Part shown: one piece after another, positions 1 to 64,000 of the stretch | Position numbering within the stretch: position 1 is the stretch's first letter | Layout: every line of letters begins with the position of its first letter | Origin: Ptychodera flava | Lineage: Eukaryota; Hemichordata; Enteropneusta; Ptychoderidae | Assembly (NCBI RefSeq): GCF_041260155.1 | Contig: NC_091944.1 | Coordinates: 27,699,832 to 27,763,831, forward strand | DNA: 64,000 nucleotides | Direction of reading: 5' to 3' | Made by a program: the position numbers and the translations under genes | Notes under the pieces: generated by a model | Told to the model about the DNA's origin: nothing | What the model saw: only the letters and a program-made list of their open reading frames with translations | Database searches by the model: none

Positions 1-127
1 AAAATAGAGATAAAAATGGTGTTATTTGGTGGCACTTGGGGAGTATTTTTGCGGGGGGAGGTCAGGAGGGGAGTGTCCCCCCCTCCTGCCGTTGGAGCTT
101 TAAAAAAATAGTGATTAAAATGGTGTT
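1..127. repeat. minisatellite, ~105-base unit (left part)
   Basis: One unit of a tandem repeat whose further copies resume at 3402. Units start around ATTAAAATGGTGTTATTTGG, carry a run of G, then a run of C followed by TCCTGCCGTTGGAGC, and end in an A-rich stretch. The G-run and C-run within a unit can pair. A LINE has inserted inside the array and separates this part from the rest. Confidence 0.85.
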
Positions 128-3100
128 CAATTCAATTCAATTCAATTACTTTATTATCCACAATAAATGTAGAAAGTTGCCTTCAGGCACATCATATACA
201 AATTAAAATAGTACAACTAGCAAAAGCATTCTATAAAAAGGGACGCTATTACACATTGAAATGCTTAAAAACACACAAGGTAGCGACATAGATACAAAAA
301 TTGAAACATAGATTGAAGCAGCAAAGGACCAACTGGAGGTTTAAAACAACTACATCGAGTTTGAGTTTAAAATTGAAACTGCTGATGGAAGAAATTACTT
401 TTTGAAGAGGTTTTTCTTTGCACGAGGAACCCGAAAACGTCTCCCTGGCGGGAGTTTCTGGAAGTAACCATGGAGAGGGTGATCAGAATCATTGACAATA
501 TTCTGCGCTTTCCTTTTCACTGCCAGCTGGTAAAGGTTTACAAGGGAATTTTGACGACAGCCAATAATTTTTCTGCCATCCTCACAATACGAGAAAGCTT
601 ACTTCTGTTTCTGACAGTCAAATTTCCATACCACAAAATGATATTATAGGTTAAAACACTCTCAATGAGGGATCTGTACACTATTTGTAAAATATTTTGA
701 CTCACATTGAACGATTTGAGTTTCCTGAGGTTGAGAAGGTATAATCTTTGTTGGGACTTTTTCGCTATATAGTCAGTATTTTCATCAAATGTGAGTTTTT
801 CATCTAGAAATGAACCTAAGTATTTGAAACATGAAACGACTTCAACAGATTCATCGTTGATTGTGACAGGAGTAAAATCCGGGCAAACTTTACAACCAAT
901 GACAAGCTCTTTTGTTTTACTAATATTCATATCTAAATAGCTATCTATGCACCAGTTCTCTAAAATTTCAACATTATGGAAATATTCAGAAAGAGAATCT
1001 TCCTTTTTGAGTAGCCCAACAAGAGCCATGTCATCAGCAAATTTGAACAAACAAGATATTGCAGTATTGCACTTATGTGATCTGTGTAAATAGAAAATAG
1101 AGTAGGTGATAACACGCAACCTTGTGGTGCACCAACATTCAGTACAATTTCCTCTGACATGTAGCCATTTACACATACCCGTTGTGGTTTTTCTCTAAGA
1201 AAATCACTGATCCAGAGAATTATGTTGGCATCGACATTCATATTGATAAGACGTCTAAGGAGAACATATGGTTCAATGGTGTTGAAAGCGCTTGAAAAGT
1301 CTATAAAAAGAATACGAATGTATGCATTTGCGGATTCTAAATGTTGAGAAAGTAAATTAAAAAGAGTGATAGATGCGTCTTCAACCCCTCTATACGCAAA
1401 CTGAAACGGATCTAACTTATCAGCCACATTACAAAGCAAATGCTTCCGCACAATACTTTCCATAAACTTGCTCAGAATTGATGTTAAGGCAATGGGACGA
1501 TAGTCATTCAGCTGCTTTGGGTTGGGCTTCTTTGGAACTGGAATAATTGTAGATGTCTTCCATGTACCGTGACGGGGGACAACATGAAGATTTAATAACA
1601 TCTGGAAAATGTAGGAAAAAATGGGACCGAGTTGTCAAGCACAATTTTTCAAAACCCTTCCTGTAATTTTATCGGGAGCTGCTGCTTTGTTACTGTTTAA
1701 TTTTAAAAAGCTACCTTCAACATCGCTTTGGGAGACCTCAATCTGATCAGAGACAGGCTTCAAACTCTGACACAATGTTACACATTCATTGGTGAAATCT
1801 CTTACATCAAAACGAGCATAAAATTTGTTTAATTCATCGGGGAAGGCAAGTAGATCACGAGGGAATGAATTTAGGCTAGTGTTTTGTTTTTTACCCATCA
1901 TAACTTTCAACCCATCCCATGCAGCTTTACAATTATTTGTTTTCAATTTTTCTTCAACTTTCATTCTGTACTTATATTTCGCAATTCTAGCCTGCTGTCT
2001 AAATTCCTTTTCTTTTTCCTTATATTTACTTCTGTCCCCTTGTAGGAATGCTAATTTCTTTTCATTTAGAAACATTTTCATTTCTTTTGTTACCCAAGGC
2101 TTGTTATTCGGGAAAACACGTACTGATTTGGTTTTTACCACAATGTTTTCGCAAAACTTCATATAACAGGAAACAGTATCAACCAATTCTTGGGGTTCAA
2201 CGCAAGATGTTTTAAAAATGTCCCAGTCTGTTATCTCAAAGCAGTTTTGAAGATCGCCAATGCTTTCCGGAGACCAAACCTGTATGGTTTTGACTTGTGG
2301 TTTTTCAGTTTTCAGCTTTTGACGATATTTCGGGAGCAGATGTACCACATTATGATCTGAACGCCCGAGAGCTGGTCTGCCAATGGAGCGATATGCATCG
2401 GGAATATTTCGATAACACATGTCGATAGTTCTGCCAAGACGTGTGGGAACTGTAACATACTGATACAAATTAGGGAGATGAGAAGTCATGTCACATCGAT
2501 TGAAATCACCTACTATGAAGACAGGATTGTCAGGGGATCGCGTGATTACTTCGCTATAGACTTCGGAAATCTTCTCTCCAGCTATCTTGAAGTTGGGTCC
2601 TGGTACATAAACCATGATAACAGTTAGTTTACTGAACTCCCGGGGCAAGTAAAAGGGTCGAAATGACACCGACAACAGCTCGTAGTCGTGGGTGCACACT
2701 TGTTCGTGAATATTGAACTGGGTAGCCCACCTGTTGCTAACAAAAGCACACAATCCTCCACCGCACCGCTTTTTTGCTTTGTTTGGGTTTCTGTCTGCAC
2801 GAACAAGGGAATAGCCGGGCAAAGAAATATTGTCAGCTTCCTCTGTGAGCCACGTTTCTGAAAAACACAGTAGATTATTACGACGAAAATCCCCGTCGAA
2901 TCTTACAAGGGCCGTTAGCTCATCCATCTTATTTTGAAGTGATCTTACATTGGAAAACGTGATGGTTGGAAGTGGATATCTGCTACCACGTTTTCGGAGT
3001 CTTGCTCTGATCCCTCCTCTTGATCCTCTCTTCTTCCTACTTTTCTTATTTTGACATGATATATCGCCATTGTTTTGGACTGGTGCTGAAGATGGGTTGA

Positions 3101-3401
3101 AGTCAATATTCAAATTAGTGTCTGGTATGGTGTTTTGGAATGTGAGTAGAAATTCACGACTATACCTGAGAACAATGGCAGCGTTGGTAAGTTCGGGTTC
3201 CGTGACATAAAAAGTCGTCAAAACGCAGTCAAGCAGAGGACAAATCACAACGATGAATAAGATGCACTTTCCTGCCATACTTAAAATCGTCCAGGTAAAG
3301 TGACAGGAACAAACACGACCTCGAACACCAAAAGAATACAACAAAAACCGGAGACGAACTGATGAGCCGGGGTCAGCCACTGCACAGCGCCCCCTTATTA
3401 A
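128..3401 (-). mobile_element. CR1/L2-group non-LTR retrotransposon (LINE), nearly full length
   Basis: The element runs on the minus strand. Its 3' end is a short (AATTG)-type tail, read on the plus strand as repeated TTCAA at 128-145, as in many CR1/L2-like LINEs that end in a short repeat instead of poly(A). It encodes an apurinic-type endonuclease followed by a reverse transcriptase. GTGTT at 123-127 and again at 3402-3406 is a likely target-site duplication. The element splits a minisatellite that continues on both sides, so the borders are clear. At about 3.3 kb it may lack part of the 5' region. Clade assignment rests on motif style only. Confidence 0.9.
538..3380 (-). pseudogene. LINE endonuclease-reverse transcriptase ORF, broken by two frameshifts
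   Basis: The first open segment (3380 down to 1635, 581 codons) carries the endonuclease: FSNVRSLQNKMDEL, the metal-site glutamate in CFSETWL, GDFN, and the catalytic GRSDHNVV. It runs to the linker before the reverse transcriptase. The frame changes near 1610-1640. The polymerase continues at 1601-960 with DYRPIALTS, the catalytic IDFSSAFN and APQGCVLSP. The frame changes again near 1050-1080, and FADDMAL (second catalytic aspartate pair) plus the thumb region follow down to 538. All core motifs are intact, so the copy is fairly young, but it cannot make one continuous protein. The N-terminal ~130 residues match nothing I recognise. Confidence 0.88.
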
Positions 3402-3745
3402 GTGTTATTTGGTGGCACTTGGGGAGTATCTTTGCGGGGGGGGGGGAGGTAAGGACGGGGGTGTCCCCCTCCTGCCATTGGAGCTTTTGAAAAATAGAGA
3501 TTAAAATGGTGTTATTTGGTGGCACTTGGGGAGTATTTTTGCGGGGGGAATTCAGGAGGTGGGTGTCCCCCCTCCTGCCGTTGGAGCTTTATAAAAAAAT
3601 TGAGATTAAAATGGTGTTATTTGGTGGCACTTGGGGAGCATTTTTGCGGGGGGAGGTGAGGAGGGGGTGTCCCCCTCCTGCCGTTGGAGTTTTAAAAAAA
3701 TTGAGATTAAAATGGTGTTATTTGGTGGCACTTGGGGAGCATTTT
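3402..3745. repeat. minisatellite, 101-105-base units (right part)
   Basis: About three and a half tandem copies continue the array seen at 1-127. Successive TTAAAATGGTG starts fall near 3501, 3606 and 3707, so the period is 101-105 bases. Short open frames across it are by-products of the repeat. Confidence 0.85.
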
Positions 3746-5226
3746 TTTTCAGATTACACATCTTCCTCTGAAACATGGTCTTCTTGCTCCTCAGTAGCTT
3801 CCTATAGTTTTGAAAATTGACTATTTTGGTTTCCTGGCTTCCCTTTCTACTGCGTGGTGAAATGCCTACATTCACCCCACCAAACATCATGCATATCTCA
3901 TGATTTACAATTGATTTTGACAAGCTGAGAAGCTGTTTGCAAAATAAAGTGAAATTTGCATATTTGTGTTTTTAGAGCAATTGTTGCCCTTTTTTGATCA
4001 AAACATCTATTTCTTTGTAGCAGCATGTCCAAATTGATTGGATGTGTATAGATATGGTGAAATTTCAATATTTGTCTTTTTAGGGCAATTTATGCCATTC
4101 ATGGTCAAAAAATCTGTATTCTCTGAAAGGGCTTGTCCAATTTCTTTGAAATTTGCTACATAAGTCCCTTAAGGATTTGTTTATGTGGTGGAAAAATTCT
4201 TCAGATAATTGTCATTCAGCATTTCTACACACAAACGATTATTCATGCAGATTTATTCAGTATTTGCTATCGAGGAACTTTCAAAGTTTCAACACTTTTG
4301 TGTGTTTTTGTGTTGGGATTTGTTGGATAGATGGCATTCTACGTAGTGTATTGTTGAATGTTAAAAAATGTGTTGCTGTTGTTTTTTGAGGCTGTTTTTT
4401 GAGAAAAAAAGAATTGAAAATGCCTTTTTTAGAAGCAAAATATATGACTTGATATGTTGTTTTATCATTATTGACCTGTTACTACTTTTTCACCCATTCT
4501 TGCATTCATCATTGCGATAAAATGCTGTGAAAAAAATGAACCTGATGTGGCCTGCATCTGTTTACCTTGATCTTAAAAGGCAAATAAACTTTCTGTCTTG
4601 ACAACCATACCATAGTTTCAATGTTTTACCTAGTGTACCTGCTTGGTTTGTACGCAGGAAACAAGTAGAAAGCAGGCTCTATAATTTTACAATTTTCAAG
4701 TGATCAGAATACAAAAGTCCTAAAAAGATAAGATAATCACAACTTCCAGTATAAGGGATACAGTCACTCTAAATGTATAAATTAAAATTAAAAAGTGCCT
4801 GGAGGATGTACTAAAAAATACAGAAAATTGCTTCCTGTCGGTAAAAACTAAAAAAAAATCAAGATTTTAAAGACTTTTGCAGATTTTTTTTTACGCATTT
4901 GTCTTCTTATTTATATTGTTTTTATTTTGCAAACTAGTTTGAAGATTTTTTCTCCTAACTTTCTGCTCTGAAATTTTTTTTTCTGTTTTTGACCACCCCC
5001 CTCCCAAGATCTAATGGTCCGTCCCTAATGCCAATGCTTCAAAGCAAACCACTGTAACAGGCCAATGGATAAATAGTTTGTCACTGTTTTCCTATAGTTA
5101 TTCATTTATATTGGACAATATGTCATTGACGCTGCATGTATTCTGTCGACAAAGCAGTTCGGCCAGTAATCCGAGAGACCATGATACTTACATTTGGTTA
5201 GAATTTAAGGGCATACGAATACTTAC
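3746..5226. other. AT-rich non-coding stretch, probably intron or 3' flank of gene A
   Basis: No exon is recognisable. A short repeated phrase (ATTTGTnTTTTTAGrGCAATT) occurs near 3960 and 4070. If gene A is complete, its exons 5 and 6 must lie left of the window and this stretch, with the LINE and minisatellite, is inside intron 4. The corresponding introns of B, C and D are only about 450-490 bases. Confidence 0.5.
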
Positions 5227-8200
5227 ATGTAAAGGATATCGCGTAAATACTGATAATTAGCGAAATCCCACAGGCAAATATGGCGACTGCAAAAGTTACA
5301 GACGGACCAAGACATCGTATGTGGCCTGCAGCGCCGAAACACGGTCGTGCAATCAGCTGCACCAATCCCATGACGGCTGGTATGTACGAGCCAAAATTGT
5401 ATGATATACCAAAGTCACGAGCACGTCTTACCTAGAGGAAAGCACATCATAAGAAGTAATGTTACAACATAACTGATTTTCGATATTAGGTAGATTTCAT
5501 ACTGCAAATATGAATCCTTGTTTGTGAAGGAATTAAAAACGCAAGTTAATACCGTTAAGGAAATATTTCGCAGGATTATACGCAGATTCGTTTGTCTGCT
5601 TAATACTTACAAGATGAATTGAAGCTGAATTGATTCCAAACACTTGTCCAACGCCAATAATACAAATTGTTATGAAAACGGGTTCTTGAAACAAAGTGAC
5701 GTCATATATGGATAAAAAATACGATTTACAACGCCGAGCAAATGTTTTTTTCGGTTTGCGATCGACAGTCTTGTCCTTCACTGTTATCATGTCATACGAT
5801 TCTGCAGATTCTTCAGCCTTTGAGTGGTTTTCTTCACTGCTGTAAATTTTCTTATTGCATTCATCGTCCTTCTGTGACCTTTGTAAATCCTTGTCAGGTG
5901 ATCTGTGCTTTGTAGGTAGCTGTCTCGCTCTTAGAGGTCGCATGAGGGCTCCTGCCACGCATAGGTGTAAAGTGAACGCTGACATAAATAGAAGCATTCC
6001 CCTCCAGCCATATTGATCCACCATCATTTGAGTGACGAGTGATAAGACAAACTGACCTGCACCGGCTCCCGCCGAGGCCAGTCCAATAGCAATGGGAAAT
6101 CGCTTCTTGAAATATATGCTGACGATTTCAATACAGGTCACATAAACGACACCCATCCCGGCTCCTAGAGTTTATAAAAAAAACCTGTAGACAGTCAATG
6201 ATTAATAGCAAGTAGAAATCTTGACACGGATTGGACACCATAGATATTCCAAGGGACCGTCTCAGATTGTTGCATAAGTTCCAGAAACGAAATTCCTTCG
6301 TTTAGATCAAAACCCCCTCTCACTCCCCGTGAACAAAAGTTAGTGCGAAATGTTGATGTCTACTTGAGAGTACAGAGTACAATGTAGCATTTTACCATAG
6401 CTACTGAAGAATATGTATCTCTTGACCACACTACATCGCCAAGTAATATAATCGACCTTAGCATGACACGAACGAGTCGGAAAGAGTTACTGCAAACTTT
6501 GTTGCAAGTGTGCAGTTTTTGTTTATTTTTACACACAATGTAAAGAGAGCTCGTGATCACAACATTACAGTGCGAAAGTGAAGTTCACTAGTTGACATCA
6601 GGTGCAACGAGCAGTGTCAGCGTCCAACTCTCGCTGAATCGGGCAACACCCTCTGCACACACTGTTTATCACAGTTGCAGTCATCCCACTTCTGGAATAT
6701 TTCAAAACCGCGCATTTGACCCAAATTATCCATCAAAAAAAGCAAATGTGACCTTTCTGTGCCACCTTAGAAGGTTGTGACGGTTGACGCATACGGTACA
6801 GGTTGAGGCAAATCTATTGTTAGTATACAAAAAAAGCCAGGACTATTGTTCATATTCATCTACGAAAAAGATGTTACTTTTTCACTTGCTTTGAGCTCTT
6901 GACCCGTTTTCTGTGCCTAAAGTAGGTAGTTTTTAACAAGTATAAAGTGAATAAAACGCTGAACGTAAGGTGTATGGTATCAGTAGATACTGTATGCGTG
7001 TGTTGCAACGCATTCCAACTTATAGAAATGTTCGGTCTCGGGTGCTGAATTTCCGACGCTCGATCTCTAAGACGTCAGTTTTCTGCATTAAAGTGACCAA
7101 AGTGCCCAAATAAGACAACAAAGACACCAAAGTTGATATAATATAATAGCAATAACCCCCGCCGCCGGCATGATTACACTCGATTTTGGTACAATGCGCT
7201 CCACTATAGCACTAACTCGCCTATCGGCTCGTGCTATCTGTCCCGCATTGTACCAATATGTCGTGTATACCTGCCTGCGGCGGGGGTTATTCCTTAAATT
7301 GATTTCACTATATTCAAGCAACGCGAGGTAAACAAGAGCATAGCTATTTGAGCTAAAACTAAACGTGCCCTTTTAAAAATATGAATTAATGTTACCTGTT
7401 AAGACTCCGTATGTGAAGAACAACTGGTACACATGTGTTGTGAATCCACTCGTAAGAATCCCCAGTGATGCTAAAACGCCAGCAGCCATAACAGCTTTTC
7501 TGTGTCCAAATCTTTTTGAAAAGGCTACTCCGTAACTTGCGGAAAACGTAAAGGCGACATCAAATATTCCTGAAATCCATGCTGCAAATAGTTAAGACGT
7601 ATTGAATAATGGCGAGTGTTGAATAGAAATCTAAAAGTAAAATATTATAGTCTTCATGACAATACTCAGGTTTACAAGATTTTTTCATGCCGATTTTTAT
7701 TATGCATTTATAATACCGACCTACCTACCTACATACATACATAGACACCCACCTACCTACCTACCTACCTACCTGCATACATACATACATACAATACCTA
7801 CCTACGTTACATACCTACCTACCTACATACATACATACATATACACCTACCTACCTAACTGCCTACCTATCTACCTACCTATCAACATTTATTGCCAGAT
7901 CATCGACTTCTGCTAATATAATCAAGCAATTTAATCGTTGTCTATCAGAACAGCTACTCATTATTAATACTGATCAATTTGCGTTGTTAAAGAAACGCTC
8001 TCAGCTGGCTTCAAAATTTTGCCACCAAAACAAATATTATTTTATCGAAATTCACCACTACCAAAACACATTATAATGCCATACTCTCTGATTGTATATA
8101 GGATGCATTACGCGTAAAAGAAAGTAACAGATAGAATTACTCTGTACCTGAAGAAATTCGCGTTATTCACATATTTTAAGAAGGGTTTGCGATATTAGAT

Positions 8201-8383
8201 GAATCGGTTTTTTGGCAGCTTACCTGTAACAGCCTTTGATTCTTTAAATGCGTCCAGAAACGCAACATAGATCACCGAGAAGGAATTCAACAATCCTGCA
8301 CTGATGAAAAATCCCAGGAAAGATGCAAAGACTATCACCCAACCCCATCCACCGTCTGGATGATCTCCAATTGCCGCTTCCAT
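5227..8383 (-). CDS. SLC16/MCT-like major facilitator transporter, gene A (exons 1-4 visible)
   Basis: Diverged member of the array. Exons by GT-AG junctions: 8224-8383 (start ATG at 8383), 7396-7581, 5611-6164, 5227-5431. Phases match genes B-D exactly and the 1105 coding bases stay open. Exon 1 has the SLC16 signature HPDGGWGW at the start of helix 1. Exon 2 encodes helices 2-3. Exon 3 has YFKKRFPIAIGLASAGAG (helix 4-5 region) and a charged cytoplasmic loop. Exon 4 covers helices 8-9 with ARP. Family members are 12-helix plasma-membrane carriers of monocarboxylates, aromatic amino acids, thyroid hormone or creatine; the substrate here is unknown. Exons 5-6 are not found down to position 1, so they are outside the window or lost. 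Confidence 0.88.
7691..8165. repeat. microsatellite-bearing dispersed repeat in intron 1 of gene A
   Basis: Contains an interrupted (ACCT)n/(ACAT)n tract at about 7720-7880. A flank follows with GCCACCAAAACAAATATTAT and, further on, ATTACTCTGTACCTGAAG, which recur in diverged form near 16315-16480 and 32765-32945. It is therefore an old copy of the sequence that opens tandem units B and C. The reading frame through the tract is a simple-repeat artefact. Confidence 0.6.
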
Positions 8384-9982
8384 TTCTTTTAAAAAGCTGT
8401 GTGACTAGGATAAAACAAGTTTGGAAAAACTTAGAAAACACTTCACAATAGATTCACCATGTAAAATAAAAGACTATAAAAAGCATTTTTCGGTAACATG
8501 CCATTTTTGGCGAAATAATATATTCCGTGTATCTGGATGTCCTGCCGAATATTAAGATATTCAAGCCATCTTAAATATCAAAGGAGATTAAGTTTTTGAT
8601 GAATAGGGAAAGTAATGATTGTATATTTGAATCGGCGTGAGATCAGGCCGAAATATTTAACACGTGAATAATATATTGCAGTAAAACGTTTAGCAAAGTT
8701 AGGCCTCTGATGCAAATATTACATATTAGAAATGTCTGCTCAGTGATATTGGGTCTCCGCCATAGGTATATGGCAGTCTTTTCAGATCATTTGCAATCCT
8801 TATGTTGTGCTCCATTTCTCATGTATAAACATTCGAAATATTATCGTAGATTTTTTATTTCACGTGCCTTCGTTTATTTAATTATTAGTAAAAGTCATGA
8901 TTATCTGCCGCTCAATATTTACAGCCCTCAGAATAGTTGTTCCACTAGTGAGAGTATGAAGACCTTCCGTTATCTTTCTTTTGGTTATATATTCACACGG
9001 ACAAAAATAGCACACATGATTGCGAAAGTTTTATTAGCACGGCATACTACCAGTTCTCATATAAACCTAAACTATCTCTTATCACCTCTGTTTCAGCTCG
9101 TCGCAGAAAGGGTATACGTCAATCCTATTAAAATAAGGTGTAAAAGATGACATACGCATGCGTTGAGTGAATTGACCGACAGTCAACGAGAGCAGCAAAG
9201 AACAAGCAGAAGTGCAACGTCGCCATATCTGCACCCGGTTTTAATCAGATCGTTTACACGTGTGACGTTCGATTGTTTAAGCGATGTATTCATTGCTTCG
9301 ATAACGTTTTGTCCGATGTGTGATAGTGAGTGTACGAGCGCGAGTGCTTCTGAGCTCTACAACGTGTCAAGGGGTCTCAGTCAGAAAATGAAACAACTTA
9401 GTTCGGATATTGAACCACTCTTTTTGACAGTGGGGACTTGGCTGAGCGGTTTTATCTGTTGCTTCTCCGCTAGGTGACTGGATACCGTAGGCTGTGAGTC
9501 CTAACCCGATTGAAAACAACGTATATTCGCACGAAATATGCTGACATCATCAATAGAGATTAATGTTCAGAAGTAGCCCCACTTTAATCAAATCTGTGTA
9601 GAAATATGAACTTTGGAATGTCCTCTACGATGGTATGTGAAGTGTTGTTCGATATCAGATGCAGTAAGTAGTTCATGGCGTGAACAGTTACACTCAATTA
9701 ATCAACCAAGAATTTCGAAACTCTGACTTGCCTTGTTGAAAACAGATGTACATACCAAATGGTCAATTTATCCCATGAAGATGTAGTGGCTGACGCAGTT
9801 TACAATATCCCCGATGACCTCATGAGGAAATCAACAAGGTTTAGAGTTCTTGAAAGGCGACACAATCAGCCTCTTCTCTGATGCGGGAACAAGTTAACGT
9901 GATAGAAACGTTAACAGACCTGCTTCCAATCGTCGAAATGGAATACAGGTGAAAAAGCTTTCATATTCTCGAGCAGCATACT
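8384..9982. other. 5' flank of gene A; no gene recognised
   Basis: Upstream (promoter side) of the gene A start codon. No TATA box or CpG-rich block stands out. Two plus-strand open frames (8710-9150 and 9163-9477) have no domain, splice context or codon pattern to support them. The right half holds the tRNA-like relic listed separately. Confidence 0.4.
9437..9522 (+). repeat. tRNA-like sequence, possible SINE head (old copy)
   Basis: ACTTGGCTGAGCGG resembles a tRNA A box (TRGCNNAGYGG), and GAGTCCTAACCCG some 60 bases later is a degraded B box. Related sequence recurs in the B and D units (about 18607 and 48893), where the B box reads GAATCGAACC. No complete cloverleaf can be drawn, so this is not called a tRNA gene. 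Confidence 0.35.
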
Positions 9983-10654
9983 TGTTACTAAGCGTGTCTA
10001 CTAAGCGTTTCTCCTTCTTCATGGCAGTAGTAACGTTCCGTTCACCCTTTTACTATTCGTTCTTTCATGGGGAGTTTATATGTTGAACTCGCCTTGGCTG
10101 CTGAGAGGTACCTGGGGATCTTCAGTGTATTGACTACACGAGACGTTTAGAGTTCGTTGGTACTACATAGACTTTATTTCTCTGTAGACAAGCTTGACAG
10201 TTGCCATCGCCCAAGATACGCTTCTCCCATAGTCTAAATGTCTTGGGTCCGCCGTGTTCCTCTCTCAATGTTCCAATCTCCTTTAGCAACCCAGACTCTT
10301 CGTTGTATGTTTAAGGATGGGATTTTAAACGTTATCTTTAAGGCGTGGCTTGGATCATACGATAGACATGAATTAAAGATAAAATGATACATCCAATCAT
10401 AAACGTCACTGTCACAATTAACATATTATACTATTAATATTCAAACATCTCTGTGACATATGTTCTTGCTTTCGTCCTGACTTCCGTAAACACCCTCGTA
10501 AAATGGAATTAGCGTATTGTGCGTTTGCCTAAAATATGGTTTGTATGCATATCGACTTATAATTGAATTCTTGTTGTTTTAATTAACCATTTTACTGGTG
10601 TCGATGACCGCTAGGTTCATTAACCTTTGTCTGAGATAAAATATCTCTGTAACA
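9983..10654 (-). repeat. long terminal repeat (3' copy in element orientation)
   Basis: Starts TGTTACTAAGCG and ends CTCTGTAACA on the plus strand, giving a six-base inverted terminus. It is the longer of the two copies. Confidence 0.7.
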
Positions 10655-12455
10655 CTCTCCGTCTTTCAAGCAATGCGTCCCGCATTGTTATCCATAAGCT
10701 ATTTAAATTATTAAAGTGTAAAGAAAGCAAACAGTCGTACATTTACAACAATTCGTAAAGTCTTAAGAAACGAAAACTTACATATCAAAGGTAATTCCTT
10801 GTTTACATCGAGTTTTAAATGGCATATACATGGCCATCCTCGCAACTCTGAAGAAAACGTACACATTTGTTTCATTTTCCTTGAACTTCGTCATCATCAC
10901 ATCGTCTTCAAATTATTACAATATCATTGATTCCTTATATTCAACTTAAATATTTTCTTACAACCTAATTACGCATATTCGTCATTATTTGAGGTAGAGT
11001 GGGATAATCGCCGATTTCTCATATCAGTTTCAGAGATTGACGGCTTAAATATTCCCGTCCTTTTCACCTCGTGTGGCTCCCTTCAGGGGGCATAATTATC
11101 ATAAATTCTCATTTATCCGTTTCTCTTCCTTTTTGTTGAACTTCTAAAGAAACAAAGAATAGAACAGTATCACAAAACAATTTTGTGAGCTTAGTTTGTA
11201 ATAAGAATAGGCAACTTGAATCACAGCATCGTAATATGCATTCACTTTGTGTATAAATAATGCTCAAATCCAAAAATATCTCTGTTTCGTTATACCGATG
11301 CTCCAACAAATGCATCGTCACAATAACTTACATAAAATCATTTCTACGATATGAAGTTTCCCCACAACTTCATACACAAAAGTCACCTTTACTCATCGTG
11401 ACTATCTAAAATTCTCGTAAAACTCTTAAAAACTCTTGAAAACTCGTCTTCTACATAAAAAAAATAAAACAAGACATTTTTCTATTTTTTTAAGTATTGT
11501 TTACACAGGCAGTGTATCAATTACTAAAGTGCGATTCAAATCTTAGAATGATTTCACAAACAAATAAGTAGCGTAAATGGTAAATAAAAGAAGTAGTTAA
11601 CATGAAACGGAGGTTAATTTCTGTTCGTAATACCATATGACACCAGTCGGCTTGTACAAAAATGCATCTAATTAAATCAACTGGTAGGAGTACATCATGC
11701 GTTGTGAGTTACACTGCGCCGGCTGCAATGCACACTCTCAATCAGCCATGTAAATCCATACCGTGATGAATTAAATTATGAATTTCTCAGTCGTTTTGTC
11801 AGCGATTGTTGCTTATCCGCTAGCTGTATGATCAAAAGGAGTCTGAAGTGAAGTCAACTCTTTCTTGATTGGATGTAAGATTTTGAGAAATATAACCGTA
11901 AGAAAGACAATTCTTCATCGAGTTACAATTATCCCATTACAATGAGCTTAACGTCTAAAATAAAAATTCCTTTCTTACATATCATTAATCTCTATACCAT
12001 ATTTCACCAAATAAAAACATTGACGTCGACGTCAAAATACCATATCACCGTAAAATAATTAAACAAAACATTTAAATATCGTAATACGAACCAAATTGAA
12101 TGTTCATTATTAGATCATATTTTGATTTCATCGAAAGTTCATTGGTAACTAAAGTTCGCAGAGTCCGTGATGCTTCAAACTTCATTACGATGCTCACGGG
12201 CCGCTCACTGAAGAGGTCGGTGATTTTCGCGGCTTGCTTAATTGTTCTTCGTTCTTCGGTGTATGTTGATTGATTCAGTTGATTTTCTGCAGTAGATTTC
12301 TTCATAGATATTTCGCATTGGTTCATATTACAGTGTTACACAGCCAATCGAATTCCAAAGATCATTTCGTCGTATTCAGTCTTCTTGTCGTCATCGTTGT
12401 CGGTTACCAGTTCTCCGTCTTCGTGCAGTTTGCTCTGTACCCGGATTCTCCACCA

Positions 12456-12792
12456 TGTTACTAAGCGTGTCTACTAAGCGTTTCTCCTTCTTCATGGCAG
12501 TAGTAACGTTCCGTTCACCCTTTACTATTCGATCTTAAAATGTCACTGTCACAATTAACATATTATACTATTAATATTCAAACATCTCTGTGACATATGT
12601 TCTTGCTTTCGTCCTGACTTCCGTGAAACACCCTCGTAAAATGGAATTAGCGTATTGTGCGTTTGCCTAAAATATGGTTTGTATGCATATCGACTTATAA
12701 TTGAATTCTTGTTGTTTTAATTAACCATTTTACTGGTGTCGATGACCGCTAGGTTCATTAACCTTTGTCTGAGATAAAATATCTCTGTAGCA
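12456..12792 (-). repeat. long terminal repeat (5' copy in element orientation)
   Basis: Shares both ends and most of its length with 9983-10654 but is shorter. It adjoins the putative primer-binding site at 12438-12455. Confidence 0.7.
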
Positions 12793-13027
12793 TACTAACA
12801 TACGTCCAAAACATCGAGAGGTTAGAATCGTGACCCTATGCTATGTACATAAATATTCACCATGAGGTCATATGAGAGGCGCCACCCCTTTCTAAACGTC
12901 AATAATACAATGACAGGGTTGAATAATAAGAAGTGTGATATACTGATTCTGTCTCCAGTCTGCCATTAATTATTCAGTAAGGGAAACAATAACTACGTGA
13001 GGCTCATACACCAACTACACAAACACA

Positions 13028-13030
<3 letters not shown>
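12793..13030. other. non-coding spacer
   Basis: Single-copy-looking sequence between the LTR element and a CT microsatellite. No gene seen. Confidence 0.4.

Positions 13031-13110
<80 letters not shown>
13031..13110. repeat. (CT)40 microsatellite
   Basis: Uninterrupted CT dinucleotide run of 80 bases. Confidence 0.97.
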
Positions 13111-13114
<4 letters not shown>

Positions 13115-15372
13115 GCATATTCAAGTAACTTCAGTACAGCATGTAAAATTAGTTACTTATTCCTGATTAGTAGTCATGTACATGACTGTACACATATTTT
13201 GATCTCGTTAAAGACAGTCGTTTGTACTTTGAACCTTGAATTGTCACGCTACATATACAAAGTAACATAGCTTTACAGGAAAACAAGATCTAGGGTCAAA
13301 CAGAACTTGTTTACACGCTACTAGTTATGCATGTTTTGCAAGTGACTTTAAAAGACGAGGTATACAGTCACCTGTAATATAAATATGCCCATATATGGTC
13401 AAAGGGGCGTTCCTTGTTATTCAAAATGCCCATGTGAGGGCGCTGTTTTTAAAAAGCGGCCACCCGCTTAAAATCTGTGATTGGCTAGATTTTCTCTTTC
13501 CATGGTAACTGTGGCAAAATTGGAACAGGTGACAGTATACCTTTAAAAGACGAGTTATGATGTGAACAGCTGGGAGAGCTACAAAATATTCATAAAAACA
13601 CATACCTGAAATTCTTCTACAATTAAATTGCTTTATCTCATGCAAAACCGATGAAACCGAATGTAACTTTTTCTTAAATTATTTGCACAGGCAGTTAACG
13701 CATGCAATTGGTGTACATTGCTTCTTAGACTACCTAAACTAAAAATGGAAAGTACTATGAGTTTATGTCATAATCGAATTCCCTTGACACTTTTAATTTA
13801 AGTCAATCTGCTCATTAATAAACACACACGTTTGTTAGTAATGGATAGTTCATCATGGATCAACAAATTTTACATCATTTCCACCGAAACTTTAAATAGG
13901 TGAATAAGCTTGGTAAATGGTTCAAATCAAAATAAAATACGAACTATTCATGAAGCTAAGTCCACGTTTCATGCAAGTGCGAGATAATTTTCACCATTCA
14001 CCGGTAGACATCTACGGAGATAGTTGTCATCATGCCAAATGACAACATGTCAACTACAAAGATCATAGGACAACATTATTCGTGCAGAATATGGTTAATG
14101 AAACTATTTTCACTACAAGTAGGGTACTTGGAGGACAATATTTTCAATACAGAATGCATGTGCGTATCTATCATCCTATCAACAGTGTATGAACTGATTC
14201 ATATTTAAATTCAAACAAACGTGCACAATGAAGAATCACTTTGATGGGTGACTTGTGCGCAATTGTCGCCATCTCAGAAGTACCAGTATCAACAAGTGTG
14301 TTAGCGAATAATGTTATTTCACGGGAATTTGTCAACGGGAGAAATTTACAGTCCTGTTCGGCACTTGTAAATACTTTAAATAACAATTTCGTCGGGAAGA
14401 CTAACGAACACTCTATACCGCCAGACGAAGAAAAAATTGCAATTGTAAAATGCAGAGCTACCATGAAACTCCAAGCACAGAATACCAAGGTGAGGATATA
14501 CAAACTTGCGTCAATGCGAGCTCAGTATAAATATATAAACATATATCAGTCGCGTACGATCGGTGACAGTAAATATCGCGTAACACTTCATTACATATAA
14601 ATGTCAACAAACAAGTATAATTTACTAGTATGGCCGATCGATTCCTTTTAAAATTTTGTTTATTCTACTACGTAATTGAATTTGGAATTCGCTTCGCTCG
14701 ATGATTATTTCCCGCCAAAAATGCTAATTTTCACCCCAGAGGTCTTATATTCGCAACCAAATACCCTCGCTTGCCGTTTATAACCTCTAATTATTAACTC
14801 ACGCTCGCGTCTCACAATATCATCAGCTGTGCTAGCATCCATGGCTTACATATTTTTGGCACAATTCAGGGGCATCGAACATCCATTTCAAACATGTCCT
14901 TATTAATAAAATACATGGGAATTGTCCCGGGATCAAGGCTGTGGCTTGGAAGAAATTCAGGATATGCCAACAATAGCGTTGATCGCGATTTCAGATTTGT
15001 TACTATAAGCTCAGCTGTACGCGAGCGACATCGCTGCCTGAAATTCGACCAAAGTTTGTTGTTGCAATGTAAGTCTGAGCCATAAATTATTGTGGCTTTT
15101 ACTTTTGTTGTTCTATCGGAAAATGCGGACAATCTGACGTATAAGCTTAGGCCCTACATTTATTTTTGCATGTTAATGAAAAGAAAAATGACATCATTTG
15201 CGATCAACGCTATTTCAATATTGTCAATTAATTCCACCTTCGATTTATTGTTTTGATATCTATGTACCCACATACTTGAAGCAAGTCCATGTCTTCTGTC
15301 CAATTGAAAACTTCACAAAATTGTATCGTACTACAAAATTAAAGCTAATCAATCTGTCGCACTGAATGCATG
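13111..15372. other. non-coding spacer, no firm gene
   Basis: Apparently single-copy in this window. The only segment with some coding character is 14241-14489, listed separately. Otherwise AT-rich with scattered short open frames on both strands and no recognisable domain. Confidence 0.4.
14244..14489 (+). CDS. possible first exon of an unrecognised plus-strand gene
   Basis: From ATG at 14244 (a second ATG lies three bases upstream at 14241) the frame reads MGDLCAIVAISEVP and on through PPDEEKIAIVKCRATMKL. It ends at AAG followed by GTGAGG, a good splice donor near 14489-14494. The frame stays open past the donor to about 14600, so the exon end is inferred. The composition is protein-like (charged, few simple runs), but no family is recognised and no downstream exon was found. 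The opposite strand is also open over 14171-14503, so chance is a serious alternative. Confidence 0.22.
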
Positions 15373-15852
15373 CATGGATGCGCACCGTCCATGGCTGCTA
15401 TCAATGTAGTGACGTGATCTACAATTCTGGTTTAGATATTAACCAGTGACTGTCATGACAATGGCTTGAAAACAGGCCGATTAATTCCAAGTGCTTGAAT
15501 GGTTTAAACTTAAACCATGTTCACAAAGTTGCCACTTGTGGTTGGCTTAAAGATGAGCCAATGACTTTGTCGGTATGTAAACAAACCAACGATGCCAGTG
15601 GCTCAAATTTAAACCAATAAAATTATATTGTGACGGGCTTAAAAAGAAGCCATTCGGCTTAAACTTTGCCATGACGGGCTTGATAATAAGCCACCTATGT
15701 ATTCGTAGAATACATGCCATTCATACTCTTTGTGGTGGTTTAACTTCAAACCAAAATATCTTAGTGGATTTCGGGCAAACCGAAATATTTCAAACATATA
15801 CACACTGGTTCACCCGCAAGCCACATACAAACTAAGTGGTTATATTTCACGC
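15373..15852. other. run of short hyphenated palindromes (dyad array)
   Basis: Successive imperfect or perfect inverted repeats of 15-21 bases lie about every 20-45 bases: 15373-15393 (CATGGA arms), 15405-15423 (TGTAG), 15427-15446 (CTGGTTTAGATATTAACCAG), 15462-15478, 15499-15518 (ATGGTTTAA arms), 15522-15540 (CACAA), 15542-15561 (TTGGCT), 15599-15616, 15636-15651 (GGCTT), 15677-15692 (GGCTT), 15697-15715 (ATGTATTC, eight-base arms), 15736-15753 (TGGTTT), 15768-15786 (ATTTCGG, seven-base arms), 15806-15823. Many share a TGGYTTAA-type core; others do not. Nothing like it occurs at the matching place before unit C. Function unknown; see findings. Confidence 0.7.
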
Positions 15853-15874
15853 CAGAAGAATTTGCAGTGTAACT

Positions 15875-15996
15875 ACATACATACATACATACATACATAC
15901 ATACATACATACATACATACATACATACATACATACATACATACATACATACATACATACATACATACATTCAGACAGACAGACAGACAGACAGAG

Positions 15997-16031
<35 letters not shown>
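15875..16031. repeat. compound microsatellite (ATAC)n then (CAGA)n
   Basis: About 24 ATAC units up to 15970, followed by CAGA units with a GGAGAG interruption. Open frames in all phases here are simple-repeat artefacts. A shorter version (ATAC, then CAGACAT) lies at about 32470-32505. Confidence 0.95.
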
Positions 16032-16032
<1 letters not shown>

Positions 16033-16549
16033 TACAGACACCACAGACTCACCATATAAGCTCCTTATGGTATTTATAGACATACCAAATGTGAGTTAAA
16101 ATGAAAAACGCTGTAAACTGTATAGCTTTTTTCATTTTCACGAAATGTCTAACACTTGGCCCTTGCTCGCTCATTTCGTGGTCAATCATTGACAAAGCAT
16201 CGAGCTACTCTAGCATAAGCAAGCGATGTAATCTCTGTATATCAGAAAAGCTGCACATTATCAATGCTGACAAATCCACACTGTTACACACAAATGCTCT
16301 GAGTAGGTTTCAAAATGTCGCCACCAAAACAAATATTATTTATCAAATGTTAACACCACCTACAAATACAATGGTTCGTCCCCATCATATATATAAGAGT
16401 GTCAAGCTGGTAACCCTTTCACTTCCATCTGCAGAAACTTAAGTAATAGATTTCATTACTCAGTCTGTACTTGAAGTAATTTGTATATTTATAACGCTCT
16501 GCTTAGCATCGAGCACTGTAATGTCCCACGAGAACATCTGTATACTTCG

Positions 16550-16555
<6 letters not shown>

Positions 16556-16586
<31 letters not shown>
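16556..16586. repeat. (TG)n microsatellite
   Basis: Alternating TG run of about 31 bases. The homologous place in unit C (33017-33042) has a shorter, interrupted version. Confidence 0.9.
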
Positions 16587-16589
<3 letters not shown>

Positions 16590-16978
16590 TATACTTACAC
16601 TAGGAAGACAGTGTACGTTGGGAGAGAGTAATCGGGTGACACGATCCGGTACAGTTATTGGGTCAAATACATGTAATGATATTATGTCCTGCTCTCTGTC
16701 TTTCTCATGAAATCTAGTACATTACGGTTGAAACCATAAAACCACAACAACACAACTAAATATAGACATAAACAACAATACAAACAATAACAACAGCAAC
16801 CAGATCTCTGGGCCCCCTGTTTTGAACCTTGAACACTTCGGTGTCATCGCTCGATTTGCGCCTGCTCAAGCTATTGCGTATCAACGAGGAAACAAGTCAC
16901 AGTATCCGGTGTTCTTTGCAAAAATACAGCACAAACCCTAATTAACTTGTCATGAGGACAGACCGATCTCTAGTTTAA

Positions 16979-17513
16979 TTTATAACACACCACATGCTCA
17001 TTCCGTGTCGCGATTCGCCAGAATACGTCCCGTGACGAGAAAATAGATACGTCTAGTCCCCACCGATCTGAAAAGTGACGTCATAGGGTATTTTTTGAAA
17101 AAACTATTTCCCTAGTAAATAGCCCTGACCAAATTTAGAAAAGCGCCCGGTTACGTGACCGTCACGGGCGGAGTGTCGTCTGCAGCTTTGCAACAATGGC
17201 GGGTGACGTACGTGCTATGCGTCCGGGATAGGTGACGACAAATTCTCTAAAACAGATTTTCCAACATTTTCCAACATTCAAACAGCGTAGGAACTTGAAC
17301 AGCTCATCGACGGAAAAGATTAAAGTGCAACTAAGGATGTCGCTAGGTATGGTTAGAATATTTTTTGATAGAAAGTGGTACCACGTACAACTGAAACCGC
17401 TGTACTTCACTCAGTAAACTTGTCACAATGGATTGTCGCGGTGCAAAATATCAAAACACATTAAAAACTGTATAATAATACAACATGAGCATGTGGGCAT
17501 GGTGTGTTATAAA
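16979..17513. mobile_element. MITE with TTTATAACACACC termini, unit B only
   Basis: TTTATAACACACCACATGCT at the left end is matched by its inverse near 17485-17513. The matching places in unit C (about 33425) and unit D (about 47440) run straight from CTCTAGTTT into ATATGCTAGGGC, so the sequence was inserted in B after duplication. No transposase. It directly adjoins the palindrome at 17518. Confidence 0.65.
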
Positions 17514-17517
17514 ACAC

Positions 17518-17655
17518 CTATAGCCCTGGTCTTTATTCGGGCTATAGTGGTCGTCTATTACCCCTCGTGGCCGTGTGTTACCAGAAACACATCGCTATGT
17601 TTCTGGTAAACACGGCCCCTCGGGGTAATAGACGGGCGCTATAGCCCTCATGACC
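17518..17655. mobile_element. palindromic MITE, CTATAGCCC termini
   Basis: Arms of about 60 bases (CTATAGC, GTCTATTACCCC, GTTACCAGAAACA and their inverses) flank a short loop near 17590. It belongs to the same unit-B-specific insertion as 16979-17513, either nested in it or beside it. Confidence 0.6.
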
Positions 17656-18606
17656 AGACAATAGATGTTTAATATATGCTAGGGCAAACATGGTGACTTT
17701 GTTGGTAAAGTTCGTTCTTTAAGCAGAATAATATATTGATTTTTGGTCAACGACCGCACACATCATGTGTGTACACACGTGAGCGAACATATGTTATGGC
17801 CATGAACGTAGACTTCTCAACAGACGGTGACAGCGCCCATTGGTTTTCTTCGTCAACCATTGCAATGGCGATCCAGTTAATTTCAGTGTGCTAATACTAA
17901 AGAATTTGCACACTGAAAGGTTTCCACAAATGAGAACGAAAAATAGCTTCATCTAGCCCTATTGTAAAACAGACACATTTTCCTTTATAAACTAAATTGT
18001 CACTATGTCAGCACGTACGGCAATTCTAACGGCGCTAGTCATGGATTAATGGAACATCGAAATTAAAGAAATCACCACGATTTGGTGGTTTGATAGTGGA
18101 GAGGCCGACAATAATACGTCTATTGCTCGACGCCACATCTTTTTTTTTTACAAAAAGAGGTAACATTTATATAGAAGCACAGTCACTCAGGACTGTAACC
18201 GTGATCGTGGTGACTCGGAGGGGCCGTAGAGAATTAAAACACGCGCAAGGCAAACGTAACTTCCTCGTTTAGGGGGAGTTGGCTGTATTTCGATTATCAT
18301 GCGCAAAAATCGCACTACATGTTTTCATATCAACATCTCGCTCCACGTTTTACTGTATCGCAAAATAATTACCTCTATACTGTTTGGGGTGTACCAGGCT
18401 AGTACTGCACCTGCGCTACACCATGCTTTTGACATACATGTGGTTCATAGCATGGCGTCAAATAACGTCACAACCATTTTGGATACACTACGTTATTGTC
18501 GAGTTGGCGCTGAACGAAGATTGATTTTAGAGGGAGTATGCCAGTATGGTGGGAGCGTATGCACGAAGCGTGATTTGGCCATGATCCCTCCACAAGGGGA
18601 CGTGAT

Positions 18607-18690
18607 TTGGCCGAGTATTTCTGTCTGTTGCTTCTCCACACGGTGACTGGATGCTGTTTGTTGTGGAATCGAACCCGACCGATTGAAAAC
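18607..18690 (+). repeat. tRNA-like sequence, possible SINE head
   Basis: GATTTGGCCGAGTATT (A-box-like) and GGAATCGAACCCG (B-box-like) are about 55 bases apart, as in a tRNA-derived promoter. A shortened copy is at about 36085 and a fuller one at 48893. The acceptor stem and anticodon arm are not convincing. Confidence 0.38.
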
Positions 18691-18887
18691 ACCGTACACC
18701 CCCTTATATTTATAGCCACGTAATTACCGATTGTAGGTATGATACTGAATGAGGTACGGTTGGATTTTCACACTTCCAAACTTTCGTTTAGGAGGTGGGC
18801 TGGTTTCAGGCTAAAAGTACTTAGTTTCGTTTACCGTGCGCTTGCTTTAATGATCCACAGTCCCTAACCGTGACGATGCCAATCGAT

Positions 18888-19888
18888 AGACGTGACACTT
18901 GACGGTTTCTTGACGTTTCGGCACCAAGTCGTTTCGGCCCAAGACGTTTCGGCCTCCCAATTTCAGGCCCCAAGTCGTTTTGGTACCGCGACCAAAGACG
19001 TTTCGGCACCGCTCAAGGCTACCGCGCGTAATGTTACAAATCAAATTACTAAAAAGTATAGTGTTCACTATTAAACATTAACGTATATGCTTTAATCTTT
19101 GTGAGAACACGGTCAGAGACCGTAAGAAAAAATACCGCCAAGGACAGTGTGCTCACATTCAGTTTGAATTGGTCCATTCGAGAAATATTTAAACCAGGAA
19201 AAACAAGAATGACAAAAGCAAATAAGGTCTACAACTTTTTTACAAAAAATTCAGCAAAAATACATAATTGAGGATATCTTCACAATATTCATAAAACTGT
19301 ATAAGTTCACCTAAGGTACTTGCACACAAATTTTCAAATCAATCAAAACAGCAGTTCTCGAGATATTAATTCTGGACCATTTTCACAAGTTGTAAACTCA
19401 TTTGCATAATTTTGGCAATGCAGACTTCATTTGAACAAAATCCCATCTATATACCAAGCTGAAATGTGCGGCGGTTTGCGTGTTTTTTATGTTGACGGAC
19501 ATACTCTACGTACGTACATACATACAAAAACACATACATACACACATACATACAGACGCCATTGACTTCAGCTTATACGATAAACTCACATTGGTATAAC
19601 TAAATGTGAGCTAAAAAATTTCATATCATTTTCGAATCTGTGACATAAGTTTATCGATAGCAATAGCCGCCCACACTGCAAAAGTTTGATAGCGGTGCCG
19701 AAATAGCACGGCAAAAGTCAAACAAAATGCTCATAAAAGTACTAGTCAGAACGCTAAGGTCACGCGTACGAATATGACGGGTCAGTCAATAACTAAATAG
19801 TTTGAAAAAAATTGATACAGGCATGCCTAAACGTCTTGGGATGAAAAGACTTATTGCCGAAACGACCAGTTACCACACTTGACCCAGT
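18888..19888. repeat. fold-back region with degenerate GCCGAAACGTC repeats
   Basis: At 18905-19012 a ~20-base phrase (ACGTTTCGGCACCAAGTCGT and variants) recurs about five times. Its inverse (GCCGAAACGACC) appears at 19830-19875, followed by TTACCACACTTGACC, which mirrors ACACTTGACGGTTTC at the left. It could be one decayed fold-back element. Parallel parts occur in C (36110-36560) and D (49170-49290, 53035-53130), where other elements interrupt it. Confidence 0.5.
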
Positions 19889-20404
19889 AAAAAGTAGACA
19901 ATGGGCGTTGCGAATGAACCATACACTGTCTATGAAAGAACTTACATTCTAGCTGGCGCATTTGCCTGTATCCACAACCAAATATAGCTTCTTTTCACTC
20001 CTGGAAAGACACGGCGCCTGATGAGGACTAGCGATCGATGGGTAGTCTTTCAGTGTAGGAACCGTTCACATTCCTATGAAGCAAACAGGACGAGATTACT
20101 TACTCATGTTACAGTGCTTCTATCCAGCTGATGGCTTACGAAACGACACCTACAACGTCATCATTCGAGTGATAACATGACTTTGCCATTGTTGCCCCTT
20201 CTACAAGGAAAGTCACTGTACCTTTTCCCACTCAACCGTCCTCCCTCGGTGCGGATCAAATGATTTTCTCGCTAGTCTTCGGATTTTAGTGTCAGTTTTT
20301 TTCTCAGTTCCTCCTTAATTTGGCAGGTCTCTTTTGTGAATATTAATGGTACCCTTTCATCCAAAAAATATGGCAGCATTTTCTCCAAATCGATCATTTA
20401 CATT

Positions 20405-20667
20405 CAATGCAAGCCGATCAAAGGGGAACAAGGAAAACAAACAAACAAACAAACGAATAAATAAATAAATAAAAAATAAACAAACATGCAAAAAAGCATA
20501 CAAATACATAAATAAATCCTAACACACAAACATAAAGAAATAGACAAACAACAAACAAGTATACAATATCATAGAACGTTGAATAAATAACAAACATACA
20601 AACGAATACACAAACAAATGTATATACACGAGCATATATATAAATATAATATATATACATTATATAT

Positions 20668-20700
<33 letters not shown>

Positions 20701-21060
20701 TATATTTATATATGTGCATGTGTTTTGCACTTTTGTTTGTTCATTTTTTTGTATGTTTTGTGTGTGTGTTTGTATATATAATGTATGTGCGTAAGTGTTA
20801 GAGACAGCAGCATATCCAGAAAAGATTGATATGATTGACTGAACAGCTAGCTCATGCAACATATTCAACATGTATGTTTGTTATTTATTCAACGTTCTAT
20901 GATATTGTATGTTTGTCTATTTATTTATGTGTCTGTGTGTTTATGATTTATTTATGTATTTGAATGCTTGTTTGTATGCTTGTTGTATATTTGTTTATTT
21001 TTTTATTTGCTTGTTTGTCCTGGCTCCCCTGTGAGCCAATCCCTCGAAAGAAATGACAGA
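20405..21060. repeat. fold-back of (AAAC/AAAT)-rich sequence
   Basis: Left arm rich in CAAACAAA/AATAAATA, right arm its inverse, including ATATCATAGAACGTTGAATA on the left and its complement on the right, around an (AT)n core near 20640-20710. Equivalent structures lie at 37110-37710 and 56610-57240. The long low-complexity open frames here are not genes. Confidence 0.6.
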
Positions 21061-22079
21061 GCCTGTTAGGGCAACGATTGACTTGATACAAGTATGCGAA
21101 TAAACCTATTATTTGAATGTGATGTATTATACACGTCGTAGAGTTGTAGCGAGAATCAAGATTCTGATTGAAACTTATTTACCTATCGCGTTTACTCGAT
21201 CTACACATGCGCAAATCGTGACAAATTGGTGAATCGAGAGTACGATCGCGCATTGTGGTCATCCAGACCAGCGCGTTTCGCATGTAAAGTAACCCTTATG
21301 CGCGAATAACTTGCCGATGTTACTTTATTTTTTTTTTACAAAATCACAGACTTGAACCTAGTCTAGGGCGTTACAGGCATCGGCTCTAGCACGGTTACTC
21401 CCCGCAGTCTCCAGACGATGGCACTCACATGATGGCTATAGCGTATGCAAAATTTCATACGCATCCATAGCTTGTTTTTCACAAAAAACACCATTCTTTG
21501 AAACATAGAAGAGAAAATTAAACCAAACAAAAACCCTATTTACAAAATCAAGGAAAGAGAAAGACAATCTTACGATAGTTATATACCATATCAATGGTGT
21601 ATAGAGCAATCAGATTATTTTAACCACTTTTATTGGGCGGTTCCTTTGGCATTGATCGTCTAAGTGCGAAAAAATGTAAGTCCGAACATCTGCCCCAAGA
21701 TGCATTCTGAAGTCTGAAAACGCTTGCTTGTTTCTTAGTAAGCTCCTCGTGGTACCTCGCCAGATGCCGGTTTGCCACCACATTCTCTTATAAATCAAGC
21801 TTCGGCTACGTCCTCACTGAAGGGTTTACCCTGAAGATATTTGCAACCGTTCGGTTGTTATTGATGTTCATTGTCTCAGTGCAGACTTACAGTGTCTCTA
21901 GATCTACAGTGCAGTGGTGTAACCGCGAGGTGGGCAGGCGAGACATATAAGTAGAACGTTACCTCAATCCGAACAGCGGTGTACCGATTGTAAACTTTGC
22001 ATTTATTACACCGACCGCCACTTTGTTTCTTTTATACAGACAGAATTTCTGACTTGCACCAGACAGGCTTTCTCAACAG
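21061..22079. other. duplicated intergenic spacer
   Basis: Repeated at about 37710-38735 and 57240-58310 with few differences. A minus-strand frame of about 62 codons (21610-21798) recurs in all three units, but only because the DNA is duplicated. No domain or splice pattern supports it. Confidence 0.5.
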
Positions 22080-23050
22080 TAAAGATACAATGGATGTATG
22101 AATAATTTGGTTTCAATACAAAATAGGTAAATCTTTGCATTTATGTACTCTTGATTATTCATATCAATGTACCAATCTGATTAAAATCAGATGTAGAGTA
22201 CGGCGACGTCTTCTTATGCGTACGCGGTATTCTCTCGCTGTCGACTCTCACTACTACTGAGAGTCGACAGCGAGAGAATACCGCGTACGCATAAGAGGAC
22301 GTCGCCGTATTCTTCATTTGATTTTAATCAGATTGATCAATGTACTTGATTAGACTGGGTTAGCTACAAATGGACATGTGTGCAATAAAACGGATTTTGG
22401 AATTTTACCTTAATGTGGATTCGCTATACATGGTAGTTTATGAGGAAACTATAAACATTTTTTTTCATATACAACAATAGGTAAATCTGTGTATTTATTT
22501 ACTCTTGATTATTGATATTAATGTACTTGATTATACTAGGGTTGTTACAAATGCATGTGTGAGCAAGAAATTGGATTTATGAATTTCATCGAAATGATGA
22601 TTCACTATACATGGTAGTGTATGAGAGAACTATGAACATTTTTTTTTTCGAATATAAAACATATAACAACATCTGTGCATTTATAGACATTTGATAATTT
22701 ATATACACTTTGTCACCTGTCCAATACGTTTTTGACTCTTGTCTTTCATGAGTTTTAACTGTTCAAGATGTTTAATGTGGCAAACTGCTTCATCTCCTTT
22801 GCTTGCGAAGCTTGTCGATAATGTGTGCATATTCAATTTGAAAGAACCAATGTATTTCGTCGGCAATGTCCTATTCAGGAAACAACACATGAACAATCAA
22901 GGGTTTGGCCTTAAAATCATTTTCTGTTAAAAGTTACCCTCCCCAAGATAGATTTATAAAAAGTGACCCTCCCCCTTGGACAGTTTTCTAAAAGGTTACC
23001 CTCCCCCGATCCCCTGGCCCATCCGCTGCAATTACTGAACTCTCCCTTAA
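22080..23050. repeat. satellite-monomer tract with one preserved element end
   Basis: About three diverged ~180-base monomers marked by GATTCACTATACATGG. The tract ends in alternating CCCTCCCC phrases and TGAACTCTCCCTTAA, which resembles the right end of the G-run elements described below. The matching left end is missing, so this looks like a truncated element older than the duplications. Copies: 38740-39721 (C) and a shortened one at 58320-58815 (D). Confidence 0.55.
22173..22335. mobile_element. palindromic MITE, Mutator-like, 10-base target duplication
   Basis: Starts CAATCTGATTAAAATCAG and ends with its inverse. The whole 163 bases form one near-perfect stem with a tiny loop. ATCAATGTAC flanks both sides as a 10-base direct repeat. 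The same insertion is present in unit C (38825-39008), so it predates the B-C duplication. Confidence 0.75.
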
Positions 23051-23076
23051 CACAGCCAAAATTTTCATAGTTGTTA

Positions 23077-23878
23077 GGGACCGTTCAGTTTTTACGGCCG
23101 GGGGGGGGCGCAAAATCCAGGGGGGGGGGGTTCATCATAATTTTGGAATCCGGAAAGGGGGGGGGGTCATCGCTTTTTCACTGGTAGGAAAGGGGGGGTC
23201 ACCACATTTTCAAAAACATAATACCAACAATAAAGTTCACTTTATGCCATGGCCATGATCGACCCACTTTACCGGCGGGCCGCCTTCGGCGGCCCACTAC
23301 AATAAATATACATTATGTATTACCCATGACCCTCTTAACGGGCAGACGCCTTTGGCGGCCCACTCCAATTAGGTTTACTTCATGCGATGGCCATGATCGA
23401 CCCTCTTTACCAGCGGGCCGCCTTCGGCGGCCCACTACAATAAATGACTTTACGTAATGGCCCATGACCCTCTTAACCGGAGGGCTGCCTTTGGCGAACC
23501 ATTCCAATAAAGTTTACTTTATACAATGTCCATGGACATAAGTTGTCTATGGAAATGAAGTTAAAAATTGCCTTACAGTCGTCCTAAGTAACAGACTTTT
23601 GCATGGATGTGGCTGAGAAGTTTGTGCACTGGCATCTCTGCTACACGAATAAAGTGCGCCGCGTACCGTAGTTCAAATCCAAACCATGCGGGTAAATTTG
23701 ACATATGGGTTTTGGTTATTTTTCAGCGGGGGGGTGGGGGGGTCATCAAATTTTTTTCGTCTGACAAAGGGGGGTCATCTTTTTTTCACGAAAATGCAGG
23801 CGGGGTCTATATTTTTTGAACACCGGCGACAAGATTTTGCCGCCCCCCCCCCCAGGCCGTAAAAACCTAAACGCTCCC
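23077..23878. mobile_element. Harbinger-like non-autonomous element, TTA target, unit B only
   Basis: Ends GGGACCGTTCAGTTTTTACG and its near-inverse (GTAAAAACCTAAACGCTCCC), with TTA on each side. Unit C at about 39743-39755 has an unbroken TTGTTAGGTTACTTTG, the empty site. Inside are long G runs at both ends and four ~64-base repeats (23240-23520) built around GGGCCGCCTTCGGCGGCCC. No transposase is encoded. A 3-base TWA duplication and GGG termini fit PIF/Harbinger. Confidence 0.75.
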
Positions 23879-24005
23879 TTACCTTACTTTGAGTAAGAAA
23901 TGAGCGACAGTCACTGAACTTTCTTTACGACTGTTTCATTTCAAAATCATGTCGAGACAGCCTGTAGCCATATAATGTTCGCTATAATATTGTTGACAAC
24001 GGAAA

Positions 24006-24011
24006 TTTATT
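24006..24011 (-). terminator. candidate polyadenylation signal of gene B
   Basis: AATAAA on the minus strand, about 270 bases beyond the gene B stop. The same hexamer is kept at 39871-39876 (C) and 58930-58935 (D). Confidence 0.35.
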
Positions 24012-24279
24012 CCGCTTGAGGTCTGGAATTCATCGATTGGCCGAATAGTACCGTACACAATGTGTAGTTTTTGTGAGACTATTTCTTTGTATGCAATGTA
24101 CTTCAAGATGAAAGAGAAAGAGTTGTTTCGCAGAACAAATATTATTAGATATTATCGAAGATTACTGTTATTTCTCTTTAAATTTGTAAATAACGCCACT
24201 TCGCTGACTATCAACAATTCGATTGTAAGCCGCCTGTGAAGTACTGCACATTTCTTCGCCAGCGCTATGTCCATAAGTA

Positions 24280-27200
24280 TTAAACACTGTCCTCCATTTC
24301 CTCTGGGTGGCCAGTTAATTCTTCCTCAGTTTCCTCGGCTACCTTAGCGTCATCCAATGCTTGCTGGGAACGTCGTCGTCTTGCTTTGACCATCTTATGG
24401 ACAAGTGGTAGCGCCACAAAGGCAAGCAGTGTCGCCGCACCGTAAGCGCAAGCCGATAATATAAAGGCCTGATCGTAGATGCCAAAATGGTCCCGCATTA
24501 GTCCTGTGAGAGATGCAAGGAAAATATTAGATAATCTGCTAAGAAACATCGGGTGAAGTGAGCTGTGCTCGTGGCATAGTGGTAGAAGTTCGTGTGAGGA
24601 TCGGTTTTTGTTTCACGAAGGTAAGGCGAATAATATCAATATCGAGTGCTGTGCAGTAGGCTCAGACGGAGACCCGGCACTGAGATTTTTGCTGCGGTCC
24701 AGAGTGACTGTATATCGAAAAAAATTATCGACAAAACGCTACTGTACTCTTTCGCTGTGCAACTTTATGATGAACGGTTCTGCGATTACTGTCATATGAG
24801 CACCCTGGTACCATCACACTTACCCAGGCGTGCGATTTCCTGTCTTTTCTTTGCCTGGTAATACATTTGAAAAATTATGATGATAACATGGACAAAACGT
24901 AATTTTGCCTACTAATGTTGAGACTTTTACTCCGAATAAATGGAAGTGCAACAATATTGACCAAAGCGATCCCAATTAGCGATATTTGTTGTTCATACTC
25001 ACAATGTGCTTACTCATAATGAGCAGTCATACCCTTAAGCTTCACCCCTCCCACATCCCAACTTTGGTGCAATCCACTACGTTTACCGCGACTTGCACAC
25101 TGGGGAGGGAGGGGGATTTTTAAATCATACTCCAGATGTGCACAAAAAAGCACAGCCAACCCTTCATTTCCAAATACACGGCACGCTCGGCTGTGAGTGA
25201 AAATTGTAACGGTTGCATGATGAATGAAGATCCCAGAGTTAGTTTCTAGTAAAGAGCGCCCTCGAGAGTCTGATCTTTTAGTCTAGTAGGCATACAACTC
25301 TCAAAACAGAGTAAATTGGAGTGATAAACTTCAGCAGACCGTCGCTTTAGTGGTATACTGTTAATGTATGCTGCGCAGTGCGTTGAGCAATTCATCATCA
25401 TCAAATTGTCTGTGGATCCTTGAGAATGGATCGACGACTCATTATGGTCTGTAACGTCTAGTGGTATGTTGAAAGCACCATTGAATCTCAGTTTCCAATA
25501 AGATATTACATAGATCTCATTATTTGGGTATCAATACAATTATATAAGTTAATTGTCTCACCTGTGAGGGGCCCGACGATAAGAGCCGTAGTTCCACTAA
25601 ATTGGAAGGTTATTGACATTGCATATCCGATTCTAGCGTGTCCAAGGTAATACGCAATATTTACACTAACGAGGACCATATAACCACCCATACATCCACC
25701 AAAAACCACCATCAATCCTGTGAGAGCTGACAAGACAAGTAAAAAAGCGAAAGATAAGACAGCTATGTCATGTATTACATCACTTACTGTGTGTAAATTC
25801 TTGCCAGATTTTTTTTAGGTGACATTCATTATACGTAGAGTGTCTATGCAGGTCACTAGTAGCGCTAGAGTTTCATAACTTGATGATCAAATATATATGC
25901 CAGTTTCAAATTTTATCACGTAATCGATTAATTACCCAAAAAGCAAGGATAAAGCTTAGGCGTCTCAACAGTGAACTTATCTCGATTTTGTCACGAAACT
26001 TCCTCGGTCACCTTTTTACATCTCCTGCTGGATCTTAACAGCTATGAGGACAGCTGGGCGAGATTTACAAGGAATACATACTCCCTTAGTAGCGTTGGTG
26101 AACGACGAATGGAAACTGCGTAATAATTATAATTTGTAGCACAATGAGATCGTAAATCAAAATTAGCACAAGATGTTCTAAATATTTATTACCTACAATA
26201 GAATTCAAGAACAGTGACAGGGTTACGCTAACACTGCATATTGCGAAACACAAAGCGTACAGGACATTGGGTTTCACTTTAGGTAGATTGCCAATGCCCC
26301 CTATCGTTGGTCGTCCGATCAACTGCCCTAAACCGATCGCTGCTGGAATGAAGGCTGCTTTTGTGGCTGAAATGCCGATGTCCCTTGCTCGTCTAACCTG
26401 CAAAGACATTCGAAGGAGAGATACAGTACATACAGTGTCGATGAAGGCCCAAGTACCCCTGAAACTGCCTTCATCGTTATTCAAAAGTAATTCCATGTTT
26501 TCATTTTTCTACGAAATTTATATTTTTAGATAAAACAAATACCTTTATCTATATTTCTCCAAAAAGTATACCGATCAAAAGAATCAGCCATGAGCTCATA
26601 ATTTGTTGCTAAATTTTGACGTGTGTCGGTTCTAGTTAATCTCGGTAGCCCGACCTCCATCTTGTAACTGCCGAGTCGGGTGTATTCAAGGACCAATCAA
26701 GAAACTGTACTGTATTACTATTCATATTTTCATTGATTTATGCCTGGTGATATAGTTGTGATGACAAAAATGCATTGATTATTTTGCAAAGAGTAGGAAA
26801 TATGTTGTCAACGAGCAAGTATGTATACGCGCGGAGAAAAGCTGAGAGTCAATGCGCGACCGTGACCGTGTTGACGTTCAATAACAGCGATGTTCTTCTC
26901 ATTCAAAACTTTGTTTTCGATAGTTCGCGATGTAACAAGACTGCTCTCGGTAAAACAGAACAAGAAAAAGACTAAACTTACTATGTGAGTCGTCATTGTC
27001 ACCGCTCCGAACCCTTGTAAAACCATTACAAATAACAGAATTATAAAATCAGGTTCCTTGAATAGGGAAAAGTCATACAACGATTTGAAAAATGAAGTTA
27101 TGCTATTGCATACTGCACGTCCTTGTTTTCCGATACTTGAAGAGACCGAGTTTCTATCTTCGGTGTGGACGTCTTTGTACTTCGATATATCATTGTCCTT

Positions 27201-30200
27201 GTCCGGCGTGAGTTTTGTTTTCGAATATTTACTTTCTCCGTTCTGGTCATTGCACTCATCCTGATTGGCGTTACACTGTCCATGTGACATTTGTAAATTC
27301 TCGTCGGTGACCTCCGGCACCTGTGAGTACTCTCTTGTCGCTTGTAACGGTCTGAAGAGGGCGCCTGCTACACAGATATGTAAACAAAACGCTGATAAGA
27401 CCATGTGAAGTCCTCGCCACCCGTAGGTGTCTATGAGAGCTTGACTACCAATAGACATGACAAACTGGCCCATCCCACCGCCTGCCAGAGCCAGTCCCAT
27501 GGCGACTGAAAGCTTCTTCCTGAAATATATCCCCACCATCTCTATTGCGGAGAGATGAGTGATGCCGAAACCACAACCTGGTTGGAATAACAAACATAGC
27601 GGATTGATCAAAGCAATCGCTTTCTTCGTGTTTCCATGCACACAAATACGGGATTCTATAATTATATCATGATTAATCTATGCGACCGTAAGGGACTGGA
27701 CATAAATTACAGGGGGGGGGGTGGTGGGCCGGTGTTTTTCGAAAAACCGCTGCGTAAAAAATAGTGACCCTTCAAAAGTTCATGCACAAAAATTAGTGAC
27801 CCTCCCCCTTATCCGTGCATGAAAATAAGTGACCCTCCCCTGTTACTCAATACCCCCCCAAAAAAACCCGCAATGTGTTAAAGACCCCCTTCTGACTTGC
27901 TATACTTTTTAAGTCGCCCTCCCGAAAGGAAGGCAAAATGTGGCCGATATAACGCGTTGTCCAAAAATATCAAATCATATGTGTGTGTTATTCATGTAAA
28001 TGTACTTTGCTTGAAGTGGCAGGTAAAAAGTGCATGCCTGTACAAAAAATGTAATTTTTAGATTTTATCGATAATGTTGATTCACTATACATGTAGTCGA
28101 CTATAAGAAAACTACGAACGTGTATTTTCCAGTATAAAACTAGCTATATCTGTTCATATACAGATGTTTAATAACTGATATAGATATACTTGATTAGCAT
28201 GGGTTGTTTACAAGTGCACATGTGAACAAGATATTTGATTTTGGAATTTCTGTCAAAATGTTGATCCACTATACATGGGAGTCTATGACAAAACTATACA
28301 TGGGAGTCTATGACAAAACTGTCAAAAAATTTTCAGAATTAAAAATTTGCACTATTTGTGCATATATGGACCCTGAATAATTGACATAATTGTGCTTGAT
28401 TAGAAGAGGGTGGTAAAATGTGCATCTGTGTACAATAACTTTGTTTTTGGAATTTCGCATAAAATGTTGATCCACTATACATGGGAGTCTATGACAAAAC
28501 TGTAAAAAAAAATTTTCATAATTAAAAATATGCACTATTTGTGTATATATGACCCTGAATAATTGACATAATTGTGCTTGATTAGAAGAGGGTGGTAACA
28601 CGTGCATCTGTGTACAATAACTTTGTTTTTGGAATTTCGCATGAAATGTGGATCCATTATACATTGTAGTCTATGAAGAAACTATGAATAATTTTTTTTA
28701 AATACAAAACTTGGCAAATCTGTGTATTTATGTATGCTTGATTATTGATATTTATGTTCTTGATTAGACTAGAGTGGTTACAAGTCCATGTGTGTGCAAG
28801 AAATTTGATTTTGGAATTTCACCGAAATGTTGATTCACTATACATGGCAGTCTATGGTGAAACCCTATGAATAATTTTTTTCCAATACAAAAATAGGTAA
28901 ATCTGTGCATTTATGTACACTCAATTATTGGTACTAATGTTCATGATTAGACCAGAGTGGTTTCAAGTCAATGGTTGTGCAAGAAATTTGATTTTGGCAT
29001 ATCACTTAAATGTCGATTCACTATACATGGCAGTCTATGATGAAACTATGAATAATTTTTTTCCAATACAAAAATAGGAAAATCTGTGCATTTATGTACA
29101 CTTGATTATTGGTATTAATGTTCATGATTAGACTAGAGTAGTTTCAAGTCAATGGGTGTGCAAGAAATTTGATTTTGGAATTTCACTGAAATGTCCATTC
29201 ACTATACATGGCAGTCTATGATGAAAACTATGAATAATTTTTTTCCAATACAAAACTTGGTAAACCTGTGCATTTATGTACACCTAATTATTAGTATTAA
29301 TATTCATGATTAGATAGAGTGGTTTCAAGTCCATGGTTGTGCAAGAAATTTGATTTTGGAATTTCACCAAAATGTTGATTCACTATACATTGTAGGCTAT
29401 GAGGAAACTACAAATAACTCATAGGTTATCTGATCCTAAATTGTTATTCAAAAGTTGTTCGACTGAAGCTTCCAGTTGTTATTGATGACACTATGCACTA
29501 TTCTGAACAGTTTGTATTCTGTCAATGTCCTCAAAAAATTAAAAAATGTACATACAGCGACATGAACGTTTGACACCGACCTATACCCAATGTATTGTCA
29601 ATGGGAGAATGATGTCAAATAAGTAATCTCCCAAATTGTTATTGAAAGAGTCACTATAGGGGACAGTTATGCACAATAGTGTTGAATAAGTAGAAATCAT
29701 GACAACTTAATCAATGTGGCTGCTTGGATCATCAATACATTGTTTTATTATACCTGAAATTTGCGCCCGAAGGGCGCGCCGAAAATGGTAATGGCAGAAA
29801 ATGAAAGTGCCAGGAGGTATTTTTTCTTTTTTCAGTATTCCATAACGTGCACATGCAATTTCAGCTTTGATGCATGAAAAAAGGTGACCCTCCCCCATAG
29901 GCTTGCACAAAATTTTATGACCCTTCAAAAATGCTTGCGCGAAAAATGGCGACCCTCCCCCAAAAAACACCGGCCCACCCCCCCCCTGTAATTTGTGTCC
30001 AGTCCCTAACAAAGGAGTACGCCAGCTATAGACTACTAAAGCAATTGTATTCATCCGTCATATAAGGATACGGGATTTTACTTGAAGTGGAAATTGCAAT
30101 AGCACGAAACAGAACTACTCAACAAGACAGCCGCAAGCTAGTTTGTCCATAAGACGCTGGCTGGGGATGTGGTGGGGGCAGAATAGTGTGGAAGGTTGAG

Positions 30201-30928
30201 AGAATGATAGCACCTCGGCAAACCTATTCTGTTTTAATACCTAGCCCTTTTTTATAATTTTTATGGGAGGGACAAGAAGGAATGCAAAATGAATTGCTCT
30301 CTGGTAATCTATCTTAGACCTCAGACGATTGTGATCATCTGAGCTTGCTTATGATGCATGCCTGAAATATAAATTTATTTGAAACTATATTTAATGACTT
30401 CTTTCCACAGTTTTATAGCCTTCGTAGGCAATCTTTAGACGAGAATACAACTTTGCAACCACTTGTAGTCTATTGTTACTATTATTCATGAAATACACAA
30501 CCAAAGAATGATTTTCTTTATAACATATACTGGCCTCACCTATGAGAATGCCATACGTGAAATACAACTGGTAGATATTTGTAGTGAACGAGCTTGACAT
30601 GTGGCCAATGGACGCCACGATGCCACCCGCCATGAGAGAAGTACGGTGTCCGAATTTTCTTGACAGGGCTAAGCTAAGTGGACCAAGCATGGTAAACGTG
30701 AAAATGGCCAGAGATCCAATCCACGCTGTAAAAATGGAAACAAAGCCACTGTGACGTCACAGTCATACAAATTTTCTTTAACTTTTGGTTGGTTTTAGTA
30801 CAGCTTCCACACACTGTTGTGGGAAACACGGTTAAAATTTCCATGAATTCCCCCAGTGTAATGCGAACATACCAGTCGACGAGCACTGCTCAACCAGAAA
30901 GCAACAACTTGACAACAAGTGTAAAAAG

Positions 30929-30959
<31 letters not shown>

Positions 30960-31703
30960 CTAAAATTTATTAATGTATTTGTTTAATTATTCTTGTTTGA
31001 CCGAGTTACTCTTCGAGTAGTGCTATTTGGGTCAGAACATTGAAACACGATTGGAAATTAATTTGGGATAATTGGATAGTGAAGTAATGTCGATTTAATC
31101 AGCAAATGTTTCCTCATCAACTTACACATTTGTTTTTATGAGTTATTTGTAATATTGCAACATTCAGCTACAGGGCACCTAACACTTTTGAGAAATTTTA
31201 TAAGTATGAAGAACCAATTATCCCAAATTAGTTCCAATCGTGTTTTTGATCACAATAAAATTTGATATGAGTTTGAGACAACTCTTTTGAGAAGTCAAAT
31301 TTCATAAGACTGGATCGACGCTGGGCTGAAGTGAAATTTAACATTATTTAAGTGGAGTGTTTGTATATCATCCTTCCAATTATTTTGAAATAAGGGCGTT
31401 CTACATATTTTCGGGCTGACCAGCATCGTGACTGACCTCTACCGAGGATTGTGACGACTGGCCCATCATTTTCCAGGTGCGCCAAACAGTTCAACTAACC
31501 TGTGGCTGCCTTGGATTCGTTGAATGCATCCAGATATGCGGCAAAGAAAACAATGAATACAAATTTCCGGCCGATATAGTGGTGGTCAGAAAGGTAGCAA
31601 AGACAATGAACCATCCCCATCCACCGTCGGGAGGGCTCGGCCAATCTCTAGCGAGGTCCGGCTTGTTTTTCGACGCCTCATCCTCCAAACCCGTGGCGGT
31701 CAT
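24280..31703 (-). CDS. SLC16/MCT-like transporter, gene B (exon 1 frameshifted)
   Basis: Six exons: 31500-31703, 30540-30725, 26982-27577, 26193-26397, 25562-25726, 24280-24503 (stop at 24280). Junctions are GT-AG and exons 2, 4, 5 and 6 equal those of C in length. Exon 3 is one codon shorter. Motifs: PDGGWGW in helix 1, YFRKKLSVAMGLALAGGG after helix 4, a hydrophilic central loop, RRARDIGIS and GRPTIGG in helix 8, then helices 9-12 and an acidic C-tail. Compared with C, exon 1 lacks four bases after GNLYS, which throws the rest of the exon out of frame; total coding length is 1580, not a multiple of three. The other exons are open, so loss is recent, or it is a sequencing error. An internal start in exon 2 would omit helix 1. 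Predicted plasma-membrane carrier, substrate unknown. Confidence 0.85.
24567..24592 (+). repeat. A-box-like sequence in intron 5
   Basis: CTCGTGGCATAGTGGTAGAA matches a tRNA A box very well. It recurs at about 40428 (C) and 59500 (D). No B box follows at the right distance. It could be the head of an old SINE or chance. Confidence 0.25.
27692..30006. mobile_element. Harbinger-like non-autonomous element with satellite core, in intron 2 of gene B
   Basis: Termini GGGACTGGACATAAATTACA and inverse (TGTAATTTGTGTCCAGTCCC), with TAA on both sides. Genes C (44345-44360) and D (62975-63000) have the uninterrupted GACCGTGACATTCGAGTACG region. Just inside each end are G or C runs and AGTGACCCTCCCC-type phrases. 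The core (about 28060-29430) is eight ~180-base tandem monomers, each with GATTCACTATACATGG. No open frame encodes a transposase. Confidence 0.75.
30929..30953. repeat. (AT)n microsatellite in intron 1 of gene B
   Basis: AT dinucleotide run. Gene C has only a short AT tract at the matching place (about 45690). Confidence 0.85.
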
Positions 31704-32228
31704 TGCAAAGTGTTCGATTCTCTTACATTAAATGGCAATCTACGGAGAGAAATTGATGAAAAACGAAAAATACCGTTAAGGACAGTGAGCTCATATTTGG
31801 TTTGAACTGGTCCATCAAGAAATATTTAAACCAGAAAAAACAAGAATGACAAAATTACTAAAGTAAATAAGGTCTGAAACTTAAGGTACTGGAGGTCAAC
31901 TTTAGGAACAGGCTTAGCAGAGGAGTGTTTCTACACAGTCCATGGTTTCAGCAGGTCTGCCGATATGTATCAGTTCATGAACGATGACAGGAAATGACTC
32001 AAGTTCAGTAGAGTAGGCTGTTTCAGTCACTGCCACCACTCGTACACTGTATAATAAGTACATTGCATACAAATAGGTTAAAGGTCATAGAAGCTCTGAC
32101 TCAGATGTGTAGGCTGTTTCAGTTAATTCCACTACTCCCGCACATTTGCAGGAGTTCCCTTTTTTCTTATCTCATTTGAATATTTTTGACATTGACATGT
32201 TCGTTTGAACAACGTCACATCTCAACCC

Positions 32229-32380
32229 CAATCTGATTAAAATCAGATGTAGAGTACGACGACGTCTCTGTACTTGCGCGGTTTTCTCTTGCTGTCGCCT
32301 CTCACTAGAGGCGACAGCAAGAGAAAACCGCGCAAGTACAGAGACGTCGCCGTACTCTACATCTGATTTTAATCAGATTG
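32229..32380. mobile_element. palindromic MITE, Mutator-like, second insertion
   Basis: Same termini as 22173-22335 (CAATCTGATTAAAATCAG and inverse) with a stem of about 75 bases. ATCTCAACCC occurs directly on both sides (32219-32228 and 32381-32390), an exact 10-base target duplication. It lies about 530 bases upstream of the gene B start codon, between units B and C. Confidence 0.8.
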
Positions 32381-34001
32381 ATCTCAACCCCTGGGTCTAC
32401 CTGTACACGAAATACTAAGATGATAGGTGCGGCGGTTTGGGAGCTTTTGCATCGGACGGACGTACATCCGCACATACATATATACATACAGACATACAGA
32501 CGCCACCGACTCACCATATAAGCTTTTTATGGTATTTATAGATATACAAATGTGAGCTAAAATGAAAAACGCTGTATACTGTATAGCGTTTTCATTTTCA
32601 CGAAATGTCAAAGACTTGGCCCTTGCTCGCTCATTTCGCGGTCAATCATTGACAAAGCATCGAGCTACTCTAGCATAAGCAAGCGATGTAATCTTTGCAC
32701 AGAAAAGCTGCACATTATCAATGCTGACAAATCCACACTGTTAAATAACGCTCTGAGTTAGTTTCAAAATGTCGCCACCAAAACAAATATTATTTATCAA
32801 ATTTTAACACCACCTATAAATATAATGGTTCGTCCCAATCATATATGTAAGAGTGTCAAGCTAGTAACCCTTTCACTTCTATCTGAGGATTGCAGGATGC
32901 AGGAAACTTAAGTAATAGATTTCATTACTCTGTACTTGAAGTAATTTGTTTACTTATAACGCTCTGCTTAGCATCGAGCACTGTAATTTCCCACGAGGAC
33001 ATCTGTATACTTCGATGTGTGTGTGTTTGTGTGTGTGTGTATGTCCTATACTTACACTAGGAAGACAGTATACTTTGGAAGAGAGTAATCGGGTCACACG
33101 ATCCGGTACAGTTATTGGGTCAAATACATGTAATGATATTATGTCCCGCTCTCTGTGTTTCTCATGACATCTAGTACATTACTGTTGAAACTATAAAACC
33201 ACAACAACACAACTAATATAGACATAAACAACAATACAAACAATAACAACAACTACCAGATCTCTGGCCCCCCTGTTTTGAATCTTAAAAACTTCGGCGT
33301 CATCGCTCGATTTGCGCCTGCTCAAGCTACTTCGTATCAATGAGAAACAAGTTACAGTATCCGATGTTCTTTGCAAAAATACAGCACAAACTATAATTAA
33401 CTTGTCAGGAGAACATACCGATCTCTAGTTTAAAATATGCTAGGGCAAACATGGTGAGTTTGTTAGTAACGTTCGTTCTTTAAGCATAATAAAATTAATT
33501 TTTGGTCAATGACCGCTCACATCACGTGTGTATACACGTGTGCGTACATATGTTATGGCCATGTACGTAGACTTCTCAACAGACGGTGACAGCGCCCATT
33601 GGTTTTCTTCCTCAACCATTGCAATGGCGATCCAGTTTCAGTGTGCTAATACTAAAGAATTTGCACACTGAAAGGTTTCCACAAATGAGAACGAAAAATA
33701 GCTTCATCTAGCCCTATTGTAAAACAGATATATTTTCCTTTATAAACTAAATTGTCACTATGTCAGCAGGTACGGCAATTCTAATTGCCCTATTCATCAC
33801 AATAAAAGAAATCACCACGATTTGGTGGTTTGATAGTGAAGGGGCCGACAATAATACGTCTATTGCTCGACGCAACATATTTTTTAAAAAAGGAGGTAAC
33901 ATATATATAGAAGCACAGTCACTCAGGACTGTAACCGTGATCGTGGTGAGGGGCCGTCGAGAATTAAAACACGCGCAAGGCAAACGTAACTTCCTCGTTT
34001 A

Positions 34002-35779
34002 GGGAGCGTTCAGTTATTATGGCCGGGGGTGGGCCGGCAAAATCCAGGGGGGGGGGGGTCACCTCAAATTTGAAAACTGCAAAGGGGGGTCATGTATTTT
34101 TCAAACAGCTCAGAGGGGGGGGGGGGTCACTTAATTTTCATAAGTATCCGTCCCGTCAAAAAGAAGTTTCAGTGTTCAGAAATATTCTGGGAGATAAAAA
34201 TGATTCGTTGCATTTCATTCTCTGAAGTTATTCTAATCTGAACAAAGTATAATTATCTGTCACATGAACATCTTGACTTGACAACTCTGAGGCTTGTCTT
34301 ATTGTAAATCAAGCTCACTGCACTGAGGGCAATGAACAATTCCTATTACTTACATATTAGAGATATAGCAAGTTTTGTCAGGGAAATTATTTAACAGTTA
34401 CCTGTACTGAGACTACTAGTACCATGAAAAGTTAAATAATACTTTTAGGTGAAATTCCAATATCAGAATTGTTGTCCACATCTGAACTTTAAATACCCTA
34501 TTTGAAGCAAGTTCATTTGTATCAATTATCAAACACCTATAAAAGCACAAATTAATTTAGTTTAGCATTGTAAAAAAATTATTCTTAGTTTTCTCATAGA
34601 CTCCAGTGTATAGTGAATCAGCATTTCGGTGAAATTCCAAAATCTAATTTCTTGCACACATATCAACCTTTAACCATCCTAGGCTAACTAAGTACTTTAA
34701 AATGAATTATCAAATGTCTATAAATACACAGATTTTGATAGTTTTGTATTGGAAAAAAATTATTCATATTTTCCTCATAGACTCCCATGTACAGTGAATC
34801 TACATTTTGGTATAATTCCAAAATCCAATTTCTGGCGAACACATCCATTTGTTCCCACCCTAATCTAATCAAGTGCATTGATATCAATAATTGAGAGTGC
34901 ATAAATACATGGGTTTACCTATTTTTGTATTGGAAAAAAATTATTCATACTTTCCTCATAGACTCCCATGTATAGTGGATGAACATTTTCAGTGAAATTC
35001 CATAATCAGATTTCTAGTACACATAATATGCACCTTTAACCATCATATTCTAATCAAGTACAATTATGTTAATTATTGAACGTCTGTATATGTACAAGTA
35101 TACCAAGTTTTTCATTGGAAAAACAATTATTCACAATTTTATCATTGACTCCCATGTATAGTGGATGAACATTTTTGGTGAAATTCTAAGGTCAAACTTT
35201 TTGTCCACATGCCAGTTGTAACAACCCTATTTCATTTAAGTACATTTATGTAAATTATCAAATATCTATAAATGCATAGATATAGTTTTGCATTGAGAAA
35301 GTATTACATAGATTCCTCATACATGTATGTGAAAAATATATGTATACCATGTGAATCAACATTATCAACAGCTGATTTTTAATTAAATCCAAATATCAAA
35401 ATATGTACACACACGCTTGCACAAAAATATTGCGATCAACCAGTAATTTCTGTCCAACCCCTTTGAGGGGTAATTTCAAAATTATAGCAAGTCAGAATTG
35501 GAAATCTGAGCATTAACACCTTTTGAGTTTGTAAGGAAGGTCATTTGAAAAAAATCTAAGCTCTTTTTTGGGGGATTCTATCGCTCCATACCCCTGAGGT
35601 ATTTGTGTGTGCAGCTAATTTACTCATGCAATGTGGGGGGAGGGGGTCATGAAATTTTTGTCATCTTGAAAGGGGGGTCATCAATTTTTTGGTACAATGG
35701 GTAGGGGGTTCACTTATTTTGACTGATGCGCAGGAAGAATTTGCCGGCCCACCCCCGGCCATAATAACTGAACGCTCCC
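34002..35779. mobile_element. Harbinger-like non-autonomous element with satellite core, unit C
   Basis: Termini GGGAGCGTTCAGTTATTATG and inverse, flanked by TTA (33999-34001, 35780-35782). Unit B at about 18268-18275 and unit D at about 48548 hold the empty TTCCTCGTTTAGGGG site. G-run segments lie inside each end. The middle (about 34400-35350) holds ~180-base monomers with ATAGACTCCCATGTA, the same family as in 27692-30006 but in the other orientation. A second copy is at 50882-52682. Confidence 0.78.
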
Positions 35780-37109
35780 TTAGGGGTGGGGTTGGCTGTA
35801 TTTCGATTATCATGCGCAAAAATCGCACAACATGTTTTCATATCAACATCTCGCTCCACTTTTACTGTATCGCGAAATATAGCTCTATACTGTTTGGCGT
35901 GTACCAGGATAGTACTGCACCTGCGCTACACCATTCTTTTGACATACATGTGGTTCAGTGCATGGTGTAAAATAACGTAACAACCATTTGGGATACTCTA
36001 CGTTATTGTCGAGTTGGCGCTGAAGAAAGATTGAGTTTAGAGGGAGTATGCATGAAGCGTGATTTAGCCATGGTCCCTCCACAAAGGGACGTGATTTGGC
36101 CGAGTATTTTTCGTTTTGGTACCGCGACCAAAGACGTTCGGCACAGCTCAAGGCTACAGTGCTGCACAGCTCAAGGCTACCGTGCTGGCGCTTAATGTTA
36201 CAAATCAAATTACTAAAAGTATAGTGTCAACTATTAAACATTCACGTACATTGCTTTAATCTTTGTGAGAACACGGTAAGAGACCGTAAGAAAAAACTTC
36301 ATATCATTTTCGAATCTGTGACATAAGTTTATCGATAGCAATAGCTATCAAAAGTTTGATAGCGGTGCAGAAACAGCTCGCCAAAGGTCAAACAAAATGC
36401 ACATAAAAGTACTGGTCAGAACGCTAAGGTCACGCTTACGAATATGACGGGTCAGTCAATAACTAAATAGTTTGAAAGAAATTGATACAGGGATGCCGAA
36501 ACGTCATGGGTTGAAACGACTTAGTGCCGAAACGACCATTTACCACACTTGACCCTGTAAAAAGTAGACAATGGGCGTTGCGAATGAACCATACACTATC
36601 TATGAAAGAACTTACATTCTGGCTGGCGCATTTGACTGTATCTACAGCCAAATATAGCTTCTTTTCACTCCTGGAAAGACACGGTGCCTAATGAGGACTA
36701 GCAATCGATGGGTAGTCTTTCAGCGTAGGAACCGTTCATCATTCCTATGAAGCAAAAAGGACGAGATTACTTACTCATGTTACAGTGCCTCTATCCAGCT
36801 GATGGCTTATGAAATTACGACACCTGCACACCTACATGTATTACGTCACCATTCGAGTGATAACATGACCTTGCCATTGTTGCCCCTTCTACAAGGAAAG
36901 TCACTGTACCTTTTCCGACTTTAACCGTCCTCCCTTGGTGCGGATCAAATAGTTTTCTCGCTAGTCTTCGTGTTTTAGTATTGCAATGCATTGTCAGTTC
37001 TTTTAACATTTCCTAATTGATTTGCCAGGTCTCTTTTGTGAATATTAATGGTACCCTTTCATCCAAAAAATATGGCAGCCTTTTCTCCAAATCGATCATT
37101 TACACTCGA

Positions 37110-37710
37110 TGCAAGCCAATCACAGGAGAACAAGGAAAACAAACAAACAAAAAAACGAATAAATATATAAACAAAAAATACAAACAAGCATACAAATACA
37201 TAAATAAATCATACACGCAAAGACAAATGTAAACAAATTGGCAAACAAACAAACACACAATATCATAGAACGTTGACTTTATAAAAACATACAAACGAAT
37301 AAACAAACAAATGTATACACACAAGCATATATATAAATATAATATATTATATATGAAGAAATTATATATTATATTTAGATTATATTTATATATGCGCATG
37401 TGTTTATACATTTGTTTATTTTTTGTATGTATATAATGTATGTGTGTAAGTGTTAGAGACAACAACATATCGAGACAAAGTTGATATGATTGACTGAACA
37501 GCTAGCTCATGCAACATATTCAACATGTATGTTTGTTATTTATTCAACGTTCTATGATATTGTATGTTTGTTTGTTTGTTTTTTGTCTATTTGTTTATGT
37601 TTGTCTGTGACAGTGTGTGTTTATGATTTATTTATGTATTTGTATACTTGTTTGTTTGTTTTTTTTATCCGCTTGTTTGTCCTGGCTCCCCTGTAGCCAA
37701 TCCTCCGAAA
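37110..37710. repeat. fold-back of (AAAC/AAAT)-rich sequence, unit C copy
   Basis: Counterpart of 20405-21060, somewhat shorter. No gene. Confidence 0.55.
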
Positions 37711-38739
37711 GAAATGACAGAGCCCGTTAGGGCAACGATTGGCTAGATACAAGTATGCGAATAAACCTATTATTTGAATGCGATGTATTATACACGTCGT
37801 AGAGTTGTCGCGAGAATCAAGATTCTGACTGAAATATATTTACCTATCGCGTTTACTCGATCTACACATGCGCAAATCGTGATTTCATTATACAACTTGG
37901 TAAATCCAGAATAAGATCGCACATTGCGGTCATCCAGGCCAGCGCGTTTCGCAGGAAAAGTAATGCTCAATATGCGCAATAACTTGCCGATATGACTTTA
38001 TTTTTTTACAAAATCACAGACTTGAACCTAGTCTAGGGCGTTGCAGGCATTGGCCCTAGCACGGTTACTCCCAGCAGTCTCCAGACGGTGGCACTAAAAT
38101 CATGGCTAAAGCGTATGCAAAATTTCATACGCATCTAAAACTTGTCTTTTTTTCACCAAAAACAAACCATTCTTTGAAACATACAAGAGAAAATTAAACT
38201 AAAAAAACCCGGAACGGGAAAGACAATTTTAAGATAGTTACAACCATATCAATGGTGTATAGAGCAATCAGATTATTTTAACAAATCTACTGGGCGGTTC
38301 CTTTGGCATTGATCGTCTAAAGTGCGAAAAAATGTAAGTCCGAACATTTGTCCCAAGATGCATTCTGAAGTCTGAAAATGCTTGCTTGTTTCTTAGTAAG
38401 CTCCTCGTGATACCTCGCCAGATGCCGGTTTGCGTCCACATTCTCTTATAAATCAAGCTTCGGCTACGTCCTCACTCAAGGGTTTACCCTGAAGATATTT
38501 GCAACCTTTCGGTTGTTATTGATGTTCATTGTCTCAGTGCAGACTTACAGTGTCTCTAGATCTACAGTGCAGTGGTGTAACCGCGAGGTGGGCAGGCGAG
38601 ACATATAAGTAGAACGTTACCTCAAAGCGGTGTACCGATAGTAAACTTTGCATTTATTACACCGACCGCCACTTTGTTTCTTTTATACAGACAGAATTTC
38701 TGACTTGCACCAGACAGGCTTTCTCAACAGTAAAGATGC

Positions 38740-39721
38740 CATGGATGTATGAATAATTTGGTTTCAATACAAAAATAGGTAAATCTTTGCATTTATGTAC
38801 TCTTGATTATTCATATCAATGTACCAATCTGATTAAAATCAGATGTAGAGTACGGCGACGTCTTCTTATGCGTACGCGGTATTCTCTCGCTGTCGACTCT
38901 CACTAGTAGTGGTCGACTCTCACTAGTAGTGAGAGGCGACAGCGAGAGAATACCGCGTACGCATTAAGAGGACGTCGCCGTATTCCACATTTGATTTTAA
39001 TCAGATTGATCAATGTACTTGATTAGACTGGGTTGGCTGTAAATGGACATGTGTGTAATAAAACGGATATTGGAAATTTACCTTAATGTGGATTCGCTAT
39101 ACGTGGTATCTTATGAGGGAACTATAAACATTTTTTTCATATACAACAATAGGTAAATCTGTGTATTTATTTACTCTTGATTATTGATATTAATGTACTT
39201 GATTATACTAGGGTTGTTACAAATGCATGTGTGAGCAAGAAATTGGATTTATGAATTTCATCGAAATGATGATTCACTATACATGGTAGTGTATGAGAGA
39301 ACTATGAACATTTTTTTTTTCGAATATAAAACATATAACAACATCTGTGCATTTATAGACATTTGATAATTTATATACACTTTGTCACCTGTCCAATACG
39401 TTTTTGACTCTTGTCTTTCATGAGTTTTAACTGTTCAAGATGTTTAATGTGGCAAACTGCTTCATCTCCTTTGCTTGCGAAGCTTGTCGATAATGTGTGC
39501 GTATTCAATTTGAAAGAACCAATGTATTTCGTCGGCAATTTCCTATTCAGGAAACAACACATGAACAATCAAAGGTTTGGCCTTAAAATCATTTTTTGTT
39601 AAAAGTGACCCTCCCCAAGATAGATTTATAAAAAGTGACCCTCCCCCTTGGACAGTTTTCTAAAGGGTTACCCTCCCCCGATCCCCTGGCCCATCCGCTG
39701 TAATTACTGAATTCTCCCTTA
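38740..39721. repeat. satellite-monomer tract, unit C copy
   Basis: Counterpart of 22080-23050, including the CCCTCCCC phrases and the TGAATTCTCCCTTAA end. A minus-strand frame (39371-39568) matches one in unit B (22699-22896) with two or three residue changes, which reflects DNA duplication only. Confidence 0.55.
38825..39008. mobile_element. palindromic MITE, Mutator-like, unit C copy
   Basis: Same insertion as 22173-22335, with an extra ~20 bases at the hairpin tip where GTCGACTCTCACTAGTAGTG is partly duplicated. Confidence 0.72.
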
Positions 39722-39870
39722 ACACAGCCAAACCTTTAATAATTGTTAGGTTACTTTGTGTAAGAAATGAGCGACAGTCACTGAACTTTCTTTACGACTG
39801 TTTCATTTCAAAATCATGTCGAGACAGCCTGTAGCCGTATAATGTTCGCTATTATTGTTGACAACGGAAA

Positions 39871-39876
39871 TTTATT
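39871..39876 (-). terminator. candidate polyadenylation signal of gene C
   Basis: AATAAA on the minus strand, about 260 bases beyond the gene C stop, in the same context as in B and D. Confidence 0.35.
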
Positions 39877-40137
39877 CCGCTTGAGGTCTGGAATTCATCG
39901 ATTGGCCGAAAAGTACCATACACAATGTGTAGTTTTTGTGAGACTATTTCTTTGTATGTAATGTATTTCAAGACGAATGTGTAAGAGTTGTTTCGCAGAA
40001 CAAATATTATTAGTTACTGTTATGTCTCTTTAAATTCGTAAATAACGCCACTTCGCTGATTATCAACAATTCGATTGGAAGCCGCCTGTGAAGTACTGAA
40101 CATTTCTTCGCCAGTTCGAGCGCTGTGTCCATAACTA

Positions 40138-43100
40138 TTAAACACGGTCCTCGATTTCCTCTGGGTGGCCAGTAAACTCTTCCTCAGTTTCCTCGGCTAC
40201 CTTAGCGTCATCCAATGCTTGCTGGGAGCGTCGTCGTCTTGCCTTGACCATTTTATAGGCAAGTGGTAGCGCCACAAAGGCAAGCAGTGTCGCCGCACCG
40301 TAAGCACAAGCCGATAATATAAAGGCCTGGTCGTAGATGCCAAAATGGTCCCGCATTAGTCCTGTGAGAGAAGCGAGGATATATTAGATAATCTGCTAAG
40401 AAACATCGGGTGATGTGAGCTCTGCCCGTGGCATAGTGGTAGAAGTCCGTGTGAGGATCGGTTTTTGTTTCACTAACGTAAGGTCAGTAATATCAATATC
40501 TAGTGCTGTGCAGTAGGCTTAGACAAACCCGGCGCTGAGATCTTTGCTGCGGTCCAGAGTGACTGTATATCGACAACACTTTATCGACAAAACGTTACTG
40601 TACTCCTTCGATGTGCAACTTTATGATGAACGGTTCTGCGATTACTGTCATATGAGCACTCTAGTGCCATCACACTTACCCAGGCGTGCGATTATCTGTC
40701 TTTAAGTTTCCTTGCCTGGTAGTACACTTGAAAAATTACGATGACATAGACATAACGTAATTTTGCCTAATCATGTTGAGATTTTTTTACTCCAAATAAA
40801 TGAAGTGCAACAATATTGACCAAAGCGATCCCAATTAGCGATATTTGTTGTTCTTAGACACAATGTGCTGACTCATAATGAGCAGTCATATCCTTCACCC
40901 CTCCCACATCAAAACTTTTTGGCAACCCACTACGTTTCGTTTAAGGCGACTTTAACTGGGTGGGGTAATATTTTTAAAACATACTCCATGCAGATGTGCA
41001 CAAAAAAGCACAGCCGACCCTTCTTTTCTAAATACCTGGCACGCTCCGCTGTGACTGAAAATTGCAACGACTGCATGATGAATGAAGACCACAGAGTTAG
41101 TTTAGAGTTGGTAAACTTGCTCCAAGTCTGTGGGCACCTAGACTGAATACATCGCTCGAGGGCGCCCTCCCTGGGGTTGGCAAGCCATTAACTGCTGCCG
41201 AGAGAAAGCCAAGCGACTGGGGCCAGTCTATACATATCATAGTGCCGGGAGACATTCATTATATAAAACTACATTGCCAAATTAGTAAACAAATTGAAGT
41301 ATATCGATTTGATATACACTGCGCAATGAGTTAGGCAATTCATCATCCTCAAACTGTCAGCGGATCCTCGAGAATGGATTGGCAACTCATTATGGTCTCT
41401 AATTTCTAATAGTATTTTGAAAGCAACGTTGAATCTCAGTTTCAAATAAGATATTACCGGTACATATATCTCATTTTTTGGTGATCTACACAATTATATC
41501 AGGAAATTATCTCACCTGTGAGGGGCCCGACGATAAGAGCCGTAGTTCCACTAAATTGATATGTTACTGATATTGCATATCCGATTCTAGCGCGTCCAAG
41601 GTAATAAGCAATATTGACACTTAAGAGGACCATATAGCCACCCATACAGCCACCGAAAACTACCATTAATCCTATGAGAGCTGACACGTAAAAAATCGAA
41701 AGATAAGACAGCTGTCATGTATTTCATCGCTTACTGTGTGTTTCTTGCGAAACTTGGATAAATGATCTTGTACAATCATGATGGGCAGAGTGTCAATGCA
41801 GGTCCGTAGCGCTAAACTTTCAAAATAATTTTCATATCTTGATGATCAGATATATTAATGCCAGTTTCAAATTTCACCACGTTATTGATTAATTACCCGA
41901 AAAGCAAGGGTAACGCTTGGGCGTCTCAACAGTGGACTTATCTCGATTTTGTCAGGAAACATCCTCGGTCACCTTTTTACATCCCCAGCTGGACATGAAC
42001 AGCTATGAGGACAGTCAGCTGGGCGAGATTTACACGGAATACATACTCCCTTAGTAGCGTTGGTGAACGACGAATGCAAAGTGCGTAATAATTGTAATTT
42101 GTAGCAATGTTTTAAACATTTATTACCTGCAATAGAATTCAAGAACAGTGACAGGGTCACGCTAACACTACATATTGCGAAACACAAAGCGTACAGGACA
42201 TTGGGTTTCACTTTAGGTAGATTGCCAATGCCCCCTATCGTTGGTCGTCCGATCAACTGCCCTAAACCGATCGCTGCTGGAATGAAGGCTGCTTTTGTGG
42301 CTGAAATGCCGATGTCCCTTGCTCGTCTAACCTGCAAAGACATTCGAAGGAGAGATACAGTACATACAGTGTCATGAAGGTCTGAATACCCTGAAACTGC
42401 CTTCATCGTTATTCAAAAGTAATTCCATGTTTTCATAATTTTTCTAACAATTTTATATTTTTAGATAAAACAAATACCTTTATCTGTATTTCTCAAAAAA
42501 AGTATACCGATCATAAGAATCAGCCATGAGTTTATAATTTGTTGCTAAATTTTGACGTGTTTCGGCGGGTTCTAGTTAATCTCTGTAGCCCGACCTCTGG
42601 TTTGTAACTGCCGAGTGGAGTGTATCCAAGGACCAATCAAGAAACTGTACTATTCATATTTTCATTGATTTATGCCTGATGATATAGTTGTGATGACTAA
42701 AATGCACTGATTTTTTTGCAAGAAGTAGGAAATATGTTGTCAACGAGCAAGTATGTGTATGCCGGTGAAAAGCTGAGAGTCTATTCGCGACTGAGACTGT
42801 ATAGTGACCGTGTTGACATTCAATAACAGCGCCGTTCTTTTACTTAAGACTTTGTTTTTGATAGTTCGTGATGTAACAACACTGCTCTCGGTAAAACAGA
42901 ACTAGGAAAGGATTAAACTTACTATGTGAGTCGTCAATGTCACCGCTCCGAACCCTTGTAAAACCATTACAAATAATAGAATTATAAACACAGGCTCCTT
43001 GAACAGGGAAAAGTCATACAGCGAATCGAAAAATGAAGTTATGCTATAATTGCATGCTGCACGTCCTTGTTTTCCGATACTTGAAGAGACCGAGTTTTTA

Positions 43101-46100
43101 TCTTCGGTGTGGACCTTTTTGTACTTCGATATATCATTGTCCTTGTCCGGCGTGAGTTTTGTTTTCGAATATTTACTTTCTCCGTTCTGGTCATTACACT
43201 CATCCTGATTGGCGTTACATTGTCCATGTGACATTTGTAAATTCTCGTCGGTGACCTCCGGCACCTGTGAGTACTCTTTTTTCGCTTGTAATGGCCTGAA
43301 GAGGGCGCCTGCTACGCAGATATGTAAACAAAATGCTGACAAGACCATGTGAAGTCCTCGCCACCCGTAGGTGTCTATGAGAGCTTGGCCACCGATAGAC
43401 ATAATAAATTGGCCCATTCCAGCGCCTGCCAGAGCCAGTCCCATGGCAACTGAAAGCCTCTTCCTGAAATATATCCCCATCATCTCTATGGCGGAGAGAT
43501 GAGTGATGCCGAAACCACAACCTGGTGAGGAATAACAAAAAGGAGTAGATTGAGCCACAGAGAAACATAGACAGAGTAAACGGCTATTGTTTAGGGCGTG
43601 AAGCGGTTACGTAAGCAATCCATGTTTGCCTCGCCTCACGAAGCTCTTGGCTCTCTTTTCCGAAGAGTGCCGACCATGCACCCTTCGGTAATTTTCGGAT
43701 TTTCACCAATTGTTAAGCGAAAGTATTTACGACAAAGTTTGTGTTGTTGTTGTCGTGTGGTGCTGATCGGAATTGATGTGCTGGCGAAAACAGGAGTGTT
43801 TTGAGCTTCAGGAAAGTGAGTTTTACCGTTTTAAAAATTCCTCTCATATTTTTATGAATATATAATGAGTGTGTTTGAACCAAATTTGAAAGTCTTTGAT
43901 CGATACTGTCTGGTTTTACTTAATGGTTTACGGTCAGTCATACCCTCTTTTACACGTGCGTCAAGGAAGGACATGTTTATGAAACTGCTGGCGTGTTATG
44001 TATTGATTGGCGTGAAGCAGTGTTTCTGGCCTGAGAGCTCACAAAGTAACTATGGTTGCTACGCGACTGGCAGTACGATGCCATCTCGTTGTATTTTTCG
44101 CATAATCTCGTGTAATTATCAACCACAATACAAACAAAGCCTCCAAAAAGTTTAACACCTTTGAAGCTCATTTTAATATATAAAGCCAATAGTCTACCGA
44201 GACGACCATGGAACAAAAGGCATGCAAGTGTTGCCACTCTGTCCATGTTTCTCTGTGATTGAGCCAAGTAATCGCTCTCTTCGTGTTTCTATAAACACAA
44301 ATACGGAATTCTATATAGATATAAATAATAGATATAAATATTAATCTATGTGACCGTGACATTCGAGTACGCCAGCTATAGACTATACTACATCCATATT
44401 GTATTCATCTGTCATACAAGGATCTTGGAGTCATACTTGAAGTGGAAATTATAATGGCACGAAGCACAACCACTCAACAACACAGTCGCAAGTAAGTTTG
44501 GTCAATTAGACGCGGGGGGGGGGGGGCAGAATAGTGTGGAAGGAGGAGAGAATAATAGCCCCTAGGCTAACCTTTCTGTTTTAATAGCTAACTCTTTTCT
44601 CATAACTGTGATCACAGGGTATCGCGAGAAATATTCATCTAGAAGTTATGAATATGATCAATAAATGTCATGCATTCAAGTAAACTTGTTTTCATTATAC
44701 AAGCGTTACCTGTGTCTAGAGTGTGCCTATTACTTTACCCTAGCTATCTCTGTCTAGTATTTCAAAGAAAAACAGTCCATATCTGTTATCACTCTCGCAG
44801 TTCATAAGGTAGTCGTCGTCTTCTACTACCTTATGGGCTGCTGACGAGTTGTTTGATCAGGGCGATGAGTCCCTACGTTGGTGATCGGCAGAAAAATTAA
44901 TGAAGGGGATTAGGGAGGGAAATTAACAGATATGGACTGTTTTCTTTGAAATACTATACGGAGATAGCTAGGGTAAAGTAATAGGCACACACTAGACACA
45001 TGTAAGGCTTGTATAATGAAACAAGTTCACTTTAATACATGACATTTATTGATCATATTCATAACTTCTAGATGAATATTGCTCGTGATACCTTGTGCTG
45101 TGATCGGTTAGAATGCATGCCTAAAATATAAATTTATTTGCGACTATATTGAATCACTTCTTTCCATTGTTTTGTCGCGTTCGCCGGGAATCTCAGATGA
45201 AAACAAATTTTAAAACCACTGGCAGTCTGTTGTGGCTGTTATTCATGAAATACACAACCAAAGAAATATTGTCTAAAAAGGACATTGGTCTCACCTATGA
45301 GAATGCCATAAGTGAAATACAACTGGTAGATATTTGTAGTGAATGAGCTTGACATATGACCAATGGACGCCATGATGCCACCGGCCATGACAGAAGTACG
45401 GTGTCCGAATTTTCTTGACAGGGCTAAGCTAAGTGGACCAAGCATGGTAAACGTGAAAATGGCCAGAGATCCAATCCACGCTGTAAAAAAGGAAACAAGG
45501 CCACTGTGACGTCACAATCATACGAATTTTCTGTATAGATTTTGATTGGTTTTAGCATAGCTTGTACACATTGTAGTAGGAAACACGCTTAAGTTTCCAT
45601 GAATCCCCCCCCCCCAGTGTTAGGCGAACGTACCAGTCTACCAGCACTGCTCTACCAGATAGCAACAACTTAACAACAAGTGTAAAACAATATATATATT
45701 TTTACTAAAATGTATTAATGTATTTATTTATTTACTCTTGTTTGACCCAGTATCCACAGATTTACTCTTGGAGTAGTTTGCAAATATAACCTCATCAACT
45801 TCTCTTTTCAAATTACACATTTGCTTTTATGAGTAATTTGTAATATTGCAACATTCAGCTGTAAGGCCCCCAACAGTTTTGATAAATTTGAAAGTATGAA
45901 GATCAAATTATCCCAAATTAGTTCCAATCGTGTTTTTGATCACAAAAAATGATATAAGTCTGAGACAATTTTTTTGGAAGTAAAATTTCGTACACGTAAG
46001 ACTGGATCGACTCGGCTAAAGTGAAATTAAACATGATTGGTGTTTGTATGTCGTCCTTCCAATTATTTTCACATGAGGGCGTTCTACATATTTTCAGGCT

Positions 46101-46403
46101 GACAAGCACCGTGACTACTAGTAGTGGTAATCTCTACCGAGGATTGTGACGACTGGCCCATCCTTTTTCAAGGTGCACCAAACAGTTCAACTAACCTGTG
46201 GCTGCCTTGGATTCGTTGTATGCATCCAGATATGCGGCAAAGAAAACACTGAATGAATACAAATTTCCGGCCGATATAGTGGTGGTTAGAAAGGTAGCAA
46301 AGACAATGAACCATCCCCATCCACCGTCGGGAGGACTCGGCCAATCTCTAGCGAGGTTCGGCTTGTTTTTCGACGCCTCATCTTTCAAACCCGTGGCGGT
46401 CAT
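40138..46403 (-). CDS. SLC16/MCT-like major facilitator transporter, gene C (complete, 528 aa)
   Basis: The intact member. Exons: 46196-46403, 45295-45480, 42923-43521, 42127-42331, 41516-41680, 40138-40361; all introns GT-AG. The sum is 1587 bases, exactly 528 codons plus stop. Start ATG at 46403 is followed by a short hydrophilic N-terminus and D26-GGWGW-31, the SLC16 helix 1 signature. Helices 2-3 are in exon 2, 4-7 with a ~90-residue charged loop in exon 3, 8-9 in exon 4, 10-11 in exon 5, 12 plus an Arg-rich then acidic tail in exon 6. Helix 8 keeps the arginine (R360 in GRP) but has Q356 where rat MCT1 has Asp302, and Y49 stands where MCT1 has Lys38. Proton-lactate symport of the MCT1 type is therefore doubtful. 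Substrate unknown. Confidence 0.92.
43556..44257. mobile_element. hAT-like MITE in intron 2 of gene C
   Basis: Inverted termini CACAGAGAAACATAGACAGA and ACTCTGTCCATGTTTCTCTG(TG). ATTGAGCC occurs on both sides with one base shared with the terminus, a 7-8 base target duplication. Genes B (27581-27620) and D (62881-62920) lack the insert. Two internal plus-strand frames (43598-43804, 43865-44155) resemble no transposase. Confidence 0.75.
44613..45097. mobile_element. hAT-like fold-back in intron 2 of gene C
   Basis: About 180-base inverted arms, beginning CACAGGGTATCGCGAG on the left and CACAAGGTATCACGAG (inverse) on the right, flanked by CTGTGAT(C). The arms include CATATTCATAACTTCTAG and its inverse. 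Absent from gene B at about 30330. No coding capacity. Confidence 0.75.
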
Positions 46404-46519
46404 TGCAAAGAGTTCGACTCTCTTACGTTAAATGGCAATCTACAGAAAGAAATAGATGAAAAACGAAAAATACCGTTAAGGACAGTGTGCTCATATTTCG
46501 TTTGAACTGGTCCATCAAG

Positions 46520-47150
<631 letters not shown>

Positions 47151-47957
47151 TTTACACTAGAAAGACAGTGTACGTTGGGATATCTCAAATACATGTAATG
47201 ATATTATGTCCCGCTCTTTGTCTTTCTTATGACAACTAATATAAACATAAACAACAATACAAACAACAACAACAATTACCCGATCTCTGGGCCACCTGTT
47301 TTGAACCATGAACACTTGGGCGTCATCGCGCCTGCTCAAGCTATTGCGTATCGATGAGCAAGCAAGTCACAGTATCCGGTGTTCTTGGCAAAATACAGCA
47401 CAAACCATAATTAACTTGTCAGGAGAACAGACCGATCTCTCTAGTTTTATATATGCTAGGGCACACATGGTGAGTTTGTTGGTAGAGTTCGTTCTTTAAG
47501 CAGAATAATAGATTGATTTTTGGTCAACGACCGCACACACCATGTGTGTACACACGTGTGCGAGCATGTGTCATGGCCATGTACGAAGACTTCTCAACAG
47601 ACGGTGACAGCGCCCATTGGTTTTCTTCCTCAACCATTGCAATGTCGATCCCGTTTCAGTGTGTTTACTGAAGAATTTACTAAAGGGTTGCCACAAATGA
47701 GAACGAAAAATAGCTTGATCTAGCCCTATTGTAAAGCAGATACATTTTCCTTTATAAACTAAATTGTCACTATGTCAGCACGTACGGCAATTCTAATTGC
47801 GTTATTCAAGGATTAATGGAACATCACAATTAAAGAAATCTCCACGATTTGGTGGTTGGATAGTGAAGGGGCCGACCATAATATGTTTATTGCTCGACGC
47901 CACATCTTTTTCTACAAAAATGAGGTGAAATTTATATAGAAGCACAGTCACTCACTG

Positions 47958-48475
47958 CATAGGGGAAAGAAATCAGTCCCATGGGGTGGGGAGAGAGGTT
48001 TTTTGGTGCAACGGTTTACCTTATTTGATTATATTAATTTTGACTGAGATATTTCAAATAAAGAGTTCAACTCCAAACCGTCTGACTGTTTCCTTTATTG
48101 CTACAAGAAATTTTATTAATTTTGACTGTGATATTTCAAATAAAGAGTTCAACTCCACACCGTATGACAGCCGTCCCACACGCATTAAAATATTTCACTA
48201 CGTGTTTGACGGCTGTGGTGTTGACTCAATCACTTAATCCACTGATACGGACAGCGGATTAGCAAGTTGGCAATGTTTTCGGAGCAATTACAGTGGTGTA
48301 TACACATGTTGAAGAGGAGATAAGGACTTGTCGGTAATATTATAAAGCAGTCAGACGGTGTGGAGTTGAACTCTTTATTTGAATATCACAGTCAAAATTA
48401 ATAAAATCAAATAAGGTAAACCGTTGCACAAAAAACCTCCTCCCCACCCCAGGGTCCTTTCATCTGTTCCCTGTG
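47958..48475. mobile_element. hAT-like fold-back, unit D only
   Basis: Inverted ends of about 125 bases (CATAGGGGAAAG on the left, CACAGGGAACAG as the inverse of the right end). They include TGCAACGGTTTACCTTATTT and GAGTTCAACTCCA. CTCACTG flanks both sides (47951-47957, 48476-48482). Units B (about 18190) and C (about 33925) have the empty site CAGTCACTCAGGACTGTAAC. A ~50-base part of the left arm is repeated in tandem (48036-48085, 48118-48168). Confidence 0.75.
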
Positions 48476-48892
48476 CTCACTGTAACCGTGATCGTGGTGA
48501 GGTGCCGTGAATAATTAAAACACGCGCAAGGCAAAAGTAACTTCCTCGTTTAGGGGGTGGGGTTGGCTGTATTTCGATTATCATGCGCAAAAATCGCACT
48601 ACATGTTTTCATATCAACATCTCGCTCCACGTTTTACTGTATCGCAAAATATACCTCTATACTGTTTGGCGTGTACCAGGCTAGTATGGCACCTGCGCTA
48701 CGTCATTCTTTTGACATACAAGTGGTTAATATTTTACACATGGTGTAAAATAACGTAACAATCAAGTTTGGATACTATAGCTGCGTTGTTATCGAGTTGG
48801 CACTGAACAAAAAATTGATTTTAAAAGGGGTATGCCAGTGTGGTGAGAGCGTATGCATGAAGCGTGATTTGGCCATGGTCCCTCCACATGAG

Positions 48893-48990
48893 GGACGTGA
48901 TTTGGCCGAGTATTTTTGTCTGTTGCTTCTCAACTAGGTGACTGGATGCTGTATGTTGTGGGATCGAACCAAACCGATTGAAAACACTGT
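48893..48990 (+). repeat. tRNA-like sequence, possible SINE head, unit D copy
   Basis: Counterpart of 18607-18690: ATTTGGCCGAGTATT and GGGATCGAACCAAACC at the spacing of A and B boxes. Confidence 0.35.
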
Positions 48991-49345
48991 ATATTCATAG
49001 CCACGTAATTACCGATTGTAGGTATGATACTGAATGAGGTATGGTTAGATTTTCGCACTTCCAAACTTTCGTTTAGGAAGGGTCGGAGGGGGTTCAGGCC
49101 AAAAGCACTTAGTTTCGTTTTCCGTGCGAAGCTTTAATTATCCACAGTCCCTAACGGTGACGATGCCAATCGATAGACGTGACACTTGACGGTTTCTGGA
49201 CGTTTCGGCACCAAGTCATTTCGGCCTCCCAATTTCCGACCCCAAGTTGTTTTGGCACCGCGACCAAGAAGTTTCAGCACCGCTCAAGGCTAGGCTACCT
49301 GTAGGTACTAGTGCTTGACCGTAATGTTATAAATCAAATTACTAA

Positions 49346-50857
49346 CCAGATATGAACTGTAAATGCTCACGTGTTTCATTATATATTGCAGTTATGTATA
49401 AATTTGAACATTTGCCACATGTTTGCAACTTCATTGAAAGTATTATGATCAACATAATAAACAATATTCACCACAGATTAACTCTATAGGTCATTAAGTA
49501 TTAAAATATGTAATTAACTGAAATAAAAATAATTAATTTCTTTGACTGCTATAATTGTCTGTGGTCAAGTCCTTCAAACTATATATTCAAAACTTTGAAA
49601 GCTCATTAGATATGCAAACTATTAATTAGCTGACATGAAAACTTAAGTGCGAAATGACTTCCAATATTGGTATAACCTGGTATAATCATCAATGTCATAG
49701 CATGTTATGCCAACTTTGATCAAATAAATCCAAGAATATATCCCTAATTAGGAACGTCAATTAAATACACACATTAGGAATTGGCTGAAGCAAAAATGCT
49801 TAATGCCTTTCAATAATGTTAGCTTACATAATAGTATCTTTAATGTACATAGCAAGTTTCATCAATTTTGGTCATTTAAATTCAAATATATATCCCTAAT
49901 TTCAAAAATTCATTAAATATGCAAATTAGGAGCTGGATGAAGTAAAAATGCTTAATGACTTTCAATAATGTCGTATCGTAGCATCTTTAATGTACATAGC
50001 AAGTTTTGTCGACTTTTGTTCAGTCAATACAGATAAATATCCCTGATTATGAAAGTTTATTAAATATGCAAATAAGGAATTGGCTAAAGTTCAAATGCTT
50101 AATGATTTTCAATAATGTTCTATCATAGTATCTTTAATGTACATAGCCAGTTTCATCAACTTTGGTCTCGTTAATTCAAATAAATACCCCTAATTAGGAA
50201 AGTTCATAAAATATGCAAATTAGGAAGTGGCTGATGTAAAAATGCTGAATGACATTTAATAATGTTCTATCATAGTATCTTTAATGTACATGGCAAGTTT
50301 CATCAATTTTGGTCATGTAACTTCAAATAGATATCCTTAATTTCAAAAATTCATTAAATATGCAAATTAGGATTTGCATGAAGTAAAAATGCTTAATGAC
50401 TTTCAATAAGGTTAAATCATAGTATCTTCAATATGCATACCAAGTTTCGTCAATTTTGATCGAGTAAATTTAGATATATACTCTTAATTAGGAAATTTCA
50501 TTAAACATGCAAATTAGTAATTATCTTTCACGTCACCCCTTAATATCTTTCAAAGCTGATATATCTTGGTGTGATCAACATTTGCAGCGAATCTCATCAA
50601 ATTATGTGCTGTCGTTGTCAATATATATCAGTTTTTTCTAAAATCATTAATTATGCAAATGAGCAAAAAGTAAGCAAGCCACACCCACCAAAAACTAATC
50701 AGTTCTTGCCATTTGCAAACTGAATCTATGTGCCAGATTTTATTCTGATCTGATGAGCCGTTTTTGAGATATTGAGTACACAGACAGACAGACGGACAGA
50801 CACACAGACAGACACACATCGCTGCGACATATGTCCACGTGTGTCAACACGTGAGCA
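49346..50857. mobile_element. satellite-cored element with TGCTCACGTGTT/AACACGTGAGCA ends, first copy
   Basis: Begins CCAGATATGAACTGTAAATG and ends CAACACGTGAGCA, with the CACGTG palindrome near both ends. The core is a run of ~147-base monomers (starts near 49841, 49988, 50135, 50282, 50429) with TAATGTACATAGCAAGTTT and AATATGCAAATTAGGA, followed by a CAGACAGACAG tract. Unit B at about 19041-19062 has the empty site ATTACTAAAAAGTATAG, so the insertion falls between A bases with little or no duplication. Sub-terminal inverted ends, a satellite and a T/A-run target recall Helentron-associated elements. No replicase is present. Confidence 0.65.
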
Positions 50858-50881
50858 AAAAAGTATAGATACTGCTATTAA

Positions 50882-52682
50882 GGGAGCGTTCAGTTATTAT
50901 GTCCAGGGATGGGCCGGCAAAATCCGGGGGGGGGGGTTTCACCTCAAATTTGAAAACTGCAAAGGGGGGGGGTCATGTATTTTTCAAACAGCTCAGAGGG
51001 GGGGGGGTCACTTAATTTTCATAAGTATCCGTCCCGTCAAAAAGAAGTGTCAGTGTTCAGTAACATTCTGGGAGATAAAAATGATTCGTTGCATGATTTC
51101 ATTCTCTGAAGTTATTCACCAGTAAATCTGAACAAAAGTACAATTATCTGTCACATGAACATCTTGACTTGACAACTCTGAGGCTTGTCTTATTGTAAAT
51201 CAAGCTCACTGCACTGAGGGCAATGAACAATTCCTATTACTTACATATTAGAGATATAGCAAGTTTTGTCAGGGAAATTATTAACAGTTACCTGTACTGA
51301 GACTACTAGTACCACGAAAAGTTAAATAATACTTTTAGGTGAAATTCCAATATCATAATTGTTGTCCACATCTGAACTTTTAAATACCCCAATTTGAATC
51401 AATTACATTTGTATCAATTATCAAATACCTATAAAAGCACAAATTAATTTAGTTTAGCATTGTAAAAAAATTATTCTTAGTTTCAAGTTTTTCATAGACT
51501 CCAGTGTATAGTGAATCAGCATTTCGGTGAAATTCCAAAATCTAATTTCTTGCACACATATCAACCTTTAACCACCCTAGGCTATCTAAGTACTTTAAAA
51601 TGAATTATCAAACGTCTATAAATACACAGATTTTGATAGTTTTGTATTGGAAATAATTATTCATATTTTCCTCATAGACTCCCATGTACAGTGCATCTAC
51701 ATTTTGGTATAATTGCAAAATCCAATTTCTGGCGAACACATCCATTTGTTCCCACCCTAATCTAATCAAGTACATTGATATCAATAATCGAGAGTACATA
51801 AATACGTGGGTTTACCTATTTTTGTATTGGAAAAAAATTATTCATACTTTCCTCGTAGACTCCCATGTATAGTGGATGAACATTTTCAGTGAAATTCCAT
51901 AATCAGATTTCTTGTACACATAATATACACCTTTAACCATCATATTCTAATCAAGTACACTTATGTTAATTATTGAACGTCTGTATATGCACAAGTATAC
52001 CAAGTTTATCATTGAAAAAAAATTATTCACAATTTTATCATTGACTCCCATGTATAGTGGATGAACATTTTTGGTGAAATTCTAAGGTCAAACTTTTTGT
52101 CCACATGCCAGTTGTAACAACCCTATTTCATTTAAGTACATTTATGTAAATTACCAAATATCTATAAATGCATAGATATAGTTTTGCATTGAGAAAGTAT
52201 TACATAGATTCCTCATACATGTATGAGAAAATATATGTATACCATGTGTAGTGAATCAACATCATCAACAGCTGATTTTTAATTAAATCCAAATATCAAA
52301 ATATGTACACGCACGCTTGCGCAAAAATATTGCGATCCACCAGTAATTTCTGTCCAACCCCTTTGAGGGGTAATTTCAAAATTATAGCAAGTCAGAGTGG
52401 GAAATCTGAGCATTAATACCTTTTGAGTTTGTAAGGAAGGTCATTTGAAAAAATCTAAGCTCTTTTTTGGGGGATTCTATCGCTCCATACCCCTGAGGTG
52501 TTTGTGTGTGCAGCTAATTTACTCAAGCAATGTGAGGGGGAGGGGGTGTCATGAAATTTTTGTCATCTTGAAAGGGGGGTCATCAATTTTTTTGTACAAT
52601 GGGTAGGGGGGTTCACTTATTTTGACTGGTGCGCAGGAAGAATTTGCCGGCCCACCCCCGGCCATAATAACTGAACGCTCCC
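50882..52682. mobile_element. Harbinger-like non-autonomous element with satellite core, unit D
   Basis: Second copy of 34002-35779, nearly identical (GGGAGCGTTCAGTTATTATG termini). TAA flanks it at 50879-50881 and 52683-52685. Unit B at 19066-19078 carries the empty CACTATTAAACATT. It sits about 25 bases from the right end of 49346-50857. Confidence 0.78.
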
Positions 52683-52832
52683 TAAACATTCACGTAGTTC
52701 ATGCTTTAATCTTTGTGATGTCGATAGCAATAGCCGCCGACACGGAAAATGTTTGATAGCGGTGCCGAAACAGCACGGCAAGAGTCACACAAAATGCACA
52801 TAAAAGTACTGGTCAGAACGCTAAGGTCACGC

Positions 52833-52972
52833 CACAGTCCCTTGGTGGGCTATTCAGCTCTGGGACTATTCGCCCCATAGACGAGTGTACAGAAGCGGGT
52901 TGTTTCTTGCTTCTGTACACTCGTCTATGGGGCGAATAGTCCCAAAGCTGAACAGCCCACCAAGCGACTGTG
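52833..52972. mobile_element. 140-base palindromic MITE, hAT-like target
   Basis: CACAGTCCCTTGGTGGGC and its inverse form a stem of about 63 bases with a small loop near GGGTTGTTTC. GTCACGC lies on both sides (7-8 base duplication). Unit C (about 36427-36440) has the single, uninterrupted AAGGTCACGCTTACG. Confidence 0.75.
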
Positions 52973-53517
52973 GTCACGCTTACGAATATGACGGGTCGGT
53001 CAATAACTAAATAGTTTGAAAAAAATTGAAACAGGGATGCCGAAACGTCTTAGGTTGCGGTGCCGAAATGACTTGGGGCGAAAATTGAGAGGCAGAAACG
53101 ACATGGGCAGAAACGACCAGTTACCACACTTGACCCTGTAAAAAGTAGAGAATGAGCGTTGCGAATGAACCATACACTGTCGAAGGAACTTACATTCTAG
53201 CTGGCGCATTTGCCTGTATCCACAGCCAAATATAGCTTCTTTTCACTCGTGGGGAAGCACGGCGCCTGATGAGGACTAGCGATCGATGGGTATTCTTTCA
53301 GTGTAGCAACCGTTCATCATTCCTATGAAGCAAACAGGACGAGATTACTTACTCATGTTACAGTGCTTCTATCCAGCTGATGGCTTACGAAACGACACCT
53401 ACAACGTCATCATTCGAGTGATAACATGACCTCGCCATTGTTGCTCCTCCTAAAGGGACAGTCATTGTACCTTTTCCCACTCAACCGTCCTCCCACAGTG
53501 CGAATCAAATGATTTTT

Positions 53518-55084
53518 TGCTCACGTGTTGACACACGTGAGCATATGTCGCAGCGATGTTTGTCTGTCTGTGTATCTGTCTGTCTGTCTGTCCGTCTGTC
53601 TGTCTGTCTGTCTGTCTGTCTGTGTACTCAATATCTCAAAAACGGCTCATCAGATCAGAATCAAATCTGGTACATAGATTCAGTTTGCAAATGGCAAGAA
53701 CTGATTAGTTTTTGGTGGGTGTGGCTTGCTTACTTTTTGCTCATTTGCATAATTAATGATTTTAGAAAAAACTGATATATATTGACAAAGACTGCACACA
53801 CTTTGATGAGATTCGCTACAAATGTTAATCACACCAAGATATATCAGCTTTGAAAGATATTAAGGGGTGACATGAAAGATAATTACTAATTTGCATGTTT
53901 AATGAAATTTCCTAATCAGGAGTATATATCTGAATTTACCTGATTAAAATTGACGAAACTTGGTATCCATATTAAAGATACTATGATTTAACCTAATTGA
54001 AAGTCATTAAGCATTTTTACTTCATCCAAATCCTAATTTGCATATTTAATGACCTTTTGAAATTAAGGATGTATATTTAAAGGTACATGATCAAAATTGA
54101 TGAAACTTGCTATGTACATTAAAGATACTGTGATAGAACATTATTAAATGTCATTAAGCATTTTTACATCAGCCAATTCCTAATTTGCATATTTTATGAA
54201 CTTTCCTAATTAGGGGTATTTGTCTGAATTGACGAGACCAAAGTTGATGAAACTGGCTATGTACATTAAAGATACTATGATAGAACATTATTGAAAGTCA
54301 TTAAGCATTTGAACTTTAGCCAATTCCTTATTTGCATATTTAATGAACTTTCATAATCAGGGATATTTATCTGTATTGACTAGACCAAAGTTGACGAAAC
54401 TTGCTATGTACATTAAAGGTACTATGATACGACATTATTGAAAGTCATTCAGCATTTTTACTTCATTCAGCTCCAAATTTGCATATTTATTGAATTTTTG
54501 ACATTTGGGATATATATTTGAATTTACATGACCAAAATTGATGAAACTTGCTATGTACATTAAAGATACTATTATGTAGGCTAACATTATTGAAAGGCAT
54601 TAGGCATTTTTGCTTCAGCCGATTCCTAATTTGTGTACTTAATGAACTTTCCTTATTAGGGATATATTCTTGGATTTATTTGATCAAAGTTGGTATAACA
54701 TGCTATGTACATTGATGATTATACCAGGTTATACCAATGTAGGAAGTCATTTCGCACTTAAGTTTTTCAGCTAATTTATAGTTTGCATATCTAATGAGCT
54801 TTCAAAGTTTTGAATATATAGTTTGAAAGACTTGACCAAAGGCAATTAGACTTGCTATATAAAGTGGTGATACAATGACAGCCGTCAAAGAAATTAATTA
54901 TTTTTATTTCAGCTAATTACATATTTGAATACTTATTGACGTATAGAGTTAATTTGTGGTGAATATTGTTCATTATGTTGATCATGATACTTTCAATGAA
55001 GTTGCAAACATGTCTCAAAGGTTAAAATTTACACATAACTGCAATATATAATGAAACACGTGAGCATTTACAGTTCATATCTGG
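53518..55084. mobile_element. satellite-cored element with TGCTCACGTGTT/AACACGTGAGCA ends, second copy, inverted
   Basis: Reverse-oriented relative of 49346-50857: TGCTCACGTGTTGACACACG at the left, a CTGTCTGT tract, ~147-base monomers, then CATTTACAGTTCATATCTGG. The empty site is GATCAAATGATTTTCTCGCT in unit B (about 20255-20275). With the first copy it makes a 1.5-kb inverted repeat around 2.7 kb. Confidence 0.65.
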
Positions 55085-55307
55085 TCTCTCTAGTCTTCGG
55101 GTTTAGTAATGCAATGCACTGTCAGTTTTTTTCATTTCCTAATTGATTTGACAGATCTGTTTTGTGAATATTAATGTCACCCTTTTATCCAAAAAATATG
55201 GCAGCCTCTTCTCCAAATCGATCATTTAATTTCAATGCAACCCAATCACAGGACACAAGGAAAAACAAACGAACAAACAAACGAATAAATAAATCAAACA
55301 TAGGGCC

Positions 55308-56600
55308 AAAGTCCCTGAAGCTACTATAGACATGGATACAAAATTAAGTATTTCCTGACTGTATGAAATCATCTCACTAAGGTCATCCTACGGACAAGTA
55401 AACTAAATATTAAAGCTGTCTGACCAGCGGTTTTGAAAGAACAAGCAACTCAACAGTTGACAGAGCTCTGTTGAGTTATGTAGAGAATAACCTTTTGTGA
55501 TACATGTATTGATGAAGAAGGTGGATATCTTTGATTAACATTGTGAGTTCTGTTTAATAAGTTGAGACTGTACATACTCAGAGAAAGCACACTGAAGAGA
55601 CAAAGGTTTGAAACTTAAGAAGTTCAAGGTCATCAAAAGCATTATAAGGAATCATGTTACACTTTCATTGCACTGTTTACACAGATTGCATAATTGTTAT
55701 AAATAGCACATGAGGAATCTTTATACAGCCCAGCTTTACCATAAAAACCCTATCACTTTGACCACTCTTTTAATTGACCACTCTATTTTTTTCCTCAAAA
55801 AGTAATTTTATTTTATCCTTACCAAGTCAACCATAAATGGAAATTAGAACTTTCTCTATCTCTATCTCTATTGACTATTTTGAGCAATTTCTTTTAGATA
55901 ACATACAGGGCACAATAAATGACGGTTCAGAATATGTCAAAGTTGGGATTCAGGAAAGTTGCCTTTACATGTTTTAATCCTCCAAGATGGTTTCACTATG
56001 AACTGTCAAAAAAAGTTGAACTTTCTGATAATTCTACACTAAAATTATTTTGGCTTTGATGATTTCCTAATTAATTCAATTATTTAAAATCATATTAATT
56101 ATTTTTTTCTGGGTGAATTGATAGGGTTTATACAGTACAAGAATTACATACAATGTAAGTCAAATTTTGACCAAAAATGACAAAAAAAATTCCTTAAAAA
56201 TACAGATTTGCATATTTCATCACAATTTGAACAAGTCCAAGTTGGGTTACCCCTAGGGACCTGTATACCAAATAACAAAGCTGTCTGACCAGCGGTTATG
56301 AAGAAGAAGATTTTTTACCAAAAACACCTTTTTTGGCATTAATTTGCCTATTTTCAACAATATCAAAAATTAACAAAAATAGTTCTCAAAATCGTATTTT
56401 TCATCTACACAACAAATATCAAATCAGTAAGTACTGCGGTTCTCAAGATATTTGAGTGGACGGACGCCTCACAAACGGACATACATACATACATACATAC
56501 ATACATACATACATACATACATACATACATACATACATACATACAGACTGACGACGGACGCCGGACGGATACCCATCCCAATAGCTTCTATAGACTATAG
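55308..56600. repeat. unit-D-specific AT-rich insertion with (ATAC)n, family not recognised
   Basis: Interrupts the left arm of the AAAC-rich fold-back relative to units B and C. It starts near GGGCCAAAGTCCCTGAAGCT and ends after a (CATA)n run at 56482-56545, a GGACGCCGGACGG phrase and CTATAGACTATAGTCTATAG. AAGCTGTCTGACCAGCGGTT occurs twice (about 55427 and 56278). No coding region. Confidence 0.5.
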
Positions 56601-56609
56601 TCTATAGTA

Positions 56610-56820
56610 GCTAACAAAACAAACATACAAACAAGCATACAAATACATAAATAAATCATAAACACACGGACAAACATAAACAAATAAACAGACAAACAAA
56701 CAAAACATACCAAATCATAGAACGTTGAATAAATAACAACATACAAACGAATAAACGAATAGATGTATACACACATGCATATATATATCAATATAATATA
56801 TATACATTTTATAAGTATAT

Positions 56821-56866
<46 letters not shown>

Positions 56867-57240
56867 GAATGATATATTATTAATATTATGTTTATATATG
56901 TGCATGTGTTTATACATTTGTTTGTTCAATTGTTTTGTATGTTTATGTGAGTGTATGTATATAATGTATGTGTGTGAGTGTTAGAGACAACAGCATATTG
57001 CGAAAAGATTGATATGTTTGATTGAACAGCTAGCTCATGCAACATAACAACATGTATGTTATTTATTCAAGGTTCTATGATATTGTATGTTTGTTTGTTT
57101 TTGTGTCTACTTGTTTATGTTTGTCAGTGTGTTTATGATTTATTTATGTATTTGTATGCTTGTTTGTATGTTTGTTTATTTTTTATTAATTCATTTATTT
57201 GTTCGGTTATTTGTTTTTCCTGGCTCCCCTCTGAGCCAAT
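56610..57240. repeat. fold-back of (AAAC/AAAT)-rich sequence, unit D copy
   Basis: Counterpart of 20405-21060 with an (AT)n core near 56830-56865. The open frames are low-complexity artefacts. Confidence 0.55.
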
Positions 57241-58319
57241 CCCCCGAAAGAAATGACAGAGCCCGTTAGGGAAACGATTGACTTGACACAAGTATGTGAA
57301 TAAACCTATTATTTGAATGTGATGTATTATACATGTCGTAGAGTTGTAGTTAGAATCAAGATTCTCACTGAAACTTATTTACCTATCGCGTTTACTCGAT
57401 CTACACATGCGCAAATCATGATTTTATTACACAACTTGGTGAATAGAGAGTACGAGCGCGCATTGCGGTCATCCAGGCCAGCGCGTTTCGCAGGAAAAGT
57501 AACACTTATGCGCAATAACTTGCTGATATGACTTTATTTTTTTACAAAATCACAGACTTGAACCTAGTCTAGGGTGTTACAGGCATCGGCTCTAGCACGG
57601 TTACTCCCAGGAGTCTACAGGCGGTTGCCCTCACGTAATGGCTAAAGCGTGTGCAAAATTTCATGCGCATCCATAGCTTGTCTTTTTTCACCAAAAACAA
57701 ACCATTCTTTGAAACATAGAAGAGAAAATTAAACAAACAAAACACCCTTCTTGACGAAATCCAGGAAAAGGGGAGACAATTTTAAGATAGTTACAACCAT
57801 ATCAAAGGCGCCGGAGCAATAAGATTATTTTAACACATCTACTGGGTGGTTCCTTTGGAATTCATCGTCTAAAGTGCAAAAAAATGAAAGTCCGAACATC
57901 TGTCCCCAAGATGCTTTCTGAAGTCTGAAGCAACATGATAATTGGTAAAACACTTGCTTGTTTCTTAGTAAGCTCCTCGTGGTACCTCGCCAGATGCCGG
58001 ATTGCCACCACATTCTCTTATAAATCAAGCCTGCTATGTCCTCACTGAAGGGTTTACCCTGATGATATTTGTAACCGTTCGGTTGATATTGATGTTCATT
58101 GTCTGAGTGCAGACTTACAGTGTCTCTAGATCTACAGTGCGGTGGTGTTACTGGGAATTGGGCAGGCGAGACATTTTAGTAGAACGTTACCTCAATCCTA
58201 ACTGCTGTGTGCCGATAGTGAACTTTACATTTATTACACCGACCACCACTTTGTTTCTTTTATACAAACATAATTTCTGCTTGCACCAGACAGGCTTTCT
58301 CAACAGTAAAGTGGCCATA

Positions 58320-58815
58320 GGTGTATGAATAACTTTGTTTTTAATACAAAAATAGGTGAATCTGTGTATAATGATTCACTATACATGGTAGTCTATTAGA
58401 GAACTATGAACATTTTTTTCGAATATAAAACATATAACAATATCTGTGCATTTGTACACAATTGATAATTTATATCACTTTGTTACCTGTCCCATATGTT
58501 TTTGACTCCTGTCTTTCATGAGTTATAACTGTTCAAGATGTTTCATGTGACAAACTGCTTCATCTCCTTTGCTTGTGAAGCCTGTCGATAATGTGTACGT
58601 ATTCAAAAGAATCAATGTATTTCGTCGGCAATTTCCTATTCAGGAAACATAACATGGACAATCAAAGGTTTGGCCTTAAAATCATTTTCTGTTAAAAGTG
58701 ACCCTCCCCAAGATAGATTTATAAAAAGTGACCCTCCCCCTTGGACAATTTTCTAAAAGGTTACCCTCCCCCGATCCCCTGGCCCATCCGCTGTAATTAC
58801 TGAACTCTCCCTTAA
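58320..58815. repeat. satellite-monomer tract, shortened unit D copy
   Basis: Keeps the ends of the B and C tracts but lacks most monomers and the palindromic MITE. Ends TGAACTCTCCCTTAA. Confidence 0.5.
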
Positions 58816-58929
58816 CACAGCCAAACTTTTCATAGTTGTTAGGTTACTTGTGTAAGAACAGTCACTGAACTTTCTTTACGACTGTTTCACTTCAAAATCA
58901 AAATGTTCGTTTTATTGTTACAATGGAAA

Positions 58930-58935
58930 TTTATT
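58930..58935 (-). terminator. candidate polyadenylation signal of gene D
   Basis: AATAAA on the minus strand, about 275 bases beyond the gene D stop. Confidence 0.35.
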
Positions 58936-59209
58936 CCGGACTAGGTCTGGAATTCATCGATTGGTCGAAAAGTACCGCACACTGTGTGTAGTTTTTGTGA
59001 GACTGTTTCGTTGTATGCAATGTACTTCAAGATGAAAGAGAAAGAGTTGTTTCGCAGAACAAATATTATTAGATATTATCGAACGTTACTGTTATTTCCC
59101 ATTAAATTTGTAAATAACGCCACTTCGCTGACTATCAACAATTCGATTGTAAGCCGCCTGTGAAGTACTGAATATTTCTTCGCTAGTTCTAGAGCTGTGT
59201 CCATAAGTA

Positions 59210-62200
59210 TTAAACAAGGTCATCCATTTCATCTAGGTGGCCAGCTAACTCTTCCTCGGTTTCCTTAGCTAACTTAGCGTCATCCAATGCTTGCTGGGAA
59301 CGTCGTCGTCTTGCTTTGACCATTTTATGGGCAAGTGGTAGCGCCACCAAGGCAAGCAGTGTCGCCGCACCGTAAGCACAAGCCGATAATATAAAGGCCT
59401 GGTCGTAGATGCCAAAATGGTCCCGCATGAGTCCTGTTAGAGAAGCGATGAAAATATTAGATAATCTGCTAAGAAACGTCGGTTGAAGTGAGCTGTGCTC
59501 GTGGCATAGTGGTATTAGTACCTGTGTGAGGATCGGTTTTTGTTTCACTAAGGTAAGGTGAATAATATCAATATCGAGTGCTGTGCAATACGATTAGACG
59601 GACCAGAGCACTGAGATCTTTGCTGTGGTCTAAAGTGATTGTGTATCGAGAAAACGTTATCGACAAAACGCTACTGTACTTTTTCGCTGTGAAACTTTAT
59701 GATGAACGGTTCTGCGATTACTGTCATATGAGCACCCTTGTACCATCACTTACCCAGGCGAGCGATTTTCTGTCTTTTCTTTGCCTGGTAATACATTTGA
59801 AAAAATTATGATGATAACATAGACAAAACGTAATTTTGCCTACTAATGTTGAGACTTTTACTCCAAATAAATGGAAGTGCAACAATATTGACCAATTAGC
59901 GGTATTTGTTGTTCTTAGACACAATGTGCTGACTCATAATGAGCAGTCATACCCTTCACCTCTCCCACATCCCAACTTTGGTGCAATCCACTACGTTTAA
60001 AGAGGAAGTTCACCAAGGATGATTTTTACATATGTGGTAGCTCTGTGGTCATTTACCCAGGAAAAACTATTTTCACCATTTACAACTCGCAAGATTTTGT
60101 ACAAAAACCAGAAAAATAGTACAGGAAGTTGCCCATGTAATTTTAATCATGGGAAAAAAGCTCCAAGCTTGGAGCTTGCATAATGTGATATGGAAGGGAC
60201 CATCTCCCGATGGGTATGGCCCCCACATTGTCCACTCACAGTAACACAGTAGTAAACAGCGACACAAAATCTGACAGTGGACAGTTTATTATAAATGAAT
60301 CATCGTTTATGCAAGGATACTCAGTATAAACAAAAGTTATGTAAATACGCACAGCCTGGTTTAAGCATGAGTGAGTGGACCATGCCAGACCCATGGAGAA
60401 AATGGTCCCTTCCATATCACATTATGCAAGCTCAAAGCTTGGTGCTTTTTCCCATGATTCAAATTACATGGGCAACTTCCTGTACTATTTCTATCGGTTT
60501 TGTATAAAATCTTGCGAGTTATAAATGGCAAAAATAGCTTTTCCGGAGTAAGTGACCACAAAGCTAGCACATATGTAAAAATCATCCTTGGTGAACTTCC
60601 CCTTTAACGCGACTTGCACACTGGGAGGGGGGTTAATTGTTTAAATCATACTCCAGATGTGCACAAGAAAGCACAGCCGATCCTTCTTTTCTAAATACAC
60701 GGCACGCTCCGCTGTGACTGAAAATTGTAACGACTGCATGATCGCGTGTTGTAACGACTGCATGATCTCAGTTTCCCAAAAGATATTACCGGTACATATA
60801 TCTCATTATTTGGTGATCAACACAATTATATAAGGAAATTGTCTCACCTGTGAGGGGCCCGACGATAAGAGCAGTAGTTCCACTAAATTGGAATGTTACC
60901 GACATTGCATATCCGATTCTAGCGCGTCCAAGGTAATACGCAATATTGACACTTAAGAGGACCATGTAGCCACCCATACAGCCACCAAAAACGACCATTA
61001 ATCCTGTGAGAGCTGACAAGCCAAGTAAAAAAGCGAAAGATAAGACAGCTGTCGTGTATTACATCGCTTACTGTGTGTTTCTTGCGAGATTTTCTTGGAT
61101 AAATGAGCTTGTACATTCATGATAGGTTGAGTGTCAATGCAGGTCCGTAGCGCTAAACTTTCAAAATAATTTTCATGTCTTGATGATCGAATATGTTAAT
61201 GCCAGTTTTAAATTTAACCACATCGATTAATTACCCGAAAAGCAAGGGTAACGCTTGGGCGTCTCACCGGTAGACTTATCTCAATTTTGTCAGAAAACAT
61301 CCTCGGTCACCTTTTTACATCCCCTGGCCTGCTGGACATGAACAAGTATGAGGACAGTCGGCTGGGCGAGATTTATACGGAATACATATTCCCTTAGTAG
61401 CGTTGGTGAACGACGAATGCAAACTGCGTAATAATTATAATTTGTAGCATAATGAGATCGTAAATCAAAATTAGCACAAGATGTTTTAAACATTTATTAC
61501 CTGCAATATAATTCAAGAACAGCGACAGGGTTACGCTAACACTGCATATTGCGAAACACAAAGCGTACAGGACATTGGGTTTCACTTTAGGTAGATTGCC
61601 AATGCCCCCTATCGTTGGTCGTCCGATCAACTGCCCTAAACCGATCGCTGCTGGAATGAAGGCTGCTTTTGTGGCAGAAATGCCGATGTCCCTTGCTCGT
61701 CTAACCTGCTAAGACATTCGAAGGAGAGATACAGTACATTCCATGTCGATGAAGGTCTAAGTACCCTGAAAACTCCTTCATCGTTATTCAAAAGTAATTC
61801 CATGTTTTCATTTTTCAACGAATTTTATATTTTTAGACAAAACAAATACCTTTATCTGTATTTCTCCAAAAAGTATACCGATCATAAGAATTAGCCATTA
61901 GCTTATAATTTGTTGCTAACTTTTGACGTGTGCCGGTTCAAGTTAATCTCGGTAGCCTGACCTTTAGCTTGTAACTGCCGAGTGGAGTGTATTCAAGGAC
62001 CAATCAAGAAACTGTACTATTCATATTTTCATTGATTTTTGCCTGATGATATAGTTGTGATGACAAAAATGCATTGATTCTTTTGCAAAGTGTAGGAAAT
62101 ATGTTATCAACGAGCAAGTATGTATACGCCGGTGAAAAGCTGAGAGTCAATGCGCGACCGTAACCGTATTGACGTTCAATAACAGCGATGTTCTTCTCAT

Positions 62201-62875
62201 TCAAAACTTTGTTTTCGATAGTTCGCAATGTAACAACACTGCTCTCGGTAAAACAGAGCTAGAAAAAGACTAAACTTACTATGTGAGTCGTCACTGTCAC
62301 CACTCCGAACCCTTGAAAAACCATTAAAAATAACAGAATTATAAAGACAGGTTCCTTGAACAGGGAAAAGTCATACAGCGATTTGAAAAATGAAGTTATG
62401 CTATTGCATACTGCACGTCCTTGTTTTCCGATACTTGAAGAGACCGAGTTTTTATCTTCGGTGAGGACCTTTTTGTACTTCGATGTACCATTGTCCTTGT
62501 CCGGCGTGAGTTTTGTTTTCGAATATTTACTTTCTCCGTTCTGGTCATTGCACTCATCCTGATTGGCGTTACATTGTTCGTGCGTCATTTGTAAATTCTC
62601 GTCGGTGAACTCCAGCACCTGTGAGTACTCTCTTTTCGCTTGTAACGGTCTGAAGAGGGCGCCTGCTACGCAGATATGTAAACAAAATGCTGATAAGACC
62701 ATGTGAAGTCCTCGCCACCCGTAGGTGTCTATGAGAGCTTGGCTACCGATAGACATGACAAACTGGCCCATCCCACCGCCTGCCAGAGCCAGTCCCATGG
62801 CAATTGAAAGCTTCTTCCTGAAATATATCCCCACCATCTCTATTGCGGAGAGGTGAGTGATGCCGAAACCACAAC
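59210..62875 (-). CDS. SLC16/MCT-like transporter, gene D (exons 3-6; 5' exons outside window)
   Basis: Exons 62280-62875, 61501-61705, 60848-61012 and 59210-59433, with GT-AG junctions and lengths equal to gene B (596, 205, 165, 224). All are open and in phase. The encoded part starts at the end of helix 3 (GCGFGITHL) and has YFRKKLSIAMGLALAGGG, the central charged loop, RRARDIGIS, GRPTIGG in helix 8, helices 9-12 and a C-tail ending LDEMDDLV. Sequence to 64000 matches gene B intron 2 up to about ten bases before its exon 2, so exons 2 and 1 should follow just outside. Like C it lacks the MCT1 helix 8 aspartate (Gln instead). Nothing suggests it is broken. Confidence 0.88.
60001..60603. mobile_element. 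fold-back MITE flanked by TTAA, intron 5 of gene D
   Basis: About 240-base inverted arms, beginning AGAGGAAGTTCACCAAGGAT on the left and AGGGGAAGTTCACCAAGGAT (inverse) on the right, with a ~120-base unpaired centre. TTAA stands at 59997-60000 and 60604-60607. Introns 5 of B (about 25078) and C (about 40932) lack it. A TTAA target suggests piggyBac- or Kolobok-type mobilisation. No transposase. Confidence 0.78.
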
Positions 62876-63164
62876 CTGGTGGGAATAACATAAAAAACAG
62901 ATTGAGGAACAAAATCGCCTTCTTCGTTTTTCCATGCACACAAGTACGGAATTCTATGATTCTATAATGATTAATCTATGAGACCGTGACATTCGAGTAC
63001 GCCAGCTATAGACTACAACAGCAATTGTATTCATCCGTCATATAAAGATACGTAATTTTACTTGAAGCGGAAATTGCAATAGCACGAAAAAGAACTACTC
63101 AACGAGACAGCCGCAAGCGAGTTTGTCCATAAGACGTTGGCTGGGGCGGGGTGGGGCAGCAGGG

Positions 63165-63825
63165 CTCGAAATTAACTTTTTCCCTGGTAGTCCACTTGGG
63201 CTACCATTTTCTGAAGTTGTTAGTCCACTGATAATGGCTGGTAGCCCATGCATATTTTAGTTTAGGGATTTGTTTCATTAACAAGACAAGAAAAAGCTAT
63301 TTTTTCAATATTCTGCCCGTGAAGTGAATTTGTTAGTCATTTGATGTGAATACTTGCACACTTAATTACCCAAGGAAACAGGTACATTGACCACAGTGAC
63401 ACTAAAAAGTTTGTATTGACAACCCGTTTCATTCTCAGAGTTGCATGCCAATTTTGATAGTCGTCATGGCAGTGACCACCGCCTCAGCAGGGCTAAAAAT
63501 ATACCATGGGAGGAGTTTGTGATTGATACAGTTTGATCAAAATGCAATGGGAATACGTTTTCATTGGCCATCATACTTTTTTTTCAAAGTTCCATCGCAA
63601 GGTCTCTTTGTAATTTGCAAAACAAAATCACTGAGTCCGGCCTTACTGTTTCCATCTGAGTTTGACTGCATTTAGCTCGTCCAAAAGTGAAAGACCGGGC
63701 ATGCCACGCCAAGTACTGACTGAATTTCATGTCCCAGGCTTTGGTAGTCCGAGTTGGCTACCATTTCATGGACTTTGGTAGCCCCACGGAAAAGTTGGTA
63801 GTCTGTGGACGCGGGACTACCGATG
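63165..63825. mobile_element. insertion in intron 2 of gene D, starts CAGGGCTCGAAATTAAC
   Basis: Replaces or adds to sequence that runs on in gene B (about 30185-30355). CAGGGCTCGAAATTAAC looks like a hAT-type terminus, but no matching inverted end is seen on the right, where it stops near GGACTACCGATGCATGCC. TGGTAGCCC/GGGCTACC phrases recur at both ends and could pair. Confidence 0.45.
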
Positions 63826-64000
63826 CATGCCTGAAATATAAATTTATTTGAAACTATATTTAATGACTTCTTTCCACAGTTTTATAGCCTTCGTAGGCAA
63901 TCTTTAGACGAGAATACAACTTTGCAACCACTTGTAGTCTATTGTTACTATTATTCATGAAATACACAACCAAAGAATGATTTTCTTTATAACATATACA

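Follow-up and report, generated by a model that had tools for sequence, protein, structure and literature searches.

In the genome of Ptychodera flava, a dense array of short palindromes is mostly made of one motif, at a frequency far from chance: twelve variants of a single 18-bp dyad lie within about 430 bases (15428-15854 of the 64,000-nucleotide stretch analysed here, hereafter the window), and the DNA that separates them is largely unrelated. The geometry of the sites is fixed, GG-N12-CC, and their consensus is TGGYTTR-N4-YAARCCA over 18 bp, with Y/R at the fourth pair and a centre that is only loosely kept. We tentatively read the array as a cluster of about twelve candidate sites for one dimeric, sequence-specific DNA-binding protein, a proposal to which we would give somewhat less than an even chance. 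Each site would consist of two facing TGGYTTR half-sites, with their centres approximately one helical turn apart, and the putative protein would bind it as a symmetric dimer. Such a protein could be either a host regulator of transcription at nearby genes or a transposase belonging to an element that has since decayed, so that an effect on transcription or on transposition may be envisaged, and the clustering of the sites would raise its local occupancy.

A family of variants of one dyad

A scan for GG-N12-CC returns the twelve sites, of which the third, fourth, ninth and tenth were also recorded in the dyad count. They begin with TGGTTTAGATATTAACCA (15428..15445) and TGGCTTGAAAACAGGCCG (15462..15479), followed by TGGTTTAAACTTAAACCA (15500..15517), whose perfect arms reach 9 bases if one flanking base per side is included, and by TGGCTTAAAGATGAGCCA (15543..15560). 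The fifth, CGGTATGTAAACAAACCA (15571..15588), is weaker according to the weight matrix built from the sites, and precedes TGGCTCAAATTTAAACCA (15599..15616), GGGCTTAAAAAGAAGCCA (15635..15652), GGGCTTGATAATAAGCCA (15676..15693) and TGGTTTAACTTCAAACCA (15736..15753). The tenth, TGGATTTCGGGCAAACCG (15765..15782), has the lowest matrix score and overlaps a dyad with 7-bp arms at 15768-15786, and the series is completed by TGGTTCACCCGCAAGCCA (15806..15823) and TGGTTATATTTCACGCCA (15837..15854), the latter, also scored with the matrix, with none of the three pairs inside GG/CC being Watson-Crick. By eye, a possible degenerate site that is one base short, CGGCTTAAACTTTGCCA (15655..15671), can be seen between the seventh and the eighth, and it is kept outside the twelve.

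Any two sites share between 8 and 15 of their 18 bases, and their centres are 28-60 bp apart (37 on average), which leaves spacers of 10-42 bases. In the 12-site weight matrix, the seven outer positions of one side have base preferences that mirror those of the other side, while 25 of the 28 flanking columns hold less than 0.6 bit and the maximum among them is 0.81 bit. The low identity between sites and the variable spacers speak against a CRISPR, and ARAGORN reports no tRNA gene in the window, so that the initial annotation was right to set aside both a CRISPR and a tRNA cluster. It was also accurate as to the arms that it named, since ATGGTTTAA (15499-15518), ATGTATTC (15697-15715), ATTTCGG (15768-15786) and TTGGCT (15542-15561) are all present. 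The description of these arms as largely unrelated does not hold, because the twelve sites share one geometry, ATGGTTTAA and TTGGCT each belong to one of them, and a further site is overlapped by ATTTCGG; the accompanying statement that the array is not one repeated motif is, for the same reason, mostly wrong.

Departure from chance

From the rest of the window, 0.67 GG-N12-CC sites would be expected in the array, against the 12 that are found. When gaps from 4 to 23 were scanned in 15373-15870, the gap of 12 alone stood out, other gaps giving 0-2 sites, and across 16 dinucleotides and 20 gaps the best pair statistic of the array was 9.8, while 1000 dinucleotide shuffles did not exceed 5.35. 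In a ranking of 1059 windows by this statistic, the only ones placed above the array belong to (AT)n arrays near 46.3-46.9 kb. The longer word TGG-N12-CCA occurs 7 times within one 500-base stretch (0.11 expected), which places it among the strongest trinucleotide pairs; those with higher counts are A/T-only words and the GGG words of a G-rich repeat at 3.2-3.7 kb. On the + strand, GGYT-N4..14-ARCC has 23 matches in the window, 9 of them in the array, where 8 of the 9 are 16 bases long and the ninth is a longer reading of an overlapping site. The stricter form GGNTTN6AANCC finds only 5 sites, which indicates that the inner letters are loosely kept; all 5 are within the array, with 0.90 expected per window, and 2 of 100 shuffles reach that number. 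As for the weight matrix, the same twelve sites rank at the top of the + strand of the 64 kb with at least 13.7 bits, a result that is partly circular since they are the training sites, and the next-best match reaches 12.0 bits at 21021. No second cluster of such sites appeared in the 64-kb window in either the weight-matrix scan or the trinucleotide-pair scan.

The density of dyads, claimed initially from the letters alone, is likewise real. Defining a dyad by perfect arms of 5 or more bases and loops of 2-12, the stretch 15373-15852 contains 13 non-overlapping dyads, compared with 4.6 +/- 1.7 in 300 dinucleotide shuffles (largest 10), the control that the initial annotation itself had proposed. 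With arms of at least 6 there are 7 (1.5 in shuffles, largest 5), so that the excess over the shuffles holds for both thresholds, and with arms of at least 7 there are 3 against 0.42, a count that shuffles also attain (largest 3). Among 643 control windows, which overlap one another and were taken from the same 64 kb with starts at least 600 bases from the array, none has 13 dyads with arms of at least 5 (mean 5.0, largest 11) and none has 7 with arms of at least 6 (mean 1.6, largest 6).

Dyads outside the motif

Once the twelve sites are masked, 4 dyads with arms of at least 5 remain where the mean is 1.2, a number reached by 2.8% of the 643 windows masked identically. These are CATGGA/TCCATG (15373..15393), TGTAG/CTACA (15405..15423), CACAA/TTGTG (15522..15540) and ATGTATTC/GAATACAT (15697..15715), all of doubtful membership in the array. 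Lowering the arms to at least 4 gives 8 dyads against 3.7 (0.6% of the 643 windows), and raising them to at least 6 gives 2 against 0.34 (4.4%). Letter shuffles of the spacers agree (p 0.008 for arms of at least 5, p 0.005 for arms of at least 4, and p 0.02 for arms of at least 6), with the count being flattered by the left edge at 15373, which was drawn at a non-motif dyad. The excess is thus mild, that is, weak but not nothing, and it is the main support for the part of the initial claim that referred to unrelated arms, a part that survives in this reduced form, most dyads being the motif. The four dyads are left over by the dimer-site reading as a mild excess. Might dense short dyads be kept for their symmetry, the motif family together with unrelated arms of similar span, by some process or protein that reads the shape of short DNA or RNA hairpins in a eukaryotic nuclear genome? 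We regard this as distinctly improbable.

Hairpins or duplex binding sites

Because the sites were picked by GG and CC alone, their inner pairs can be used to test symmetry fairly. In the array, 24 of 36 cells are paired at the three positions within GG/CC, whereas the 86 GG-N12-CC sites elsewhere average 0.94 of 3, and sliding the partner columns by 1-3 lowers the percentage paired from 81 to at most 49. Dyad symmetry is therefore present, but no clear sign of coupling was seen between the two half-sites: after shuffling the right-hand columns among sites, as many inner pairs are obtained in 29% of 5000 trials (mean 22.4; p 0.29).

This distinction bears on the possibility that selection, or a mutational process, acts on the hairpins themselves, either as RNA stem-loops or as DNA cruciforms, as the initial annotation had suggested from compensating arms. 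The drop in pairing on sliding the columns is in line with it, as are the dyads remaining after masking, the covariation score of the 12-site alignment, which just 38 of 500 shuffles reach, and the RNA folds of 15420-15860, which surpass in stability all 100 shuffles made for each strand (z -5.2 and -6.4). Low fold energy is, nevertheless, expected of any set of palindromes, and the minimum-energy folds show, by eye, much long-range pairing. Against hairpins stand also the inner-pair shuffle, the percentage paired, reached by 87 of the 500 shuffles, and the cells changed on both sides, equalled by 117 of them. Changes on both sides occur at one pair as T-A/C-G and at a second as A-T/G-C, a pattern that degenerate Y/R positions of a protein site produce as well. 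Wobble-type mismatches are distributed 7 versus 6 between the strands, favouring neither RNA strand; RNA selection would tolerate G-U on one strand and not the mirror C-A, so this balance fits a duplex site, although with 12 sites the inner-pair, covariation and wobble tests all have little power. In the window, no sequence matches Rfam 15 at the gathering score. The compensating-arms argument is weakly supported, and we consider an origin in the hairpins themselves unlikely. Symmetry at a gap of 12 with no clear coupling, together with the balanced wobble, favours a duplex site that would be bound by a symmetric dimer.

Spacers and flanks of the sites

A motif repeated so many times could also be what is left of an old minisatellite, built from a single palindromic unit and with spacers now decayed. 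The single motif and its mean step of 37 bp agree with such an origin, and the left flanks are slightly more alike than shuffled ones (p 0.04), as is the mean similarity in spacer alignments (p 0.044), a weak trace that could be due to an old duplication. On the other hand, the five best spacer alignments do not surpass those of shuffles (p 0.82), right flanks do not differ from shuffles (p 0.30), adjacent sites resemble each other no more than distant ones do (p 0.57), the spacing varies from 28 to 60 bp and Tandem Repeats Finder lists no array in the interval 13110-15874, so that homologous head-to-tail units, the mark of a minisatellite, were not found by that program, by the best spacer alignments or by the comparison of neighbours. 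A neutral repeat is, in addition, unlikely to retain 18 bp while losing the remainder. We judge a minisatellite origin quite improbable: with irregular spacing and unlike spacers, the array is not an ordinary tandem repeat. The initial annotation had named a diverged tandem repeat of one palindromic unit as the outcome that would count against it; the single unit is indeed there, but its spacers lack clear homology and neighbours are no likelier to resemble each other.

What is found, in turn, is a repeated motif of fixed internal geometry, clustered, with spacers that have no clear homology and show weak likeness at most, which is the composition of a cluster of dimer sites. The varied spacing and the absence of extra likeness between neighbours fit sites that would have been kept independently. 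A phase of the spacing at 10.5 bp is not clear (R 0.25), and R 0.52 is obtained at 10.25 bp, the best of five periods tried.

Genomic surroundings

The window is eukaryotic and the array is intergenic. A tblastn exon map shows minus-strand exons of MFS transporter-like genes, which we take to be monocarboxylate-transporter-like, and 2 of the 5 ORFs submitted to Pfam (from 8 ORFs of at least 150 aa) match MFS_1. The array is located between the transporter gene with exons at 5.5-8.3 kb and the next one, at 26.8-31.6 kb. There are many satellites and microsatellites in the window, as well as a retrotransposon, whose reverse-transcriptase frame occupies 960-1634 and which at 1635-3404 has an endonuclease match that barely exceeds the cut-off. 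Among the repeats, a 147-bp tandem satellite forms two blocks (49738-50600 and 53881-54713), around which 49345-50862 and 55085-53513 match inverted at 91%, and a long, nearly perfect palindromic element recognised by eye at 32228-32383 matches 38825-39008 in both orientations at 73%.

To the right, the last site ends 20 bases ahead of a (TACA)n microsatellite that passes into a CAGA-rich stretch (15874..15993) and separates the array from a segmental duplication. The first copy of this duplication begins at 16010 and pairs with 32472 (90% over 984 columns), with further parts at about 47.2 kb. The array does end, as first described, near a microsatellite and the start of a duplicated unit. 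The region 16010-62987 appears as a tandem duplication of the transporter-like gene, each unit measuring very roughly 14-19 kb, and its junctions fall close to microsatellites, of the (TACA)n type at 15.9 kb and at about 32.47 kb and of the (AT)n type at 46.5-47.2 kb. The window contains the array once only, even though the adjacent transporter unit recurs. Paralogous arrays within the remaining duplicated units were discarded, as the BLAST matches that 14901-17100 has with the rest of the window all start at 15866 or beyond; the sole exception among the BLAST matches of this segment is 15542-15617, which matches its own reverse complement.

A family of TACA/CAGA-type microsatellite repeats is present at 7714-8062, 15874-16360, 19499-19577 and 32474-32814, its right-side sequence being similar in several copies and its left flank common to two. 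The array does not belong to this repeat, since no such array lies to the left of its copies near 7.7, 19.4 and 32.4 kb. Those near 19.4 and 32.4 kb share the left flank GTGCGGCGGTTTG, which is absent at 15.85 kb, and the copy near 7.7 kb has an exon on its left, so that most simply the microsatellite would be a duplication breakpoint and its contact with the array accidental.

The surroundings are relevant for the special case in which the array would be the sub-terminal part of a decayed DNA transposon and the dyads candidate transposase sites, an unlikely origin in our view and one already included in the chance that we give to the dimer-site reading. The repeat-rich context and the several nearby copies of the microsatellite-bearing repeat are compatible with it, and so is a possible short DNA transposon at 14972-15214, about 160 bases left of 15373, with perfect 15-bp inverted arms AATAGCGTTGATCGC (14972-14986) and GCGATCAACGCTATT (15200-15214) that are 213 bases apart and have near each outer end a TA that might be a target duplication. 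It predicts, however, many dispersed copies, and a second cluster of sites is absent from the 64 kb; none of the 8 ORFs of at least 150 aa is found between 9150 and 26808; and the best inverted match in a gapless comparison of 14.89-15.48 kb with 15.82-17.2 kb is 15 of 18, between a low-complexity stretch and the microsatellite junction. A microsatellite-like stretch at 15353-15380 was rejected as a terminal repeat, since it agrees with the reversed junction in 22 of 28 positions and six other + strand stretches reach 20-23.

Comparison with known systems

The arrays most similar in layout are the homotypic clusters of transcription-factor sites in animal enhancers, which share with the present one a single short motif in many copies, irregular spacing, an intergenic position and an extension of some 400 bp. 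Twelve 18-bp dyads seem dense for such a cluster. As for known factors, NFI recognises GG-N7-CC, of which the array holds 1 (0.79 expected), and HNF1 and Gal4 sites have a gap of 11, represented by 2 GG-N11-CC sites (0.67 expected), so neither spacing is enriched. The motif was matched to no known factor, and we know of none that binds TGGYTTR-N4-YAARCCA.

The hr regions of baculoviruses are clusters of imperfect palindromes, bound by IE-1 and proposed as enhancers and origins (PMC6669502), and their palindromes are 28-30 bp long and located in a viral genome; the dyads of the array are 18 bp long and stand beside cellular transporter-like exons and a retrotransposon, and given these differences in dyad length and genomic setting the array is not identified with an hr. 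Helentron-associated elements (DINE-1/HINE) contain palindromes and, in some copies, microsatellites (PMC4067079); they carry inverted repeats in subterminal position and one palindrome close to the 3' end, unlike the twelve dyads in a row seen here. In the gapless comparison described above, no convincing HINE-like subterminal inverted pair was found around the array, whose ends a single copy does not define. At the level of the titles and abstract openings listed, a search by topic rather than by motif retrieved no description of such an array.

Pair-of-sites scans returned 34 and 36 viral stretches (64 distinct loci) and at least 117 prokaryote stretches. With the weight matrix on the + strand, 3 loci among the 181 matches listed have at least 4 sites in 480 bases (L052, L019 and L020). 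The first, on a viral contig (IMGVR_UViG_3300022204_000006), resembles the array in having six dyads of the TGGTTTAA...TTAAACC type in a row, and differs from it in an exact 22-bp period and shared spacers; since it was found by searching for the pattern, its likeness in letters is no evidence of kinship, and it reads as a 22-bp tandem palindrome block. Its six palindromes, of the TGGTTTAATTTTAAACC type and spaced at 22 bp, occupy 8170-8300 of that contig, shortly before what by eye is a terminator-like hairpin. L019 has a visible 45-base period, L020 has irregular sites and by eye resembles coding DNA, and L015, with three sites, is by eye repetitive and coding-looking. In the parts inspected, these four loci do not have the look of relatives of the array; the other 177 of the 181 listed loci were judged by site count alone. 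The silence of the viral and prokaryotic collections says little about eukaryotes.

Significance of the array

If the non-motif dyads belong to the array too, what is recognised would be the shape of a dyad, which would be unusual. And if the sites are bound, the array would offer a sharp 18-bp recognition sequence, which could be used as bait for a factor or a transposase of this organism.
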